Shown: one piece after another, positions 1 to 64,000 of the stretch
How positions within the stretch are numbered: position 1 is the stretch's first letter
Layout: every line of letters starts with the position of its first letter
Program-made: the position numbers and the translations under genes
Assembly: GCA_003139095.1 (NCBI GenBank)
Contig: PLHW01000066.1
Location: 125,285-189,284, forward strand
Source: Acidobacteriaceae bacterium
Lineage (GTDB): Bacteria > Acidobacteriota > Terriglobia > Terriglobales > Acidobacteriaceae
Length of the DNA: 64,000 bases
Reading direction: 5' to 3'
The notes under the pieces: generated by a model
Seen by the model: the letters and a program-made list of their open reading frames with translations, nothing else
Told to the model about the DNA's origin: nothing
Databases searched by the model: none

Positions 1-47
1 CGCTTCCCCGGTGTTCCTGATGTCGATGACGAACGAGTAATCGAATC

Positions 48-80
48 GCCGGAGCGGCCTCCGCTGCTCCGGCCTTCTTT
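48..80 (+). terminator. Rho-independent terminator of a gene entering from the left
   Basis: Eight-base arms GCCGGAGC (48-55) and GCTCCGGC (66-73) enclose a ten-base loop and are followed by CTTCTTT. A plus-strand frame that enters the window ends with TAA at 38-40; only about 12 codons are visible, too few to name the gene. The hairpin also abuts the stop of the minus-strand DUF3106 gene, but in that direction no T-run follows, so it mainly serves the plus strand. Confidence 0.5.
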
Positions 81-699
81 ACATCCCGAGCGGCAGTCGC
101 GACGCGCTACTCAGCAGATTGCGTTCGTAGGGCGTAAATCGCCGGTTGAACTGATCGGAATTGATAAGCCGGCTGCGCTGCTCCGGCGTCATGCCTCGCA
201 TCCCCCGAATCGCTTCGTTCAGCGCTCGCCGCCGCTCCGGCGGCAACTCCTGAAATTGCCGGAACAGCGTCCGCGCCTGCTGCTTCTGCCCCGCCGTCAG
301 ATGCTCCCACGTTTCCATGCGGCCCAGCGTGCGCTCCTGCTGCTGCGGAGGCAGGCTCGAGAAATGCTGGAGCTGGTTGCGCAATCGCATTTGTTGTTGC
401 GGCGGCAGCCGCCGGAACTGCGGATCGTTTTCCAGCGCCCGGCGCTGCTCGTTCGGCGGCAGATCCTTGTAGCGCCGCAGCCACGCCCCGGCATGTCCCG
501 GCTGGTTGCGCGATGTCTGCCCACCTCGTTGCGAGCCCTGCGGATTCCCATGCTGAGGCGCCTGCGAATTCCCCGTCTGCGCTCGATACATGGAATGACC
601 ACGCGACTGTGGCGACTGGTCGCCGGACTGGGCATAAATCGGCGCAAGCAGCACCAGCAGCGCCGCCACACAGCCCGCGATGTTACTCCTCCCCAGCAT
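79..699 (-). CDS. Secreted DUF3106-like protein
   Basis: About 206 residues. The N-terminus is a signal peptide (hydrophobic AALLVLLAP, then a likely cleavage after YAQ). A Gln/Gly/Ser/Arg-rich linker follows, then a repetitive helical region of the pattern LPPxxQRRxLxxxPxFxxL, which is what DUF3106 proteins show. Function unknown; such proteins are predicted periplasmic. It is the last gene of a three-gene minus-strand operon behind an ECF sigma factor and its anti-sigma factor, with about 40 bp between, so it is probably expressed with them and may belong to an envelope stress response (inference). I chose the ATG at 699, preceded by GAAGAGG, over a TTG at 726. Confidence 0.7.
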   Translation of the reverse strand: MLGRSNIAGCVAALLVLLAPIYAQSGDQSPQSRGHSMYRAQTGNSQAPQHGNPQGSQRGGQTSRNQPGHAGAWLRRYKDLPPNEQRRALENDPQFRRLPPQQQMRLRNQLQHFSSLPPQQQERTLGRMETWEHLTAGQKQQARTLFRQFQELPPERRRALNEAIRGMRGMTPEQRSRLINSDQFNRRFTPYERNLLSSASRLPLGM

Positions 700-737
700 T
701 GCCTCTTCCCCGTCCGACTTTTCCAACCACTCACGCC

Positions 738-1247
738 CTACTGCGTCTCCGCGCCATCGTCCTGCACTTGCAGTTCGTCGAGCACGTCAAAATCCGCATA
801 GAGTTCGTCATTCTTGTCCAGCGCCTGCAGATCGCCCACCGCCGTCCCCGGCTGCACCGGCAGCCCGAGCGTGGGGGGCCGGGTCGCAATCGCTTCCGTC
901 TCCACAAAGTACGTCCGGTTGCCGATGGCCAGCGCCGCCATCAACACGACCGCAGCCGCCAGCGCGGCCCACGCCGGACGAAAGTACCGCCCCGGCATCA
1001 TTCGCCTCAGCCAGCTTTCCGCCGGTCGCGCCATCTCCTCGCGCAGCCGCGCCTGCAGTCGCGTATCGAAATACGCCGACGGTTCGGGCGCTTGCCACTC
1101 GTCCAGCAGCGCCATGGTTTTCTGAAAGTCGTGGAACTGGGTGGAACAGGCATCGCAAGAGGCCAGGTGCTTCCGAACCTCCGGCGTCGCAACTTCCATG
1201 CCAGCGGCCAGGTCCGGCAAAAGTTCGCGAATCTCCTTGCAATCCAT
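738..1247 (-). CDS. Putative membrane anti-sigma factor with zinc finger
   Basis: 169 residues. The N-terminal domain carries the zf-HC2 signature (Cys3, then HLASCDAC, i.e. H-x3-C-x2-C), the zinc-binding anti-sigma fold. A single membrane segment (WAALAAAVVLMAALAIG) lies in the middle and the C-terminal part is acidic and presumably periplasmic. The gene begins 12 bp after the stop of the ECF sigma factor gene, the usual arrangement for a cognate pair: the cytoplasmic finger domain would hold the sigma factor until a signal releases it. The signal is unknown. Confidence 0.8.
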   Translation of the reverse strand: MDCKEIRELLPDLAAGMEVATPEVRKHLASCDACSTQFHDFQKTMALLDEWQAPEPSAYFDTRLQARLREEMARPAESWLRRMMPGRYFRPAWAALAAAVVLMAALAIGNRTYFVETEAIATRPPTLGLPVQPGTAVGDLQALDKNDELYADFDVLDELQVQDDGAETQ

Positions 1248-1259
1248 ACTGCGTCTCTC

Positions 1260-2078
1260 TTACTTTCCCGAAACGAATTCCTTCAACTGCTCGCGCAACG
1301 TTTCGTACGCGCGAAACAGTAACGACTTTGTTGCCGACTCGCTCAGTTTCATCACGGCGGCAATCTGTCGATAATCCATCTGCTGATATTTGTGCATCAA
1401 CACCGCCAGGCGTTGCCGCTCCGGCAGTGCATTCACCTTACTGCGTATCGCCGCCAGCCGCTCCCGTTGCAAAAGCTGCTGCTCGGCCGTCAGCGACTCG
1501 TCCGCCAGGTCTGGAGTATTTCCCGTCTCCTGATCCGGTTCGTCCAGCCGCACAGTTTTTTCCGGACGCTCGTGGCGTGTGTCGCGCGCATGGTTCACCG
1601 CCAGGTTCGTCGCAATCCGGTAGAGCCACGTGGTGAACTTCGCGCTCGGCTCATAACTCAGCCGCGACCGGTAGACGCGCAAAAACACTTCCTGCGCCAA
1701 TTCCTCCGCCGTGGCTGGATTGTGGCAGAGCCGGTACATAAAACCAATCAGCGGCCGCCGGTACTTCTGCACCAGGTAGCCAAAGGCCGTTTCGTCGCCC
1801 GCCTTCACTCGTAGCATTACGTCGGCGTCGGAAGTGGCCTCCGCCGCCGCCACGGCAACATTCGCCCTTGAGCCTCCGGGGCTCTCAGCCCGCCCGGCGT
1901 TCGCGTGCTGGGGTGGCGCAAAGCCAAGCATCCCTCGGTCGATGGCTACGCTGCTCACAGCAGTGGAAACCCCGTCATTGGGAGAAAGTTGCGGCTCGCC
2001 GGAATCCGGCGCCTGGCTCGAAGTGCTTCCGGTTGAGCCAGTTGCGGATTTTGAGTCGGACGTGTCGGGGGCGGCCAT
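1260..2078 (-). CDS. ECF-type RNA polymerase sigma factor
   Basis: The conserved part begins near residue 85 (ADVMLRVKAGDETAFGYLVQKY), with sigma region 2 (AEELAQEVFLRVYRS, FTTWLYRIATNLAVNHAR) and region 4 (LPERQRLAVLMHKYQQMDYRQIAAVMKLSESATKSLLFRA). Typical ECF factors are about 180-200 residues, so the first 80 residues, rich in Ser/Gly/Ala, are either a real extension or a wrong start; internal ATG codons (for example at 1934) are possible. First gene of the operon with the anti-sigma factor and the DUF3106 protein. It would direct RNA polymerase to a stress regulon, possibly including its own operon. Confidence 0.85.
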   Translation of the reverse strand: MAAPDTSDSKSATGSTGSTSSQAPDSGEPQLSPNDGVSTAVSSVAIDRGMLGFAPPQHANAGRAESPGGSRANVAVAAAEATSDADVMLRVKAGDETAFGYLVQKYRRPLIGFMYRLCHNPATAEELAQEVFLRVYRSRLSYEPSAKFTTWLYRIATNLAVNHARDTRHERPEKTVRLDEPDQETGNTPDLADESLTAEQQLLQRERLAAIRSKVNALPERQRLAVLMHKYQQMDYRQIAAVMKLSESATKSLLFRAYETLREQLKEFVSGK

Positions 2079-2422
2079 GCGCGGGTGCTAGCAAGCAGGC
2101 TACCGAGTGCGGCGGGGCCGGTCAAGGGGCGAGCATCAAGTCGTAATCCCCTCCCCTTCGGTCGCCCGGGGAAAGATGACTTGGCAACGCGCTTTCCGAC
2201 GCCAGAACGGCGCTTCAAGGGGATGGCGCTCCAACCGCCCACCAAATCGCCTAAAAAAAACCTCCATAAACTACTGACTTCGAGGGAACCGAAGTGGTAT
2301 CCTTCGCCCGAACGTCGAACTTGCTATGGGCGAAACCGGGCCCTCCATGCGCTGTTTGGACTCAATTGCTTGGATCATTCTCCGTCCTCCGAGTGCCACC
2401 TCACCCGCAACGTGAGCTCTAA
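2079..2422. other. Intergenic region between divergent genes
   Basis: Must hold the promoters of the sigma-factor operon (minus) and of the small gene at 2423 (plus). I see no convincing -35/-10 pair, no ECF-type pair at proper spacing, no RNA gene and no repeat of the families found elsewhere in the window. Confidence 0.5.
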
Positions 2423-2638
2423 ATGGCCAACAAATGGGTACAACTTTACCGGGAAGCCTTCCAGGAACGCGACGCCGAAAAGGTAAGCGAGCTTTGTGAT
2501 CGGGCTCGTGCCGCCATTAACGAGCGCCTCGGCGAACTCGCCGCTCGGGTGATCGCCGCCGAAAAAGAGCGGGATCAACTCGAAGAAGCTCTCCGCTCCC
2601 TCACCCTCCACGAACTCCACCGCCGCGCCCCCAATTGA
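2423..2638 (+). CDS. Small charged helical protein of unknown function
   Basis: 71 residues, beginning MANKWVQLYREAFQERDAEK and continuing as one long charged helix with heptad-like spacing (AARVIAAEKERDQLEEALRSL), so it may form a coiled coil. No signal peptide or membrane segment. I do not recognise a family. It stands alone, 89 bp before the start of the DUF1684 gene in the same direction. Coding status is supported by its composition and clean helical pattern. Confidence 0.55.
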   Translation: MANKWVQLYREAFQERDAEKVSELCDRARAAINERLGELAARVIAAEKERDQLEEALRSLTLHELHRRAPN

Positions 2639-2727
2639 TCGCGCCTCGACTCGCCGGCGGCCTGCCAGCTCCCCGCTCACAGTACAATCGTCAGGTGCGA
2701 TTCAAAATCCATAAATGGGATTGCCGT

Positions 2728-3672
2728 ATGACCCGACCGCGCCGCTTGTCCGCCCTCATCATCGCTGCCGCATTGCTCCAGACCGCCTTCGCCTCCGGTC
2801 CTTCAAAACCCGGTCCCTCAACGGAAGACAGCGCCTGGCAAAACGAGCTTGAGGCTTGGCGGGCCCAGCGCGCGGCCAATCTTCAGGCTCCCGAAGGCTG
2901 GCTCTCGCTGATCGGCCTCGACTGGTTGCAGGATGGCGACAACAGCTTCGGCTCGGCCTCCGATAATCGCCTCCAGATCACCGCCAAAATTCCCGCCCAC
3001 CTCGCCGTCGTTCGTCTGGCCAAAGGCTCCGTGCGGCTGTTGCCGCCGCCCGGCGGCTACCCCCACGAATTATTGCTCGATGGCCATCCCGCCGCCGATC
3101 AGGATTTGATCTCCGACGACGCCGACCAGCCCTCCAAGCTCACCATCGGCTCCATCTCCATCATCGTCATTCACCGCGACGACCGCTTCGCCCTGCGCAT
3201 CAAGGATTCCCAGGCCGCCACCCGCCTCGCCTTTCACGGATTGAAGTGGTATCCGCCCAACCCCGCCTATCGCGTTCGCGCCCGTTGGATTCCCTACTCT
3301 CCGCCCAAGTCGCTCGATATTCCCACCGTCCTTGGCACCACCACTCACATGCCCGCCCCCGGTGCCGCCGAGTTCACCCTCGATGGACAGACCTATCGTC
3401 TTGAGCCCGTGCTCGAAGACCCCAAGGCCACCAACCTCTTCTTCATCATGCGCGACGCCACCAGCAAAACCACCACCTACGGCGCCGGACGCTTCCTCTA
3501 CACCAGCCTGCCCGACCACGGCGTCGACCACCCCGGAGAACTCTGGCTCGACTTCAATCGCCTCGTAAACCCACCCTGTTCCTTCACCCCCTACGCAACC
3601 TGCCCCCTGCCCCCGCCGCAAAATCGCTTGTCGGTAGCCATCCCAGCCGGCGAAAAGCGCTACCACGACTGA
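2728..3672 (+). CDS. Secreted DUF1684 family protein
   Basis: About 314 residues. A signal peptide (LIIAAALLQTAFA) is followed by the DUF1684 pattern: WQNELEAWRAQRAANLQAPEGWLSLIGLDWLQDGDNSFG at the start and the family-typical end with LWLDFNRLVNPPCSFTPYATCPLPPPQNRL and AGEKRY. The family is widespread; no enzymatic activity is established that I know of. The ATG at 2728 is preferred because the signal peptide begins there; the frame is open further upstream. The protein ends three residues after AGEKRY, as usual for the family. Confidence 0.85.
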   Translation: MTRPRRLSALIIAAALLQTAFASGPSKPGPSTEDSAWQNELEAWRAQRAANLQAPEGWLSLIGLDWLQDGDNSFGSASDNRLQITAKIPAHLAVVRLAKGSVRLLPPPGGYPHELLLDGHPAADQDLISDDADQPSKLTIGSISIIVIHRDDRFALRIKDSQAATRLAFHGLKWYPPNPAYRVRARWIPYSPPKSLDIPTVLGTTTHMPAPGAAEFTLDGQTYRLEPVLEDPKATNLFFIMRDATSKTTTYGAGRFLYTSLPDHGVDHPGELWLDFNRLVNPPCSFTPYATCPLPPPQNRLSVAIPAGEKRYHD

Positions 3673-3748
3673 CGGCCCGCCACTCCGCACGGGTTCGCTG
3701 GAGGCATATCGGAAAAAGCGGTATTATTGGCGAACATCGAGGTCTGCC

Positions 3749-4360
3749 ATGAGGACGCCCCGCATGATCGGGTGGTTTCTTCTTTTTACCCTGCTGCTCG
3801 CTGTCAGTGTTTTTGCGGCTTTGCGAGCATGGAATCAGGCTCATACCTTTTATTCCACACCAGAAACCGAAAGTGCGTTTCTCAAGAACTATAGCCCGCA
3901 GCATGTGATTGAACAATTTCGGTGCAATGAAGGCTCGGACCTTGGCTCCAGCCGGGATGGCGCAGCGGGCAAAGAGTTTGTCACTCATGCGGGAGGATTC
4001 GATTCCTTTTTTGCAATGCGGTCGGACCAGCGGACACCGCTGTTGATTGCTCTCAATGACGACGCGTATAAGCAGCTTCTCAGGAACGGGGCACAAATTC
4101 TGAACAGTGGCGGCGATCCTCAGAGCGGTTTTCAATACGATTACAAACTCGGCAAGAGTATCGGATCGCTGACGATTTCTCCCTTGGAAACCCCTTCGCC
4201 CTCACCTATCCACCGCACGTACTCCCTGCCGAACGGCACGGCGGATGTGAGGGTTCACATTGAGGAAAGAGAAATGTGGTTTCCCAAGGAGCCTGCAGTG
4301 CCCAACGCAGATCAGCTTCAAAAGCTCCATTCATTAGCCACGGGAACGTTGACGTATTAA
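3749..4360 (+). CDS. Hypothetical membrane-anchored protein
   Basis: 203 residues. One N-terminal membrane segment (MIGWFLLFTLLLAVSVFAAL) with a positive start suggests an anchor with the rest outside the membrane. The remainder shows no family I recognise; it contains a single Cys and a mixed alpha/beta-like pattern. Base composition is more AT-rich than in the DUF1684 gene before it and close to that of the two minus-strand genes after the tRNA, so this gene may belong to an acquired stretch of about 3 kb. No operon partner. Confidence 0.6.
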   Translation: MRTPRMIGWFLLFTLLLAVSVFAALRAWNQAHTFYSTPETESAFLKNYSPQHVIEQFRCNEGSDLGSSRDGAAGKEFVTHAGGFDSFFAMRSDQRTPLLIALNDDAYKQLLRNGAQILNSGGDPQSGFQYDYKLGKSIGSLTISPLETPSPSPIHRTYSLPNGTADVRVHIEEREMWFPKEPAVPNADQLQKLHSLATGTLTY

Positions 4361-4558
4361 CTTGGCGTATTAACAACGAGCGGCGTGCCGCATGCGCTTT
4401 TCAAGGGACCCGTTTGGGACTCTCATAGGCTCCGAATTTGCCGCAATCGCGCATCGTTCGCGCGATTCCGTCACGGGAAAATCGCTGCGCACAGGAATCG
4501 CCCCAAACGTTCCCACGCGGTTGACGGACTCGGCCGCAACTGTTTGAATAAAAGAGTT

Positions 4559-4633
<75 letters not shown>

Positions 4634-4865
4634 TTCATCACTCGCAATGCGCATCGCGCATGACCAGAAATGTCCCACCTCGGTCATGCGCCTTCGACCG
4701 GCAATCGCTCGCTAACCTCTCGCCAAGGCGCCTACTTTTCGTCCGTCTCATCGAGGGCAGATCATCTCGCCGCGGATCACGGACCTTGCTCACCCAAAGA
4801 TTTCCGACCAACAACTTGCATTGGAAGATTGCATCGACCTCAGATCCGGCCACGTTAGAGGCCGA

Positions 4866-5552
4866 CTAGGTCGGGGGCGCGGACTTATCCAGATCGGCGT
4901 TCAGGTGAACGTTACTGCCTGAGCTTACCTTCAGTTTGCGCTCCCAATCTTTGAAGCCGGATTTCTTTAAGGCGACGGTATGTTCGCCTTCGGTTACCTG
5001 GACGTCGGAGGGAGTGTTGCCGACGAAGTTGCCGTCGATTTCGATGTCGGCGCCGGGCGGAACGGAGGTAACGGACAACCGCGCTCCGGAGGGAACCTCG
5101 GCCGAACTAGGCGTTGCAGAGAGCGCCGTTGCGCTCTCCGTCGTCGATTGCGGCGGTCCCTTCTGCTCCGCCTGATTCGGTGTCTTGCCTGTTTCTCCTC
5201 GGCAATCGGCGCGGGCCGCCTTCAAGTCGTCCGCCGTAAAGTTCTGATTTAGGACCAGGACTTCGGCACCCCGGTCTTGCAAATTCCTCACATCGTGATC
5301 GGTCAACCTCCCATGAAAAGGGAATCCGCTCGGCAGTTTCCCTTCAACATACTGAAACTGTTTCCCGCGAATACCGAAGGAGTACAAACGGCTCGTGACC
5401 TGATCGGCGGGACCCATTCGTTTGAGAATGACGCAAGGGGCCTCCGTTGCGTGACCAGCGCCGCCCTGGGGAATGACAGCACCGGATTGCGAGAAGGCGT
5501 GCCTGGCCACCAGGAGCGCAAGTAAGAGCCCTGCGGCTCTAAGACATTTCAT
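4866..5552 (-). CDS. Secreted PEGA-domain protein
   Basis: About 228 residues. Signal peptide (AAGLLLALLVARHAFS), a middle region with two Cys, a Ser/Thr/Ala-rich linker, and a C-terminal PEGA domain (RLSVTSVPPGADIEIDGNFVGNTPSDVQV ... HTVALKKSGFKDWERKL). PEGA domains are small surface or periplasmic beta domains, often in proteins bound to the cell envelope. The next gene in the same direction starts upstream and ends 35 bp before this one, so both may be co-transcribed. Start at 5552 preferred over 5576 because it begins the signal peptide with a basic residue pair. Confidence 0.75.
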   Translation of the reverse strand: MKCLRAAGLLLALLVARHAFSQSGAVIPQGGAGHATEAPCVILKRMGPADQVTSRLYSFGIRGKQFQYVEGKLPSGFPFHGRLTDHDVRNLQDRGAEVLVLNQNFTADDLKAARADCRGETGKTPNQAEQKGPPQSTTESATALSATPSSAEVPSGARLSVTSVPPGADIEIDGNFVGNTPSDVQVTEGEHTVALKKSGFKDWERKLKVSSGSNVHLNADLDKSAPPT

Positions 5553-5587
5553 CCTCCAACCCCCGGTTAGCTTCATTGTATGCTCTC

Positions 5588-6109
5588 CTATTTCTGAGCC
5601 CCGCTGTTTTGAGGGGCTTCCTCATTGACTCGTTTCATCAGCTCATCAATTAGACCCTTCGTCGCACTGTGAAAGCCCGTGTAAAGGTTTCCCCATTTCT
5701 TCGAGTCGCTCCAGAGGCCCTCTCCTGTTTTCGGATCGACCACAGTTAAGAATGTGTAGTTGACCGAGACTTGCCGACTGTACGTTGGGCGATCCGTCGT
5801 GTTGATGTTCCCGCTGCTATCAATCGTGCCCGTCGTCCCTCCTCCGCTGGTAATGTAGCCACCGTCATACGCTTTAGTGGACATTAGGAGAACTAGGTCG
5901 GCCTGCTTTCGGTCTGGGATCACCTGGAACCGGCCCCACTTCGTCAGTTGCTCGTAGGCCCTGTCTCCCAACTTAGCGAAGCCGCTTTGGTTGTCGATGT
6001 AGACAGTCTTCGCGGCTACGATCTGCGGCGGAAGAGGTAGGTGTTTTTCTTTTGCGGCGACCTCAGCCGTAAACAACGAGAGTGCCAACATCAGCCAGAG
6101 GTATTTCAT
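5588..6109 (-). CDS. Hypothetical secreted protein
   Basis: About 173 residues from the ATG at 6109, which starts a clear signal peptide (MKYLWLMLALSLFTAEVAA). The mature part has a Gly/Thr/Ser-rich loop (GYITSGGGTTGTIDSSGN) and a pattern (AKTVYIDNQSGF ... LTKWGRFQVI ... ADLVLLMSTK) resembling small periplasmic proteins found in acidobacterial genomes; I cannot name the family. First gene of a likely pair with the PEGA protein. Confidence 0.6.
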   Translation of the reverse strand: MKYLWLMLALSLFTAEVAAKEKHLPLPPQIVAAKTVYIDNQSGFAKLGDRAYEQLTKWGRFQVIPDRKQADLVLLMSTKAYDGGYITSGGGTTGTIDSSGNINTTDRPTYSRQVSVNYTFLTVVDPKTGEGLWSDSKKWGNLYTGFHSATKGLIDELMKRVNEEAPQNSGAQK

Positions 6110-6347
6110 GCCGGGATTGTCCCACCGGCGAAGGGAGTTTTCAACCTCAAGGCGTCGCTTTGCCGCTGCATCGTGGCTTTTTTTCTCAGCACACCCCCGA
6201 ACCACGTTGCCGTCATCATCCCAGCCGTCAGAGACGAAGAGGTATCGACCGTCAAGCGTCTCCATCCATGACATTCGCTCGCAACTGACGCACGCCCGGA
6301 TCGTCTGATACACAGAGGCAACCCTTTTCAGCGCGGCCCAGCAAACT

Positions 6348-6581
6348 CCTTATTATTCAAAGATCAAACAGAAATCGATCCAATAAGTCCTTTGTTTTCA
6401 AAGATCAAATTCCCGACGCGAAAAATAGTTACCTTTTAGTAAACTATTGACGAGTCAAATGCGAGCAAGTCTTTTAATTAGAACAACTTGCGACAAAACT
6501 CCGCGCCTCGACCGTAACCCCTTATTCCTCAAAGATCTAGCAGGAATCGGCCAATAAGTCCTTTCTTTTCAAAGATCACTT
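6348..6581. repeat. Two copies of a 62-64 bp AT-rich direct repeat in a 580-bp gene-free stretch
   Basis: Copy A is 6348-6411 and copy B 6520-6581. Both read CCTTATT-nn-TCAAAGATC, then CAG-AATCG, then CCAATAAGTCCTTT-n-TTTTCAAAGATC. Inside each copy the motif TCAAAGATC occurs twice about 40 bp apart (6357, 6398, 6529, 6569), so the array is also four half-units. Between the copies lie small inverted repeats (TTGAC-GA-GTCAA; GCAAGT/ACTTGC). The whole gap 6110-6689 has no supportable gene and is markedly AT-rich compared with its surroundings. Role unknown. Confidence 0.75.
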
Positions 6582-6689
6582 TGGGTAGGAAGAGGATCGC
6601 GCAGGCGACTTCGTATCGCCGTTCAATTCGTGGCAAGACCTGCGGCCAAATGCATCCATCCGCTGCAACCCAAGCTTGGCTTAACCGCC

Positions 6690-7907
6690 CTAGTACTTCG
6701 GCATCTTGGGGTCGATTTTATCGGCCCAGGCGGCTACGCCTCCCGTCAGGCTATGGACGTTTTTGAAGCCGGAGTCGAGAAGGAACTTGACCGCTTTGGC
6801 GCTGCGCCCGCCCATCTTACAGTGGGCCACTATCTCGCGGGTTGGGTCTAACTCACTTAGACGCCTAGGTAAGTCGTTTAGCGGGATCAGGTGTCCGTTT
6901 AAGTTACAGATCTGATATTCGTGAGGCTCGCGGACGTCTAAGATGAAGACGTCCTCGTTGGCATCGAGTTTCTTCTTGAGCTCGTCGACGGAGATGGAGG
7001 GCACGTCGGGTTGAGGGGACGCAGCGCCGGCTGGCGTTGTGGCGGATGACGCGCTTCCGGCGGCTGGCGCGGTCGCTTCCTGGCCGCGGATGCCGCAGAA
7101 TTCCTCGTAGTCGATGAGTTGCGTGATGGTGGGATTTTTGCCGCAGACGGGGCAGTCGGGATTCTTGCGCAGCTTGAGCTCGCGGAACTTCATGCCTAAG
7201 GCATCGACTAAGAGAAGACGGCCGGCTAACGAATCACCCTGGCCTAGAATCAGCTTGATCGTTTCGGTGGCTTGAATAACTCCTACTAAGCCGGGGAGAA
7301 TGCCCAGGACTCCTCCTTCGGCGCAGGATGGAACTAAGCCGGGCGGAGGCGGCTCGGGATAGAGGCAGCGATAGCAGGGACCGTCTTCGGTCGCGAAAAC
7401 ACTGGCCTGGCCTTCGAAACGAAAGATGGAGCCGTACACGTTGGGCTTGCCGGTGAGGACGCAGGCGTCGTTGACGAGATAGCGGGTGGGGAAATTGTCG
7501 GTGCCGTCGGCGACTACGTCGAAGTCGCGAAAGAGGTCGAGCGCGTTGGCGCTGGTAAGGCGGGTTTCAAAGGTGCGGAGATTGAGGAAGGGGTTGATGG
7601 CCTTGAGCTTTTCGGCGGCCGAGTCGAGCTTTTTGCGGCCCACGTCGGCGGTGGTATGAAGAATCTGGCGCTGGAGGTTGGTGTAGTCGACGACATCGAA
7701 GTCAACCAGGCCGAGCGTGCCGACGCCGGCGGCGGTGAGGTAGAGCGCGAGCGGCGAGCCGAGGCCTCCGGCGCCGATGCACAGCACGCGGGCGGCCTTG
7801 AGCTTCCGCTGCCCGTCCATGCCGACCTCGGGCATGATGAGATGGCGCGAGTAGCGCAGGATTTCGTCGTTGGAGAGAGCGGGGAGCGGTGGTGTCAGGG
7901 TCGGCAT
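6690..7907 (-). CDS. moeZ: Adenylyltransferase/sulfurtransferase (ThiF-MoeB plus rhodanese)
   Basis: 405 residues. Residues 1-275 are a ThiF/MoeB E1-like domain: nucleotide loop GAGGLGS near 46-51, zinc cysteines CYRC (178, 181) and CPVC (252, 255), and the SCAEGG loop with Cys195. After an Ala/Pro linker, residues 303-405 are a rhodanese domain with active-site Cys363 in HCKMGGRS. It adenylates the C-terminal glycine of a ubiquitin-like sulfur carrier and transfers sulfur to make a thiocarboxylate. The neighbours (CysO-like carrier, JAMM protease, CysM) indicate that it charges the carrier for cysteine synthesis, as MoeZ does in mycobacteria. It may serve molybdopterin carriers as well. Confidence 0.93.
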   Translation of the reverse strand: MPTLTPPLPALSNDEILRYSRHLIMPEVGMDGQRKLKAARVLCIGAGGLGSPLALYLTAAGVGTLGLVDFDVVDYTNLQRQILHTTADVGRKKLDSAAEKLKAINPFLNLRTFETRLTSANALDLFRDFDVVADGTDNFPTRYLVNDACVLTGKPNVYGSIFRFEGQASVFATEDGPCYRCLYPEPPPPGLVPSCAEGGVLGILPGLVGVIQATETIKLILGQGDSLAGRLLLVDALGMKFRELKLRKNPDCPVCGKNPTITQLIDYEEFCGIRGQEATAPAAGSASSATTPAGAASPQPDVPSISVDELKKKLDANEDVFILDVREPHEYQICNLNGHLIPLNDLPRRLSELDPTREIVAHCKMGGRSAKAVKFLLDSGFKNVHSLTGGVAAWADKIDPKMPKY

Positions 7908-8008
7908 CGAATTTGTGATTGGGCAATTGGAAAATTTGGTAATTGGGTAATTTGGGCTCTGATTCTGGGGCTGCGCGTCACAAATTACACAATTACGAAA
8001 CTACTAAA

Positions 8009-8293
8009 TTACACAATTCCTTTGCCTCCGGCTATGGAGGGGACGATGGAAATCGTATCACCGTCGGTGAGCGGGGTGGCTTCTTTGTCCAGGTAGCGCA
8101 TGTCTTCGTCGTTGACGTAGACGTTGACGAAGGCGCGGAGCTTGCCGTCATCGTTATAGAGATGACGTTGCAGGTCGGGATGCTGGCCGACCAGCGCGGT
8201 GAGCGCGTCGCCGACGGTTTTTCCGGGCACGGTTACGGTGGACTGCTTGCCGGTGTACTGGCGCAGCGGAGACGGGATTTGGACCTCGGTCAT
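8009..8293 (-). CDS. cysO: CysO-like sulfur carrier with a C-terminal extension after Gly-Gly
   Basis: 94 residues with the beta-grasp MoaD/ThiS pattern (IPSPLRQYTGKQSTV ... FVNVYVNDEDMRYL ... DGDTISIVPSIAGG). The diglycine at 89-90 is not terminal: four residues, KGIV, follow. Carriers of this type must end in Gly-Gly to be adenylated and thiocarboxylated, so the tail must be removed first; the JAMM protease encoded just upstream in the operon is the obvious candidate. The carrier thiocarboxylate would donate sulfur to O-phosphoserine on CysM. The gap to the protease gene holds GTTTCAAR repeats. Confidence 0.88.
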   Translation of the reverse strand: MTEVQIPSPLRQYTGKQSTVTVPGKTVGDALTALVGQHPDLQRHLYNDDGKLRAFVNVYVNDEDMRYLDKEATPLTDGDTISIVPSIAGGKGIV

Positions 8294-8363
8294 GTAATAA
8301 AGATGCGAGGGCGGGAACGGGGGATTCAGCGGGAAGGTCTCAAAGTCTTAAGGTTTCAAAGTT

Positions 8364-8813
8364 TCAAGTTTGCGGGGTTTCGAGGATGTTGATTGGCTCG
8401 TCTGCCAGTTGCTTGTCGTTTTCATCTGTGCCGGTCAGCGCGAAGGATCTGGTCTCGGTGGCTTTGCCTCGCTGGACGCTGGTGATTACGTAGGAGCAGC
8501 CGATCCAGTGGGCTTCGGCGAGATCGGTGCGGGACCACCGCGCCGGATGGTCGGGGTGCGAGTGGTAGAAGCCGACGATGTCTTCGCCGCGGGCGCGGCC
8601 TTCACGCTGGATGCGGATGAGTTCGCGCGGATCGATGTTGTAGCGGTTGTGGGGCGAGTCGTCGCGCGTGTTGCCGCAGCCGACGGCGCGGGTCACCGTC
8701 TTGTCGCCGTTGTCTTCAAAGCGGCCTAGGAGTACGCCGCAGCATTCGTGCGGGTAGGTCTGCTCTCCGTGTTGGCGGAGGGCGGCGTGGGCGGAGGTGG
8801 GGAGGGTTAGCAT
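8364..8813 (-). CDS. mec: JAMM/MPN+ metalloprotease, Mec-type
   Basis: 149 residues with the full JAMM zinc site: Glu23 (YPHECCGVLLG) and HSHP-x6-S-x2-D (His84, His86, Ser94, Asp97). In the mycobacterial pathway Mec cleaves cysteine off the CysO-cysteine adduct. Here it may also trim the four residues that mask the carrier's Gly-Gly. It lies between cysM and the carrier gene in one transcription direction. Short family-typical length, no signal peptide, so cytoplasmic. Confidence 0.9.
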   Translation of the reverse strand: MLTLPTSAHAALRQHGEQTYPHECCGVLLGRFEDNGDKTVTRAVGCGNTRDDSPHNRYNIDPRELIRIQREGRARGEDIVGFYHSHPDHPARWSRTDLAEAHWIGCSYVITSVQRGKATETRSFALTGTDENDKQLADEPINILETPQT

Positions 8814-8825
8814 TTGGAAGAATTT

Positions 8826-8853
8826 GTGATTGGTGATTGGTGATTTGTAATTT
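8826..8853. repeat. Heptameric tandem repeat (GTGATTG)
   Basis: Four units GTGATTG, GTGATTG, GTGATTT, GTAATTT. A diverged inverted counterpart (AATTGCAAATTACAAATCGC) follows at about 8877-8896, so the gap between cysM and mec can fold into a long imperfect hairpin. Similar AT-rich material occurs in the gap after moeZ (7911-8020). One member of the 7-bp class described in the findings. Confidence 0.7.
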
Positions 8854-8911
8854 TGAGCGTCGGCGCTGCGGTCTTCAATTGCAAATTACAAATCGCAAAT
8901 TAGAAATTGCT

Positions 8912-9892
8912 TCAGCCTTCCTCCCAAAATCGTTCGCTCAGATATTTTTCCCCGGAGTCGCAGAGGATGGTGACGACTGTCGCCGGCTGATTCTTCTTCA
9001 GATTTTCTGCGACCTGCAAACTCCCGACTACGGCGGCTGCGGCTGAGACTCCGACTAGAAGGCCGTGCTGGCGGGCCAGGCGGCGGGCCATGGCGTGCGC
9101 AGACTCGGTGGAGATTTCTAAATTGGCGTCGGCAAGCGAGGCGTCATAAATGGGCGGAACGATGGCGGTGGGGAGATGCTTGGCGCCTTCAATGCCGTGG
9201 AAGGCGGAGTCGGGCTGGAGCGAGATGCAGCGGATGCGCGGGTTAAGCTCTTTGAGGCGGCGCGTGGTACCGACGAAAGTGCCAGTGGTGCCGAGCATGG
9301 AGACGAAGTGGGTGACGCGGCCTTCGGTTTGACGCCAGATTTCGTTGGCGGTGGTTAGGTAGTGCGCGCGCCAGTTGGCGTCGTTGGAATACTGGTCGGC
9401 GTAGAAGTAGAGATCGGGATGGCGGGCGGCGAGCTGGCGGGCGATTTGGATCGCGCCGTCGGACCCTTCGGCAGGATCGGTAAAGATGATATTTGCGCCG
9501 TAAGCCTGTAGAATGCGTTTTCGCTCGTCGGAAACATTTTCAGGGACGCAGAGTGTCACGGGAAAACGCAGCGCTGCGCCGAGCATAGCGTAGGCGATGC
9601 CGGTGTTGCCGCTGGTGGAGTCGAGGAGAATTTTTCCGGGAGCGAGCTGGCCGTTGCGCTGGGCTTCGCCGACGATGCTGGCGGCGGCGCGGTCTTTGAC
9701 GGAGCCGCCGGGGTTGTACCACTCGGCTTTACCGAGCAGACGAACGGCGGGAAGGTCGCGCGTGAGATCGTCGAGCGCTATGAGCGGCGTGTTGCCGATG
9801 CGGCCGAACACGGCGCGGGCGGCGGCTTCCCCGGAAGCGGCGCCGGCCGCGACGGGAGAAGACAGGGCGCGACTGGTATGTGCGGCAGTCAT
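8912..9892 (-). CDS. cysM: PLP-dependent cysteine synthase, CysM type
   Basis: 326 residues of the OASS fold: PLP lysine Lys66 in GGSVKDR, substrate loop STSGNTG (92-98), PLP-phosphate loop near LGTTGTFVG, and SGEKYLSERFW at the end. First gene of the minus-strand set followed by the JAMM protease, the CysO-like carrier and MoeZ. In that context it most likely condenses O-phosphoserine with the carrier thiocarboxylate, though use of O-acetylserine and sulfide cannot be excluded from sequence. The N-terminal 25 residues are Ala/Ser-rich and probably disordered. Confidence 0.92.
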   Translation of the reverse strand: MTAAHTSRALSSPVAAGAASGEAAARAVFGRIGNTPLIALDDLTRDLPAVRLLGKAEWYNPGGSVKDRAAASIVGEAQRNGQLAPGKILLDSTSGNTGIAYAMLGAALRFPVTLCVPENVSDERKRILQAYGANIIFTDPAEGSDGAIQIARQLAARHPDLYFYADQYSNDANWRAHYLTTANEIWRQTEGRVTHFVSMLGTTGTFVGTTRRLKELNPRIRCISLQPDSAFHGIEGAKHLPTAIVPPIYDASLADANLEISTESAHAMARRLARQHGLLVGVSAAAAVVGSLQVAENLKKNQPATVVTILCDSGEKYLSERFWEEG

Positions 9893-10139
9893 ACAAAGTG
9901 TGCTATAAAGCGCGCCGGAGGATGCGTCGTGCGTTATGCGTCACTCCAGCGCCAGTGACCTCAGTAATGTGTCCTTAATTTGAAAAAGGTATATCTATAC
10001 AAACGTCGTCATACTGCTGCGTAGTTTAGATTCGCGGCGCGGAAATCGGTTCCAGGATTGTTCGCGCGCGGCCGGCTTTCGGACCTTGGGGCGGAGCGGC
10101 GCATCTAAGCTGACGTAAAGAGAATCGAGCTTATTAAAA

Positions 10140-10619
10140 ATGGCAACGAAGGTGGAGCAACGGACGTACGAAGATGCGGTCGCGTGGCTGCGAGATCATG
10201 GCTTCGATTTAATTGAAGCCCCGGGCATGCAGGGGCGGATTTTTTTGAAAAAGTACAACTGCTCGGCCGCGATCGAGAAGAGTGGGGATGACGGGGTAAA
10301 GATTTTTGCCTACCCGGGATACTTGATTGGCAGCGAGATTTCGAAGCTGGTGAATCGCGGGTACCAGCAATTCCTGAAGACGGCGAAGACGGAAGTGCCG
10401 GCGACGGCGGATCATTTGAAGGCGCTGCACCAGTTCGCCGAGGAGCTGAAAGAGGCGCTGGCGCTGCCGAGCCTGTATAACGAGTCGCTGGGAACGGTGA
10501 GCGAATCGTATCGCTACGACCGGATCAAGGACCGGGACGAACCGGCGGTGGAGCGGCCGAAGCGTCCATGGGAGAAAGTGAAGGTCAAGGTCGTGGCGGC
10601 TAAGAAGGGCCGGGCGTAG
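10140..10619 (+). CDS. Conserved hypothetical cytoplasmic protein
   Basis: 159 residues. No signal or membrane segment. The first 95 residues look like a compact domain (EDAVAWLRDHGFDLIEAPGMQGRIFLKKYNCSAAIEK ... GSEISKLVNRGYQQFLKT); the last 40 are highly basic (KRPWEKVKVKVVAAKKGRA), suggesting nucleic-acid contact. I do not recognise a family. Alone in its direction; the 250-bp region before it has no evident gene. Confidence 0.65.
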   Translation: MATKVEQRTYEDAVAWLRDHGFDLIEAPGMQGRIFLKKYNCSAAIEKSGDDGVKIFAYPGYLIGSEISKLVNRGYQQFLKTAKTEVPATADHLKALHQFAEELKEALALPSLYNESLGTVSESYRYDRIKDRDEPAVERPKRPWEKVKVKVVAAKKGRA

Positions 10620-10640
10620 AACGACCGGTTCGCCTGCGAA

Positions 10641-11132
10641 TCATCGCCCTGCTGGAAGCAAGCCCGCTTGGCGCATCGCGCCGAGCATGTCGTATACACT
10701 CCATTCCTCGGTAATTTTGCCCGCTTGAAAGCGAAAGAGCGTCATGCCGGGCACCGTGAGTTTCTTGCCGGTTGCCGGAAAGCCCATACCTTCGTGCGTG
10801 TTGGTGCCTGCGGCAGTCCAGTAGACAGCCACCAGATCGCGCTCGGCAACTAATTGGTTGACTATCACTCGCATGTCCGGAAGGGCCTGCCGTTCTTCCC
10901 GGGCGGCGGCCATGTCTTCCGCGAGACTGTAATCGCGACCGCCGCCATGGGCGACGAAGTTCGCCGCGTGTGAGTCAGAATACTCGTTGAGATGGCCCTG
11001 ATCCAATACGTTCTCGAAAAAGCTGCGCGCGACGGCCTTGTTTCGTTCCTGTTCGCTTTGCGCGGTTGACTGGGCCGCGGATGAGGCCAGAGAGATCAAA
11101 CAGATCAGCATTGAGATTGAGACTGTCCGCAT
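10641..11132 (-). CDS. Secreted SnoaL-like (polyketide cyclase fold) protein
   Basis: 163 residues with signal peptide (MLICLISLASSAAQSTAQ) and the SnoaL-like ester-cyclase pattern: NKAVARSFFENVLDQGHLNEYSDSHAANFVAHGGG ... YWTAAGTNTHEGMGFPATGKKLTVPGMTLFRFQAGKITEEWSVYDMLGAMRQAGLLP. The substrate is unknown. The ATG at 11132 has a strong AAGGAG site. It is divergent from a tetR-type gene across a 64-bp gap with an inverted repeat, so it is probably the regulator's target. Confidence 0.85.
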   Translation of the reverse strand: MRTVSISMLICLISLASSAAQSTAQSEQERNKAVARSFFENVLDQGHLNEYSDSHAANFVAHGGGRDYSLAEDMAAAREERQALPDMRVIVNQLVAERDLVAVYWTAAGTNTHEGMGFPATGKKLTVPGMTLFRFQAGKITEEWSVYDMLGAMRQAGLLPAGR

Positions 11133-11155
11133 ATCGTTTCTCCTTTTGGAAATAG

Positions 11156-11171
11156 TGTAACATACGTTACA
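11156..11171. promoter_or_regulatory. Putative TetR operator between divergent genes
   Basis: TGTAAC-ATAC-GTTACA, a perfect inverted repeat with six-base arms and four-base spacer, lies between the SnoaL-like gene (minus) and the TetR gene (plus). Position and size fit an operator that controls both genes. Confidence 0.7.
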
Positions 11172-11196
11172 GTAATTGTAGAAAGGACCACCCGAT

Positions 11197-11781
11197 ATGG
11201 CAAGACCGCCCGATCCCGCGATCCGCAAACGCCTGCTCGACCTGGCCATCGATTACGTGCTGACCCATGGCATGGCCGATCTTTCGCTGCGGCCGCTCGC
11301 CAAGGCGCTTAAGACGAATGCGCGCATGCTGGTATACCACTTCGGTTCGCGCGAAGAACTCATGCGCCAAATCCTGGAGGGGTTGCGCGAGCGCGAGGAT
11401 GCACGCATTCAGGCCTGGTTTAAGAAGAACCGGGGCGGCACATTGCCGGAATTCCTGCGCTGGTACTGGCAACGCATGAGCGCGCCGCGGGCCCGGCCGG
11501 CCTTGCGGCTCATCTTCGAGCTCTACGCGCTGGCGCTACGTGATCCGGAAGGCTACACGGGCGTTCTCAACGATCCGCTTGCTTACTGGAGGAAGCTGGC
11601 GGGCAGGGCTGACGGTCAGGCGAACGCAATCCGAGAGAACTCGGGAGCTGAGGCAACACTACTTCTGGCCGCTACCCGCGGATTACTGTTCGATCTGTGT
11701 GCAACGGAAGATCGGCGCCGGGTGAGCCGCGCCATGAAACTGTTAGCGGCACTTCTGGAGCAGAGGCCGCGCAACTCTTAG
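11197..11781 (+). CDS. TetR family transcriptional regulator
   Basis: 194 residues. The N-terminal helix-turn-helix reads IRKRLLDLAIDYVLTHGMADLSLRPLAKALKTNARMLVYHFGSREELMRQI, typical for TetR. The C-terminal ligand domain has no assignable ligand. Divergently placed from the SnoaL-like secreted protein with an inverted repeat in the gap, so local repression with autoregulation is likely. Ribosome site AAAGGA before the ATG. Confidence 0.9.
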   Translation: MARPPDPAIRKRLLDLAIDYVLTHGMADLSLRPLAKALKTNARMLVYHFGSREELMRQILEGLREREDARIQAWFKKNRGGTLPEFLRWYWQRMSAPRARPALRLIFELYALALRDPEGYTGVLNDPLAYWRKLAGRADGQANAIRENSGAEATLLLAATRGLLFDLCATEDRRRVSRAMKLLAALLEQRPRNS

Positions 11782-11880
11782 TTTTCGGCCAAGGTTTCTG
11801 CAGCGCCTTGTGGTAATTTAGCGTACCGCGCCTTGCTTTGCGAAACGCAGGGCTTAAGGAGTGCGAGGATGAGAGCGAGG

Positions 11881-12324
11881 ATGAAGGCATCGTCTTTGTT
11901 GGTATTCCTGCTGGTGAGTTTGGTCGCAGCCTTCGGCGAGAGTACGGATTCGCCGGCCAGCGCAATTCGCAGCGTGCTTGAGCAGCAGCAGGCGGCGTGG
12001 AACCGCGGCGACCTTGAAGGGTTTATGGCCGGCTACTGGAAGTCTCCGGAGCTGACATTTTTTTCCCGCGCGCAGGAGTCGAAGGGGTGGGACGCGGCGC
12101 TGGATCGGTATAAGAAGGCGTACCAGGGGTCCGGACATGAGATGGGGAAGCTGGAGTTTGCGAATGTGCGGATCGAGATGCTGGCGCCGGATGCGGCGTT
12201 TGTGCGGGGAGAATTCCATTTGACGATGTCGGATGGCAAGACGCCGCACGGTCTGTTTACGCTGGTATTCCGCAAGTTTGGCGATGGTTGGAAAATTGTG
12301 CACGATCACTCGGCGGGGGAGTAG
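11881..12324 (+). CDS. Secreted SnoaL-like/DUF4440-like protein
   Basis: About 147 residues: signal peptide (SSLLVFLLVSLVAAFGES) and an NTF2-like domain (IRSVLEQQQAAWNRGDLEGFMAGYWKSPELTFFS ... WDAALDRYKKAY ... FVRGEFHLTMSDGKTPHGLFTLVFRKFGDGWKIVHDHSA), a pattern shared with DUF4440 and SnoaL_3 proteins. Role unknown. ATG codons at 11869 and 11881 both have purine-rich sites; the later one begins the signal peptide. Convergent with the helicase-loader gene, 57 bp apart. Confidence 0.8.
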   Translation: MKASSLLVFLLVSLVAAFGESTDSPASAIRSVLEQQQAAWNRGDLEGFMAGYWKSPELTFFSRAQESKGWDAALDRYKKAYQGSGHEMGKLEFANVRIEMLAPDAAFVRGEFHLTMSDGKTPHGLFTLVFRKFGDGWKIVHDHSAGE

Positions 12325-12381
12325 GAGTTGCTGTCGGCGGTGAAGCGGGGCCGAAGTTTCAAGATCGTGAGGTTTCAACGG

Positions 12382-13146
12382 CTAGCGCAGGTTAGCCGCG
12401 CGGAAGTTCGGCCTATAATCCCGGCCCTGAACCTGGACCAGGCGGCACATCTCGAAAAGGCGGGAGCGCATGCGTTCGCCGATGCGATCACCGAGAGTTT
12501 CTTCGCGGTTGGCGCGGCGGGCCGAATCGACGGCGGCGCTGGGGCCATCCATGAAGTTGGTGGTGATGATGGTAGTGAGATTGGCGTTGTAACGCGCGTT
12601 GAGGACGAGGCTGACCGTATCCCAAACCCACTCGGAAGGCTTAACGGCGCCGAGGTCATCGAGCAGCAAGACTTCGGCCTCGAAGACCGGGCGCAGGACT
12701 TCGAGCTCGGTGGCCTGGACCGATGGGTTGTAGGAATTCTGAATTTGCTTGAGGAGTTCGCGGTAATCGCAAAAGCGGGCGTGGACGCCTTTGGTCGTCA
12801 ATTCTTTGAGAGCTGCGACCGCGAGATGAGTTTTGCCGACGCCGCTTGGGCCAATGAGGAGGAGTCCTGTGCGGTCGAGCGGATATTGATTCGCCCATTT
12901 TTCAAGCGTGATGCGAGCAACGGCTAACGCGGGATTCGATTCCGTTTTGTAATTTGAAAAAGTGCAGGCCGCGTAGCGCGCGGGAATATCGGATGCGGCG
13001 AGCAGCGAGTTTACCTGCGCGCTCACGAAGCAGTTGCAGCGCGTAACTTGCTGATTGGCGCTGCCGATCACCTGGCGCCATCCTGACCCGCCGCAGAGCG
13101 GGCACACAGTGGCCTCAGACTGCGGCGCTATTGTGTTTCTCGGCAT
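12382..13146 (-). CDS. DnaC/IstB-like AAA+ helicase loader with zinc motif
   Basis: About 254 residues. A zinc motif at the N-terminus (CPLC at 15-18, CNC at 37-39) precedes an AAA+ ATPase: Walker A GPSGVGKTHLA, Walker B VLLLDDLGA, sensor TTNF and an Arg-rich GDRIGERMRSRLFEM, the DnaC type. Such proteins load the replicative helicase. The frame is open to 13512; ATG 13146 (preceded by GGGGA) and 13215 are the likely starts, both overlapping the end of the upstream gene, which implies translational coupling. No transposase is nearby, so an IS21 IstB is unlikely. Confidence 0.8.
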   Translation of the reverse strand: MPRNTIAPQSEATVCPLCGGSGWRQVIGSANQQVTRCNCFVSAQVNSLLAASDIPARYAACTFSNYKTESNPALAVARITLEKWANQYPLDRTGLLLIGPSGVGKTHLAVAALKELTTKGVHARFCDYRELLKQIQNSYNPSVQATELEVLRPVFEAEVLLLDDLGAVKPSEWVWDTVSLVLNARYNANLTTIITTNFMDGPSAAVDSARRANREETLGDRIGERMRSRLFEMCRLVQVQGRDYRPNFRAANLR

Positions 13147-13645
13147 AGCATCCCCAGCAGGTGCCCCACTGTGTGAGACCAGACTCCGGATGTAGCGCAC
13201 ATTCTTCTCGTCCATTCTCTTTTTTGTTAAGTGTACCTTCAAAATCCAGATAAGAGGTTCCGTTATCGATTGTGGATTTTGAGTATCGCTGTTTCTTTTT
13301 GTGGAATTTGAGGACCTGTTCATCGTAGATGTCGAGCAGCGCGCGGTGATAGATCCAGAGCACACCGTCAGTTGTCGAGCCCTCGCGCTCGAACATGCAG
13401 AGCACCGCGGCAGATTCCTTTTCGAAGTATTGCCGGGTGCGCGCATTCGCGAGGCGCCACAACTGCCCGTCGTCTGGCAAATAGCCGGGCCGCTCCGATT
13501 GCCACGAGGCAAACAGGAGATTCAGAAACCACGCCTGCTGGTAGTCCTTGAGCGAGCGATAGCGAATGTCTCCGACGAAACGGTGCACGTAGAACGGGAA
13601 CCATTCGAGGAGTTGATTTCGCTTGGAGGCTGAAGACGCAGACAT
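13115..13645 (-). CDS. DUF1376-like protein paired with the helicase loader
   Basis: 176 residues. NQLLEWFPFYVHRFVGDIRYRSLKDYQQAWFLNLLFASWQSERPGYLPDDGQLWRLANA resembles DUF1376/YdaU proteins, which accompany replication-initiation genes in phages and some genomes. Lys/Arg/Ser-rich middle; the last 30 residues contain CALHP and CWGCY, a possible second zinc site. Its end overlaps the loader gene by about 32 bp. Start at 13645 chosen because upstream the frame is low-complexity and out of family. Confidence 0.65.
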   Translation of the reverse strand: MSASSASKRNQLLEWFPFYVHRFVGDIRYRSLKDYQQAWFLNLLFASWQSERPGYLPDDGQLWRLANARTRQYFEKESAAVLCMFEREGSTTDGVLWIYHRALLDIYDEQVLKFHKKKQRYSKSTIDNGTSYLDFEGTLNKKENGREECALHPESGLTQWGTCWGCYAEKHNSAAV

Positions 13646-14156
13646 GGTTGAGATCGCAATTGAGAATGCATGCGAGCGGAGGTTCGGCGCAAGAGTAAAG
13701 TCGCTCGCTTCTGTGCAGATGATGTGGAGATGAAGGACCGGTTGTGGAGAAGAGAGGAAAAGCTGCTGCGCGTATAGAAAGTTGCACCGAAGACGATTCA
13801 GAAAAAAGTTTGATGCCGGGAACGTCCTGCGCGGTTTGAACCGAGACTGGTGCGATGGATGGGGATGACCTGTTGCAATGTGGGCTGACGGCAAGTGCAA
13901 GATTTTTCTCGGTGATTTTTTTTTGCGGAGTCGAAGGCCGGAAAGGTGAGTGGGAAATTGAAACTCGGCGCGGGGCGCGGCGAGTCGGGGCGGTGGAGTG
14001 CGGAAATGGAACAGAGTCAATTGTCAAAGCGAGCAACCGGCACGTCTTTGCTCTTGACAATATGCGCGTAGGGAGGAGAATGACGATGGCCAATTTCCGC
14101 ACCTATAGAATTTTTGTATGGCGCGGGGAGCAAATCGATTTGTTTCAGGAGAGACC
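13646..14156. other. Gene-free region upstream of hup
   Basis: No supportable gene in 511 bp. It must hold the promoter of the divergent DUF1376-like gene and of hup. TTGACA at 14054-14059 and TATAGAAT at 14104-14111 are promoter-like pieces, but their mutual spacing is wrong for one promoter; ATGACG (14080) with TATAGA (14104) is the better-spaced pair. No hairpin of note. Confidence 0.4.
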
Positions 14157-14438
14157 ATGAATAAAGCTGATCTGGTTGACCGGATTGCCGGCGCTTGCAA
14201 TATTTCGAAGGCGCAGGCGACGACCGCGATCGACACCACCGTCGATAGCATAACCTCCTCCCTTCGCAAAGGAGACCGGGTCGCCTTGATCGGGTTTGGC
14301 ACGTTTTCCGTCTCGCAGCGCAAGGCCCGCAACGGCCGCAACCCGCAGACGGGTGCCACCATCAAGATTGCAGCCCGCCGAGTCGCGAAGTTTACTCCCG
14401 GTAACGAACTGAAAAAAGTGGTAAACAAAGGAAAGTAA
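14157..14438 (+). CDS. hup: DNA-binding protein HU
   Basis: 93 residues, the usual HU length: MNKADLVDRIAGACNISKAQATTAID at the start, the core GDRVALIGFGTFSVSQRKARNGRNPQTG with the DNA-contacting arm, and KIAARRVAKFTPGNELKKVV at the end. Binds and bends DNA; part of the nucleoid. ATG 14157 follows CAGGAGAG at good spacing. Monocistronic, closed by a strong terminator. Confidence 0.97.
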   Translation: MNKADLVDRIAGACNISKAQATTAIDTTVDSITSSLRKGDRVALIGFGTFSVSQRKARNGRNPQTGATIKIAARRVAKFTPGNELKKVVNKGK

Positions 14439-14463
14439 GAGCCCCGAAAAGCGCATTGCCCGA

Positions 14464-14493
14464 ACGGCAGGATCAAGCCTGCCGTTTTATTTT
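14464..14493 (+). terminator. Rho-independent terminator of hup
   Basis: Arms ACGGCAGG/CCTGCCGT around ATCAAG, followed by TTTATTTT, 25 bp after the hup stop. Confidence 0.92.
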
Positions 14494-14686
14494 GGGCGGC
14501 GCAAGACGGCCCGGCCGCGGTGCAGGATTGCCGTGGAGTTGGTGATCTACCTGCGATGGCGTAAAACATTCAGAATGAGGGCTGTTGGAGGGAGCGGGGT
14601 TACGTCACCCGGGGCGCGTGGGCGCTTGCCGAATCGTTCTTAACTCCGATAGAATCTAAGGATTGAATCGAGGTATTGCGAACACA

Positions 14687-14950
14687 ATGAAAGCAGCTAT
14701 CCATCCCAACTATCATGAAATCCGCGTGCACTGCGCTTGCGGCAACGCCTTCGTCACTCGTTCCACCCACAAAGGCGACATCAGCGTGGAAATTTGCGCG
14801 GCCTGCCATCCCTTCTTCACGGGCAAGCAGAAGTTGATGGACACCGCCGGACGCGTGGAGCGCTTCCGCCGCAAATACGCGAAGAGCGACGCCGCGAAAG
14901 CGGAAGCGGCAAAAGTGGAAGCCGCGAAAGCCGAGCCGGCAAAGAAGTAG
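14687..14950 (+). CDS. rpmE: 50S ribosomal protein L31 (zinc type)
   Basis: 87 residues. [22 protein letters not shown], then [31 protein letters not shown], with the four-Cys zinc set of the C+ form. The last 18 residues are an Ala/Lys/Glu tail ([19 protein letters not shown]) absent in most L31 proteins; such tails are common in acidobacterial ribosomal proteins. The zinc-binding form suggests that any paralogue for zinc starvation lies elsewhere. Followed by a terminator. Confidence 0.95.
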
Positions 14951-15001
14951 GCCTGCATCGAGATGGCGGGCAGGAGTGTCCGCCGCAAGTAAGAAATTTG
15001 A

Positions 15002-15035
15002 GCCCTCGCCCCCGGTGGCGAGGGCTTCAGTTTTT
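15002..15035 (+). terminator. Rho-independent terminator of rpmE
   Basis: Nine-base arms GCCCTCGCC/GGCGAGGGC around CCCGGT, then TTCAGTTTTT. Confidence 0.9.
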
Positions 15036-15057
15036 GTGGCAAGGCTAGAATGTAACC

Positions 15058-16203
15058 ATGAAGTATTGGTACAAGGCGGAGCCTGGCGAGCTTGAGAGTA
15101 CGCGCACGGGCGAGGGCGGCGCGGGTTCGCGCACGGGCGCAGGCGGAGACGGGAGTGTGCGCGCTACAGCGGCCCTCGCTATACGAAGCCTCGGGCGTGA
15201 GTTTCCGGAATGTTTGCGGATTGGGGGCGTGGAGATCCGGCCGGCTACCGTGCTCGCGCCGATGGCGGGCGTTACCGACACGGTATTTCGGCGCTTCATC
15301 AAGCAACTGGGCGGGTGCGGGCTGATCATGACGGAGTTCACGTCGGCGGACGGCGTGCTCCGCAATAAGAAGGTGCGCGGGCGGTATCTGCATTTTTATG
15401 AAGATGAGCATCCAATCTCGGCCCAACTTTTTGGCAGCAATCCGGCGGTGCTGGCCGACGCGGCGCGGCTGGTGGAAGATTTGGGATTCGACCTCGTCGA
15501 CTTGAACCTGGGCTGCCCGGCGAAGAAGGTTGTGCGGTGCAATGGAGGCTCGGGGCTGCTGCGCGATCTGCCGCTGATCCGGCAGATTTTCGAGTCGGTG
15601 CGGGCGGCGGTGAAGATTCCATTTACCGTGAAGTTTCGGGCAGGCTGGAGCGACGAGGAGATCGTGTGCGTGGAACTGGCGCGCATCGCGGAAGATTGCG
15701 GGCTGGGCGCAGTGGCGCTGCACGCGCGGACGCGATTGCAAGGCTACAGTGGGACGGCGCGCTGGGAATGGATCGCGTCGGTGAAGCAGGCGGTCAAGAT
15801 TCCGGTGATCGGGAATGGAGATATACGCTCGCCCGAGGATGCGGTGGCGATGGTGGCGCAAACGGGATGCGACGCGGTGATGATCGGCAGGATGGCGCCG
15901 GCGAATCCGTGGATCTTTCGGCAGATTGAGCAGTATGTTGCGGACGACCGACACGCGAAGGCAGGAGGGTACGATGAGCCGACGGAGGCCGACCGCTACC
16001 GGATGATCCGGACGTATTTTGAGATGCTGTTGGAAGAGGAGATGCCGGGTGCCGAGGGAAAGATGAAGCAGTTTGCGTCGTGGTTTACGCACGGCGTGCC
16101 GGGCGGGGCGGCGCTGCGCAAGGCGATCTATGACGCGAAGAGCGGCACGGAGATTTTGACGAGCGTGGAACAGTTCTTCGATGCGCGACTTCAATTGACG
16201 TAG
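15058..16203 (+). CDS. dusB: tRNA-dihydrouridine synthase, DusB type
   Basis: 381 residues. The TIM barrel starts near residue 55 (LAPMAGVTDTVFRRFIKQLGGCGLIMTEF); LNLGCPAKKVVRCNGGSGLL carries the catalytic Cys, followed by VKFRAGW, ALHARTRLQGYSG and the FMN-binding GNGDI ... MIGRMAPANPWIF. Reduces uridines in the tRNA D-loop with FMN. The first 50 residues are a Gly/Thr/Arg-rich extension (TRTGEGGAGSRTGAGG) with internally repeated DNA; DusB proteins normally start a few residues before the barrel, so the extension is either repeat-derived or the real start lies downstream. Confidence 0.93.
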   Translation: MKYWYKAEPGELESTRTGEGGAGSRTGAGGDGSVRATAALAIRSLGREFPECLRIGGVEIRPATVLAPMAGVTDTVFRRFIKQLGGCGLIMTEFTSADGVLRNKKVRGRYLHFYEDEHPISAQLFGSNPAVLADAARLVEDLGFDLVDLNLGCPAKKVVRCNGGSGLLRDLPLIRQIFESVRAAVKIPFTVKFRAGWSDEEIVCVELARIAEDCGLGAVALHARTRLQGYSGTARWEWIASVKQAVKIPVIGNGDIRSPEDAVAMVAQTGCDAVMIGRMAPANPWIFRQIEQYVADDRHAKAGGYDEPTEADRYRMIRTYFEMLLEEEMPGAEGKMKQFASWFTHGVPGGAALRKAIYDAKSGTEILTSVEQFFDARLQLT

Positions 16204-16222
16204 TCGCGCGACCCTCCATAGT

Positions 16223-17080
16223 TTAGACGCTTCCCAATATCAGCCTTCCTTTCTCGTTTTTTTCTACGTGTCCCCAAGGCGTGTTGTGGTCATGAGTGAA
16301 GACGGTCAGCCAGCGCTCGGGGATGGCGCGCGCGTAATACTTCTTCTTACTCTCGATCGTATCCAGGGGGTATAAGTCGAAGGCCATGACCCAGGTCAGA
16401 TCCAGGTGGGCGCTGGTGGGAATTAAGTCGGAGATATAGCACGCAGTCTTGTTGCCGCCGCCGGAGCCGTCCGCTCGGCCTTCGACGATCACAGCCTGCA
16501 TGTGAGCGGTGTGGCCGCGGAAGACTTTTACCGAAACGCCTGGAACGATTTCGCGATCGCCATCGAGGAGCTCCATCTGTCCGGTCTGGAGCAGGGGATC
16601 GTAATTCGGACTCATGTAGCTGACCGCGTCGCGTTCAAGTTGGCGGCGGCCATGCTCCCACTCGCCGCGCTGGACGTAGTATTTCGCCTTGGGGAAGGTG
16701 GGAGCGAAGCCGTCGCCGCGGCGGACGGTGTTCCACCCGCAGTGATCGAAGTGGAGGTGGGTGTTGATGACTATGTCGATATCCTCGGGGGCGAGACCGG
16801 CGCCGTGGAGATTGTCCAGGAGCTGGGCGGGCTGCTTGTAGATCTGCGCCATCTTCTCGGGGAGTTTGTTGCCGATGCCGGTTTCGACGAGAATATTCTT
16901 GTCGCCCGTGCGGATGAGGAGCGAGTTAAGGCCGGCATCGAGACGGTTCTGATCGTCGGGCGTGGCTTTTGTCGACCACATAGGTTTCGGGACGACGCCG
17001 AAGAAGGCGCCGCCGTCGAGATAGTAAGTGCCGTCGGAGACAATGGTAAGTTCGAAGTTGCCAAGAGTGATTCGGTTCAT
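16223..17080 (-). CDS. MBL-fold metallohydrolase
   Basis: 285 residues with the zinc motif THLHFDHCG, a second His in FRGHTAHM, Asp in SDLIPT and His in FTHDHNTPWG. The overall pattern (NRITLGNFELTIVSDGTYYLDGG ... NSLLIRTGDKNILVETGIGNK) fits the lactonase/quorum-quenching-like group of MBL proteins, but the substrate is not inferable. No signal peptide. Gap to the DPP IV gene holds a heptameric repeat. Confidence 0.88.
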   Translation of the reverse strand: MNRITLGNFELTIVSDGTYYLDGGAFFGVVPKPMWSTKATPDDQNRLDAGLNSLLIRTGDKNILVETGIGNKLPEKMAQIYKQPAQLLDNLHGAGLAPEDIDIVINTHLHFDHCGWNTVRRGDGFAPTFPKAKYYVQRGEWEHGRRQLERDAVSYMSPNYDPLLQTGQMELLDGDREIVPGVSVKVFRGHTAHMQAVIVEGRADGSGGGNKTACYISDLIPTSAHLDLTWVMAFDLYPLDTIESKKKYYARAIPERWLTVFTHDHNTPWGHVEKNEKGRLILGSV

Positions 17081-17155
17081 GAGTTATCCAATCCAGCTCC
17101 AAGCTCTCGCCTCTCAGGGAAACCGTCGTCTAAGAATGAATCCTTCCGTTTTCTT

Positions 17156-17188
17156 GCTAAGAGCTAAACGCTAAGAGCTGAGAGCTTA
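17156..17188. repeat. Heptameric tandem repeat (GCTAAGA)
   Basis: GCTAAGA, GCTAAAC, GCTAAGA, GCTGAGA, then GCTTA, which runs into the stop codon of the DPP IV gene. Member of the 7-bp class. Confidence 0.75.
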
Positions 17189-19501
17189 TTTCAACTCCTT
17201 TTCCCAGAAATCCTGCATCATGTGATAGAGCTGGATGCGCGTCTCGCGTCCAGAGATGCCGTGTGTCTTGTTGGGATAAGCCATCATGCGAAACTGCTTG
17301 CCGTTGCGAATGAGGGCGTCGGCCATCTGGATCGTGTTCTGAAAATGCACGTTGTCGTCGCTGGTGCCATGCACCAGAAGCAACGAACCGTGAAGATTTC
17401 CGGCGGCGCCTACGGTGGAGTCGTCATAGCCCCGCTGATTTTCTTTGAGCAAGCCCATGTAGCGCTCGGTGTAAGTGGAATCATAGTCGCGCTGACTGGT
17501 GATGGGGGCAACGGCGATTCCGGCCTTGAAGCGATTCGAATGCGTGAGCGCGTACGCGGTCATGGACGCGCCGCCGGACCATCCCCACATGGCGGTGCGC
17601 GCGGGATCGAGCTGCGGAAATTGGGCGAACAACTGGTCGAGTGCGGCGAGTTGGTCTTTCAGCTCGATGCCGCCGAACTGCCCGTGAATGGCGGCGGCGA
17701 ATTTGCGGCCACGATTGGGGGTGCCGCGGTTGTCGAGGGAAAAAATCGCGAAGCCTTCTTTGACGAGCAACTGGTGAAAAAGGCCGGTCGATCCGCCCCA
17801 GGCGTCCTCGACAGTCTGGCCGGCGGGGCCGCCATAGATGTAATCGATGACGGGAATTTTCACGCCGGGATCAACGTGCGGTGGGAGGATTAAATATCCA
17901 TATAACAAAGTGCCGTCGTCGGCCTTGAACACGAGCGGCTGGCGCGAGATGAGGTTATAGCCGGCAATGCTGCGGGCCTGCCAGATCGGCTGGCAAGTTG
18001 CGCCGACCGTGCAGATCGAGATTTGCGGAGGCGCGAGCGTGGAGGAATGGGTCTCGACAAAGTGCTTGCCGTCTTTGGCAAAGTTGGGCTGGTGGTTACC
18101 GGCTGGGGAAGAGACTGGCTGGCTGGACGACCCATCGAGCTTGATGGAGAAAATGTTTTCCTGGCGCGGGTCATCTTTATTGGCGGTGAAAAAAATTGTG
18201 CCGGAGTCGTTGTCGACGCCATTGACGGCGAGGACCTCGTAGTCTCCGTGCTCGAGCTGGCGTTCGAGCTTGGCGTCGGCGCCGAAAGGATCCCGCGAGT
18301 TGAAACTGTAGAGGTAGATGTGGGTGTGGCCGTCGCGCCAACTGCTCCACAAAAAATGGTCGCCGGATTTGAGGACGCGGAAGTCGTCGTTGACGTTGAC
18401 CCACGCGTCAGGCTCGGACTCGCTGAGAACCTTGCGCGTTTTGCCGGAGGCGGTGTCGATGAAGTAGAGATCGAGGACATCCTGCTTGCGATTGAGAACC
18501 TCGGCCCAAGCGAGGCTTTCGCGTATCCAGCCGAAGCGCGGGATGTAGATGTCATCGTCGTCGGAAAGCTTGATCCAGCGCGGCTTTCCGCCGTTGGAGG
18601 AGGCGACGCCGAGGCGGACAGTGGGATTCGGATCGCCGGGCTGGGGATATTTTTCCTGCTCGACGCGGGGATGGGTGGGCGACCAGTCGGTGATGGGATA
18701 AGTGGGGACCCGGCTTTCGTCCATTTGGAGAAAGAGAATGTCGTGGCCTTCCGGCGACCAGAAGTAATTGCTGCGCACGGCGAGCTCTTCGGCGTAGAGC
18801 CAATCGACTTCTCCGTTCAGGATGTCGCCTTCTTTGGGGGTGTCGCACTGGTTTTTATTTTTTTCTTTGGTTTTTTCCTCGTGGAGAAGCGGGTGTTCGT
18901 AGCCGTCGTCGGAGACGGGATGTACGTACAGATTGTGCTTACGTACGTAGGCGAGGCGCTTGCCGTCTGGCGAAAATTTTGGATCTTCGCTGGGATCGGG
19001 CGAGGAGGTGAGTTGGACGGCGGTTCCGGTGTCGAGGCTGTAATACCAGAGCTGGCCGCGCGAATCGAAGAGCAGGTGTTTGGAGTCGGGTGACCAGGAG
19101 TAGGCGGCGACCTGGTAACGGGTGACCCGCTCTTTTTCGCGCTCGTCGGCGATTTTTGACGAGGGCGGGGCGAGTTGGGAAAGTTTGACTTCACTGACGA
19201 GAACTTTTTTTTCGCCGGTCGAGACATCGACAAACCAAAGCTCGCCATGCTCGCCGGAGTCGTCGCGCTGCACGAAGGAAACTTTGGACCCATCGGGACT
19301 CCACTTGACGGTTTCGGGAGCGCGGCCCGTGATGCCCCCGTCCGCGAAGATGGCTTCGATGGTGAGGGGCGCGGGAGTTGCAGGCTGCGCGGCGGACGGC
19401 GGTTGCGGCGCGTCTTGGCCGGATAGGCGCGACGCGGTCAGCAGGGCGGGCAACAAGAGCAAGGACAGGGCGGCGCGAATTGCGAGTGAGCGCTTTCTCA
19501 C
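17186..19501 (-). CDS. Secreted dipeptidyl peptidase IV-like serine peptidase (S9B)
   Basis: 771 residues. Signal peptide (AALSLLLLPALLTASRLSGQ), beta-propeller (about 50-500; WSPDGSKVSF, YSWSPDSKHLLFDSRG), and a C-terminal alpha/beta hydrolase with GWSGGASM (nucleophile Ser), HGTSDDNVHF (Asp) and KTHGISG (His). DYIYGGPAGQTVEDAWGG precedes the catalytic domain. EELAVRSNYFWSPEG resembles the DPP IV glutamate motif that binds the substrate N-terminus. Releases dipeptides from peptides outside the cytoplasm; with the prolyl oligopeptidase and M24 peptidase of this window it suits growth on proline-containing peptides. Confidence 0.93.
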   Translation of the reverse strand: MRKRSLAIRAALSLLLLPALLTASRLSGQDAPQPPSAAQPATPAPLTIEAIFADGGITGRAPETVKWSPDGSKVSFVQRDDSGEHGELWFVDVSTGEKKVLVSEVKLSQLAPPSSKIADEREKERVTRYQVAAYSWSPDSKHLLFDSRGQLWYYSLDTGTAVQLTSSPDPSEDPKFSPDGKRLAYVRKHNLYVHPVSDDGYEHPLLHEEKTKEKNKNQCDTPKEGDILNGEVDWLYAEELAVRSNYFWSPEGHDILFLQMDESRVPTYPITDWSPTHPRVEQEKYPQPGDPNPTVRLGVASSNGGKPRWIKLSDDDDIYIPRFGWIRESLAWAEVLNRKQDVLDLYFIDTASGKTRKVLSESEPDAWVNVNDDFRVLKSGDHFLWSSWRDGHTHIYLYSFNSRDPFGADAKLERQLEHGDYEVLAVNGVDNDSGTIFFTANKDDPRQENIFSIKLDGSSSQPVSSPAGNHQPNFAKDGKHFVETHSSTLAPPQISICTVGATCQPIWQARSIAGYNLISRQPLVFKADDGTLLYGYLILPPHVDPGVKIPVIDYIYGGPAGQTVEDAWGGSTGLFHQLLVKEGFAIFSLDNRGTPNRGRKFAAAIHGQFGGIELKDQLAALDQLFAQFPQLDPARTAMWGWSGGASMTAYALTHSNRFKAGIAVAPITSQRDYDSTYTERYMGLLKENQRGYDDSTVGAAGNLHGSLLLVHGTSDDNVHFQNTIQMADALIRNGKQFRMMAYPNKTHGISGRETRIQLYHMMQDFWEKELK

Positions 19502-19632
19502 AAATGACTCCGATGAAAAACCTGCGCCGGACAGCGGCGACGGTGAAAGGAAGAAGTGTACAAGATGAGAAGGGGAGGCGTCAGAACTCGCAGTTCATTT
19601 ATTATCTACTGCAGTTCACAAGGACAAAATGC

Positions 19633-20436
19633 ATGATGAACGGCAAGCGCATTGCCGTGGTGTTGCCCGCTTTTAACGCGGAAAAAACGCTGGAAGCGAC
19701 GGTTCGCGAGCTTCCGGAGATCGTGGACAACTGCATACTGGTTGACGATCACAGCACAGACCGCACCGTTGAAGTCGCGCAAAAACTCGGGTTGCAGCAC
19801 TTCGTGCACGACCGGAATTACGGCTACGGGCGCAACCAGCAGACGTGTTATCGGGAGGCGGTCGCGGCCGGCGCGGACGTTGTGATCATGGTGCACCCGG
19901 ATTACCAGTACACCCCGCTGCTGGTGACGGCGATGGCGAGCATGATCGCGTATGGGGTGTACGACGTGGTGCTCGGGTCGCGAATTATCGGCGGGACGGC
20001 GCTGCGCGGTGGAATGCCATTTTATAAGTATGTTGCGAACCGGTTGCTGACGGCGTTTGAGAATTTATTTTTGCGGGTGAAGTTGTCGGAGTATCACACG
20101 GGCTATCGGGCGTTCAGCCGCGAGGTCCTGATGCGCCTGCCGCTGGGAGAGAATAGCGACGATTTCGTCTTCGACAACCAGATGCTGGCGCAGTGCGTGT
20201 ACTTTGGATTCCGCATTGGCGAAGTTTCGTGCCCGACAAAATATTTCGAAGAGGCGTCGTCGATTAATTTCCGGCGCAGCGTAACGTACGGACTTGGCGT
20301 GCTGAAAACGACGATGCAGTTTGCGCTACAGCGAGCCGGAGTGGCGCGGTTCGGCATTTTCAGCGAAACCGGCCGCAATCTGCAATCGGAGTACTACAAG
20401 CCCGGGATCGCGAAGGGCTCCGGGCCCGGACTTTGA
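19633..20436 (+). CDS. Family 2 glycosyltransferase
   Basis: 267 residues from ATG 19633 (or 19636). GT2 fold: RIAVVLPAFNAEKTLEATVRELP, DDHSTDRT, the DxD-like HPDYQY, and YHTGYRAFSREVL. No membrane segment. Transfers a sugar from a nucleotide or lipid donor; the acceptor is unknown. The next gene starts inside its stop codon, so the two are coupled. The upstream gene (DPP IV) is divergent. Confidence 0.88.
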   Translation: MMNGKRIAVVLPAFNAEKTLEATVRELPEIVDNCILVDDHSTDRTVEVAQKLGLQHFVHDRNYGYGRNQQTCYREAVAAGADVVIMVHPDYQYTPLLVTAMASMIAYGVYDVVLGSRIIGGTALRGGMPFYKYVANRLLTAFENLFLRVKLSEYHTGYRAFSREVLMRLPLGENSDDFVFDNQMLAQCVYFGFRIGEVSCPTKYFEEASSINFRRSVTYGLGVLKTTMQFALQRAGVARFGIFSETGRNLQSEYYKPGIAKGSGPGL

Positions 20437-22040
20437 GCGGGGTGGATTCGGCGGCGGCCGTTGTGACGCGGCATTCGCGGGCGCGCGATTGCGGGCTCCT
20501 GCTGCTGACGACGATTCTCGCGGTTGCGATTCAGGGGTACCATCCGGGGCTGGAAGACGACGCATTTTATCTGGCCGCAATCAAGCGCGATCTAAATCCG
20601 GCGCTCTTTCCGCACGACGCGGATTTTTTCCGGCTGCAATTCCAGGCGACAATTTTTGACAAAGTCATCGCGGAGTCGGTGCGGTTGACGCATCTGCCTT
20701 TGAGCGTCGCTGTGTTGCTATGGCACTTGGGCGCGATTTTTCTGATTCTGTGGGCGTGCCTGGGGATTGCGCGGCGATGCTTTGCTGGGGTGCCGGCGCA
20801 ATGGGCAGCGGTGGTCACGGCCGCGGTTTTATTGACAATTCCAGTTGCGGGCACGGCGATCAGCCTGACGGATCAGTATCTGCATCCGCGGGCGCTGGCG
20901 ACGGCAGCGATTCTGGCGGCTGTCGTGGCGGTGCTCGACGGGCGGCGCGTGCGCGCGGGAATTTTGTTGGCGGTGGCCTGCGCGATGCATGTCATTATGG
21001 CGGCGTTCGGGATTTCCTTTTGCATTTTTCTTGCGTGGGGATGGAACGGTGGCCGCAACGCTGACCATGGCGCGCTTGGCAGTGCGAGCGGTGAGGAAGC
21101 GCGCAGCGAGGGATCGAAATTCGGCGTGCTGCTGCCGCTGGCGGCAATCCCTTTAGGTTGGCTGTTTGAGCCGACTACGGAGGCGTGGCGGGAGGCAGCG
21201 TCGACGCGGCACTTTTATTTTCTCGGCGATTGGCAGTGGTATGAATGGCTGGGCGTAGTTGCGCCGCTGTTAGTGCTGTATTTTTTTGCGCGAGTGGCCC
21301 GGCGGACGAAAGCAGAGGTGCTGGAGCGGGTTTCGTCGCGTCTTCTTTATTACGGCATTTTTCAAATGGCGGTGGCGCTCATAATTATGTTGCCGCCAGC
21401 CCTTCAACGCCTTCGGCCGTTTGAGCCGATGCGCTATCTGCATTTGGTTTATCTCCTGATGTTCATGCTGGCGGGCGGGCTGGTTGGACAGTACGTGCTG
21501 GATGGACGCGCGTACCGGTGGGCGCTACTTTTTGTTCCGCTCGGGCTGGGGATGTTTTACGCGCAGCGAGAAATGTATCCGGCGACGTCGCATCTCGAAT
21601 TGCCGGGCATGCGCGCCAGCAACGAGTGGGTGGCGGCGTTCGAGTGGGTTCGCGCAAACACGGCGACGGACGCGCTTTTCGCGCTCAATCCTTATTACAT
21701 GCGGATTCCGGGCGAAGATTATCACGGCTTTCGGGCGCTGGCCGAGCGGAGCGCGCTGGCGGATGTGCTGAAGGATGGAGGCATGGCGGCGCGCGTGCCG
21801 AGCCTGGCGCCGCGGTGGAAGCGCGAGGTGGATGCGACGCGCGAGTGGCCGAATTTCAAGGCCGGGGATTTTCGGCATTTGAAAAATACTTTCGGGGTGA
21901 ATTGGGTGATACTCGCGAAATCGCGGGATCGGAATCAGGCTGAAGAGGTCAGGCGAGGCGCCGGGGATGATCCAGCAGCTGCGGCGCCGCTTGACTGTCC
22001 GTATCAGAATCGCAGCGTCATGGTGTGTCGCGTAGAATAA
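20433..22040 (+). CDS. Multi-pass membrane protein in a glycosyltransferase cluster
   Basis: 535 residues with about ten hydrophobic segments. Motifs: GYHPGLEDDAFYLAAIKRDLNPALFPHDADFF near the N-terminus and, after the last membrane segment, a soluble part (SNEWVAAFEWVRANTATDALFALNPYYM) of the kind seen in GT-C-type or DUF6798-like proteins. Start is TTG at 20433, overlapping the TGA stop of the preceding GT2 gene (TTGA), hence translational coupling. Probably a lipid-linked sugar transferase or partner of the GT2 proteins; not certain. Confidence 0.7.
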   Translation: MSGVDSAAAVVTRHSRARDCGLLLLTTILAVAIQGYHPGLEDDAFYLAAIKRDLNPALFPHDADFFRLQFQATIFDKVIAESVRLTHLPLSVAVLLWHLGAIFLILWACLGIARRCFAGVPAQWAAVVTAAVLLTIPVAGTAISLTDQYLHPRALATAAILAAVVAVLDGRRVRAGILLAVACAMHVIMAAFGISFCIFLAWGWNGGRNADHGALGSASGEEARSEGSKFGVLLPLAAIPLGWLFEPTTEAWREAASTRHFYFLGDWQWYEWLGVVAPLLVLYFFARVARRTKAEVLERVSSRLLYYGIFQMAVALIIMLPPALQRLRPFEPMRYLHLVYLLMFMLAGGLVGQYVLDGRAYRWALLFVPLGLGMFYAQREMYPATSHLELPGMRASNEWVAAFEWVRANTATDALFALNPYYMRIPGEDYHGFRALAERSALADVLKDGGMAARVPSLAPRWKREVDATREWPNFKAGDFRHLKNTFGVNWVILAKSRDRNQAEEVRRGAGDDPAAAAPLDCPYQNRSVMVCRVE

Positions 22041-22157
22041 TGGTCGTTCGCGGGAGTTTCAGCGCCAAGCGGTCGCGGAGTCAATCGCCAATTCTCTCGA
22101 AGTTCGAACGTTTCGCTGGGTGAAGGTGCAATTGCATCGATTGTGGAGTGCCGTTTG

Positions 22158-23159
22158 ATGAACTCGCCGCGCGTTGACGCCCCAGAAATTTCCATCGTAG
22201 TTCCCTGCTTCAACGAAGAAAGCGTGCTTGCGGAGACGCATCGGCGGCTCACCTCGACGATGATGGAAGCGGGGCGCACGTTTGAACTGGTGTATGTGGA
22301 CGATGGCAGCCGCGACCGCACGCCCGCCATGCTGGCCGAGTTGCAACGCTCCGATCCGCGGGTGCGCGTGGTGGTGCTATCGAGAAATTTCGGGCACCAG
22401 ATCGCAATCACGGCGGGGCTGAATTATAGCCGGGGCCAGGCGGTGGTGCTGATTGACGCCGATCTTCAGGATCCCCCAGAAGTGATTCTCGAATTGATCG
22501 CGCGCTGGCGCGAAGGGTACGAGGTGGTGTACGGCACGCGGACGCGGCGCTTAGGCGAAACGGCGTTCAAGACGAAGACGGCGGAATGGTTTTATCGGCT
22601 CATCAATCGGATTTCCGAAATTCCGATTCCGCTGGATACGGGCGACTTCCGGCTGCTGGACCGCAAGGCGGTGGATGCGCTTGGCGCGATGCCGGAGCGC
22701 GACCGGTTTGTGCGCGGGATGGTGAGCTGGGTCGGATTTCGGCAGATTGCAGTGCCATACGACCGGGCGGCGCGGCATGCGGGCGTGAGCAAGTATTCGC
22801 TCTTCCGGATGGTGAAGTTTGCGGTGGATGGCATACTTTCTTTTTCGATTGTGCCGCTGCGGCTGGCGACTTTTCTCGGGCTGGCGGCTTCGGCGGGTGC
22901 GCTGATTGGGGCGGTGGTCGTGGTTGTCCTCGCGCTGGCCGAGAAGCTTCATCCGGCGGGATGGATGGCCGTGCTGCTGGCGGGATTGTTTATCGGTGGC
23001 GTCCAGTTGATCTGCCTTGGAATTGTGGGGGAATATCTTGGGCGCATCTACGGAGAGAGCAAGCGGCGGCCGCTTTATCTCGTGCGCGAAACTTGCGGAT
23101 TCGACGATGCGATAACCGACCCGTCGACGTCTTTCGCGGAGCAGGTGCGTCAGTCGTGA
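22158..23159 (+). CDS. Polyprenyl-phosphate glycosyltransferase (DPM/GtrB-like GT2)
   Basis: 333 residues. GT2 catalytic domain (ISIVVPCFNEESVLAETHRRL, VDDGSRDRT, DADLQDPPEVI, DTGDFRLLDRKAVDAL) followed by two membrane segments near 235-290 (LATFLGLAASAGALIGAVVVV; WMAVLLAGLFIGGVQLICLGIVGEYLGRIY). This architecture moves a sugar onto undecaprenyl phosphate, making the donor for GT-C enzymes such as the ones beside it. ATG at 22158 begins the domain cleanly. Its stop overlaps the convergent GT-C gene by 10 bp. Confidence 0.92.
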   Translation: MNSPRVDAPEISIVVPCFNEESVLAETHRRLTSTMMEAGRTFELVYVDDGSRDRTPAMLAELQRSDPRVRVVVLSRNFGHQIAITAGLNYSRGQAVVLIDADLQDPPEVILELIARWREGYEVVYGTRTRRLGETAFKTKTAEWFYRLINRISEIPIPLDTGDFRLLDRKAVDALGAMPERDRFVRGMVSWVGFRQIAVPYDRAARHAGVSKYSLFRMVKFAVDGILSFSIVPLRLATFLGLAASAGALIGAVVVVVLALAEKLHPAGWMAVLLAGLFIGGVQLICLGIVGEYLGRIYGESKRRPLYLVRETCGFDDAITDPSTSFAEQVRQS

Positions 23160-24937
23160 GGTGACGACGGGGCTTCCGGAACTTCAAACACAAACAAGCT
23201 GTGATCGAGGATCGCCTTGCGGGGATAGGCGAGGAGCCAATGATAGCTGTCGGGATGTTTTAGCAACTGACCCGAGAGGTGCGTGGCGCTGACGATCACG
23301 GTTCCGGTGGCGCGCTCATCTTCTTTTAAAGGCACGTAGCGAATTCCGTACCACGCGGGATCGACCAATCCAAAATATGCAAGATGAAGCGGCTCGGTGG
23401 GATGCGCGGCCTGATAGTTGCGCAGCGCGACGAGACCCTGGCCCCAATCGAGATTGCTGTCGCTGAGGAGTTCGTAGCTGCGCGCGGGATTGACGAAGAT
23501 GTTGAAGTAAGAAAGATAATCGGGCGCGTAGCGCGCCGAGTCTGCCGCCTGGAGACAGACGAGCAGCGCGAGAACCCATTGCCAGCGGCGGCGGGCGAGC
23601 AGCCATTCGGCCGTGGCGCCCACCAAGAGCAGCAGAAATGGGTAGACGAGAAGCACGTGGCGCACACCGATGTTGATGCGTCCGAAAATCGACATCGCGA
23701 AAAACACCGCGGGAAAGATGGAGATGAGCAGCAGATCTCTGCGACAGGGGCGATCGCGCAGCAGGAGTGCGATTCCGAAGAGGCCGAGGGCAAGAATAAT
23801 GAGCGGCCACTTCAACAAGACGGCGACGGGGAAATAGAGTTTCCATCCGCCGGTCGGCGAAGTGTAGCCCAGAAAAAAGCTGTGATGGCCTTCCATGTTG
23901 TGGACGAAGACCATGCCGAGGCCGGTCAGGTATTCGCAGGCGGGGATGAAAAGTTGAAAGTGGCGCGTGATGGGGAGCGGGTAAGTGAGGAGTTTGGTGT
24001 AGCCGGCGAAGTGGAGGGTGACGAGACCCTTGTCGAAGACGACTTTGGAGACGTGGAAGAAGTAGCCCGTCCAGACGACGAAAGCGGCGATCAGGGCCAT
24101 GGACAAGGTCTTTGCCCAATTCCAGGCGGTGGGGAGCCAGAAAATTTGGTCACGCAATTTTGCGGCCTGCGGGGGCCGGCCGGACGAGGCCGATTCCGAG
24201 CCGGGTTTCAGGATCAGCGTTAATCCAAGAGCGAGCAGGACGAGCGGCATGGTGTTGAGCTTGGCGATGAGCATGACGCCGAGGGCGAGGCCGAGCACAA
24301 CGGTGCGCGCGGGGCTCGGGCGCCGCCACCAGCGAATGAATTGCATCACGCCAGCGAACGTGAAGAGCGCCGCTGCGCCGTCGGTGGTGGCGAGCGAAAA
24401 ATGCGCGATGAGTTCGGGCGAGAACGCGGCGAGCGCGAGGACAAATGTTGCCGCGGGCTCAGAAAAGAAATGGCGCACGGCGAACCAGAGGAGTACGAGC
24501 AACGCGACGCCGAAGAGCATATTCATGGCGCGAGTGCGGTAGAGCCACCGCTCGGGCGCGGGAGAGACTGGGATCGCCTCTTCGTTCAAATGCCAGCCTT
24601 CGCCGACCTGCGCAAATTTGGGATCGGTCTGGAAGGCCGCGTCGAGTTGCGAGCCGGCATGGATGGGCCCGCCGGCCGCCTCGGGCGCGCGATTTTCGTA
24701 TTTCAAATCGACGCCAAGCATGGGCAGCGTAAACCACAGCCGCGCCAGCGGTGGATGCTCATGCCAGCGCTCGAATTCGCCGAAGCGCCACGCCTCCACG
24801 CCGGCGATGATGTGGTCGGACTCGTCGACGGTCATCGACTGCGTGCGAATAAACCAGACACATTGGGCGATGTAGAGGGCTAGGAAAACAGGCACCAGGG
24901 AACGAGCTACGCGGCTGGTGTGGGCGGTGTTCGACAT
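23150..24937 (-). CDS. GT-C (family 39-like) membrane glycosyltransferase
   Basis: 595 residues, about 10-12 membrane segments. The first periplasmic loop shows MTVDESDHIIAGVEAWRFGEFERWHEHPPLARLWF, the Asp-Glu and HPPL signature of protein-mannosyltransferase-like GT-C enzymes. A C-terminal soluble part (YAPDYLSYFNIFVNPARSYELLSDSNLDWGQGLVALRNYQ) is typical of a large subgroup in Acidobacteriota and Planctomycetes. It would use polyprenyl-linked sugar made by the neighbouring DPM-like enzyme to modify an acceptor outside the membrane. Transcribed against that cluster. Confidence 0.88.
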   Translation of the reverse strand: MSNTAHTSRVARSLVPVFLALYIAQCVWFIRTQSMTVDESDHIIAGVEAWRFGEFERWHEHPPLARLWFTLPMLGVDLKYENRAPEAAGGPIHAGSQLDAAFQTDPKFAQVGEGWHLNEEAIPVSPAPERWLYRTRAMNMLFGVALLVLLWFAVRHFFSEPAATFVLALAAFSPELIAHFSLATTDGAAALFTFAGVMQFIRWWRRPSPARTVVLGLALGVMLIAKLNTMPLVLLALGLTLILKPGSESASSGRPPQAAKLRDQIFWLPTAWNWAKTLSMALIAAFVVWTGYFFHVSKVVFDKGLVTLHFAGYTKLLTYPLPITRHFQLFIPACEYLTGLGMVFVHNMEGHHSFFLGYTSPTGGWKLYFPVAVLLKWPLIILALGLFGIALLLRDRPCRRDLLLISIFPAVFFAMSIFGRINIGVRHVLLVYPFLLLLVGATAEWLLARRRWQWVLALLVCLQAADSARYAPDYLSYFNIFVNPARSYELLSDSNLDWGQGLVALRNYQAAHPTEPLHLAYFGLVDPAWYGIRYVPLKEDERATGTVIVSATHLSGQLLKHPDSYHWLLAYPRKAILDHSLFVFEVPEAPSSPHD

Positions 24938-25130
24938 GTTCGAGGGTCAGTTGGGCGCTCATCTTCTCTTGTATCACGACTCTTGTGCCCGGACGCGCTG
25001 GCGATTCTTGCCAGGCGCCGTGGCCAAATCCCGCGATTTCCGAGTACGCAGAGTTTTGCGATTGTTTAGATCGGCTCGATTCCTGCGCTTGCCGGTCCTT
25101 CCCTCGGCCAATTAACATCTAACCAGCTTA

Positions 25131-26372
25131 ATGTCGACCACCGTCGCATCGCCGGCGCGCGCCAAACCCAATCTGGTTCTCGGCGAAATCTTCAGCTTCG
25201 CGTTTGACACCTTCCGCAGCAATAAAGTGCGCTTTCTTCTGACGGCGCTGGGCATGATGATCGGGACGGCGTCGCTGATCCTGGTCGCCACCATCAGCCT
25301 GACGGGCAAGCAGTATGTGCTGAACCTGATCCAAGGGATCGGCACGAACATGATTGAGGCCGAATACCAGGCGGGCGGCCAGGACGGCGAAACTGCGCCC
25401 GACGATTTGACGATTGACGACATGCACGCCGTGCAGTTGCAGGTTTCGGGGATTGCGGCCGCGTCGCCGGTGGTGCCGCTGTATGAGCGCATAGCGGTGG
25501 GAAACGGCAAGGAGCGCGACATTCAGGTGCTGGGCGTTGACCCGGCGTATCTACAGGTGCGCAATCTGGTAGTGACGGCGGGGCGGTTTTTTGACGCTGA
25601 GGATTCGCAGGCGCACAACAAAGTTGCCGAGGTGACGCAGAAGCTCGCGGAAGATTTATATGGCTCGTGCGAGAACGCGATGGGAAAGACGCTGAAGCTG
25701 AGCGGGCTGCCCTTTAGCATCCTTGGGTGCTTTCGCGAACGCGTGGACACGTTCGGGCAGTCGGAGGTGACCGACCGCACCATGCTGATTCCGTTTTCGG
25801 TGAGCCGGTATTTCAAGGAAACGCCCGCGGTGCGGCAGATTTATTTTTCGGCGGCGGACGCGTCGGAGGTCATTCCGATCACCAATCAGATTCAGCGCGT
25901 GATTCAGTCGCGGCACCGCGCGAACTCGGTTTACCGCGTGCAGAACCTGACGCAGCTTCTGGCGGTCGCCGATAAAACGGCCAACGCGCTGACCGCGATC
26001 CTTCTGGCGGTATCGTTTGTGGTGTTGCTGGTGAGCGGGATCGGGATCATGAACATCATGCTGGCGACGGTGAGCGCGCGCATTCGCGAAATCGGGATCC
26101 GCAAAGCGGTCGGCGCGACCAAGCGGGAAATCCGCTTTCAGTTTTTGTCGGAGGCGATTTTGATCTCGCTGATTGGCGGAGTGATTGGGACCGTGGTTGG
26201 GCTGGCGATTCCATTCTCGATTCGCTTTTTGACCGAGTATCGCGTGCCCGTGTCGGGGCTGTCGGCGATTATTGCGATCGTCGTGTCGTCGCTGGTGGGA
26301 ATTATTTTTGGGACGCTTCCGGCCACGCGGGCGGCTCAGCTCGATCCGGTCGAGAGTTTGCGCTACGAGTAG
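25131..26372 (+). CDS. MacB/FtsX-type ABC transporter permease
   Basis: 413 residues. First membrane segment in FRSNKVRFLLTALGMMIGTASLILVATISL, then a periplasmic MacB_PCD domain (about 45-265), then FtsX segments with the family motif GIGIMNIMLATVSARIREIGIRKAVGATKREIRFQFLSEAILIS and the C-terminal ATRAAQLDPVESLRYE. Such permeases need an ATPase subunit and often a periplasmic adaptor; neither is adjacent here. Upstream region 24938-25130 carries no repeat or gene. Confidence 0.92.
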   Translation: MSTTVASPARAKPNLVLGEIFSFAFDTFRSNKVRFLLTALGMMIGTASLILVATISLTGKQYVLNLIQGIGTNMIEAEYQAGGQDGETAPDDLTIDDMHAVQLQVSGIAAASPVVPLYERIAVGNGKERDIQVLGVDPAYLQVRNLVVTAGRFFDAEDSQAHNKVAEVTQKLAEDLYGSCENAMGKTLKLSGLPFSILGCFRERVDTFGQSEVTDRTMLIPFSVSRYFKETPAVRQIYFSAADASEVIPITNQIQRVIQSRHRANSVYRVQNLTQLLAVADKTANALTAILLAVSFVVLLVSGIGIMNIMLATVSARIREIGIRKAVGATKREIRFQFLSEAILISLIGGVIGTVVGLAIPFSIRFLTEYRVPVSGLSAIIAIVVSSLVGIIFGTLPATRAAQLDPVESLRYE

Positions 26373-26403
26373 CTTGGATTTTTGAGGCGCGCGGCACGCC
26401 GCA

Positions 26404-26586
26404 CTAGCGGCGAATCAGCCACATTAACCAGCCGGCTACGAACACCCCACCGACAAATAGGGCAAAGCAGTAAAGGCCGTAGCGGACCTGCTCCATAGGG
26501 GTGTTGCGCTGCGTGATGCCGAACACCACGGACGTGAAGAGGGCGAAGACGACAGCGGCCGAGAAGTGGGAGAGGGTGATGGTCAC
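26404..26586 (-). CDS. Small two-segment membrane protein
   Basis: 60 residues with two hydrophobic helices (FSAAVVFALFTSVVFGI; LYCFALFVGGVFVAGWLMWL). Its start overlaps the stop of the 137-residue membrane protein upstream by 4 bp, so translation is coupled. The overlap and clean membrane pattern support a real gene. Function unknown. Confidence 0.65.
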   Translation of the reverse strand: MTITLSHFSAAVVFALFTSVVFGITQRNTPMEQVRYGLYCFALFVGGVFVAGWLMWLIRR

Positions 26587-26996
26587 GGCTTCTTCCCCAG
26601 CGCGATGTGGTGGGCGTCGGCGGCGGCGATGAAGTTGAGGAGGCCGGCGACGATGATGAAAGTTTTGCCGTAGTCGGCGGCGGCGTTGGCGGCCATCACG
26701 TTGCCCCAGTCCATAATGCGGGCGAGGAAGTACAGCAAGCCGGCGCCCACGTCTCCCACGAAGCCGAGGATGTCAAGGATGTCGCCGCCATTGGGCTGGT
26801 AGACGCGGCCATTCATGCCGAGCCCGATGAAGAACATGGCGACAACGGAGATCATAAGCAGAAGGCCGCGAACGTAGCGCTTGAGCAGAATGTGCCCTCC
26901 GCCGGGAATGAGCCAGCCGACGATGGGCGCGACTACCGCCATGGTGGTCAGCGGATACTCGGGGGCCTGAACTTTTTCTGGTGTTGCTTTCGCCAT
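26583..26996 (-). CDS. Small integral membrane protein, DUF6677-like
   Basis: 137 residues, three to four membrane segments: TTMAVVAPIVGWLIPGGGHILLKRYVRGLLLMISVVAMFFIGLGMNG, DVGAGLLYFLARIMDWGNV, TFIIVAGLLNFIAAADAHHIALGKK. The GWLIPGGGHILLKRY and NFIAAADAHHIALG motifs match acidobacterial proteins of the DUF6677 type as I remember them. Coupled to the small membrane protein after it, and lies 38 bp downstream of the M24 peptidase gene, probably the same operon. Confidence 0.7.
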   Translation of the reverse strand: MAKATPEKVQAPEYPLTTMAVVAPIVGWLIPGGGHILLKRYVRGLLLMISVVAMFFIGLGMNGRVYQPNGGDILDILGFVGDVGAGLLYFLARIMDWGNVMAANAAADYGKTFIIVAGLLNFIAAADAHHIALGKKP

Positions 26997-27034
26997 TCAG
27001 ATTTTTCTTCGACGGAACAAACCTCCGTCGCCAC

Positions 27035-28201
27035 TCAGATGGTGACAATCTCCTTTTGAATTCTACCAGTGACCTCGGCGCTTCCGGGACGGACGAGCAC
27101 GTTTACTTCGGAGCGCACGCCAAACTCGGGGAGGTAAATCCCGGGTTCGATCGAGAAGCAGGAGTTGGGCAGAATGAGGCGTTCGTCGTGGATTTCGAGA
27201 TCGTCCATGTTGGCGCCGTTGGCATGGACTTCGGTGGCGATCGAGTGGCCGGTGCGGTGGATGAAGTAGTCGCCGTACTGAGCGTCATTGATGTGGCCGC
27301 GAACGGCGTGATCGACCTGCCAGCCCGCGATGGGCTGGTGACGAGAGACGGCGTCTTGCACGGTTTTGACGCCGATATCGCGCGCCTCGCTGACAATTTT
27401 GAAAATTTCCCGCTGGTGGTCGGAGGGAGATTTGCCCACGATGCCCACCCAGGTGATGTCGTAGTAGACCGCGCCGGGAGTGTTTTTCTTGGCCCAAATA
27501 TCGAGTAGAACGAAATCGCCTTCGCGGATGGGAACGGGATGATCGGCGCTCGGGTCGTAGTGCGGATTGCCGCTGTTGGCATTGACGGCGACTACCGGGG
27601 GATCGGAGGTGATGCAATTCTCGCGGGCGAACGCGTCGAGAATCCAGCGCTGAATTTCGTGCTCGTGGGTTCCGCCGCTGCGGACGCGGCGCCCGATTTC
27701 CTGGAAAGCCCCGGCGGTGATCGCGTCGATAGAGTCGCGGGCAGCGAAGTGGCTTTTAATTTGATCGTCGGTCCAGGTGGCCTCAAACTGCGCGATGAGA
27801 TCGGCGGCGCTGACGATATTTTTGCCCAGCCCGCGGATGAGGTCCGCAGTGCCCGCGTCGACCATGGAAATTGTAAATACAAAATTGTTGGGCGAGAACT
27901 GCATGGCGATGTCGCGATAGGAGGTCAGCATCCGCTTGAGGCTGTCAAACAGCTCCTGCCATCCGGCGTATTGATGTTTCGCGCCGGGCAGTGTGTCGAG
28001 ATGGCCTGCCTCAATTTTGTGGACCAGTTTGACCGGCTCGCCCTGGGCGGGGATGAGATAGTACCAGCGCCGCGTCACCATGAGGTTTTCGGGCAACCCG
28101 AGGACGCGGTAGGAAATGGGATCGCGGTGATGATGATCGTAGAAAAGCCAGGCGTCGATGTTGCGCTCGCGGAGCGCACGCTGAATGGCAGAGAGGTCCA
28201 T
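27035..28201 (-). CDS. M24 family Xaa-Pro-type peptidase
   Basis: 388 residues. N-terminal creatinase-like domain (DAWLFYDHHHRDPISYRVLG) and a pita-bread catalytic domain with the five metal ligands: Asp in VLLDIWAKK, Asp in YYDITWVG, His in FIHRTGHSIATEVH, Glu in FSIEPGIYL and Glu in VRSEVNVLV. Cleaves peptides with proline in second position; no signal peptide, so cytoplasmic. Probably processes peptides delivered after extracellular DPP IV and POP action. Likely first gene of an operon with the two small membrane proteins. Confidence 0.92.
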   Translation of the reverse strand: MDLSAIQRALRERNIDAWLFYDHHHRDPISYRVLGLPENLMVTRRWYYLIPAQGEPVKLVHKIEAGHLDTLPGAKHQYAGWQELFDSLKRMLTSYRDIAMQFSPNNFVFTISMVDAGTADLIRGLGKNIVSAADLIAQFEATWTDDQIKSHFAARDSIDAITAGAFQEIGRRVRSGGTHEHEIQRWILDAFARENCITSDPPVVAVNANSGNPHYDPSADHPVPIREGDFVLLDIWAKKNTPGAVYYDITWVGIVGKSPSDHQREIFKIVSEARDIGVKTVQDAVSRHQPIAGWQVDHAVRGHINDAQYGDYFIHRTGHSIATEVHANGANMDDLEIHDERLILPNSCFSIEPGIYLPEFGVRSEVNVLVRPGSAEVTGRIQKEIVTI

Positions 28202-28240
28202 GGGTAGAAAGCTATTTTACATGAGCGAGAGAGGCGCGGG

Positions 28241-28693
28241 TTACGAGTCGCCAGCAACCCGGGTCCCGCACCTGATCTGCGATTGGTTCCTGAACGGATT
28301 GAAGGTGCGGACGTCGAGCTGCCTGAAGTCGCGTTCATTTCTGGTGGCGACAATGAGGTGGTGAACGCGGGCGGTGGCGGCGATCATCGCGTCTTCCAGC
28401 AATTCGTGCGGCTTCGTGTCCATGATGCGGGCCCATTCGCGAAAGCAGGGGACATCCATAGGGAGCACTGCATGAACGGCAGTCAACTGGTCCACCCAGC
28501 GCTCGATCTCCTCTGCCTTTGCCGGGTCCTGGTGCCTGGTCTTCTCAATGCCCGCTTGCAATTCACCCAGGGTCACTGCGGATAAGAAGGCGTGCCCCTC
28601 GTCGAGGCCGCTTAGCCATTGCATCACCGCGCCATGCGGACGCGATTTTCGCGTTTCGGAGACGACATTGGTGTCGAGCAGATATTGATTCAC
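28241..28693 (-). CDS. PIN-domain toxin (VapC-like)
   Basis: 150 residues from GTG 28693: VNQYLLDTNVVSETRKS (first acidic residue), TLGELQAGIEK, HELLEDAMIAATA and HHLIVATRNERDF (acidic cluster) give the PIN RNase site. Such toxins cut tRNA or rRNA. The GTG overlaps the antitoxin stop (GTGA), the usual coupling in these modules. An ATG-like frame extends upstream to 28819 but is out of family. The tail RNQSQIRCGTRVAGDS is longer than typical. Confidence 0.9.
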   Translation of the reverse strand: MNQYLLDTNVVSETRKSRPHGAVMQWLSGLDEGHAFLSAVTLGELQAGIEKTRHQDPAKAEEIERWVDQLTAVHAVLPMDVPCFREWARIMDTKPHELLEDAMIAATARVHHLIVATRNERDFRQLDVRTFNPFRNQSQIRCGTRVAGDS

Positions 28694-28947
28694 TCGAACT
28701 CCACCACGGGACGGCGGCGCGGGAGGCGGCGTTCGGGGATCAGGTCGTCGAAGCGAGGTTCCGGGGCGAGCAACCATTCCTTGAGCCCGGGGCGAGCAGA
28801 CTTCTGTAGTCTTTCCCATTCTTCAATGGGCACGAGAACAGCGGTCTTGACGCCGCGACGGGTTACGACCTGCGGACCTTTCTTGAGGGTTGTGTCGAGG
28901 AACTCGCTGAAACGGGCCTTTGCATCTTGAACCTGCCATGAAGCCAT
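28690..28947 (-). CDS. Phd/YefM-type antitoxin
   Basis: 85 residues: MASWQVQDAKARFSEFLDTTLKKGPQVVTRRGVKTAVLVPIEEWERLQK is the Phd fold, with a C-terminal toxin-binding tail rich in Pro/Arg/Leu. ATG 28947 is preferred; an upstream in-frame start would read through the operators. A Phd antitoxin with a PIN toxin is a known mixed combination. Confidence 0.9.
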   Translation of the reverse strand: MASWQVQDAKARFSEFLDTTLKKGPQVVTRRGVKTAVLVPIEEWERLQKSARPGLKEWLLAPEPRFDDLIPERRLPRRRPVVEFE

Positions 28948-28981
28948 CCGCGCACCTCCCCTGCCGTTTTGTCTTATGATA

Positions 28982-29003
28982 TGACTAGTCAGATGACTAG
29001 TCA
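28982..29003. promoter_or_regulatory. Two tandem palindromes, probable toxin-antitoxin operator
   Basis: TGACTAGTCA, a perfect ten-base palindrome, occurs twice 12 bp apart (28982-28991, 28994-29003), 35 bp before the antitoxin start. The spacing places both on one DNA face, fitting cooperative binding of antitoxin dimers and autoregulation. Confidence 0.8.
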
Positions 29004-29051
29004 ATGCAGTAAGGGCCGTCCCAAACGCGCCCTGCCTTATTGTGCGAGATT

Positions 29052-29065
29052 ACCCCCGCGGGGGT
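29052..29065. repeat. GC palindrome ACCCCCGCGGGGGT
   Basis: Perfect 14-base palindrome in the gap between the antitoxin and the proline dehydrogenase gene (29004-29265). No other copy noticed in the window; could be an operator or chance in GC-rich DNA. Confidence 0.3.
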
Positions 29066-29265
29066 GACTGCGGTCACGCGGAAGTCCGGGCTTTTATGGT
29101 AAAAAATACAGTAATGCCGACGAACGTCTCTGGCAGTTTCAATCCGTCAAAATTGAGCGGGCGAGCGGGCGATGCGGAAGCGTGCGCGTCGATCTGGTAT
29201 GTTTGCCTGGAGTTGAGGTCGCCGGCGCGGCGCAGGAACGCGAGCGCCGCCAGGTCGAGGGTACG

Positions 29266-30186
29266 ATGCTGAGGGCTTTGTTTATCGCGCTTTCGGAGAG
29301 CAAGTCGCTGCGCGGGATAGCGGAGCGGTCGAGTTTTGGGCAGCGCACTTCGTCGCGGTTCGTGGCCGGAACGCAGGTTGCCGATGCGGTGCGGGCGGCG
29401 GCGGCGGTCAACCAGTTCGGGGCCGGCGTTTCTATCGACAATCTCGGCGAGAACGTGACCAATGCCGAGGAGGCCAGGGCGAGCGCGCGGCTGTACCACG
29501 ACTTGCTCGACGAGATTGCCAAGGACAAGCTGAATGCGAACATCAGCTTGAAGCTCACGCACATGGGCATCGATGTCGACGAGAAGATGGCGTACGACAT
29601 TGTGCGCAATCTGGTGGCGAAGGCGGCGGCGATGCAGAACTTTGTGCGCGTCGATATGGAGGGATCGCCGTATACGCAGCGCACGCTGGACTTTGTTCAC
29701 GAACTGCATCGCGTGCCCGGGAATGCGGGCTATGTTGGGACCGTGATCCAGTCGTATATGCGGCGCGCCGAAGCGGACGTTGAAAAGCTGCTCACGGATC
29801 GCATCCGGATACGGCTGTGCAAGGGAGCGTACAAGGAGCCGGACGAGGTTGCGTTTCAGAAGAAGCCGGAAGTAGACGCGAATTACGTGAAGCTGATGAA
29901 GATGCTGATGACGAGCGGCGTCTATCACGGGCTCGCCACGCATGACGAGAGGATCATCCTCCAGGCGAAGGCGTTTGCGACCCGCGAGAAGATTGCGCGG
30001 GACGCGTTTGAATTTCAGATGCTGCACGGCATTCGCCGGGACTTGCAGCAATCGCTGGTGAAAGAGGGATGGAAGGTGCGGGTTTATATTCCGTTCGGGA
30101 CGGAATGGTATCCGTACTTTATGCGGCGGCTCGCGGAGCGGCCGGCGAATGTGTTCTTTATTGCGAAGAATTTGTTGCGGAAGTGA
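29266..30186 (+). CDS. Proline dehydrogenase (monofunctional)
   Basis: 306 residues, the usual length of monofunctional PRODH. The TIM-barrel motifs are present: VNQFGAGVSIDNLGENVTNAEEA, LNANISLKLTHMGIDVD, FVRVDMEGSPYTQRTLDF, IRIRLCKGAYKEP, YHGLATHDERII, FEFQMLHGIRRDLQQSLVKEGWKVRVYIPFGTEWYPYFMRRLAERPAN. Oxidises proline to pyrroline-5-carboxylate with FAD. The dehydrogenase for the second step is not in the window. ATG 29266 follows GGTCGAGG. Fits the proline-peptidase content of the window. Confidence 0.94.
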   Translation: MLRALFIALSESKSLRGIAERSSFGQRTSSRFVAGTQVADAVRAAAAVNQFGAGVSIDNLGENVTNAEEARASARLYHDLLDEIAKDKLNANISLKLTHMGIDVDEKMAYDIVRNLVAKAAAMQNFVRVDMEGSPYTQRTLDFVHELHRVPGNAGYVGTVIQSYMRRAEADVEKLLTDRIRIRLCKGAYKEPDEVAFQKKPEVDANYVKLMKMLMTSGVYHGLATHDERIILQAKAFATREKIARDAFEFQMLHGIRRDLQQSLVKEGWKVRVYIPFGTEWYPYFMRRLAERPANVFFIAKNLLRK

Positions 30187-30286
30187 GAAGCGAACCCCTT
30201 CGCCTCAAAAAGTCACTCTTTAGCGCTGAACCCATTGTGCGACGGGGGTGCGCAATATTCTCCCTCACAACATTCTCACTTCGTGC

Positions 30287-30862
30287 TTACTGTGGGGCGC
30301 GGGTGAGTTGGAGATCGGCGAACGGAGTCCACTTTCCGTTTTTGTCTTTTTGTTCCATGCGCCACTCCCACGCGTTTTTTTCGGCGGACCAGAGGAACGT
30401 GGTATGGAAGGGGCCGTCGGGATATTCGAAGACAAATTTAAGGGCATTGCCGTCCCGGACTCCGTACCCGAGCGTTTCCGAAAAACGCGCCCCGTAAACA
30501 TCCATCAGGTGGAGGACATAACGCTCGCTGATGGGGTCGTAGCCGAGAAACCAGATTGCCTCGTACTTGTGTTCATCGGCGGGAGCGGCGGCGCTGGTCT
30601 TTTCGTAGATGCGCAGAAATTGATGGTTGAGGGCCCATTCGGCTTGAAGGTCGTGATGTCCGGCGCGGCCCATGACGGGACCCTCCAACTTCCAGGTGCC
30701 AACCATGTGATCGACCAGGTCGTCGTGCCAACCGGCGGACGTTTGCGCTCGCAGTGGACGAGAAGAGAATGCAAGCAGAATTAGCGCAGCCAGCGATGCG
30801 ACGACAACGGCGCGGAAGCAGGGGCAGGGCGAATATCCGGAGGTTGGGCGCGATGTTCTCAT
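30287..30862 (-). CDS. Secreted DUF1579-like protein
   Basis: 191 residues. N-terminal hydrophobic stretch (AVVVASLAALILLAFSSRPLRAQ) is a signal peptide. The rest (LVDHMVGTWKLEGPVMGRAGHHDLQAEWALNHQFLRIYEKT ... YEAIWFLGYDPISERYVLHLMDVYGARFSETLGYG) has the lipocalin-like pattern of DUF1579 proteins. Ligand unknown. Its coding strand is C-rich, the last gene of the G-rich plus-strand block. Confidence 0.75.
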   Translation of the reverse strand: MRTSRPTSGYSPCPCFRAVVVASLAALILLAFSSRPLRAQTSAGWHDDLVDHMVGTWKLEGPVMGRAGHHDLQAEWALNHQFLRIYEKTSAAAPADEHKYEAIWFLGYDPISERYVLHLMDVYGARFSETLGYGVRDGNALKFVFEYPDGPFHTTFLWSAEKNAWEWRMEQKDKNGKWTPFADLQLTRAPQ

Positions 30863-30984
30863 GCCTCGAATCTACCAAGCCACGGCTGCTGGAGGCGAGT
30901 GCAAGTCGAATTCGCTCTCATCTCGAGTGCTCGAGCGACGGGCCTACCCCTGCGCCATCCATGGAACCAGGAGTACGTCGCTCA

Positions 30985-31012
30985 AAGAAAAAGGGAGCAC
31001 GCCAGTGCTCCC
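30985..31012 (-). terminator. Rho-independent terminator on the minus strand
   Basis: On the minus strand GGGAGCAC-TGGC-GTGCTCCC is followed by TTTTTCTTT, 30 bp after the stop of the gene at 31043. Confidence 0.92.
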
Positions 31013-31042
31013 CCGGCAAAGTCATAACCGCTGAATGTGTAC

Positions 31043-31435
31043 TTACTTCGCCTCCCCCATCGACTGTCCCATGGCCGCCCGCTCCGCGGATCCAATCGCC
31101 AGCGCCGTCTTCTTCCCTCCAAACCGCACCTGCGAAACCGACGGCTCCCCGCTCCCCTGCTGCGTAACAATCGCATCGTCGCTCGCCGCCTTCTCCAAAT
31201 CCACCAGCTTCGCCGTTGTCTTAATTACTTCTTTGCTTCCCCGCATGAAACTTACCTGCACGTCCGGCCCCGCGCCCTGCCACCGCACCGAGTAGTCGCC
31301 CGCCGGAAGTTCTTGCCCGTTCACCTGCACCGCTTCGTCCACGTGAATCGATCCCTTGTTACTCGCATAAGCGCCCGTCGCCACCAGCACCGCCAGCCCG
31401 AGCACCACTGTCTTCGCCAGATTGTTCAGTTTCAT
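31043..31435 (-). CDS. Small secreted protein of unknown function
   Basis: 130 residues from ATG 31435 with signal peptide (LAKTVVLGLAVLVATGAYAS). Mature part: GSIHVDEAVQVNGQELPAGDYSVRWQGAGPDVQVSFMRGSKEVIKTTAKLVDL, a beta-rich pattern seen in many paralogous acidobacterial secreted proteins; no activity known to me. Single gene with its own terminator; AAGGAGCTT ribosome site. Confidence 0.7.
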   Translation of the reverse strand: MKLNNLAKTVVLGLAVLVATGAYASNKGSIHVDEAVQVNGQELPAGDYSVRWQGAGPDVQVSFMRGSKEVIKTTAKLVDLEKAASDDAIVTQQGSGEPSVSQVRFGGKKTALAIGSAERAAMGQSMGEAK

Positions 31436-32157
31436 AAGCTCCTTCTTTCTGTCCGGCTTTCTCCGGACCGCCGGCGGCTGGTTCATCTCGCACAATAGGC
31501 TTGCCTTTTCCCGGCAATGTCCTACAATGCGCCTGTCAGGGTGACGCAATACGACGCGGGTTCACCCCCGCCGTCCGTTGCCGGACTCGATTCGCCAGGG
31601 CCGCCAAACCATGCGCGAATCAAGTCCCGTCACCCTGCAACTGTTTTCAATCGCGAATCTCTTCCACCTCTTATTTTCTTTGATCTCTTATCTCGACGTG
31701 CGTCAGTTTCTAACTTCGGCCCGTAGCGTCGGAATTTCCGCCCACGCCAAAGCCAAGCCCCATCTCTGTCTCACCAGGATACGAAACTGACTTTTCAAAA
31801 GTTCCCACTTTAGCGCACACATGTATTGGACGAGTAGCCGCAACGCGGGTTAGCAGTGAACAAGAGCTTTACCGGCCATTGATCCAATTACTATTGATCC
31901 AATTACTCCAGAAAAGTCTTATTCAATGAACAGAGATCGAGCACAGTTCTCCTGCACAGCTCCACAATGTTTTGTATTCGCGCACAACGCAACATCTTTC
32001 CCGGAGAACGAATCACGCGAGAAGATCTTGCGCCCGCCTGAGTGATTCTGCCGTCACCATCCGCCACCATTCGGCAAATATGTTTTCTGAATCGCCCCAT
32101 CCCCCGCCCGCATCCGTGCTAACTTGGCAAACGCGAAACAACTCGCGCACGCCACCT
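31436..32157. other. Gene-free region of 722 bp with one short tandem repeat
   Basis: No supportable gene on either strand. Contains a perfect 15-bp tandem duplication ATTGATCCAATTACT at 31878-31892 and 31893-31907. The rest shows no hairpin with T-run and no known RNA pattern that I can recognise. Must contain promoters for the secreted protein (minus) and the aminotransferase (plus). Confidence 0.5.
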
Positions 32158-33294
32158 ATGCTCTCCTGCCAGCGTCATCTCTTTGATCTCCCCGGCGAAG
32201 TCGCCTATCTCAACTGCGCCTACATGTCGCCGCTGCTCAAGTCTTCGCTCGCCGCGGGCTCCGCCGCCCTCGCCCAAAAATCGCATCCCTGGAATCTCAT
32301 TCCCGAAAAGTTTTTCACCGGCTCCGAGGAATTCCGCGCCATCGCCGCGCCCCTCCTCGGTTGCACCCCCGATTGCATCGCCATCGTCTCCTCCGCCGGC
32401 TACGGAATCCAAACCGCCGCTCGCAACGTCCCCGTGCGCAAGGGCCAAAGCATCCTCGTCCTCGACGAGCAATTTCCCTCCAACTACCTCCCGTGGCAGC
32501 GCCTCGCCAGTGAAAGCGGCGCGTCTCTCAAAATCGTGCCCTGGCCCGCCGACTACGACTGGACCTCCGCCACGCTCGCCGCGCTCACGCCCGAAGTCGC
32601 CGTCGCCGCGCTCCCTCATGTTCACTGGACCAGCGGCGGCCGTCTCGATCTCGTCCGCATCGGCCAGGCCTGCCGCCATCTCGGCGCCGCGCTCGTCCTC
32701 GATCTCACTCAGTCCCTCGGCGCGCTCCCGTTCAACGTGCATGACGTCCAGCCCGACTTCGCCGCCGCCGCCAGTTACAAGTGGCTTCTCGGCCCCTACT
32801 CGGTCGGCCTTCTCTACGTCGCTCCCAAGTGGCACACCGGCTCGCCGCTCGAGGAAGGCTGGATTCAGCGCGCCAATTCCCGCGACTTTTCCAGCCTCGT
32901 TCTCTACTCCGACGAATACGACGCCGGCGCGCGCCGCTTCGATATGGGCGAGCGCTCCAACTTCGCGCTCCTCCCCGCCGCCGTCGACGCCATGCGCCAG
33001 ATTTTGGACTGGAAAGTTGAGGAAATTTCGGAAACTTCCGGCGCCCTCAATCGCCGCATCGCCGCCGCTGCCGCCGAACTCGGCTTCTCCGTCCCCGCCG
33101 AGCCGCTCCGCGCCCCGCACTATCTCTGCCTGCGCAGACCAACACCCATCTCGCCCGAACTCACCCGCATCCTCGCTCGCGAAAACGTTTTCGTCAGCAT
33201 CCGCGGTGCCTCCGTCCGCGTCACTCCCCACGCCTACAACACAAAAGAAGATTGCGACCGCCTCATCGCCTGCCTAAAGCAATTGGCGATCTAG
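32158..33294 (+). CDS. PLP-dependent class V aminotransferase (cysteine desulfurase/isopenicillin epimerase-like)
   Basis: 378 residues from ATG 32158. Fold type I pattern: VAYLNCAYMSPLLKSS, IVSSAGYGIQTAARN, PHVHWTSGGRLDLVRIG, ALVLDLTQSLGALPFNV and the PLP lysine in AAASYKWLLGPYSVGLLY. C-terminal RGASVRVTPHAYNTKEDCDRLI. No conserved active-site Cys loop of IscS/SufS is obvious, so the substrate is open; the subgroup includes kynureninase-like and epimerase-like enzymes. Stands alone. Confidence 0.87.
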   Translation: MLSCQRHLFDLPGEVAYLNCAYMSPLLKSSLAAGSAALAQKSHPWNLIPEKFFTGSEEFRAIAAPLLGCTPDCIAIVSSAGYGIQTAARNVPVRKGQSILVLDEQFPSNYLPWQRLASESGASLKIVPWPADYDWTSATLAALTPEVAVAALPHVHWTSGGRLDLVRIGQACRHLGAALVLDLTQSLGALPFNVHDVQPDFAAAASYKWLLGPYSVGLLYVAPKWHTGSPLEEGWIQRANSRDFSSLVLYSDEYDAGARRFDMGERSNFALLPAAVDAMRQILDWKVEEISETSGALNRRIAAAAAELGFSVPAEPLRAPHYLCLRRPTPISPELTRILARENVFVSIRGASVRVTPHAYNTKEDCDRLIACLKQLAI

Positions 33295-33440
33295 CCGCAG
33301 GGATAAGCGCTCACGCGCCAAAAAAAAATGAAAAAGCTTGCGAAAGGGAACCAACAGGAAAGAAAAGTATTTGAGTAAAAAATTCTATTTGAGCCAAAAC
33401 TCGGCGGAAAAGCCACAGCCCCACAACCAATAATTTTCTG

Positions 33441-33500
33441 ACCTGAGACCTGAGACCTGAGACCTGAGACCTGAGACCTGAGACCTGAGACCTGAGACCT
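33441..33500. repeat. Perfect heptameric tandem repeat (ACCTGAG x 8.6)
   Basis: Eight identical units ACCTGAG plus ACCT, ending at the stop of the TPR-like gene. The most regular member of the 7-bp class in the window; its perfection suggests recent expansion. Confidence 0.97.
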
Positions 33501-34226
33501 CTACCTCAACTCCGCCAGCTTCCTCTGCGCCAGCGACGACGCCTCCGACGACGGATTCTCTTTCGCAATCTCCTGATAAATTTTCTTCGCCTCGTCCGGC
33601 TTCTGTTCCAACTCGTACACCGACGCTATTTCCATCTGCGCCGCCACTTTGCTCACCAGCTCCGTCGGCTTGTCCATCAGCTGCTTATAAAGCTCAATCG
33701 CCTGCGGATCTTTTTTCTCCTCCCGATACACCGCCGCCAGCGCAAACTTCCCCAGCGACGCCAGTTGCGAGTCCGAAGTCTCCGCCGTCTTCTTCAGATT
33801 CTCTTCCGCCGCCGCGTTGTCGCCCATCTGCGCCGCCGCCACGCCCACAAAATAGCGCGCCATTTTGCCCGAGTGCGTCGATGGATACTGGTCCGCGATC
33901 TCCTGAAACTGTTTCCGCGCCGCCGTCGCCCGCCCCGTCTCCGAGTCGAAACTCAACAACCCCGGTTGTGCTGGTGTTCCCGCCGGACGCAGTTGCGCCT
34001 GCATTGTCCGCACCGCGTCGCTCAACGCCAGGCTCGCCTTGTCGTTCTGCACGTTCATGTAATACCAGCCGCCAAACCCGATCGCCGCAATCGCCACCAG
34101 CGCAATCGCGCCCGCAATCAGTTTGGACTGGTGCTCCTGGCTCCAGTGAACCGTCTTCTCCGCCGCCTCAAATGTCGCCTTGCTGAAGCGATCCTGTTTC
34201 AGTTGATGTCTGGCTTCTGCGCGCAC
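33501..34226 (-). CDS. Membrane-anchored TPR-like protein (YfgM/TPR_21 type)
   Basis: 241 residues. Short cytoplasmic start, one membrane segment (LIAGAIALVAIAAIGFGGWYYMNV), then TPR-like helices (ARKQFQEIADQYPSTHSGKMARYFVGVAAAQMGDNAAAEENLKK, AIELYKQLMDKP, AQMEIASVYELEQKPDEAKKIYQEIAKENPSSEASSLAQRKLAEL). YfgM-like proteins sit in the inner membrane and assist periplasmic or secretory folding; that role here is inference. Confidence 0.8.
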   Translation of the reverse strand: MRAEARHQLKQDRFSKATFEAAEKTVHWSQEHQSKLIAGAIALVAIAAIGFGGWYYMNVQNDKASLALSDAVRTMQAQLRPAGTPAQPGLLSFDSETGRATAARKQFQEIADQYPSTHSGKMARYFVGVAAAQMGDNAAAEENLKKTAETSDSQLASLGKFALAAVYREEKKDPQAIELYKQLMDKPTELVSKVAAQMEIASVYELEQKPDEAKKIYQEIAKENPSSEASSLAQRKLAELR

Positions 34227-34422
34227 ACGCTTCCTTCTTCGCCTATGAGTAGGTTCCCAATCCTATGAGCAGGATGGCAATGCCTCAGTTTATCAGCCAA
34301 CTTTCCCCAGCGCAAAAGCGGTCAGCGTCGGCGCCACGGACTTTGCCCCCCGCGGCCCTCGATTTGCCCCACCCAACTCCCCGCATTCTGTTATTCTCAT
34401 ACGTTTTCCCTTTACTACGCAC

Positions 34423-34788
34423 ATGGAACGCCGGGGCCAAAAATATCATCGCGAGCGCTTAAGCGAAGCTCTCCGCGAGGAGATCGAAACCATCCTCGAG
34501 GGCGAGCTCGCCGATCCCCGCATCGGCCTCGCCACCGTCTCCGACCTCCACATCGCCCCCGACGGCCGCTCCGCCCACGTCCTCGTCTCCGTCCTTGGCG
34601 ACGACGCCGAGGCCGATCGCACCCTCGCCGGCCTCAACGCCGCCAAAAATTTTATTCGCCACGAATTAGTCGAGCGCCTGCGCATCCGCCGCGCGCCCGA
34701 GCTCTTTTTTCGCATCGACCGCTCGCAGCAATTCGAAAGTCGCGTGGACGAGCTCCTGACCCGCGCGAAAAAACGTAGCAAGAAATAA
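34423..34788 (+). CDS. rbfA: Ribosome-binding factor A
   Basis: 121 residues with the RbfA KH-type pattern: ERLSEALREEIETILEGELADPRIGLATVSDLHIAPDGRSAHVLVSVLGDD, then LNAAKNFIRHELVERLRIRRAPELFFRIDRSQQFESRVDELL. Matures the 30S subunit. In many bacteria rbfA follows infB directly, but here infB lies 20 kb away, so the operon is split; nrnA still follows, 89 bp on. Confidence 0.96.
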   Translation: MERRGQKYHRERLSEALREEIETILEGELADPRIGLATVSDLHIAPDGRSAHVLVSVLGDDAEADRTLAGLNAAKNFIRHELVERLRIRRAPELFFRIDRSQQFESRVDELLTRAKKRSKK

Positions 34789-34843
34789 CTGTCAGTTCGC
34801 ACCTATCAGCCGAGGAGGCGCAAGACTCGTTCCAGGCGCCCTA

Positions 34844-34874
34844 ACTGATAACTGAAAACTGATAACTGACAACT
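34844..34874. repeat. Heptameric tandem repeat (ACTGATA)
   Basis: ACTGATA, ACTGAAA, ACTGATA, ACTGACA, ACT, ending three bases before the nrnA start codon, so the nrnA gene has no purine-rich ribosome site; the array occupies that position. Member of the 7-bp class; a related array is at 45476-45503. Confidence 0.85.
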
Positions 34875-34877
34875 CGT

Positions 34878-35837
34878 ATGCTCGACAAAGTTCTACAAGC
34901 CATCCGCGACCGTCACCGCTTCGTCGTGACCTCGCACGCGCGCCCCGACGGCGACGGCATCGGCTCCGCCCTCGCCTGCGGCCAGATCCTGCGCGCCATG
35001 GGCAAAGACGCCGATGTCGTCATCTACGACGGCATCCCCCGCATCTACCAGGAACTCCCCTTCGCCAATCGCGCCCTCCGCGCGCAAGTCGTCCCGCCCA
35101 ACGATGCCGTCATCCTCCTCGAGTGCGACAGCACTCGCCGCGCCCTCCTGGAAGGCCTCGACCAGTGTTTCCTCATCAACATCGACCATCACGTCAGCGG
35201 CCGCAATTTCGCCGACATCAACTGGATTGACTCCAGCGTCATGGCCACCGCCGAACTCGTCTATCGCCTCGCCCGCCTCGCCTGTGTCCCCATCGATCGC
35301 GATATCGCCACCTGTCTCTACACCGCGCTCATGACTGACACCGGCTCTTTCATGTTCGAAGGCACCAACGAGCATACCTTCACCGTCGCGCGCGAACTCG
35401 TCCTCGCCGGCGCCGATCCCGCCCAGTGCGCCCGCCACATTTATTTCGGACACTCCACCTCCAAGATGCGCCTCCTCGGCGCCGCTCTCACCCATCTTCA
35501 TCGCGACGGCCCCCTCGCCTGGATCTGGGTCACGCAGGAGCAAATGGCCCGCTTCGGCGCCCGCGAAGAAGATTGCGAGGGCCTCGTCAACTACGCGCTC
35601 TCCATGGGCGACGTCCAGGTTGCCATCTTCTTTCGCGAGCTCCCCGACGGCCGCTATCGCGTCAGTCTTCGCAGCAAAGGTGAAGTCAACGTCTCCACCG
35701 TAGCCGAGCAGTTCGGCGGCGGCGGCCACAAATGCGCCAGCGGCTTCTCCCTCGACGGCCCCCTGGCCATCGCCGTCTCCAAAGTAGTCGATCGCCTCCG
35801 CCCCCCTACGTCCGTCCAAGACTCTTCCCCGGAATAA
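34878..35837 (+). CDS. nrnA: DHH-family oligoribonuclease / pAp phosphatase
   Basis: 319 residues. DHH motifs: SHARPDGDGIGSALA, LLECDSTRR, NIDHHVSG, YTALMTDTGSFMF, and the DHHA1 glycine motif FGGGGHKCASGF near 287-298. Degrades short RNA and dephosphorylates pAp. Follows rbfA, as in many genomes (usually infB-rbfA-nrnA-truB); truB does not follow here. Confidence 0.94.
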   Translation: MLDKVLQAIRDRHRFVVTSHARPDGDGIGSALACGQILRAMGKDADVVIYDGIPRIYQELPFANRALRAQVVPPNDAVILLECDSTRRALLEGLDQCFLINIDHHVSGRNFADINWIDSSVMATAELVYRLARLACVPIDRDIATCLYTALMTDTGSFMFEGTNEHTFTVARELVLAGADPAQCARHIYFGHSTSKMRLLGAALTHLHRDGPLAWIWVTQEQMARFGAREEDCEGLVNYALSMGDVQVAIFFRELPDGRYRVSLRSKGEVNVSTVAEQFGGGGHKCASGFSLDGPLAIAVSKVVDRLRPPTSVQDSSPE

Positions 35838-35851
35838 AGCATCTTTTTCCC

Positions 35852-35965
35852 AATGTCATCCTGAGCGAAGCGGGGTAAGCGAAGCGCGCCCCGCGCAGTC
35901 GAAGGATCCCTGCACCCTTCGCAGCTGCCAATGCCGCAAGGCATTCTCCCCGCAACCTCTGCGCC
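35852..35965. repeat. Dispersed repeat, TCATCCTGAGCGAAGC family
   Basis: Begins TGTCATCCTGAGCGAAGC, continues through GCAGTCGAAGGATCCCTGCAC and ends near GCAAGGCATTCTCCCCGC. Diverged copy of the units at 39347-39462 and 41738-41850. Contains internal inverted sequence (GCGAAGCG-type). Confidence 0.8.
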
Positions 35966-36030
35966 GGAAGCTATCTCATCTACACTAGAGCGTTAGGATC
36001 GAGACACAAAACGTAATTGAACAAAACAAA

Positions 36031-36270
36031 ATGGACCTCACTCGCCAACTCATCTCCTTCCTCGGGGCGCTCCTCATCCTCGTCGCCTATGGTGGCCACC
36101 AACTGAGTTGGATCGACGCCCGCCGCCCCGCTTACAACATCCTCAACGCTGCTGGCTCCGTCGTCCTCTGCTGGATCGCCTTCCATCCCTTCCAACTCGG
36201 CTTCGTCGTTCTCGAAGGCGTCTGGACAATCATCAGCCTGTGGGCGCTTCTCCGCCCGCGCACCGCCTGA
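36031..36270 (+). CDS. Small membrane protein, CBU_0592-like
   Basis: 79 residues with three membrane segments: LISFLGALLILVAYGGHQLSWI, YNILNAAGSVVLCWIAF, LGFVVLEGVWTIISLWALLR. The pattern matches the small CBU_0592-like family of unknown function. Ends 4 bp before the ArnT-like gene, so the two are one transcript. Confidence 0.75.
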   Translation: MDLTRQLISFLGALLILVAYGGHQLSWIDARRPAYNILNAAGSVVLCWIAFHPFQLGFVVLEGVWTIISLWALLRPRTA

Positions 36271-36274
36271 TCCC

Positions 36275-38041
36275 ATGCGCTACCGCACCGAACTTCTCCT
36301 CCTCGTCGCCTCCTGCGGATTTCTTCTCTTCTACGGCCTCGGCTCTTTCGGCCTCGTCGGCGCCGACGAGCCGCGCTACGCCCAGGTCGCCCGCGAAATG
36401 CTCGATCGTCACGACTGGATCACGCCCACCATCAACGGCAAGCCCTGGCTTGAAAAGCCTCCTCTTTATTACTGGCAGGCCATAGCGGCTGACTATGTAG
36501 TCCGCACATTCTCCTCCGCGCCCCAAGATCACGCCGGCCAGCCGCTCCCGCCCGCCCCCGAAGGTCGCGTGGGCCGCACACTCTTCTCCGCCCCCGACGG
36601 CCGAGCCGAGCAAGCCGCCCGCTTTCCCGGAGCCCTCGACGCCGCCCTTTTAGTTGTCGCCATTTACTTTTTCCTTCGCCACAGAAAAAAGAACGACCCC
36701 CGCCCGCAACCCTCCTCCGAAGTCGACGCCGCCCTCATCGTCGCCAGCAGCGCCGGCATCATCGCGTTCGCTCACGCCGCCGCCACTGATATGCCTCTCA
36801 CTGCCACCTTCACCATCGCTCTTCTCGCCTGGTTTTCCTGGTACGAGCGCCGACGTCCCCTCGCTCTCGCGCTCTTCTACTTCTTCCTCGCTCTCGGCAC
36901 GCTCGCCAAAGGTCCCATCGCGCCCGTTCTCGCCGCCGTCATCGTCACGCTCTTCGCCGCCCTCCGCCGCGACTGGCGCGCCCTTCAGCGCACCCTCTGG
37001 CTCCCCGGCATCGCCCTCTTCCTCGCCGTCTCGCTGCCCTGGTACATCGCCGTCCAATTCCGCAACCCCGATTTCTTCCGCGTCTTCATCCTCCAGCACA
37101 ATCTCGCCCGCTTCTCCACCAATCTCTACAACCACCCGCAGCCCTTCTGGTTTTATCTCCCGGTTTTCGCTCTCGCCACCATGCCCTGGACCCTCTGGCT
37201 CATCCTCGCCCTCGTCGAGCGCCTTCGCCTGATCTGGCGCGAGCGCCACGAAGCCTTCACCAGCCCCGACGATGCCTGGCCGCTCTTCTTGCTCATCTGG
37301 ATCGCCATCCCCATCCTCTTCTTTAGCGTCTCGCAATCGAAACTCCCCGGCTATATCCTCCCGTCCGTCCCCGCCGCCGCGTTACTGATCGCCGACTATC
37401 TAGCCGCGCATCGCGAGAGCGAAGCCCTCTCTGCCCATCGCAAACCCGAAAATAAACTCTCTCCCCCGCTAGCCATCGCCCACGCCATCCTCTGCGGCCT
37501 CCTCATCTTCGCCGCCCTAATCGCCCCGTCCATCGCCGTCACTCACCATCTGACCCTGAATCACGCAACCTACATCGCCGCCGCCATCGCCGCCTTCTTC
37601 ACCCTCGCCATCGCCGCCGCTCTCCTCACCCGCAACGGTCCGCGCCTCCTTCGCGAAGCCACGCTGTTGGCCGTCGTGGTCAGCGTGGCCGCCATAATTC
37701 GCCTCGCCGCGCCCATCATCGACGCCACCCAATCCTCCCGCCCCGTCGCCGAAACCATTCAAGCTTTTTCCCGCGAGCCCGTCCCCGTCGCCCTTTATCA
37801 CGTCAGCCGACTCCAGCAATACGGTCTCGATTTCTATCTCAACCGCCCAACCCAAACCTACGAAACCCTCGAAGCTCCCGGCCAAGTCCCGCTCCAGGGC
37901 CGCATCCCCGCCGAAGCCCACGTCCTCCTCGCCGCCCCCGGCACCGGGCCCCAGTTCACAACTCTTCTATCCGGCCGCAAAGTGGCATACTTAACCAGTA
38001 TCCCCGCCCAGAAGTTAGAACTTTATTGGATAGGAAAGTAG
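36275..38041 (+). CDS. ArnT-like GT-C glycosyltransferase with a low-complexity insert
   Basis: 588 residues. Signature first loop GLVGADEPRYAQVAREMLDRHDWITPTINGKPWLEKPPLYYW (Asp-Glu and KPPLYYW as in ArnT/PMT), many membrane segments, and LYNHPQPFWFYLPVFALATMPW. Transfers a sugar from polyprenyl phosphate to lipid A, protein or glycan outside the membrane. Residues about 78-115 (VRTFSSAP ... GRTLFSAPDGRAEQAARF) form an insert in the loop with an internal duplication of (V/G)RT-(F/L)-(S)-SAP; the DNA at 36508 and 36570 repeats CCGCACA-TCT-CTCCGC. Confidence 0.88.
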   Translation: MRYRTELLLLVASCGFLLFYGLGSFGLVGADEPRYAQVAREMLDRHDWITPTINGKPWLEKPPLYYWQAIAADYVVRTFSSAPQDHAGQPLPPAPEGRVGRTLFSAPDGRAEQAARFPGALDAALLVVAIYFFLRHRKKNDPRPQPSSEVDAALIVASSAGIIAFAHAAATDMPLTATFTIALLAWFSWYERRRPLALALFYFFLALGTLAKGPIAPVLAAVIVTLFAALRRDWRALQRTLWLPGIALFLAVSLPWYIAVQFRNPDFFRVFILQHNLARFSTNLYNHPQPFWFYLPVFALATMPWTLWLILALVERLRLIWRERHEAFTSPDDAWPLFLLIWIAIPILFFSVSQSKLPGYILPSVPAAALLIADYLAAHRESEALSAHRKPENKLSPPLAIAHAILCGLLIFAALIAPSIAVTHHLTLNHATYIAAAIAAFFTLAIAAALLTRNGPRLLREATLLAVVVSVAAIIRLAAPIIDATQSSRPVAETIQAFSREPVPVALYHVSRLQQYGLDFYLNRPTQTYETLEAPGQVPLQGRIPAEAHVLLAAPGTGPQFTTLLSGRKVAYLTSIPAQKLELYWIGK

Positions 38042-38058
38042 GAATGATCAACGACGCA

Positions 38059-38219
38059 GGTTTCAAAGTTTCAGTGTTTCAAGGTTTCAAAGTCGCTTCC
38101 GCGAGCGATCTCCTGGGAGGAAAGGAATCGCTCCAAAACGAGGGTGTGACCGTCGAAACCTTGAAGCCTTACGACCTTGAAACTTTGAAACCTTGAAACC
38201 TTACGACCTTGAAACCTGG
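38059..38219. repeat. Octameric GTTTCAAR repeat arranged as inverted arms
   Basis: Left arm GTTTCAAA, GTTTCAGT, GTTTCAAG, GTTTCAAA (38060-38092); right arm in opposite orientation with CTTGAAAC units (38162-38218), around about 70 bp of other sequence. The same inverted layout occurs before nusA (52697-52795), and single arms near 8338, 12357 and 50776. Confidence 0.8.
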
Positions 38220-38226
38220 TTCTTCC

Positions 38227-39171
38227 ATGGAAATCCTCGACCTCCGCCACTTCTCCTCCGCCGACCTTCGTCCTCTCCTCGAGGAAGAAACCGCCATGTG
38301 GGGAAGCACGCTCTCTTGGGACTACACTCAATCCGCCGAGATGATCCTCCGCTACATGGAGGCCAAAATTCTTCCCGGTTACGCCGCCATCGAGCGCGGC
38401 AGCATCTTCGGCTACTCATTCTTTGTCTACGAGCAGAGCAAGGGCGTCATCGGCGACCTCTTCGTCCGCGACGGCGGCCGCACCGCCAATCGCCTCGAAA
38501 TCGAAGAGCGCCTTCTCACCCACGTCATCGAAACCCTCCAGCAATCCCCCGGCATCCATCGCGTCGAGGCCCAGCTCCTCGCTCACGAAACCGGAGCGGT
38601 CGCCCGTCCCTTCCTCGCCCAGGGTTTCAGCAAGCATCCGCGCGTCTTCATGAAGTTCGAAATCGCGCAGCATCCGCAAACCGCGCCGCCCCTCGCCCCC
38701 GAATTCGAACTTCGCCCCTGGTCCGAAGATCAATACCAGTCCGCCGCCGCCGTTATCACCGCCGCCTATCGCGGCCACATCGACTCCGAAATCAACGATC
38801 AGTACCGCACCCTCACCGGCTCGCTCCGCTTCCTCAATAACATCGTCCGCTTCCCCGGCTGCGGCGCCTTCGATCCCCGCGCCTCCTTCGTCATCCTCGA
38901 TCGCCGCTCCCGCACGCTCATCGGCGTCATCCTCTGCTCTCAAGTCCGCGCCGATGTCGGCCACGTCACCCAGGTCTGCGTCCTCCCCGAATACCGCTCC
39001 GCCGGACTCGGCGTCGTCCTCCTAGCCGCCACCACCCGCAGCCTCCGCGAACGCCGCTTCCGCGCCATCTCCTTAACCGTCACTCAGGCCAACGACCGCG
39101 CCATCGCCCTCTACCACCGCATCGGCTACGAATCCAAACGCATCTTCGACGCCTTCGTCTGGGAAGGCTAA
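38227..39171 (+). CDS. GNAT N-acetyltransferase
   Basis: 314 residues from ATG 38227. The C-terminal half has the acetyl-CoA fold: FVILDRRSRTLIGVILCSQVRADVGHVTQVCVLPEYRSAGLGVVLLAATTRSLRERRFRAISLTVTQANDRAIALYHRIGYESKRIFDAFVWEG, with the RSAGLG pyrophosphate loop. The N-terminal half looks like a second, degenerate GNAT domain (GYSFFVYEQSKGVIGDLFVRDGG), so this is a tandem protein. Substrate unknown. Confidence 0.88.
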   Translation: MEILDLRHFSSADLRPLLEEETAMWGSTLSWDYTQSAEMILRYMEAKILPGYAAIERGSIFGYSFFVYEQSKGVIGDLFVRDGGRTANRLEIEERLLTHVIETLQQSPGIHRVEAQLLAHETGAVARPFLAQGFSKHPRVFMKFEIAQHPQTAPPLAPEFELRPWSEDQYQSAAAVITAAYRGHIDSEINDQYRTLTGSLRFLNNIVRFPGCGAFDPRASFVILDRRSRTLIGVILCSQVRADVGHVTQVCVLPEYRSAGLGVVLLAATTRSLRERRFRAISLTVTQANDRAIALYHRIGYESKRIFDAFVWEG

Positions 39172-39259
39172 CCCCCTCAGAACAGGATCGCGATATTTTC
39201 AGCAGTAAGTACATAAATGTAACAACAAATCGGGAATACTATTTGTTAAAGAAATTGTC

Positions 39260-39465
39260 ATCCTGAGAGCGCGTGACTTTTTCTTCGTGTCTTCCCGGGA
39301 GTGCGTAACTTTTTAGGTGTCACCCCGAGAGTGTATGACTTTCCTAGGTGTCATCCTGAGCGGAGCACAATCATCGCGAAGCGATGATCGTGCGTAGTCG
39401 AAGGACCCCTGCACTATTTCCAGCGCCGGTACTGCCCCAAGGCGTTCTCCCCGTGCAGTGTCCCC
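39260..39465. repeat. Dispersed TCATCCTGAG repeats between the GNAT and recQ genes
   Basis: Three partial starts (GTCATCCTGAGAGCG at about 39258, GTCACCCCGAGAGTG at 39319, GTCATCCTGAGCGGAGC at 39350) followed by a full unit ending CCCAAGGCGTTCTCCCCGTGCA. The full unit is nearly identical to 41738-41850 in the same orientation; the two flank recQ. The whole gap 39172-39531 has no gene. Confidence 0.85.
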
Positions 39466-39531
39466 CGAGGTTGAAGCTCTTGAATTCTTCTGCGCCGCCG
39501 CGCTTTCAGCCCGCCTGACGCTGCGCTCCCC

Positions 39532-41673
39532 CTACCTCACCTTCCCCTCCGCCCGCATCCCCGCCACCACCAGCCGAATGTCGTCATAGCTCACATACGC
39601 CGGCACCGCATCTTTTATATCCCGCAGCCTCTCCACGCCCTTCGCCAAACAAGCCGCCTCAATCAACGGCCCCGCCTCCGGAGAAATCCACTTCGCATCC
39701 AGCTTCACCCGCCCCGCCTCAATCAGCTCCGCCACCGTCGCCACCACCGTCGAAATCTGTCGCCCCCGAATCTGCGCAATCTCCGCCAACGTCTTCCCCT
39801 CTTCCAGCAGCCGCAGCGTCGCCGCTCCCGGCGCAGTCGCCGGAGGACTCGCTCCCGCCGCCCGTGCCCCGCCCCCAAACTTCTTCAGCGCCTCCAGAAT
39901 CTCCCGCCCATACAACTCCGCCTTCCGCTCCCCAATCCCCGAAACCCGCATCAACTCCGCCATCGTCCCCGGCCGCCGCCGGCAAATCTCGTCCAGCGTC
40001 GCATCGTGCATCACCACAAACGCCGGCGTTTTGTTCTCCCGCGCAATTCCCCGCCGCCACTCCCGCAAATATTCCGCCAGCTCCGCATCATCCGCATGCG
40101 CGACTCCATCCCGCGCGACCCCGTCCGCCCGCCCCCCAAACAAAAAATCACGCACCGCCCCCACCCTCGACCGCTTTCGATCCCGCGCGCCATCCGTCCC
40201 GTCATTCCGATCTTTCTCTCTCTTGTCATTCCGAGTGCCGCGCAGCGGGCGAGGAGTCTCCATCTCATCAATGCGTCCGCGTCCGCCGCCCGCCCCCACC
40301 CATGCCGGCCGCACCCCGCAGTTGTCGCACCCGCCGCATTTCTCCCACTTCGGCGTCTCCCCAAAATGCAGACAAATCGCCCGATGCCTGCACCCCTTCG
40401 AATCCGCAAACCGCGAAACAATCCGCTTCCGCTCCCACGACCGCTCCCGCTCCGCCTCGTCCTCAATCTTCTTGATGAAATATTCCAGCAGCACATGATC
40501 CTGTTTCTGCCACAGCAGCACGCAGTCCGCCGGCAGCCCGTCGCGTCCCGCCCGTCCCGCCTCCTGGTAATACTGCTCAATCGACTTCGGCAGCGACAGA
40601 TGAATTACCGCCCGCACCGACGGCTTGTTAATTCCCAGCCCAAACGCGATCGTCCCCACCAGCACCCGCACCTCGTCTGACATCCATCGTTCCTGGTTCT
40701 CCCGCCGCGTCGCCGCCTCCAGCTTCGCGTGATACGGAATCGCCTCGATCCCAATCTCCTCCAGATACTCCACCGTCTCCTCCACCCGCTTGATCGTCGG
40801 CGCATACACAATCACGTTTCCCGGTGGAGTTCCCGGCAGAGTTCCGGACGAAGATCCTGGCTGCGGCGACGCGTAATACCGCAACGCCCGCCCCAGCAGC
40901 CCAAGCTGCGTCTGCGGCTCGCACTCCCGCACCACGTAATTCAAATTCTCCCGATGAAAGCTCGCGATATAAAGATGAGGCTCCCGCATCTGCAACTGCT
41001 TCAGAATGTCGTGCCGCACCTGCCGCGTCGCGCTCGCCGTAAACGCCGCAATCGGGATTGCCGCAAACCTCTCCCGCAACCGGCTCAGCAGCCGGTAGTC
41101 CGGACGAAACTCATGCCCCCACTCCGAAATACAATGCGCCTCATCCACCGCAAAAAATCCCACTGGAACCCGCGCCAGCCAATCGAACGTGTTCTCCGCC
41201 GCCAGCCGCTCCGGCGACAAATAAATCAGCCGGTACTCCCCCGCCACCGCCCGCCCCATCACCCGTCGCCGCTCGTCTGCGCTCAAAAAACTATTCAGCG
41301 CCGCCGCCGCAATCCCCATCTGCGCCAGCGCCGCCGCCTGGTCCTGCATCAGCGCAATCAGCGGAGACACCACCACCACCGTCTTCCCTGAAACCACCGC
41401 CGGCAACTGGTAGCACAGCGACTTCCCGCCCCCCGTCGGCATCACCGCGCACACATCGTGCCCGCCCAGCAAACTCCGAATCACATTCTCCTGCTTCGGT
41501 CGGAACGACTCATACCCCCAATACCTCTTCAAAGGCCCAAGCAAATCCGCCGACGCATCCGCACGCGCACCACTGCCATCCGCCCGCGCACCACTGCCAT
41601 CCGCCCGCGCACCATCGCGTGCGGCCATCTCAGATGACTTGTCAGCAGGAGCGCGAAGAGGTTCAGCCGCCAC
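39532..41673 (-). CDS. recQ: ATP-dependent DNA helicase RecQ
   Basis: 713 residues. Helicase domain: FRPKQENVIRSLL, Walker A MPTGGGKSLCYQLP, DEAH box FFAVDEAHCISEWGHEFRPDY, ASATRQ, and QYYQEAGRAGRDGLPADC. RecQ zinc site CRHRAICLHFGE ... KCGGCDNC; then a linker, an HRDC domain (TPAFVVMHDATLDEICRRRPGTMAELMRVSGIGERKAELYGREIL) and a C-terminal helix-turn-helix-like part. Oddities: N-terminal tandem GARADGS units; an SSSGTLPGTPPGN insert in the second RecA domain; and a charged linker (ETPRPLRGTRNDKREKDRND) whose DNA is a TCATTCCGAG-type repeat in frame. Confidence 0.94.
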   Translation of the reverse strand: MAAEPLRAPADKSSEMAARDGARADGSGARADGSGARADASADLLGPLKRYWGYESFRPKQENVIRSLLGGHDVCAVMPTGGGKSLCYQLPAVVSGKTVVVVSPLIALMQDQAAALAQMGIAAAALNSFLSADERRRVMGRAVAGEYRLIYLSPERLAAENTFDWLARVPVGFFAVDEAHCISEWGHEFRPDYRLLSRLRERFAAIPIAAFTASATRQVRHDILKQLQMREPHLYIASFHRENLNYVVRECEPQTQLGLLGRALRYYASPQPGSSSGTLPGTPPGNVIVYAPTIKRVEETVEYLEEIGIEAIPYHAKLEAATRRENQERWMSDEVRVLVGTIAFGLGINKPSVRAVIHLSLPKSIEQYYQEAGRAGRDGLPADCVLLWQKQDHVLLEYFIKKIEDEAERERSWERKRIVSRFADSKGCRHRAICLHFGETPKWEKCGGCDNCGVRPAWVGAGGGRGRIDEMETPRPLRGTRNDKREKDRNDGTDGARDRKRSRVGAVRDFLFGGRADGVARDGVAHADDAELAEYLREWRRGIARENKTPAFVVMHDATLDEICRRRPGTMAELMRVSGIGERKAELYGREILEALKKFGGGARAAGASPPATAPGAATLRLLEEGKTLAEIAQIRGRQISTVVATVAELIEAGRVKLDAKWISPEAGPLIEAACLAKGVERLRDIKDAVPAYVSYDDIRLVVAGMRAEGKVR

Positions 41674-41737
41674 ACCAGCAGTATATGAAACAACTATCCG
41701 CCCACGCGTGATTCAGAGAGTGTGTGGCTTCTTTAGG

Positions 41738-41850
41738 GTGTCATCCTGAGCGCAGCACGATCATCGCGAAGCGATGATTGCGCGGAGTCGAAGGACCCCT
41801 GCACTATTTCCAGCGCCGGTACCGCCCCAAGGCGTTCTCCCCGTGCACCA
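41738..41850. repeat. Dispersed TCATCCTGAGCG repeat upstream of recQ
   Basis: Near-identical to 39350-39462 (GTGTCATCCTGAGCG, GCGAAGCGATGAT, GGAGTCGAAGGACCCCTGCAC, CAGCGCCGGTAC, CCAAGGCGTTCTCC). The copies lie 2.4 kb apart in direct orientation on either side of recQ. The inner GATCATCGCGAAGCGATGAT forms a hairpin. Confidence 0.88.
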
Positions 41851-41933
41851 AATTCGTGACGCTGCGAAGCGCACCGCGGCAAAAACTCCCCAAACAATGC
41901 GCAATTCCCAAGCACTGAAATAAGCTAGTGCCT

Positions 41934-42398
41934 ATGCTCCTCGGCCTCATCTCCGACACCCACGGCCTGCTCCGCCCCGAAGCCCTCGCCGCCCTCCAGG
42001 GCGCCGACCGCATCCTCCACGCCGGCGACGTCGGCGCCCCCGAAATCCTCACCGCCCTCGAACAAATTGCCCCGGTCACCGCAGTCCGCGGCAACATCGA
42101 CACCCAACCCTGGTCCCGCACCCTGCCCGAAACCGACCTCATCGAAGCCGAAGGCGCATCCATCTACCTGCTCCACGATCTCTCCCGCCTCGACCTCAAG
42201 CCCGAGACCGCAGGCATAGCCGCAGTAATCTACGGCCACAGCCACCACCCAAAAATAGAAGAGAAAAATGGAGTCCTCTACATCAACCCAGGCAGCGCCG
42301 GCCCCAGAAGATTCAATCTGCCCGTCACAGCAGGGAAGCTGAAGATCAAGAAAGGAAAATTGCACGCCGAACTAATTGACTTGTATCTCTCAAAATAA
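41934..42398 (+). CDS. YfcE/MJ0936-type metallophosphoesterase
   Basis: 154 residues: LLGLISDTHGLLRPEAL (metal site SDTH), DRILHAGDVGA, VRGNID, AVIYGHSHHPKIE and INPGSAGPRR. This two-metal family hydrolyses phosphodiesters; YfcE acts on small diesters in vitro, physiological substrate unknown. GTG 41928 is an alternative start two codons upstream. Confidence 0.92.
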   Translation: MLLGLISDTHGLLRPEALAALQGADRILHAGDVGAPEILTALEQIAPVTAVRGNIDTQPWSRTLPETDLIEAEGASIYLLHDLSRLDLKPETAGIAAVIYGHSHHPKIEEKNGVLYINPGSAGPRRFNLPVTAGKLKIKKGKLHAELIDLYLSK

Positions 42399-42448
42399 CG
42401 AAATGCGGTGGCCGTAAGGAGCAGCAAAGGCCGAGAGTCAGACGAGAC

Positions 42449-42497
42449 CTCGAAGCTCCAAGCTCGAAGCTCATAGCTCGCAGCTCGAAGCTCGAAC
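42449..42497. repeat. Heptameric tandem repeat (GCTCGAA)
   Basis: Seven units: CCTCGAA, GCTCCAA, GCTCGAA, GCTCATA, GCTCGCA, GCTCGAA, GCTCGAA, ending at the stop of the MoaD-like gene. Same consensus as the 14-unit array inside rsmG (62355-62452). Confidence 0.9.
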
Positions 42498-42803
42498 CTA
42501 CCCTCCCGCAATCGCCCCAATCACCACCAGCGGCTCCCGCCCCGAAATTACCGCCTCCGGCAACAACTTATCCGCCGGCTCAAGCGACCAATCTTCTTCG
42601 CCGACAAAAAACCGCAAAAATGCCCGCCGCTCCTTCGTCACCTGATCCCGAATCGTCCCGCGCAGCATCGGATATCGCGCCTCCAAAGCATCCAGCGCCG
42701 TCCGCACCGTAACCGGCGTCGGCACTTCCAGCGGAACCTCGCCCGCAACCTGTGCCAGCGCTCGCAAATGAAATGGAAGCACAACCCGTATCATCGTCCG
42801 CAT
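42498..42803 (-). CDS. MoaD/ThiS-like protein with terminal Gly-Gly
   Basis: 101 residues of beta-grasp type ([41 protein letters not shown] ... [21 protein letters not shown]), ending directly in Gly-Gly, unlike the CysO-like carrier of this window. It should be competent for activation by MoeZ (6.7 kb) without trimming. Adjacent to a BNR/WD40-like protein, both on the minus strand, 173 bp apart with TCATCCTGAG repeats between. Target pathway unknown. Confidence 0.82.
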
Positions 42804-42841
42804 CCGAACCCATTGTCTAAATTATTTTGTCTGAATTATTT

Positions 42842-42905
42842 TGCGAGTCATCCTCAGAGCGTGTGACTTTTTTGCGTGTCATCCTGAGCGGAGCGAAGGA
42901 TCTAT
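42842..42905. repeat. TCATCCTGAGCGGAGCGAAGGA repeat
   Basis: Two partial units: AGTCATCCTCAGAGCGTGTGAC and GTGTCATCCTGAGCGGAGCG followed by AAGGATCTATG. Same family as 35852, 39350 and 41738. Confidence 0.75.
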
Positions 42906-42976
42906 GTACTCGCTTGTAGCGCGGCATACTTCAAAGTACACAACGAGATCAGTCCTCTCGGCAACTTAACTGACAG

Positions 42977-44161
42977 CTATAAAGTCTGTACCTCCACGCT
43001 CAGCACCGCCGGCAAATCCCGCACAATCGCGTTCCACGTCTCCCCCGCATCCGACGACGCATACACCTGCCCGCCCGTCGTCCCAAAATAAATTCCGCAT
43101 TCATCCAGGCTGTCCACCGCCATCGCATCCCGCAGCACATTCACATAGCAATCCTTCTGAGGAAGCCCCCGCGTCAGCGCCTCCCACTCCCCACCCCCCG
43201 ACTTGCTCCGGTAAACCCGTAGCTTCCCCTCCATCACGTAGTGCTCCGAGTCGCTCTTGATCGGCACCACATAGATCGTCTCCGGCTCATGCGCATGCAC
43301 ATCGATTACAAATCCAAAATCCGTTGGCAGATTCCCGCTCACCTCCCGCCACGAATCCCCCGCATCGTCGCTGCGCATCACGTCCCAATGTTTTTGCATG
43401 AACATCACCCCCGGCCGCCCCGGATTCATCGCCACATGATGCACGCAGTGCCCCACCTCCGCATCCTGATCCGGAATGAACTCCGACCGCAGCCCGCGAT
43501 TAATCGGCTTCCACGTCACTCCCCCATCCTCCGTCCGAAACGCTCCCGCCGCCGAAATCGCAATCCAAATCCGCTTCTCATTCCCGGGGTCGAGGATCAC
43601 CGTGTGCAGACACATCCCGCCCGCCCCCGGCTGCCACATCGGGCCCGTCCCATGTCCCCGCAATCCCGCCAGCTCTTTCCAGTTCTGTCCGCCATCCGTC
43701 GACTTGAACAACGCCGCATCCTCCACCCCCGCATACACCGTCTCCGCATCCCTCAGCGACGGCTCCAGGTGCCACACTCGCTTAAACTCCCACGGATGCT
43801 GCGTCCCGTCATACCACTGGTGCGTCGTTAGCGGCTTCCCCGTCTCCGCCGAAGTGTCATACACAAACTTGTTGCTCGCCGCCTTCGGAGGCCCGCCGCC
43901 CGTCGCTGGTGCTTCCCCCACCGGCGTTCCCGGCTGCTGCCACGTCTTTCCCCCATCGTCCGACCGCTGCAGTATTTGCCCAAACCATCCGCTCGTCTGC
44001 GAGGCATAAATCCGGTTCGGATCCACCGCCGATCCCTTCATGTGATAGATCTCCCACCCCGCAAAAAGCGGTCCCGCCACCTCCCACTTCTCTCTCTTTC
44101 CATCGGAACTAAGAATGAACGCGCCCTTGTGCGTCCCCACCAGCACTCGTACCCCACTCAT
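42977..44161 (-). CDS. BNR/WD40-like beta-propeller protein (sialidase superfamily fold)
   Basis: 394 residues from ATG 44161 (GGAGGAG site). Repeats with Asp-box character: [78 protein letters not shown]. No signal peptide, so a cytoplasmic propeller. True sialidase residues are not evident. Pairing with a MoaD-like protein is an arrangement I recall from other genomes, function unknown. Confidence 0.85.
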
Positions 44162-44320
44162 AAATTTCTCCTCCGAAGAAGCCCCGTTAATCCCCACCGA
44201 CCTCAATATGCCGCAAACGCGCCCGCGCCGCAAATCGAAACTCCAAGGCGCGCCAAGTCGGCAAATAGAAAAACATCTCTCCGTGACTCCGTGACTCCGT
44301 GGTGAACTAAATATGAAACC

Positions 44321-44776
44321 CTACGCTCTCTCCCGCGCCCGCTCCAAGTCCGCAATCACAATCTTATTCATCTTCATCATCGCCTCGAACACCGCTCGCG
44401 CCTTCTCCGGGTCCGCATCCCCCATCAGCCTTCCGAGCGCCGTCGGCACAATCTGCCATGACAATCCAAACTTATCCTTCAGCCATCCGCATCGCCCCGG
44501 CTCGCCGCCCTCCGTCAGTTTCTCCCACAACTCGTCCACTTCCGCCTGCGTCTCCACGCTCACAAAAAGTGACACCGCCTCGTTGAACTTGAACACCGGT
44601 CCCCCATTCAGCCCCATAAACTCCCGCCCCAAAAGTTCGAAGCTCACCAGAAATACCTTTCCATCCCGCCGCGAAACCTCCAGCACCTTCGCGTCCTTAA
44701 ATATCGAGACGTAAAACTCCATCGCCTCTTCCGCCCGCCCGTCAAACCACAAAAACGGAGTTATCTTCTGGCTCAT
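44321..44776 (-). CDS. VOC/PhnB-like protein
   Basis: 151 residues from ATG 44776: MSQKITPFLWFDGRAEEAMEFYVSIFKDAKVLEVSRR, FELLGREFMGLNGGPVFKFNEAVSLFVSVETQAEVDELWEKLTEGGEPGRCGWLKDKFGLSWQIVP, matching the PhnB-like (formerly 3-demethylubiquinone methyltransferase-like) group of the vicinal-oxygen-chelate fold. Substrate unknown. Starts 40 bp after the DHFR-like gene; likely one operon. Confidence 0.9.
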   Translation of the reverse strand: MSQKITPFLWFDGRAEEAMEFYVSIFKDAKVLEVSRRDGKVFLVSFELLGREFMGLNGGPVFKFNEAVSLFVSVETQAEVDELWEKLTEGGEPGRCGWLKDKFGLSWQIVPTALGRLMGDADPEKARAVFEAMMKMNKIVIADLERARERA

Positions 44777-44816
44777 CCCACCCTCCAATTCATTCTTAAG
44801 AAATTTCCGGCCAGCC

Positions 44817-45380
44817 TTATGCTGGCTCGTAACAAACAAACACCACCCCATTGCCAAACGTGCGTGTCTTAGTCAACCGCAGCGCCAGCTTCCTCTTCAT
44901 TCCCTCAAACATTGTCTTCCCCGCTCCCAGCGCCACCGGGCTCACCGCCATCTGATACTCGTCAATCACGCCCGCCTCGGCCAGTTGCGCCACAATGCTC
45001 GCGCTCCCCAAAATCGCCATCCCGCCGCCCTCCTCGTCTTTCATCCGTCGCACCGCCGCCACCATATCGCCCTTCACCAGCGTAGTATTCGTCCACGTCG
45101 CCTCGTCCATCGTCCTTGAAAACACCACCTTCGGCAAATTATTCATCCGCTCCGCCACCACCGGAAACATCTCCGCCGCCTGCGCCGTTGGCCAGAAATT
45201 CTTCATCAGCTCATACGTCACTCTGCCAAAAAGCAGCATCCCGCCGCCCGTCGCATTCGAATCCATAAACTCCCGCCACTCCGCATCCTCCCGCGCCTTA
45301 TGCGCCCAGCTCATATCGCCAACGCTATCCGCGATATACCCATCCACCGTCACCGCATTAAACACAACCAATCTCCGCAT
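44817..45380 (-). CDS. Dihydrofolate reductase-like protein (RibD C-terminal family)
   Basis: 187 residues: RRLVVFNAVTVDGYIADSVGDMSWAH, MLLFGRVTYELMKNFWP, FSRTMDEATWTNTTLV, GGGMAILGSASIVAQLAEAGVIDEYQMAVSPVALGAGKTMFEG. NADPH-binding DHFR/RibD fold; not the housekeeping folate enzyme. Often found with VOC proteins, as here. Confidence 0.9.
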   Translation of the reverse strand: MRRLVVFNAVTVDGYIADSVGDMSWAHKAREDAEWREFMDSNATGGGMLLFGRVTYELMKNFWPTAQAAEMFPVVAERMNNLPKVVFSRTMDEATWTNTTLVKGDMVAAVRRMKDEEGGGMAILGSASIVAQLAEAGVIDEYQMAVSPVALGAGKTMFEGMKRKLALRLTKTRTFGNGVVFVCYEPA

Positions 45381-45475
45381 GATGATAGGTGTCCCCCGTG
45401 TAACCGTGTGTGCCGCGTGGTAGAAAGGTTCCGGTCAGCGATGGTCAGTAAGTCGGCCAATAAGTCATAGCGTTG

Positions 45476-45503
45476 ACTGATAACTGGCAACTGGCAACTG
45501 CTA
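45476..45503. repeat. Heptameric tandem repeat (ACTGATA/ACTGGCA)
   Basis: ACTGATA, ACTGGCA, ACTGGCA, ACTGCTA, the last overlapping the stop codon of the oxidoreductase gene. Same class as 34844-34874. Confidence 0.82.
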
Positions 45504-46499
45504 CACCCCGACCCGCCCCGCGTGCCGCCGAATCTCCCCCAGTATCTCCAGTCCCAGCTCCAGCGCCCGCCGCCCATCCTCCAGCGGAACCACCGTCCCC
45601 GTCCGCTCCCGCACCGCCTGCAAAAATGCCTTGATCTCCGCCAGCAGCGGCTCCTCCGCCACTATCTCCGGCTTGGCCATTTGAATCTGCGCATTCCCAC
45701 TTGGGTGCCCCACGTCTCGTTGGGTGCCCCACTCATTCGCGTTCTTTGCGAATGAGTGGGTATCCACCGAAAACACCAGCACATCCTGCCGCCCATAATC
45801 GATCGATATATACTGCCCCTTCTGAAAAAATCTCAGCTTCCTCACCCGCTCCGTCGACACGCGGCTCGCCGTAAAATTTGCCACGCATCCCGACTCGAAC
45901 TCCACCCGCACATTCGCAATATCCACTTTCCCCGACAAAATCGGCAGCCCCACCGCCCGTATCTCTTTCACCGGAGACTTCACAAACGTCAGCACAATAT
46001 CCAAATCGTGAATCATCAAATCCAGCACCACATCTACATCCAGCGCTCGCGGAGAAAACACGCTCAACCGGTGTACCTCAAAAAACATCGGCTTGTGGAT
46101 CAGCGGCAGCGTCGCCCGCACCGCCGGATTGAATCTCTCCAGGTGCCCCACCTGCGCCACGCGCCCGTGCGCCGACGCCAGCCGTATCAACTCGTCCGCC
46201 TCCCCCAGCGTCGCCGCCACCGGCTTTTCAATCAGCACATCCACGCCCGCCTGCATCAGCGCCCGCGCCACTTCCACATGCCGCACCGTCGGCACCGCCA
46301 CTGTCGCGGCTTGCACCTCGCCGTGCGTGGCCATCATCTGCTCCACCGACCCAAACGCCTCGCATCCAAACTCGCTCGCCACCGCGTCCGCCCGCGCCGC
46401 GTCGCAATCGGCCACACCCACCAGCCGCACCATTCCCGCCTGCTGCAATGCGTGATACACCCGTGCGTGGTTGCGCCCAAACGCCCCCACCCCCACCAC
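45501..46499 (-). CDS. Gfo/Idh/MocA family oxidoreductase with a repeat-encoded insert
   Basis: 332 residues. Rossmann start VGVGAFGRNHARVYHAL, VLIEKPVAATLGEADELIR with the family Lys-Pro motif, AQVGHLERFNPAVR, and DLMIHDLDIVLTFV. NAD(P)-dependent sugar or inositol dehydrogenase type; substrate unknown, possibly UDP-sugar work since lpxI and glycosyltransferases are near. GTG 46499 is the only visible start and trims the first beta strand by four residues, so a rarer start codon slightly upstream is possible. Residues about 247-262 (NANEWGTQRDVGHPSG) are encoded by a hairpin repeat. Confidence 0.87.
   Translation of the reverse strand: MVGVGAFGRNHARVYHALQQAGMVRLVGVADCDAARADAVASEFGCEAFGSVEQMMATHGEVQAATVAVPTVRHVEVARALMQAGVDVLIEKPVAATLGEADELIRLASAHGRVAQVGHLERFNPAVRATLPLIHKPMFFEVHRLSVFSPRALDVDVVLDLMIHDLDIVLTFVKSPVKEIRAVGLPILSGKVDIANVRVEFESGCVANFTASRVSTERVRKLRFFQKGQYISIDYGRQDVLVFSVDTHSFAKNANEWGTQRDVGHPSGNAQIQMAKPEIVAEEPLLAEIKAFLQAVRERTGTVVPLEDGRRALELGLEILGEIRRHAGRVGV
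45701..45760. repeat. GTGCCCC hairpin repeat inside the oxidoreductase gene
   Basis: TTGGGTGCCCCAC occurs twice (45700, 45719) followed by a perfect inverted repeat: CCCACTCATTCGC (45728-45740), loop GTTCTTT, GCGAATGAGTGGG (45748-45760). Related hairpins lie in gaps at 57736 and 58866. Here it is translated. Confidence 0.9.
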
Positions 46500-46709
46500 C
46501 GCGACATTGATCGGAATTTGTTCGCTCAGACCCGCACCCCGTCCACAAAGTTAACCACAAATAACGCGCTATTCTCGCAGCAATTCTTCGCCCAGCACAA
46601 GACAATCGGCGACGAATTGTCTATCAAAAGCGCATCAAATCGCGCTCTCTGCACCTCCAGCCTTGAGTTATAATCCAGCCGCACCTTCGCCAGGTGCGGA
46701 CTTATTCCT

Positions 46710-48917
46710 ATGCGTAAACTATCGATTCTCTTCCTCTGCCTGCTGTGCTCGGTCATCTCGCCGGCCGCCGCCAACGGCAAGCCCGCCATCGCACCCCCGC
46801 CTGCGACGGCGACACACGCCGTCACCGACGACTACTTCGGCGCCAAAATCGTCGATCCCTATCGCTGGTTAGAGGACTTGAAAAGCCCCGAGGTTTCCGC
46901 CTGGATGAAAGCCCAGAATGACTACACGCGGGCCGTCCTCGATCGCATTCCCTCTCGCGACCGGCTCCACGCCCGCATCGCCGAGCTCGATAACACTGGA
47001 GTCCGCGTCTTCGGCCTTCAGTCCTTTGGCGGGCGTTTGTTTTATCAGAAACAGATGCCGGGCGACGACAACCACCGGCTCTACGTTCGCGACGCAGCCA
47101 CTGGGACCGAGCGTTTGCTGATCAATCCCGAGTTGTTGACCGAAAATGGCGTCCACTATTCCATCGACTACTTCCAAGCCTCTCCGGATGGCAAGCTGGT
47201 TGCGGTCGGCATCTCGCCCGGCGGCTCGGAGAACAGCGTTCTCCGCATCCTCGAAGCCGATACCGGACGTGACCTCGGCGAGCGCATCGACCGCACGCAG
47301 TTTGGCTCCATTGCCTGGCTGCCGGATAATCGCTCCTTCTTCTACAACCGTCTGCAAAAGCTCCCACCCGGCGCGCCCCGCACCGACTATTACTTGAACA
47401 GCCGCGTCTACATCCATCGCCTGGGAAGTGACCCCGACAAAGATGTTGCCGTCTTCGGCCGCGGACTCTCCGCCTCTGTGAAGATCGACGAGCGCGATTT
47501 TCCATTCATCGCGTTGCCCGTTGCTTCGCACTACGCGCTCGCCATCGATGCGCATGGCGTACAGAACGAGGTCACCGCATATCTCGCCAAACTGGATGAT
47601 GTTCGCGGCGCCGCTACCCCATGGCGCAAAGTCGCCGACGTCGATGATCAAATTACTGGCTTCGACATTCACGGCGACTTCGCCTACCTCCTTACTCATC
47701 GCAATGCCTCGCGCTTCAAAGTCCTGCGCGTCGATTTGCGCACCGCTGACCTAACCCAGGCCACCGTCGTCATTCCTGCCGGTGATGCCGTCATCACTAC
47801 CATCGCCGCCGCCGCCGATGCCCTCTACCTGCAAAAGCTGGACGGTGGCCTCGGTCGCCTCTGGCGCTTGCCCTATGAGGGCGGCGCCGCCACCGAAATC
47901 TCTCTGCCTTTTGACGGCGCGATTTACGAAATCGACAGCAATCCCACCGAGCCCGGCGTCTTCGTTCGCCTCGCTTCCTGGACTCAATCACCACGTTTCT
48001 TTCACTACGACCCGAAGACCCAAACGCTAGCCGACACGAAAATTATTCCGCCATCTCCCGCCGACTTTTCCGCCATCGCATCCGAAGAAGTCAAAGTGAA
48101 AGCCTCCGATGGCGCGCTCGTCCCCCTGTCCATCATTCATCGCCGCGATCTCAAAATGGATGGTTCCCATCCCACCCTGCTGCACGGCTATGGCTCCTAC
48201 GGGATTACCTATGACCCGAACTTCGACCCAACTTCTCTTGCCTGGCTGGAGCGCGGCGGCGTGCTTGCCGTCGCCCATGTGCGCGGCGGCGGAGAGAACG
48301 GCGAAGACTGGCACAACGCCGGCCGCAAAGCCACCAAGCAAAACACCATCACTGACTTCGTCGCCTGCGCCGAGTACCTCGTCTCCCAGCGCTACACCTC
48401 GCCTTCGCATCTTGCCGGCGAAGGCACCAGCGCCGGCGGCATTACCATCGGGGGCGCCATCACCGAGCGTCCCGAATTATTCGGCGCCGCCCTCGATAAC
48501 GTTGGCATGTCCGACGATCTGCGCGCCGAATTGCAGATCAACGGACCCGCCAACATTCCCGAGTTCGGCACCGTCAAGAACGAGCAAGATTTCCATAATC
48601 TGCTGAGGATCAGCGCCTACCACCGGTTGAAAGATCACACGCCCTATCCCGCCGTATTGCTCACCACCGGAGTGAATGATCCGCGCGTCGATCCCTGGCA
48701 GATGAATAAGATGACCGCCCGTCTCCAAGCGGCGACCTCCAGCGGCAAACCGGTTCTCCTGCGCGTCGACTACGATGCCGGTCACGGAGGCATCGACGCG
48801 ACGCGCGCTCAACACACCGCCTTGCTCACCGATCAGTTTTCTTTCCTGCTGTGGCAGTTGGGCGATCCCGAATTCCAAATCCAAGACCCGGGCCCGCAGA
48901 GCCCAGCCGGCAAATAA
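46710..48917 (+). CDS. Secreted prolyl oligopeptidase (S9A)
   Basis: 735 residues. Signal peptide (LSILFLCLLCSVISPAAA), N-terminal DDYFGAKIVDPYRWLEDLKSPEVSAWMKAQN, propeller, and hydrolase domain with LLHGYGSYGITYDPNF, AHVRGGGENGEDWHNAGRKATKQNTITDF, nucleophile loop GEGTSAGGITIGG, Asp in TGVNDPRVDPWQ and His in DAGHGGIDAT. Cuts short peptides after proline. The nucleophile loop is GTSAGG rather than the usual GGSNGG, a common bacterial variant. Confidence 0.94.
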   Translation: MRKLSILFLCLLCSVISPAAANGKPAIAPPPATATHAVTDDYFGAKIVDPYRWLEDLKSPEVSAWMKAQNDYTRAVLDRIPSRDRLHARIAELDNTGVRVFGLQSFGGRLFYQKQMPGDDNHRLYVRDAATGTERLLINPELLTENGVHYSIDYFQASPDGKLVAVGISPGGSENSVLRILEADTGRDLGERIDRTQFGSIAWLPDNRSFFYNRLQKLPPGAPRTDYYLNSRVYIHRLGSDPDKDVAVFGRGLSASVKIDERDFPFIALPVASHYALAIDAHGVQNEVTAYLAKLDDVRGAATPWRKVADVDDQITGFDIHGDFAYLLTHRNASRFKVLRVDLRTADLTQATVVIPAGDAVITTIAAAADALYLQKLDGGLGRLWRLPYEGGAATEISLPFDGAIYEIDSNPTEPGVFVRLASWTQSPRFFHYDPKTQTLADTKIIPPSPADFSAIASEEVKVKASDGALVPLSIIHRRDLKMDGSHPTLLHGYGSYGITYDPNFDPTSLAWLERGGVLAVAHVRGGGENGEDWHNAGRKATKQNTITDFVACAEYLVSQRYTSPSHLAGEGTSAGGITIGGAITERPELFGAALDNVGMSDDLRAELQINGPANIPEFGTVKNEQDFHNLLRISAYHRLKDHTPYPAVLLTTGVNDPRVDPWQMNKMTARLQAATSSGKPVLLRVDYDAGHGGIDATRAQHTALLTDQFSFLLWQLGDPEFQIQDPGPQSPAGK

Positions 48918-48928
48918 AACTTCAAGCT

Positions 48929-49399
48929 TCAGAACTTCTTCAACAGCGATATCTGCCCGGCGTGATACAGCTCATGCTGGGCAAGCCCATCCAGCATGTA
49001 GCCGAACGTGTAGTGCGCGCCTTTCTTCCCCGGAACCGGCTTCAGCAGGCTCGCCTCGGGGAAGTGGGTTACCGCGGCCGTCAATTCGTCATGCACGCGC
49101 CGCACTTCCTCCAGCGTCTTGCCCCACGCCGCCTCGCTCGTGTCGGTCACCGGCGGAAAATTTTCCGCGTCCGAAACCTGCACCGCTACGCCCGTCATGC
49201 GCCGTTGCACCGCTCCATCCCACGCCGCGATGTGCAGCACCAACTCCCAGATGCTGTGCGCATTCTTGATCGGCCGCGCCGCCGCCTGCGCCGCCGTCAC
49301 CCCGGTCAAAATCTCAAACAAAGAATCTCCATGCCACGCCCCTCCATAAAACGCCCGCCGCAACTGATCTGCAATCCTCGCAGTTTCCGCCATAGCCAC
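48929..49399 (-). CDS. DinB-like protein
   Basis: 156 residues of four-helix type with the metal histidines: AFYGGAWHGDSLFEILTG, SIWELVLHIAAWDGAVQRRM and LAQHELYHAGQISLLKK. DinB/YfiT-like superfamily; members include thiol-dependent transferases, so the activity is open. Single gene, convergent with the oligopeptidase. Confidence 0.9.
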   Translation of the reverse strand: MAMAETARIADQLRRAFYGGAWHGDSLFEILTGVTAAQAAARPIKNAHSIWELVLHIAAWDGAVQRRMTGVAVQVSDAENFPPVTDTSEAAWGKTLEEVRRVHDELTAAVTHFPEASLLKPVPGKKGAHYTFGYMLDGLAQHELYHAGQISLLKKF

Positions 49400-49465
49400 G
49401 CTCCAAAAAAATTATTCTAAATATCTCTCCCTATTTTGATGCCCAAGGTCTCACAGGAGAAAACC

Positions 49466-49792
49466 ATGTTGCCCAACTCCCGCATCGCAATTCATCCCGG
49501 CACCGTCCTCGCGGAGGAATTCCTGCACCCGCTCCACCTCACGCAAGCCAAACTCGCGCGCGCGCTCCACATCCCCCTCAACCGCGTAAACGAACTCGTG
49601 CGCGGAAAGCGCGGCGTCACTCCCCAGTCCGCCCTTCTCCTCGCACAATATTTCGGCAACTCGCCCGAGTTTTGGATGAACCTCCAGACCGCCCACGATC
49701 TCACCCGCGCCCGCGCAGAAATGCAAAAGAAGCCCGCACGCCCTTCCTCAAAGTCCAAGCCCCGCCATGCCCGCGCCCAGGGCGCAGACTAA
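49466..49792 (+). CDS. HigA-like antitoxin without adjacent toxin
   Basis: 108 residues: RIAIHPGTVLAEEFLHPLHLTQAKLARALHIPLNRVNELVRGKRGVTPQSALLLAQYFGNSPEFWMNLQTAHDLTRARAEM is the VapI/HigA helix-turn-helix. ATG 49466 follows CACAGGAGAAA. A HigB toxin gene normally precedes it; the 66 bp before it and the minus-strand DinB gene leave no room. The C-terminal tail is basic and low-complexity. Confidence 0.88.
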   Translation: MLPNSRIAIHPGTVLAEEFLHPLHLTQAKLARALHIPLNRVNELVRGKRGVTPQSALLLAQYFGNSPEFWMNLQTAHDLTRARAEMQKKPARPSSKSKPRHARAQGAD

Positions 49793-49811
49793 CCTCTGCG
49801 GGTGAAGTTTC

Positions 49812-50651
49812 TCACTCCGCCACCACGCAGATCCCCGCCTCATCTGCCGCCGCCACCATCGCCTCTCCATCCAACAGCAAACACCGCCCCGCATCGATTC
49901 CGAGGCAACTCGCCCTCGCCTGCTTCATCGTCTCAATCGTCGCGACCCCAATCACCGGAACGTCAAACCGCATATCCTGCGCCGGCTTTGCGATCTTCAC
50001 CACCGTCAGCGCCCGCTGCAATATCGACGCCTCACCCTCCAAACTCCGCATAAGCTCCCCCGCCCGCGCAATCGTCGCATCCGTTCCCTCCATCGCTTCC
50101 ACCGCCACGCACGCCGTCTCCGCAATCACCACCGTCTGCCCAATGTCGTACTCCGCCAGACGCCGCGCCACCTCCCGCCCATACCTAATATTCTTCCCCT
50201 CCTGCTCCGTCGGCCCCCGCCGCGTCCGCACCCCTGCCCGCGCCAGCAGCGGCTCCAGCAGCGCCGTCGAATTCTCCAGCACAATCCCTTCCTCCCCCAG
50301 CGCCTTCGCCACCGCCCCCAGCAGCGAATCCGTATTCCGTAGTGCCAGCGACATCAGCAGTTTCATCATTCGCACATCCGGCTTGATCGCCGAAAAAATC
50401 TGTTTGTGTTTCACCTGCCCCGCCATCACCGCCCGCGTTACTCCCGCCCTCTTGAACGTATCGATCAGCTTCGACAATTCCCCCAGCGACAGCCAATGCA
50501 CCACCGCGCCCTTCTCCGCGATCTCCGCGAACGCCTCTTCTTTAATCGCCGCCACTACCACCTCATATCCCTGCGCCCGCGCCGCCTCCAGCACCAGCAA
50601 AGGAAACTTCCCATTCCCCGCAATCAACCCAATTTTTCCCGCCGAGTCCAT
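49812..50651 (-). CDS. lpxI: UDP-2,3-diacylglucosamine pyrophosphatase LpxI
   Basis: 279 residues from ATG 50651: MDSAGKIGLIAGNGKFPLLVLEAARAQGYEVVVAAI, LGELSKLIDTFKRAGVTRAVMAGQVKHKQIF, and the C-terminal domain with TVVIAETACVAVEAMEGTDATIARAGEL and DMRFDVPVIGVATIETM. Hydrolyses UDP-2,3-diacylglucosamine to lipid X in lipid A synthesis at the inner membrane; evidence for a diderm host. The other lpx genes are not in the window. Confidence 0.93.
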   Translation of the reverse strand: MDSAGKIGLIAGNGKFPLLVLEAARAQGYEVVVAAIKEEAFAEIAEKGAVVHWLSLGELSKLIDTFKRAGVTRAVMAGQVKHKQIFSAIKPDVRMMKLLMSLALRNTDSLLGAVAKALGEEGIVLENSTALLEPLLARAGVRTRRGPTEQEGKNIRYGREVARRLAEYDIGQTVVIAETACVAVEAMEGTDATIARAGELMRSLEGEASILQRALTVVKIAKPAQDMRFDVPVIGVATIETMKQARASCLGIDAGRCLLLDGEAMVAAADEAGICVVAE

Positions 50652-50847
50652 AAGCAACTCAGTGTAGCGCGGAGTGTCAGTCTGTGGCGCGGGACACTCA
50701 GTGTGGCGCGGACACTCCTGTTCGCGTGCCCGCGCCAAATGAGCTCTCCGCTCCGCCCCCAGCCCTGAAGCTGAACTTTGAAACCGTGAAACCTTGAAAC
50801 TTTCTTACCCTTCCGCCAAAGGGACATTAAAGAACTTAATTATGTAC

Positions 50848-50876
50848 TTGACAAAACTAATATTCTGTCCTATAAA
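50848..50876 (+). promoter_or_regulatory. Near-consensus sigma-70 promoter
   Basis: TTGACA (50848-50853), 17-bp spacer, TATAAA (50871-50876) in an AT-rich island. The ATG of the DUF2089 gene is 23 bp after the -10 box, so the mRNA leader is only about 15 nt, with no clear purine-rich ribosome site. The cleanest housekeeping promoter visible in the window. Confidence 0.88.
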
Positions 50877-50898
50877 ACTAGCTGTAGGTTATCTCGAT

Positions 50899-51249
50899 AT
50901 GGATATCTCTAAGGCCACCTGTTCCGATTGCAACCGCCCCCTCAAGGTCTCCCGCATGTCCTGCCCCTCCTGCTCCCTCGTCGTCGAGGGAAACTTCGAA
51001 GTCTCCCCCCTCGCCCAGCTCTCCATCGACGACCAGGCCTTTGTCATGGCCTTCGTCCGCCACCACGGTTCCATCAAAAAAATGGAGGCCCTGTTCAACA
51101 TCAGTTATCCCACCGTCAAAAATCGTCTCAACGCCATCGGCGCCGCCCTCGATCACAGTTTCACGGCGCCTTCGCCGAACCTCTACGTCCTCGAGCAACT
51201 CTCGCGCGGCGAACTCACCGTCGAGGAGGCCATCGAAAAATTAACCTGA
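50899..51249 (+). CDS. DUF2089 zinc-ribbon/HTH protein
   Basis: 116 residues. Zinc ribbon CSDCNRPLKVSRMSCPSC at the N-terminus, then a helix-turn-helix-like region LDDQAFVMAFVRHHGSIKKMEALFNISYPTVKNRLNAIGA (reads SIDDQ at its start), and a SHOCT-like end VLEQLSRGELTVEEAIEKL. Presumed DNA-binding regulator. Encoded with the SHOCT-like protein 78 bp downstream; such pairs occur in Firmicutes and Acidobacteria, possibly with an envelope-stress role (inference). Confidence 0.85.
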   Translation: MDISKATCSDCNRPLKVSRMSCPSCSLVVEGNFEVSPLAQLSIDDQAFVMAFVRHHGSIKKMEALFNISYPTVKNRLNAIGAALDHSFTAPSPNLYVLEQLSRGELTVEEAIEKLT

Positions 51250-51327
51250 AAATTCGTTGCCAAAAAAATCGATCGCACATAACCCAACTGCACCATCAAT
51301 TGCACGCAGTATCAAAAGGAGAAACCC

Positions 51328-51771
51328 ATGAATCCCGAACGACTGAAAATTCTCGAAATGCTCGCCGCAGGAAAAATCACCGCCGCCGATGCCGACAAGC
51401 TGCTCGACAAAATCGCCGGCTCCGCCTCCACCGAAAACCGCGCCGAATCGAAATCCACTGCCGGGCCCGAAACCGGCTCCGAAGCCAGGCCCGCCGCCGG
51501 CGACTCTCCCAAGCCGCGCTTCCTCCGCATCCTCGTCGACAAGCCCGGCCACGATCAGGTCAACGTCCGCATGCCCCTTGGATTGATGCGCACCGGAACC
51601 AACTTTCTCGCCGTGCTGCCCACCGAGGTTCGCGAGAAATTGTCCGAGCGCGGCGTCGACGTTGCCGCCCTCGGCTCTCTCAATGCCCGCGAATGGTCCG
51701 ACCTCGTCGACAACCTCAACATCGATATCGAAAAAGGCGATGGCAAAAAAGTAAAAATCTTCTGCGAGTAA
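51328..51771 (+). CDS. SHOCT-like domain protein
   Basis: 147 residues. The N-terminus MNPERLKILEMLAAGKITAADADKLLDKI is a short helical oligomerisation motif of the SHOCT/YvlB type; a disordered linker follows, then FLRILVDKPGHDQVNVRMPLGLMRTGTNFLAVLPTEVREKL and the acidic C-terminus VDNLNIDIEKGDGKKVKIFCE. AAAGGAG ribosome site. Works presumably with the DUF2089 protein encoded upstream; the same short helical motif ends that protein. Confidence 0.82.
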   Translation: MNPERLKILEMLAAGKITAADADKLLDKIAGSASTENRAESKSTAGPETGSEARPAAGDSPKPRFLRILVDKPGHDQVNVRMPLGLMRTGTNFLAVLPTEVREKLSERGVDVAALGSLNAREWSDLVDNLNIDIEKGDGKKVKIFCE

Positions 51772-51828
51772 TAGACATGTCGGTTTGGAGGCTGCGCAAG
51801 AACGCTTGCTCTGTGCACGATCGGGTAG

Positions 51829-51849
51829 GGCGCGAGTGCCACTCGCGCC
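51829..51849. repeat. Short perfect hairpin in the gap before rimP
   Basis: GGCGCGAGT-GCC-ACTCGCGCC, nine-base arms and three-base loop, without T-run. REP-like; no second copy noticed. Gap 51772-52175 otherwise holds a heptameric array and the rimP leader hairpin. Confidence 0.6.
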
Positions 51850-51990
51850 GTAAGCAACGCAAGAATCAGACGCGGCTTCCAGTCGCTGGGGCAACGCGGC
51901 GGCGTGAAACCAGAGTTTTCCGTCACCTCTTTAGCCTCTTCGTCAGCCGTCGGTCGGTAGCAAAAGCCGAAAGCGATTCGCAATACGCGA

Positions 51991-52018
51991 ACGACTAACG
52001 ACCATCGACTGCCGACGA
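51991..52018. repeat. Degenerate heptameric repeat (nCGACnn)
   Basis: ACGACTA, ACGACCA, TCGACTG, CCGACGA in the rimP upstream region. Weakest member of the 7-bp class. Confidence 0.5.
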
Positions 52019-52104
52019 TCAGCGGTTTGTATTTTCCCGGGGCCCGGCGTATAGTTACTCCTTAGAACTGTTGTGTCGTAGTGTCGGATTTGGCGAAGCA
52101 CACC

Positions 52105-52126
52105 AGTGGGCGCAAGCCCACTTTTT
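52105..52126 (+). promoter_or_regulatory. Terminator-like hairpin in the rimP leader
   Basis: AGTGGGC-GCAA-GCCCACT followed by TTTTT, 50 bp before the rimP start. A GNRA-looped hairpin with T-run at this place is seen before rimP in many bacteria and may act as an attenuator of the rimP-nusA-infB operon; it could also be read-through-prone because NusA itself modulates such sites (inference). Confidence 0.75.
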
Positions 52127-52175
52127 AGTTTCCGACGATTTCGGCTCTGCGGTTCCAAAGCAACTTGCTGAAAAC

Positions 52176-52694
52176 ATGGCTTTTGATAAAGACAAGCTCC
52201 GCGAAATCGCGGAGCGCGTGGCTGGCTCCAGCGGGCTCGAAGTGGTCGAAATTGAATTTCTCGGCTCCGGCAAGCATCGCATGCTGCGCGTCTACATCGA
52301 CCGCCCCGGCGCCGTGCCTTCGGTCAATCATCCCGATGGCGTTACGCACGAGGATTGCGCCAGTTTCAGCCGCGAGTTTGGCACCATTATTGACGTTGAA
52401 GACGCGATGCCCGGCGGCTCGTACGTGCTCGAAGTTTCGTCGCCTGGCCTCGATCGCAAGCTGACCCGGCCCGCGGATTTTGAGCGCTTTCGCGGTCATC
52501 GCGTCAAGTTGATGACGCGCGAACCGGTGAACGATAACCGGCATTTTGAAGGCAAGCTTGAGCGCTTCGAAAACGGCAGGCTCGTGCTTGATCTGACCGA
52601 GGCGCGCCGCAAGATGCGCCCCAAAGACGGCACTCAGTCGGTGGAAATTGAACTAGGCAACGTCGAGAAGGCGAACTTAGTTCCAGAGATATAA
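52176..52694 (+). CDS. rimP: Ribosome maturation factor RimP
   Basis: 172 residues from ATG 52176: LREIAERVAGSSGLEVVEIEFLGSGKHRMLRVYIDRPGAVPSVNHPDGVTHEDCASFSREFGTIIDVEDAMPGGSYVLEVSSPGLDRKLTRPADFERFRGHRVKL. Needed for 30S assembly. Head of the conserved rimP-nusA-infB set; 105 bp of repeats separate it from nusA. More balanced in G and C than nusA and infB. Confidence 0.96.
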   Translation: MAFDKDKLREIAERVAGSSGLEVVEIEFLGSGKHRMLRVYIDRPGAVPSVNHPDGVTHEDCASFSREFGTIIDVEDAMPGGSYVLEVSSPGLDRKLTRPADFERFRGHRVKLMTREPVNDNRHFEGKLERFENGRLVLDLTEARRKMRPKDGTQSVEIELGNVEKANLVPEI

Positions 52695-52696
52695 AG

Positions 52697-52795
52697 ATTT
52701 CAAAGTGATTGAGGTTTCAAAGTTTCAAGGTTTAAAACCGTCCGACGGTGCGGATCCTCTGAAACCTTGAAACCCTGAAACCTTGCAACCTGGAT
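52697..52795. repeat. GTTTCAAR repeat with inverted arms between rimP and nusA
   Basis: Left arm AGGTTTCAAAGTTTCAAGG (52712-52730), right arm GAAACCTTGAAACCCTGAAACC (52761 on, written in parts: GAAACCTT, GAAACCCT, GAAACCTT). They can pair in mRNA within an otherwise co-transcribed operon. Confidence 0.8.
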
Positions 52796-52799
52796 TCTT

Positions 52800-54470
52800 A
52801 TGGCAAGTGAGCTCTACAACATTATCGAAGGCGTGAGCCGCGAAAAAGGCATTGACCCGCGCATCGTCGTCAGCGCGGTCGAGGATGCCATCGTTGTCGC
52901 CACCCGAAAGTATTACAAGACGCAGGAAAATCTCCGCGCCGTCCTCGACAAGGATTCCGGCAAAATCAACGCCTATGCCGTCAAGTCCATCGTCGAAACG
53001 CCCGAGCAGGTCGAGGACCCCAACCTCCAGGTCACCGTCGAGCAGGCCCGCAAAATGGATCCCTCCGCCGAAGCCGGTGGTGAACTCCTCATTCCCAAAG
53101 TCACCGAGGGAATCCTTGGCCGCATCGCCGCCCAGCTCGCCAAGCAGGTCATCTTTCAGAAGGTCCGCGAGGCCGAGCGCGACACCGTTTACAACGAGTA
53201 CATCGGCCACGTCGGCGAAGTCGTCAACGCCACCGTCAAGCGCATCGAAGGCCCCGACGTCATCGTCGACATCGGCAAGGCCGAAGCCCGTATGGGCCGC
53301 AAAGAGCAGTCGCGCCTCGAATCGTTCGCCGTCGGCGAGCGCATTCGCGTCGTCATCGTGCGCGTCGAAAAGGCCGTCAAGGGTCCCGGCGTCGTCGTCT
53401 CCCGCGCCGCGCCCGAACTTGTCCAGCATCTGTTCCAGACCGAAGTGCCCGAAATTTACGACGGCACCGTTGTCATCCGCGCCATCGCCCGCGAAGCCAG
53501 CGAGCGCACCAAGATCGCCGTCATGTCCAAAGATAAAGACGTCGACGCCGTCGGCGCCTGCGTCGGCATGAAGGGCATGCGCGTCCAGTCCATCATTCGC
53601 GAGCTGCGCGGCGAAAAAATCGACATCATCGAGTATCACGAAGACCCCGTCACCTTCGCCGAAAAGGCCCTCCAGCCGGCCAAAGTCAGCCGCGTCACGG
53701 TTGTCGATGCCGGAGAAAAACATCTCGAAGTCGTCGTCGATGATACCCAGCTCTCCCTCGCCATCGGCAAAAAAGGCCAGAACGTCCGCCTTGCCGCCAA
53801 GCTCCTCGGCTGGAAAATCGACATCAAGAGCGAGGAAGAGAAGCGTCAGGAAGTCGAGCAGCAGATGTCTGCGCTCGTCACCCAGTCCGCCACGCCGCTC
53901 GAAAATGTCACTGGTCTTGGCGAAGGCCTCGTCGAAAAACTCAAGGCCGCCGGTGTCGGCACCGTCGAATCCCTCGCCGACATGACCCCCGAGCAGCTCG
54001 AAGCCATCGAAGGCATCGGGCCGAAAACGGTGGAAAAGATCAGCATCGCGGTCAATAATTATTTCGCTACCCTCGATGGCGTCGAAGCCGTAGCCGAGGG
54101 CTCCGAAGAACCTCCCGCTGAGGATGCATCCGCCGAAGCAGGCGAAGAAGTTTCTGCGGAAGCCTCCGAGCCCGGGGCTATCGAAGAAGCCGAATCCGCC
54201 TCCGCCGAATCGTCCGTCGACGAAGTTCCGGGAGACGAAGCGCCGGCCGACGAAGTTCCGGGAGAGGAGATTCCAGGAGAAGAAATTCTTGGCCTCGAAG
54301 CTCCAGCAGAAGCCGTAGATCTGGCTGCCGAATCGGGCACCGCCGAAACGCCCGCCGCCGAGGGCGAACCAACGTCCGGCGAACAAGCGTCCGCCGAGCA
54401 CGCTTCGGCCCAGGAATCTTCCGCCGAAAAAGTTTCCGGCGAAGAAGCCGCGGAAGACAAGCAGACTTAA
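52800..54470 (+). CDS. nusA: Transcription factor NusA with long acidic tail
   Basis: 556 residues. N-terminal RNA-polymerase domain (1-130), S1 (VGEVVNATVKRIEGPDVIVDIGKAEARM), two KH domains (to about 345, GACVGMKGMRVQSIIRELRGEKIDIIEY; LAIGKKGQNVRLAAKLLGW), and a pair of helix-hairpin-helix motifs (362-418, LGEGLVEKLKAAGVGTVESL, IEGIGPKTVEKI). The last 135 residues are an extremely acidic Ala/Glu/Ser/Pro tail with quasi-repeats (DEVPGDEAPADEVPGEEIPGEE is encoded by 15-18 bp repeats), absent from most NusA. Controls pausing, termination and antitermination. Confidence 0.95.
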   Translation: MASELYNIIEGVSREKGIDPRIVVSAVEDAIVVATRKYYKTQENLRAVLDKDSGKINAYAVKSIVETPEQVEDPNLQVTVEQARKMDPSAEAGGELLIPKVTEGILGRIAAQLAKQVIFQKVREAERDTVYNEYIGHVGEVVNATVKRIEGPDVIVDIGKAEARMGRKEQSRLESFAVGERIRVVIVRVEKAVKGPGVVVSRAAPELVQHLFQTEVPEIYDGTVVIRAIAREASERTKIAVMSKDKDVDAVGACVGMKGMRVQSIIRELRGEKIDIIEYHEDPVTFAEKALQPAKVSRVTVVDAGEKHLEVVVDDTQLSLAIGKKGQNVRLAAKLLGWKIDIKSEEEKRQEVEQQMSALVTQSATPLENVTGLGEGLVEKLKAAGVGTVESLADMTPEQLEAIEGIGPKTVEKISIAVNNYFATLDGVEAVAEGSEEPPAEDASAEAGEEVSAEASEPGAIEEAESASAESSVDEVPGDEAPADEVPGEEIPGEEILGLEAPAEAVDLAAESGTAETPAAEGEPTSGEQASAEHASAQESSAEKVSGEEAAEDKQT

Positions 54471-54645
54471 GCTGGTTTCGCACCACGGCATCGCTTGATT
54501 GGATGCCGCAACCGAGTTTCGTAACAAGGTATAGCCTTAAGCGATGCCGCAAGAGAGCCAGAAGTCAGATTGCAAAAGTAAGAACGACAGAAGTAAAAAA
54601 CGCGGAAGCAAAACCCGAAAGTTCGGCAATGCCGAAGGGTTTTAA

Positions 54646-54673
54646 CTTCTGACTTCTGACTTCGAACTTATGA
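54646..54673. repeat. Heptameric tandem repeat (CTTCTGA)
   Basis: CTTCTGA, CTTCTGA, CTTCGAA, CTTATGA in the gap between nusA and infB; related array at 61961-62028. Confidence 0.8.
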
Positions 54674-54748
54674 ATTCCGAGATTCCGAGAGGTTAGATAT
54701 GCGAACGTAGTATTCCAACTGGCGGGACGAAAAGGATAACGAGAACGG

Positions 54749-57712
54749 ATGAAGATTCGAATCAATGATCTGGCCCGGGAGCTGGAAGTCAAGAGCAGGG
54801 AAATTCTTGACACCCTCTCTGCCGTCGGCATTACCGAAAAGAAAACGCACTCCAGTTCTCTCGAAGACCACGAAGCCGAACTGGTGCGCAAATATGTTCG
54901 TTCCCGCAGCGACGCCTCGTCCACATCCTCCCGGCCCGCCCGCGCCCCCCAGCACGGCGAAGAAGAATTCAAAACCAAAATCGATCTCTCCCACATCTCG
55001 CGCCCCGGCGACGCGCTCCGCGCCATCAAGCAACAGCAAACCGCTCCCGATCATCCGCCCGTCCGCCCCGTCGTCAAGCCCGTCGCGCCCCCGCCACGCG
55101 CCCCTGAGCCGCCCATCCCCGCGCCTCCCGTCGAGCCACAAATCGAAGCCAAGCTACAGGAAGAAGAGGTAACTCCGCTGACGTCTGCAACTGTTGTGCC
55201 CCCGAAGCCCGCCGCCGCGCCTCCCCCGCCCGCGCCGCGCCTCGTCACCCCCGCCTCTGTTGCCGCTATGCGTCCGCCCGCGGTCGTTGTCATTCCGCCC
55301 AAAACTCCGCCGCCAGCTCCGCCTTCCGCTATCGCGCCCGCGCCGCCTTCCGCTCCGGCCGCCTCCGCTGCTCCGCCCGCCGTCGCCATTCCGCCGCGCG
55401 CCACGCCCGCTCCGCCCGCCGTCACTACCATGCCGCCGGCCCAGCCGCCCGCGCAGCCCATCAATCTTCAGGGAGCTCACGCTCCCACCGCGCCCCCCAA
55501 GCCCACTACTCCGCTGCCCCGCATGATCATGCCCCAGACGGGTCCCCGGCCCGTCTACAAAGCTCCCGTTCCACCTCCCGGCGCACCCATTCGCTCCGCC
55601 CCCGGACGCCCCGTTCCCGGGCAGCCCATTTTTCAGCGCCCACAGCGCCCGCAAGCTCCCGGAGCCCGTCCGCCTCTGCGTCCCGGCGAACGTCGTCCCA
55701 TGCATCCCACCCGCGTTGCCCCCACTGGCACGCGCCCGCTCGGCGTCGGTCCCGGCGCGCCCATCGGCGCGCCTCCCGGTCCCGCTCGTCCCGGTAGCCG
55801 TCCCGGCGCGCCTTCGCGTCGCCCCGGCCAGCGCTATGTTCCGCGCGGTGTAAAAGAAGGCCCGATGAAGGGCTACACTCCGCCTCCGCGGATGATCGTC
55901 AGCAACGAGCCGATGCCCATCACCAAAAACATCACCATCACCGAGGGCATCTCGGTTAAAGATCTCGCCGAAAAACTCGGCATTCGCGCCAAAGATGTCA
56001 TCGCCCGCCTCGTCATGCGCGGCGTCTTCGCCACCATCAATCAAACTCTCGACGCCGAACTCGCCAGCGAAATGGCGCGCTTCTTCGGAGCCGACACCGA
56101 AGTCATCACCTTCGAAGAGCAGGCCGCGAAAGACACCGCCGAAGCCGCCGAGGCCAGCGAGGAAGGCGTCGAAACCGTTTCCCGTCCGCCCGTCGTCACC
56201 ATCATGGGCCACGTCGATCACGGCAAAACCACGCTCCTCGATTCCATTCGCTCCACCGACGTTGCCGGCGGCGAAGCCGGCGGCATCACCCAGCACATCG
56301 GCGCCTACAAAGTCCGCATCGCCGACCAATCCTCGCCCGCCTTCGGACGCGAGATCGTCTTCCTCGATACCCCCGGCCACGAGGCCTTCACCCGCATGCG
56401 CTCCCGCGGCGCCAAAGCCACTGACATCGTCGTTCTCGTCACCGCCGCCGACGATGGCGTCATGCCGCAAACCGTCGAGGCCATCGACCACGCTCACGCC
56501 GCCGAAGTCCCCATCATCGTCGCCGTCAACAAAATCGATAAGCCCGACGCCCTCCCCGATCGCGTCAAAAAGCAGCTCGCCGATCGCGGCCTCGTCCCCG
56601 AAGAGTGGGGCGGCAAAACCGTCTTCGTCGACGTCTCCGCCAAAAAGAAAACCAATCTCAATCTCCTCCTCGAAATGATCTGCCTCACCGCCGATCTCCA
56701 GGAGCTCAAAGCCACTCCCGGCCGCGCCGCCAGCGGCGTCGTCCTCGAAGCCAAGCTCGATCGCGGCCGCGGCCCCGTCGCCACCATCCTCGTGCAAAAC
56801 GGCACCCTCCACGCCAGCGACAATTTCGTCGTCGGCAACGCCTACGGCAAAATCCGCGCCATGTTCGACGATCGCGGCCAGCCCCTCACCGAGGCTCCGC
56901 CCTCCACTCCCGTCGAAGTCCTCGGCCTCGAAAGCCTGCCGCAAGCCGGCGATCAGTTCGTCGTCGTCACCGACCGCGAGAAAGCCCGCGACATCTCCGA
57001 ATACCGCGAGCAGAAAGCCCGCGAAGCCGCTCTCGCCAAAAGCTCCCGCGTCTCCCTCGAGGGTCTCGCCGAGCAGATGAAGGCCGCCGGCACCAAAGAA
57101 CTCAACGTCATCCTCAAGGCCGACGTGCAAGGCTCCGTCGAAGTTCTCGGCGACTTACTCGGCCGCCTCTCCAACGACAAAGTTCGCCTCAAGCTCCTCC
57201 GCTCCGGCATCGGCGCCATCACCGAAACCGACGTGCTCCTCGCCTCCGCGTCCAACGCCATCATCATCGGCTTCAACGTTCGCCCCGAGCGCAAAGCGCA
57301 AGAACTCGCCGACCAGGAAAAAGTCGACATCCGTCTCCACTCCATCATTTACGAATTGCAGGACGAGATGAAGCGCGCCATGACCGGCCTCCTCGAGCCC
57401 ACCATCAAAGAGGTTTACCAGGGCCGCGCCGACGTACTCGAAACTTTCCGCATCCCCAAGGTCGGCACCATCGCCGGCTGCCGCGTCTCCGACGGCCACA
57501 TCAAGCGCGACGCCGAAGTCCGCCTCCTCCGCGACAATGTCGTCATCTTCAAAGGCAAAATCGCCTCGCTCCGCCGCTTCAAAGACGATGCCTCCGAAGT
57601 CCGCTCCGGCATGGAATGCGGCATCTCCATCGCCAACTACGGCGACATTAAAATCGGCGACGTAATCGAAGCCTTCGTAACCGAAAAAATCGCCGCCGAA
57701 GGCATCGCCTAG
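54749..57712 (+). CDS. infB: Translation initiation factor IF-2
   Basis: 987 residues. IF2_N module ([20 protein letters not shown]), a Pro/Ala-rich disordered region (about 60-370), a second IF2_N ([34 protein letters not shown]), the G domain ([38 protein letters not shown]), then domains 2-4 ending with [27 protein letters not shown]. Binds fMet-tRNA and 30S. Usually followed by rbfA, here not. Confidence 0.97.
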
Positions 57713-57735
57713 TTTTTTGATTTTCTCGCGACGGT

Positions 57736-57770
57736 GCCCCATTCAAGCCATCTTTTGGCTTGAGTGGGGC
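57736..57770. repeat. GTGCCCC hairpin repeat after infB
   Basis: GCCCCATTCAAGCCA (57736-57750), loop TCTTT, TGGCTTGAGTGGGGC (57756-57770): 15-base arms with one G-T pair. Same foot as the hairpins at 45728 and 58866 but a different stem core. It could also end infB transcription, though no T-run follows. Confidence 0.85.
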
Positions 57771-57864
57771 AGTTCGCCCGCGCGCGTCAGATAATCCTGT
57801 CTGGGGAGGGTGTCCCGCCGGTCGAGATCTAGCAAGTAACATCCCGCCCTGACTTCCTGGGGAT

Positions 57865-57891
57865 TTGACACTATAGTAGGTTTACTATAAG
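57865..57891 (+). promoter_or_regulatory. Promoter overlapped by an inverted-repeat operator
   Basis: TTGACA (57865-57870) with TATAAG at 57886-57891 (15-bp spacer, short) as -10. TATAGTA-GGTT-TACTATA (57872-57889) fills the spacer and -10, so a bound antitoxin would block polymerase: a likely autoregulatory operator of the toxin-antitoxin pair. Confidence 0.7.
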
Positions 57892-57894
57892 TTC

Positions 57895-58290
57895 GTGAGG
57901 TGTGGTTTGGACAGGCCTAAACCGCCGGTGCTGCGGCCCGTTGTCTGGCTTGGAAACTCGAAAAAGAGCCTTCGCGAATTTCCAGATGGAGCGCAAAAAC
58001 TACTGGGAGACGAGCTACAGTTGATCCAGTTTGGCGGTATGCCAAAGAACGCCAAACCTTTCAAGGGCGTCGGCAGTGGCGTTCTCGAACTGGCCCTGCG
58101 ATACGCGTCAGGCGCCTATCGTGTCGTGCTGGCGGTACAGATCGGCAGGCGGATTTATGTTTTGCACGCCTTTCAGAAGAAATCGAAGAAGGGCATTGCA
58201 ACCCCGAAGCGAGACGTTGACCGGATCAAGCAGCGATACGCCGAAGCACAGGAGCTGGCACATGCGTACGAAAAAGCGAAGATCAATTGA
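57895..58290 (+). CDS. HigB/RelE-like toxin (phage-derived Gp49-like family)
   Basis: 131 residues from GTG 57895 (TTG 57907 possible): PVVWLGNSKKSLREFPDGAQKLLGDELQLIQFGGMPKNAKPFKGVGSGVLELALRYASGAYRVVLAVQIGRRIYVLHAFQKKSKKGIATPKRDVDRIKQRYAEA. This is the Gp49-like fold; such toxins cut mRNA on the ribosome. The following XRE gene overlaps its end by 29 bp, the toxin-first HigBA order. Confidence 0.9.
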   Translation: MRCGLDRPKPPVLRPVVWLGNSKKSLREFPDGAQKLLGDELQLIQFGGMPKNAKPFKGVGSGVLELALRYASGAYRVVLAVQIGRRIYVLHAFQKKSKKGIATPKRDVDRIKQRYAEAQELAHAYEKAKIN

Positions 58291-58600
58291 GTTCGAAGAG
58301 GGCTCCGGAAACGTCTTTGCGGATTTGGGCCTCAAGGATTCCGACCAACTTCTGGCGCGCGCGCAAATCGGATTTCATGTCTTCAAAATCCTCGAAGACA
58401 AGAAACTCAAACAGCGCGAAATCGCCGAAGTTTTGGGCATTGCCCAGCCCGATGTATCGCATCTCATGAACGGCCACTTCAGCCGCTTCACCACCGATAA
58501 GCTGCTCGACTTTCTGAAACGCCTGAACCGGAAAGTAACCATCGAGGTCAGCCGTCACCACAAAGGCGAACCCTACCAGCAAGTGACTTTCGCCCCGTAA
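58262..58600 (+). CDS. XRE-family antitoxin (HigA-like)
   Basis: 112 residues from ATG 58262: GNVFADLGLKDSDQLLARAQIGFHVFKILEDKKLKQREIAEVLGIAQPDVSHLMNGHFSRFTTDKLLDFLKRLNRKVTIEVS, an HTH of the HigA2 type. Overlaps the toxin gene in another frame, so production is coupled. Expected to bind the operator before the toxin gene. Confidence 0.9.
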   Translation: MRTKKRRSIEFEEGSGNVFADLGLKDSDQLLARAQIGFHVFKILEDKKLKQREIAEVLGIAQPDVSHLMNGHFSRFTTDKLLDFLKRLNRKVTIEVSRHHKGEPYQQVTFAP

Positions 58601-58722
58601 AGCTCCAGCCAATAACTTCTTCCCCGCGGCCCGGAGTTGCGCATGATAAAGGACGTTATCATTGGGCTCGCAGATGAGTAAGTGGCCACCCGCCTTTCAG
58701 ATCATCGTGCCTGGGGAGGGTG

Positions 58723-58898
58723 CCCCGTCCTTGTCGCGTTTTCTGCGACAGGGCGGGGATTTTGACTTCCTATCCCCACCCAACTCCATTCGCCTTCGGC
58801 CGCAGGCGCGTGGCCCACACTTCTCCACGCTCTGCCCTCGTTTCCTCCAAAACAAAAGTGGGTGCCCCATCCTTGCGCGCACGTTGCGCAAGGGTGGG
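58723..58898. repeat. Two GTGCCCC hairpin repeats in the gap 58601-58997
   Basis: First: CCCCGTCCTTGTCGC (58723-58737), loop GTTTTCT, GCGACAGGGCGGGG (58745-58758), then TTTTGACTTCCTATCCC. Second: CCCATCCTTGCGC (58866-58878), loop GCACGTT, GCGCAAGGGTGGG (58886-58898). No gene lies between the XRE antitoxin and the remnant at 58998. Confidence 0.85.
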
Positions 58899-58997
58899 CA
58901 GCACACTGCCCGCACCATGAGATTTCCCCTCCACACCGCACGCTCCGAATCCGGCTTCAGCCCAAATTACAAACTTACCCACTAATTCCCCAACTAA

Positions 58998-59147
58998 CGC
59001 ACCACTTACACCTACGATGCCGAGAACCGCATCGTGCAGGTCGATAGCGGCTCGACCGCCAGCTACGTCTACAACAGAAACGACAACCGATCCCACACAT
59101 CGTTCCGGGAAGGGCACGGCTTCAGCAGTGCCGATTCCAGCCAATAA
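58998..59147 (+). pseudogene. Remnant of an RHS/YD-repeat protein
   Basis: An open frame of 49 codons, without a start codon, reads TTYTYDAENRIVQVDSG, then STASYVYN; YDAENRI is the core RHS repeat signature. It is then cut off and runs into unrelated sequence ending TAA. RHS proteins are large polymorphic toxins or surface proteins, so this is a small leftover. Adjacent to the GTGCCCC hairpins and a GGGCTTCAGCCCCTGAGG-type repeat (about 59157). Confidence 0.65.
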
Positions 59148-59362
59148 AAACGCGGGCTTCAGCCCCTGAGGGCCTGACACTCTGCCCCGAAGCCATTTCT
59201 GAGACCGGTTCCAGTATGGCGAGGAAGCGGTCGCGACTCCATGCCAAGCGCAGAAGACGCAGGCGGCGATAACGATGATGAGATATGGCGAGTATAATTG
59301 CGCGTTCTATTCCTTTTCCCAATCTTGGTGCGTTAATTACGTCAAATCTGGAGGTGGACCCA

Positions 59363-60955
59363 ATGACGATAAAAGGCACGGGTTCTATCGGAGCTTGGCT
59401 TACGGGCTTAACCCTTGTTCTGGCGCTGCTGCTGATTGCCACTCGCCCGGCACAGGCCCAAACGGAGACCGTGCTCTACAACTTCTGTCCTACCAATAAC
59501 TGTCCGGACGGCGACAATCCCGATTCCCGCCTCACCTCTGACGGTAAGGGCAACTTCTATGGGACGACCTATGCCGGGGGGTTGGGCTTTGGAACCGTAT
59601 TTGAGCTTTCGCCGAGCGGCAGCGGAGGCTGGAACGAGACTGTGCTCTACAGCTTCTGTTTAGATGACTTTCCCGTGTCCTGCGCGGACGGGGCGAACCC
59701 AAGTTACTCTTACGTGCTATTCGACACAATGGGAAACATTTACGGAACAGCGCAATTTGGCGGCGCGAATGGATATGGCGTCGTGTTCGAACTAAGTCCC
59801 GCAGGAACAAACTGGACGGAAACCGTCCTGTACAGCTTTGCCGGTGGAACGGACGCCTCGTATCCAATGAACGGGCTGATCTTTGACCCGGCGGGCAATC
59901 TCTACGGCATAACTCAAAATGGCGGCGGTGGAAACACTGGAACCGTTTTCGAGCTGAGCCCCTCCGGTGGCGGCTGGACGGAGCAAGTAATCTACAACAT
60001 TCCTGACGGCAACAACTCTCCCGGGACCGCCGGTTTGACCATGGATGCCGCCGGGAACATTTTCGGAGTCTCGGGCTTCCTGCCAGGGATAGTGTTCGAG
60101 CTGTCGCCAAACGGCAGCGGAGGTTGGAATCCGAACGCGATTCACACTTTTGCGGGCCCTCCTAAAGATGGCGAACTTCCAGATAGCACCCTCGTGCTCG
60201 ACAAGGCCGGAAACCTCTACGGTACAACAGTGCTTGGTGGTGCCCATGGCGTCCCAGCCCAATCCGGCGGAACGGTCTACGAGCTTAGTCCCGGAAAGAA
60301 TGGAAAGTGGACAGAGAAGATTCTCTACTCGTTTAAGGGCCTCGTAGGTGGCGTGCGGCAGGATGGCCGCGAACCTTACGCGGGAATAGTGTTCGATGCG
60401 TCCGGAAACATTTACGGGACCACAGCCGCCGGCGGCATGTACGCCGACTACGGGACCGTTTTCGAGCTACTCGCCGGCAGCCATGAAGAGAAGGTTCTCT
60501 GGAATTTCAATGGTACGGACGGAAGACTGCCGTTTGAAAGCCTGATTCTCGATAGCGCAGGCAACCTCTATGGCACGACCGAACTTGGCGGATCGGGCGA
60601 ATGCTATCCCTATGATGTGGGCTGCGGCGTTGTTTTCGAAGTGAATCCGTCGGGCACGCCGACCTCGACTACAACTGCGCTTACGTCTTCGCCGAATCCG
60701 TCCACTTATGGCGAGTCGGTAACCTTCACTGCCATGGTCACTCCTGCGCCTCCGGATGGAGAAGCAGTATCCTTCACGAAAGGCAAGACGGTATTGGGAA
60801 CAGGAACGTTAAGCGGCGGTTCGGCTAGCTTCACGACTTCGGCGCTGCCGGTAGGCACAACGACGGTCACGGCAGTGTACGGCGGCGACGGGAACTTCGA
60901 TCCCAGCACGTCGAACAAGTTGAAGCAGGTGGTGAAAAAAGCCGTTGCGCGCTAA
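59363..60955 (+). CDS. Secreted TIGR03803-repeat protein with Ig-like domain
   Basis: 530 residues from ATG 59363 (CTGGAGG site). Signal peptide (LTGLTLVLALLLIATRPAQAQ). Eight to nine repeats of about 50 residues of the TIGR03803 Gloeo/Verruco type: GTVFELSPSGSGGWNETVLYSF ... DAAGNIFG/YGTT. The last 95 residues are an Ig-like domain (TTALTSSPNPSTYGESVTFTAMV ... GGDGNFDPSTSNK), common on extracellular bacterial proteins. Function unknown; possibly a propeller. More balanced in composition than neighbours. Confidence 0.88.
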   Translation: MTIKGTGSIGAWLTGLTLVLALLLIATRPAQAQTETVLYNFCPTNNCPDGDNPDSRLTSDGKGNFYGTTYAGGLGFGTVFELSPSGSGGWNETVLYSFCLDDFPVSCADGANPSYSYVLFDTMGNIYGTAQFGGANGYGVVFELSPAGTNWTETVLYSFAGGTDASYPMNGLIFDPAGNLYGITQNGGGGNTGTVFELSPSGGGWTEQVIYNIPDGNNSPGTAGLTMDAAGNIFGVSGFLPGIVFELSPNGSGGWNPNAIHTFAGPPKDGELPDSTLVLDKAGNLYGTTVLGGAHGVPAQSGGTVYELSPGKNGKWTEKILYSFKGLVGGVRQDGREPYAGIVFDASGNIYGTTAAGGMYADYGTVFELLAGSHEEKVLWNFNGTDGRLPFESLILDSAGNLYGTTELGGSGECYPYDVGCGVVFEVNPSGTPTSTTTALTSSPNPSTYGESVTFTAMVTPAPPDGEAVSFTKGKTVLGTGTLSGGSASFTTSALPVGTTTVTAVYGGDGNFDPSTSNKLKQVVKKAVAR

Positions 60956-60984
60956 GGCCTCCGAAGCCAGCGAGGGCTTCCGCC

Positions 60985-61410
60985 CTACTTTGCCGGCAGA
61001 AACTCAATCGTCACATCGCGGCTCGCAGGTTTGAAATCAAAGTCCGCGGTCACGAAAACGCGATCCCGCGAGCCGGACGCCAGTTCGATTCCGAAGGCGT
61101 CCACGTAGGGAATTTCTCTTTTGAGCTTGATCAACTTGAGTTTAATCAGCGACGACCGAACCGCCCGATCGCCATCGGCGGCAACGATCGGAAGCCCAAA
61201 CGAGCTCAAGCGCGAGAGCACCAGTTCCATCGCCGGCCTGCCATGCAACTTGCACGTGATGCCGGCCACCTCGCCCCAATGCAGCGCTGAAACGGCGGCC
61301 ACGCACCCTCCTGCCAAATGACTCTTGATGATCTCCGCCACGCGCGCCGCGCCGGCTTCATCGTCCAGGTACCGCAGAATCGCGCTCGAATCGAGGACGT
61401 ACGTTACCAT
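60985..61410 (-). CDS. PIN-domain toxin (VapC-like)
   Basis: 141 residues: VTYVLDSSAILRYLDDEAGA (first Asp), ALHWGEVAGITCK (Glu), YVDAFGIELA (Asp) and VFVTADFDF (Asp) give the four-acid PIN site. Starts 7 bp before the end of the AbrB-type antitoxin gene, coupled. RNase toxin. Confidence 0.92.
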   Translation of the reverse strand: MVTYVLDSSAILRYLDDEAGAARVAEIIKSHLAGGCVAAVSALHWGEVAGITCKLHGRPAMELVLSRLSSFGLPIVAADGDRAVRSSLIKLKLIKLKREIPYVDAFGIELASGSRDRVFVTADFDFKPASRDVTIEFLPAK

Positions 61411-61640
61411 TTATCCTTCCGCCGCCGCTGGCGTTTAAGTTCCGCGGAAAGGGAAGGCTTGCCGGAAAAAATTCCGCGCGTCTTGTCCACCAACTCTTCC
61501 GACACCGGTTCCAGTACGATCCGCGATCCATCCTGCGTGACGGCGATGCGGGTGCCGGGTCTGATCCCCAGAGATGTTCTCATCTCCGCAGGAATTACAA
61601 ACTGTCCTTTTGTGCTTACCGAAGTTATCTGTCGTAGCAT
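61404..61640 (-). CDS. AbrB/SpoVT-type antitoxin
   Basis: 78 residues: MLRQITSVSTKGQFVIPAEMRTSLGIRPGTRIAVTQDGSRIVLEPVSEELV is the swapped-hairpin AbrB DNA-binding fold; a basic C-terminal part binds the toxin. Upstream, CTTAC and GTAAG (61642-61663) form a weak inverted repeat that may be the operator. Confidence 0.92.
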   Translation of the reverse strand: MLRQITSVSTKGQFVIPAEMRTSLGIRPGTRIAVTQDGSRIVLEPVSEELVDKTRGIFSGKPSLSAELKRQRRRKDKW

Positions 61641-61753
61641 GCTTACATTTTACCATAAGTAAGACGAAGACCAGGACGTTTTCTCCATTCGAATTTCGCT
61701 TTGCAGCTTGCCCGCACTCCGAGACCATCCCGTCAAAATGGGGTTCAAAATGG

Positions 61754-61832
61754 GGTGCCCCGTCCTCGTCGCGTTTTCTGCGACAGAGCCTGCCCTGAGC
61801 GGAGCCGAAGGGGCGGGGACTTTGACTTCCTA
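61754..61832. repeat. GTGCCCC hairpin repeat with a nested insertion
   Basis: GTGCCCCGTCCTCGTCGC, loop GTTTTCT, GCGACAG, then about 25 bp (CCTGCCCTGAGCGGAGCCGAAGG) that is missing from the copy at 58723, then GGCGGGGACTTTGACTTCCTATCCC. The extra piece itself is a CCTGAGCGGAG-type repeat, so one repeat sits inside another. Confidence 0.82.
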
Positions 61833-61960
61833 TCCCACACAACTCCATCCACGTTCGACGGCCAGGTCACGCCGCCCGTCGCCGTTGAAGTCTCCGACGA
61901 CCATGACTCCCGGATACTGTCCGGGGGCAACCTGCGCCCCGTCATAGAATGCCCCAACCA
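61830..61960 (-). pseudogene. Remnant of an FG-GAP/VCBS repeat protein
   Basis: On the minus strand a frame without start reads FYDGAQVAPGQYPG, then VMVVGDFNGDGRRDLAV and ends at a stop at 61830. DFNGDGRxDLAV is the calcium-binding FG-GAP/VCBS core found in large secreted proteins. Only one repeat is left. It lies between the nested hairpin repeat and a heptameric array. Confidence 0.7.
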
Positions 61961-62028
61961 CTTCTAACTTCTGCCTTCTAAACTTCTGCCTTCGAACTTC
62001 TGCCTTCTGCCTTCTAACTTCTGACTTG
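61961..62028. repeat. Heptameric tandem repeat (CTTCTGC/CTTCTAA)
   Basis: Nine units CTTCTAA, CTTCTGC, CTTCTAA, (one extra A), CTTCTGC, CTTCGAA, CTTCTGC, CTTCTGC, CTTCTAA, CTTCTGA, ending 20 bp before rsmG. A single one-base slip interrupts the period. Confidence 0.9.
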
Positions 62029-62048
62029 GACTACAATCTCGACTGTCC

Positions 62049-62960
62049 ATGCTCCCCGCCCGCATCAACGCCCTCCTGGAACCCTTCCTCAACGTGGGAG
62101 CTAGTCTCTCCCCCACTCAACTCGACCAAATCTCCACCTACCTCGATCTCCTCCAACGCTGGAACGCCCGCATCAACCTAACCGCCATCCGTAAAGAAGA
62201 AGGAATCATCCCCCGCCACTTCGGCGAATCATTCTTCTTAGCCCGCCACCTCTTCTCCAATGCCAAAAGTGGCAATCTCCTTTCCTCTCAACAAATGGAG
62301 TCTCAGCCGATCGCATCGACCGTAAGCAGCATCCCATCCGACTCCAGCCTCGACGCTCGAGGCTCCAAGCTCGTAGCTCAAAGCTCGAAGCTCGAAGCTC
62401 AAAGCTCGCAGCTCGAAGCTCAAAGCTCGCAGCTCGTAGCTCGTAGCTCGAAGCTAGTCACCGACCTCGGCTCGGGCGCGGGGTTCCCCGGCCTCCCCCT
62501 AAAAATCTACGCCCCGGAAATCCATCTCACCCTGATCGAGTCCAACCACAAGAAAGCCGCCTTCCTCCGCGAAGTCGTCCGCGCCCTCGCCCTCTCGAAT
62601 GTGAACGTAATCGCCGCCCGCGCCGAAGCACTAATCTCATGCCGTGAAGCAACGCAACCATCGGAATCGAAGGGCAGCGCACTCACCTCGCCCGCCGTCC
62701 CACTCGCCGACGTCGTCACGTTTCGCGCCGTCGAAAACTTCGCCCGAATCCTCCCCGTCGCCGCCCGCCTCCTATCCCCAGTCGGCCGCCTGGCCCTCCT
62801 GATCGGCGCCGCCCAACAACCCGAACTCCACAATCTTCCCGCCTATCGATGGCAAGCCCACAAACTCCCCAACTCCCAAACCCGCCTTCTGGTAATAGGC
62901 CAGGTGGGCAACACACCCAATAAGCGAAGACCCGGCATATATGACCTAAAGTCAATATAG
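62049..62960 (+). CDS. rsmG: 16S rRNA (guanine-N7) methyltransferase RsmG with a repeat-encoded insert
   Basis: 303 residues, against about 210-240 for the family. N-terminal helices (LDLLQRWNARINLTAIRKEEGIIPRHFGESFFLARHLF), SAM loop VTDLGSGAGFPGLPL, LIESNHKKAAFLREV, VIAARAE, VVTFRAVENFARILPVAARLL. Methylates G527 of 16S rRNA. Between RHLF and VTDLGSG about 55 residues are extra: a Ser/Gln-rich stretch and then heptads S-K/Q-L-V/E-A-Q/R-S encoded by a 7-bp repeat. A second extra loop (SCREATQPSESKGSALTSP) lies before VVTFRAVE. The reading frame is intact. Gene followed by parS sites and parA. Confidence 0.93.
   Translation: MLPARINALLEPFLNVGASLSPTQLDQISTYLDLLQRWNARINLTAIRKEEGIIPRHFGESFFLARHLFSNAKSGNLLSSQQMESQPIASTVSSIPSDSSLDARGSKLVAQSSKLEAQSSQLEAQSSQLVARSSKLVTDLGSGAGFPGLPLKIYAPEIHLTLIESNHKKAAFLREVVRALALSNVNVIAARAEALISCREATQPSESKGSALTSPAVPLADVVTFRAVENFARILPVAARLLSPVGRLALLIGAAQQPELHNLPAYRWQAHKLPNSQTRLLVIGQVGNTPNKRRPGIYDLKSI
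62355..62452 (+). repeat. In-frame 14-unit heptameric array (GCTCRAA) inside rsmG
   Basis: Fourteen consecutive 7-bp units, each beginning GCTC (for example GCTCGAG, GCTCCAA, GCTCGTA, GCTCAAA, GCTCGCA), exactly 98 bp. Same consensus as the intergenic array at 42449-42497. Three units equal seven codons, so the peptide repeats every seven residues. Confidence 0.95.
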
Positions 62961-62974
62961 CGACACTAGAAACA

Positions 62975-63057
62975 AAGTGGGAACAATTATCCATTATGTA
63001 GCCTTAAGTGGGAAAATGTGACCAAAAGTAACCGTATTTTCTGGGCTAAAGTGGGAA
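62975..63057. repeat. Three AAGTGGGAA iterons after rsmG
   Basis: AAGTGGGAA at 62975-62983, 63006-63014 and 63049-63057, all in one orientation, in an AT-rich part of the rsmG-parA gap. A DnaA-box-like TTATCCATT lies at 62988-62996. Possibly part of a replication or segregation control region. Confidence 0.55.
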
Positions 63058-63127
63058 GAAAGTTACTATTGGACAAACACGATAAGCAGCGTTCCCGCCG
63101 TGGGAATTTCCTCGCACAGTAGCTCAA

Positions 63128-63525
63128 TGTTCCACGTGGAACACTGAGCGGTATCCAGTAAGCCAGAAATGCTCCACGTGGAACAGTGCCCGACATCCCC
63201 GCAGGTGGGGAATATCGGGGATGTGTTCCACGTGGAGCATTCGTCTCGGATCGGGGGAACCGAGCAGCGATCTGGGCGGGCGGACATTTCCACCGCTATG
63301 CACACAAATGCTGGTTGCTTTTGGGCGGAGAGATGAATATGCTGACGCGTTCCTCAAGAACCGATCCGGCCCTCGGTGAATGCCGCCGCCCCTCCGAATG
63401 TTCCTCCTATGAATGTTCCACGTGGAACACTTAGGCGGTTTCGGGGCGCTGGGAAGTGGCTGAATGTTCCACGTGGAGCATTGGACTGGTTTCTCTGGTG
63501 GGCGCGTTGTGTTCCACGTGGAGCA
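63128..63525. promoter_or_regulatory. parS: Cluster of six parS centromere sites
   Basis: The 16-base palindrome TGTTCCACGTGGAACA or its one-step variant with GC for TT or AA lies at 63128, 63170, 63224, 63414, 63465 and 63510. It contains the universal parS core (GTTCCACGTGGAAC). ParB binds and spreads from such sites to segregate the chromosome; the parA gene starts 58 bp after the last site. Such clusters mark origin-proximal DNA. No gene in 62961-63582. Confidence 0.95.
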
Positions 63526-63582
63526 CTCACCTCGGGCAAAATGGACTCGTTAGTTTCGACTTGGTTGTAAACTATTGACGAT

Positions 63583-64000
63583 ATGGGACGAATCATAGCG
63601 GTTACGAATCAGAAGGGTGGGGTCGGAAAGACTACCACCGCGATCAACCTGGCGGCTTCGCTGGCGGCGGCCGAGGTGAACACGCTGCTGGTTGACTGCG
63701 ACCCGCAGTCCAACGCAACCAGCGGCCTAGGGTTCGCCAAAGATCCGGAGCGGATCAGCGTCTACGACATGATGACGGGGGCGGCGTCGGCGGAGGAGGC
63801 TCTCCAGCTTACGGAGCTGGAGCAGCTCTGGCTGATTCCGTCGCACAAGAACTTGATTGGGGCGAACCTCGAGCTGGTGGAGGCGGAGCGGCGGGAGTAC
63901 CGTCTGCGGGAGGCGCTCGCTCCCTTGCGGGACCGGTTCCAGTACATCGTGCTCGACTGCCCGCCGGCGCTCGACCTTTTGACGCTGAATGCCCTGGTAG
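63583..64000 (+). CDS. parA: Chromosome-partitioning ATPase ParA (Soj), partial
   Basis: The first 139 codons are in the window; the gene continues beyond the right edge. MGRIIAVTNQKGGVGKTTTAINLAASLA holds the deviant Walker A (KGGVGKTT), LLVDCDPQSNATSGLG the A' motif, and YIVLDCPPALDLLTLNALV the Walker B region. Dimerises on DNA with ATP and moves ParB-parS complexes. parB is expected next. Strand composition turns from C-rich in rsmG to G-rich here. Confidence 0.97.
   Translation, partial: MGRIIAVTNQKGGVGKTTTAINLAASLAAAEVNTLLVDCDPQSNATSGLGFAKDPERISVYDMMTGAASAEEALQLTELEQLWLIPSHKNLIGANLELVEAERREYRLREALAPLRDRFQYIVLDCPPALDLLTLNALV

Follow-up and report, generated by a model that had tools for sequence, protein, structure and literature searches.

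STRR heptamers, with a 7-bp unit, reportedly lie inside the cyanobacterial rnpB gene, as Vioque is said to have described in 1997; like the array presented here they form a tandem array in a housekeeping gene, but rnpB is an RNA gene and has no protein frame. Rickettsia palindromic elements (RPEs) are dispersed repeats placed in frame in many metabolic genes, where the extra peptides are tolerated (PMC10969869). REPs have been found within coding genes, those of tRNA pseudouridine synthases included, and one pair of species carries different REPs at about the same site of recB (PMC3733652). Heptameric SSRs of the GGGNATC type in Xanthomonas and Nostoc are dispersed, mostly intergenic and sometimes arranged as inverted pairs; 11% are intragenic in Xcc and 7% in Xac, and 68% are intergenic in Nostoc (PMC4692102). 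In-frame palindromes, intragenic REPs and intragenic heptamers are thus already known (PMC10969869, PMC3733652, PMC4692102). New here is that, throughout a genus, repeat families with no relation to one another reuse the same loops. A shallow search, with subscription literature mostly outside it, turned up neither heptamers described in acidobacterial genes nor an account of the RsmG, MnmG or TGT loops.

The array described below stands in rsmG, in a 64,000-nucleotide stretch of an Acidobacteriaceae genome (the window). It shares with RPEs (PMC10969869) and intragenic REPs that a dispersed repeat lies in frame in a protein gene. However, RPEs are palindromes of about 150 bp, whereas the window insert holds a 7-bp tandem array, and several unrelated repeat families occupy the one RsmG loop, depending on the species. 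The array is itself not a palindrome, though AGCT within its units is self-complementary. The likeness to GTAG/CGTC REPs is found in the relatives, whose RsmG loops contain GTGGCGCGGACACTCCTGTCCGC, a stem-loop with a GTAG-like (GTGG) tag. The GTAG form of this element flanks a Y1 transposase gene of genome G007 (a weak match), as in the REPtron arrangement (PMC3733652). Heptamer arrays and repeated use of one loop across a genus are absent from the REP account in the available part of PMC3733652, the main text of which contains no occurrence of "MnmG", "gidA" or "tRNA-ribosyltransferase". With the GGGNATC SSRs the family shares a 7-bp unit, a dispersed, mostly intergenic and partly intragenic distribution, and the occasional arrangement as inverted pairs; it differs in phylum and in having in-frame arrays at fixed loops of RNA-modification enzymes. 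The consensus CTCGAAG contains no G-tracts, and because the array is not G-rich no quadruplex rule applies to it, unlike the GGGNATC type. For comparison with phase-variable contingency repeats, which have near-identical units and a copy number that changes between strains, its units are 83% alike (TRF).

Coordinates are collected in Table 1. Fourteen GCTCNNN units occupy exactly positions 62355-62452, in frame within the rsmG ORF, the first (GCTCGAG) at 62355 and 13 more from 62360 on. The TRF score of this array, 137, is the highest of the window. The array is real and far beyond chance. First-order Markov randomisation of 464 kb, made up of the window and 400 kb of contig 50, left 5 tandem arrays, none of period 7, compared to 68 in the real sequence. 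The initial annotation had counted these 14 in-frame units and had placed an array of the same consensus near 42449; sequence, TRF and ORF coordinates agree with the first statement and TRF with the second.

The gene belongs to the RsmG class by its equivalog profile score above cut-off, its SAM motif and its fold. Pfam GidB matched the protein in two stretches, with 128.3 bits; these two halves of rsmG account for both GidB matches that the genome contains. In Foldseek the best matches of the RsmG model were the RsmG structures 1xdz, 3g8b and 1jsx, and the best named RsmG matches came from MAGs of Acidobacteria group 1 and Candidatus Sulfotelmatobacter.

Table 1. Features of rsmG, of its insert and of related 7-bp arrays in the window.
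Feature	Position	Strand	Evidence
rsmG (gidB), 16S rRNA G527 methyltransferase, 303 aa	62049..62960	+	TIGR00138, 122.9 bits (cut-off 99.5)
Whole loop at site A, 70 aa, between HFGES helix and beta-1	62253..62462	+	Alignment of 26 RsmG
5′ half of insert, 32 aa	62253..62348	+	pLDDT <50 at 75-79, 81-87
7-bp array, consensus CTCGAAG / GCTCNNA	62349..62455	+	TRF: period 7, 15.3 copies, 83% matches
Overlap of the 7-bp array (62349..62455) with predicted helix 105-129		+	AlphaFold
SAM motif I DLGSGAGFPG, intact	62463..62492	+	Invariant columns D139, G141-G143, G145-P147
Other 7-bp array, ACTTCTG type, immediately 5′ of rsmG	61960..62027	+	TRF
Intergenic array, GCTCNNN family	42449..42496	+	TRF; no called ORF around the array

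The GCTCNNA family was searched in the source genome, a draft assembly of 5.5 Mb in 75 contigs labelled G000. The pattern AGCTCNNAGCTCNNAGCTC gave 94 matches (41+53), against 6 (4+2) for its reversed control, and was present in 21 of the 24 genomes of the genus. All 94 matches group into 46 arrays (retrieved stretches and window), 21 of them outside any ORF of at least 60 aa and 4 with coding-like flanks on both sides in an ORF. These four in-frame arrays are located in RsmG, MnmG (GidA), TGT (queuine tRNA-ribosyltransferase) and an 818-aa aldehyde dehydrogenase-like protein. When the window insert was compared by BLAST with its own genome, at least 43 further places were matched, all to the array half only; no match began before query position 90, and no dispersed repeat was recognised in the 5′ half. 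An inverted partner within 200 bp that scored at least 17/21 accompanies 11 of the 46 array rows, where shuffled controls did not exceed 15. For the rsmG array no such partner was found over the same distance: the scores were 13/21 and 11/21, and shuffling gave up to 14.

Within the 464 kb set, 25 of the 39 tandem arrays outside called genes had periods of 7/14 (14 arrays) or 8/16/32 (11 arrays), and 26 of the 29 inside genes had periods that are multiples of 3. Among 7-bp arrays just that of rsmG was clearly internal, two period-14 rows being at the extreme ends of called ORFs. Dispersed 16-mers were about 81% intergenic by bases, and no called gene other than rsmG had an internal copy of one, apart from a DFNGDG protein motif in one gene. 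With its 7-bp unit, many arrays and mostly intergenic location, the family has the features of a dispersed heptameric repeat, and the proposal that an intergenic repeat stands inside a housekeeping gene is upheld. Two other arrays were encountered. A perfect GACCTGA array of 8.7 copies lies in intergenic DNA at 33440-33500 of the window. The 818-aa protein (L183:530-2983, plus strand) has its aldehyde dehydrogenase domain first and a second stretch behind, and the linker carries a GCTCTCA array together with a sequence resembling part of the TGTCCGCC REP.

Twenty-one RsmG sequences were then compared. Besides that of the window, 18 further genus genomes supplied 19, and G029, of another genus, supplied one. 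Five of the 24 genus genomes (G004, G006, G016, G021, G023) gave no Pfam RsmG match and were not counted; as outgroups, 9 of 12 loci were parsed, L005, L007 and L008 being left out. The loop at site A measured 24-88 aa in 20/20 genus sequences and 36 aa in G029. It measured 7-14 aa in 7/9 parsed outgroups and 24-25 aa in the other two, so that the shortest genus loops, some of just 24-30 aa, overlap the longest outgroup loops. In three solved structures of RsmG the aligned ends are separated by 5-9 residues. The GidB match is split near profile position 41-53 in 16 genus genomes, the window's included, and in G029. The lengthened loop is common to all 20 genus sequences, and its sequence varies from species to species. 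The initial annotation had read the insert as a one-off in the essential-fold region. Neither part stands: site A is a permissive loop, short in solved structures and most outgroups, and a strain-specific accident is ruled out by relatives filled at the same site with unconserved sequences. The opposite case, the same insert with conserved residues in all relatives, was not seen either, many of the relatives' inserts being other dispersed repeats.

At least one verified dispersed repeat was found in 12 of the 21 inserts and in none of the 21 cores, using five strict patterns (one mismatch allowed for two REPs, two units required for ACTGG). Nine inserts matched none of the five; two of these show period 7, which brings inserts with a repeat signal to 14/21. 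A period-7 score of at least 17/21 was reached by 7 of the 21 inserts. By eye, degenerate or further palindromes are present in L038, L045, L047, L048 and L049, and nothing repeat-like was seen in L044 and L050. Besides the GCTCNNA heptamers, four families proved to be dispersed. ACTGGNN heptamers occur in 20/24 genomes, with a control that is lower in most, nonzero, and reversed in G013 (0 vs 17). TGTCATCCTGAGCG occurs in 24/24 genomes and the GCGGACANTCNTGTCCGC palindrome in 23/24, both with a control of 0. The fifth is the CCCACTCATC palindrome: BLAST with the whole L032 insert, which covers two palindromes, gave at least 45 further places in G010. Sister species share inserts in part (G010/G001) and differ elsewhere (G003/G009, G007); turnover of the inserts thus looks fast. 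The named MAG L090 has a long insert that includes, by eye, an AACGACC heptamer. A second lengthened place was noticed in L034:588-1409, L041:577-1527 and L090:1501-2547, close to the N-terminus of RsmG, where it separates PFL from the helix that follows; it contains TGTCATTCCGA-type sequence in L034 and L090, and a GGACCAA heptamer also in L034.

Because related species hold other intergenic repeats there, site A looks like a tolerant repeat-docking site. Our preferred reading is that this RsmG loop is a tolerant site repeatedly filled by dispersed intergenic repeats, the enzyme being active and the insert looped out; we give it a probability of roughly 0.7. Alternatively, the array may not have been copied in; replication slippage may have expanded a chance seed already present at the site. 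The unit variants, one or two bases apart, and the mixed-unit arrays that occur elsewhere in G000 would fit such growth, but the same unit family is present at more than 40 other places of that genome, and the same loop in relatives holds REP palindromes, which slippage alone does not produce. Growth in place is thus unlikely.

MnmG and TGT were examined because G000 has GCTCNNA arrays in both, so that G000 itself is ascertained and the other genomes are not. MnmG was compared at 20 loci, one in each of 20 of the 24 genomes; the remaining four, G002, G006, G021 and G022, were omitted, as their best locus encoded a shorter related protein. Period 7 was the best of periods 4-12 in the MnmG loop at 20/20 loci (15-21 of 21), and the score was at least 17 at 16 of them. 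The unit sequence changes between loci (L161:303-2621, minus strand, and L220-L239), and by eye the right array often looks nearly reverse-complementary to the left one (GTCGTTG/CAACGAC, CAGTTCT/AGAACTG). For TGT, 10 of 26 rows could be parsed, corresponding to 9 genes, the other 16 being uninformative; a score of at least 17 was obtained in 8 of the 9 genes (9/10 rows). TGT loop heptamers were seen in L193:1446-2684 (plus strand) and in L250-L267, several of which also carry a reverse TGTCATCC-type REP. In the control, which is not length-matched since it used 120-bp windows of contig 50 and the inserts span 63 to 264 bp, scores of at least 17 were found in 0/2582 coding and 4/535 intergenic windows, and scores of at least 15 in 4/2582 and 15/535. 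Selected intergenic examples from relatives (L277-L279) are near-perfect hairpins with heptamer arms. The RsmG loop is filled at the same site by repeats that differ between species, with five families shown to be dispersed, next to a conserved core, and similar arrays stand in MnmG and TGT.

One point is poorly explained by neutral docking, namely that MnmG keeps its 7-bp period at every locus with a changing unit sequence. It could be that the loops of RsmG, MnmG and TGT are long-lived nurseries of heptamers, where the period is kept and the unit turns over, since the period is useful or self-sustaining. The arrays are often palindromic and at the same codon position across species; if the idea were true, the useful period would be a frame-independent 7-residue peptide or an mRNA hairpin. 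We regard it as a rather improbable extension.

A related possibility is that the arrays have been domesticated, selection keeping the period because the heptad peptide or an mRNA hairpin is functional in RNA-modification enzymes, for instance in protein contact, translation pausing or mRNA stability. The constant MnmG period speaks for it, as do the frequent inverted arms and MnmG insert folding scores of z ≤ −4 at 8/20 loci; the window RsmG insert scores z −4.1, and of the four GCTCNNA arrays that G000 carries in frame, three are in RNA-modification enzymes. However, z is positive at 4 of the 20 MnmG loci, and the RsmG inserts keep no sequence, no period (7/21 above) and no hairpin (z ≤ −3 in 6/21). 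Domestication therefore appears decidedly improbable.

As to the peptide itself, a perfect 7-bp array encodes an identical cyclic 7-residue peptide in all three frames, and is consequently open in every frame or in none. Translation bears out the predicted 7-residue period in every frame. The window heptad reads (K/Q)-L-(V/E)-A-(Q/R)-S-S, with L and A spaced 2/5 and not 3/4, which is not the spacing of a coiled coil. The coiled-coil-like insert suggested by the initial annotation is unsupported by the AlphaFold model also, where the insert forms a linker of low confidence (pLDDT 49-53 over 71-100) followed by one helix of moderate confidence (105-129, blocks 64-84), beta-1 starting at 136; that the insert loops out is most likely correct. 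By hand count, five units have a register able to make TAG and none has a T at the critical base, which is weak evidence since the other units contain only 3 T.

RsmG is probably active, because its core is under purifying selection and the SAM motif is intact. NG86 on the core, for the window gene against five relatives, gave dN of 0.26-0.30 and dS of 0.91-1.32, hence dN/dS of about 0.2-0.33. Among the 26 aligned RsmG, 39 columns are invariant, including most of the SAM motif, and AlphaFold pLDDT is mostly above 90 in the core (SAM-loop block 78, C-terminus 55). In the RsmG tree G000 is a lone, poorly placed branch with no close sister. The gene is generally non-essential, which would suit the idea that RsmG is dispensable and decaying, so that inserts accumulate and its loss would give low-level streptomycin resistance. 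This is very unlikely: the core dN/dS speaks against enzyme decay, the invariant motifs are present, there is no internal stop, inserts are confined to loops, and the loss of function considered in the initial annotation is not indicated. Misassembly of an intergenic array into rsmG, conceivable in a draft of 75 contigs, is hardly credible, as separate assemblies have inserts at the same codon position and frame and coding-like composition are kept on both sides.

We return to the repeated filling of a tolerant loop. Site A would be a surface loop directly before beta-1 and, within the sheet, far from the end with the SAM-binding loop, because by topology the insert enters the N-terminal end of beta-1 and the SAM loop should be at its other end. 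Dispersed intergenic repeats, 7-bp arrays as well as REP palindromes, would be copied into it repeatedly; those that shift the frame or introduce a stop would be lost, and in-frame, stop-free ones would persist and diverge. Heptamer arrays might be accepted easily, because a perfect one reads as the same peptide in three frames. The enzyme would remain active, with the insert looped out as a flexible linker and a short helix; we infer both this retained activity and the neutrality of the inserts. REPs may be copied by a RAYT transposase, and heptamers by slippage or template switching. Y1 transposases are present in 22/24 genomes, and one in G007 (L276 1090-1890, a weak match of 25.1 bits) has inverted GTAGGGCGGACACTCCTGTCCGC pairs on both sides.

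Repeats found in frame are commonly presented as isolated accidents. In this genus the loops of three conserved RNA-modification enzymes fill species by species, the cores being left intact while the loops receive different intergenic repeats. This opens to testing which loops accept insertions, by what route heptamer arrays move and alter their unit, and whether 7 bp is favoured as a frame-independent length that survives in any reading frame.

Two observations concern the neighbourhood of rsmG. Upstream, on the minus strand at 60985-61640 of the window, lies a gene pair made of a MazE-type antitoxin-like gene and a PIN-domain gene. A ParA-type ATPase gene is found at 63583, and the DNA separating it from rsmG contains, at positions 63128-63525, six copies of TGTTCCACGTGGAACA (0-1 mismatch; expected 0), a cluster that we take to be parS-like, so that rsmG appears to lie in a partition/origin-type region.
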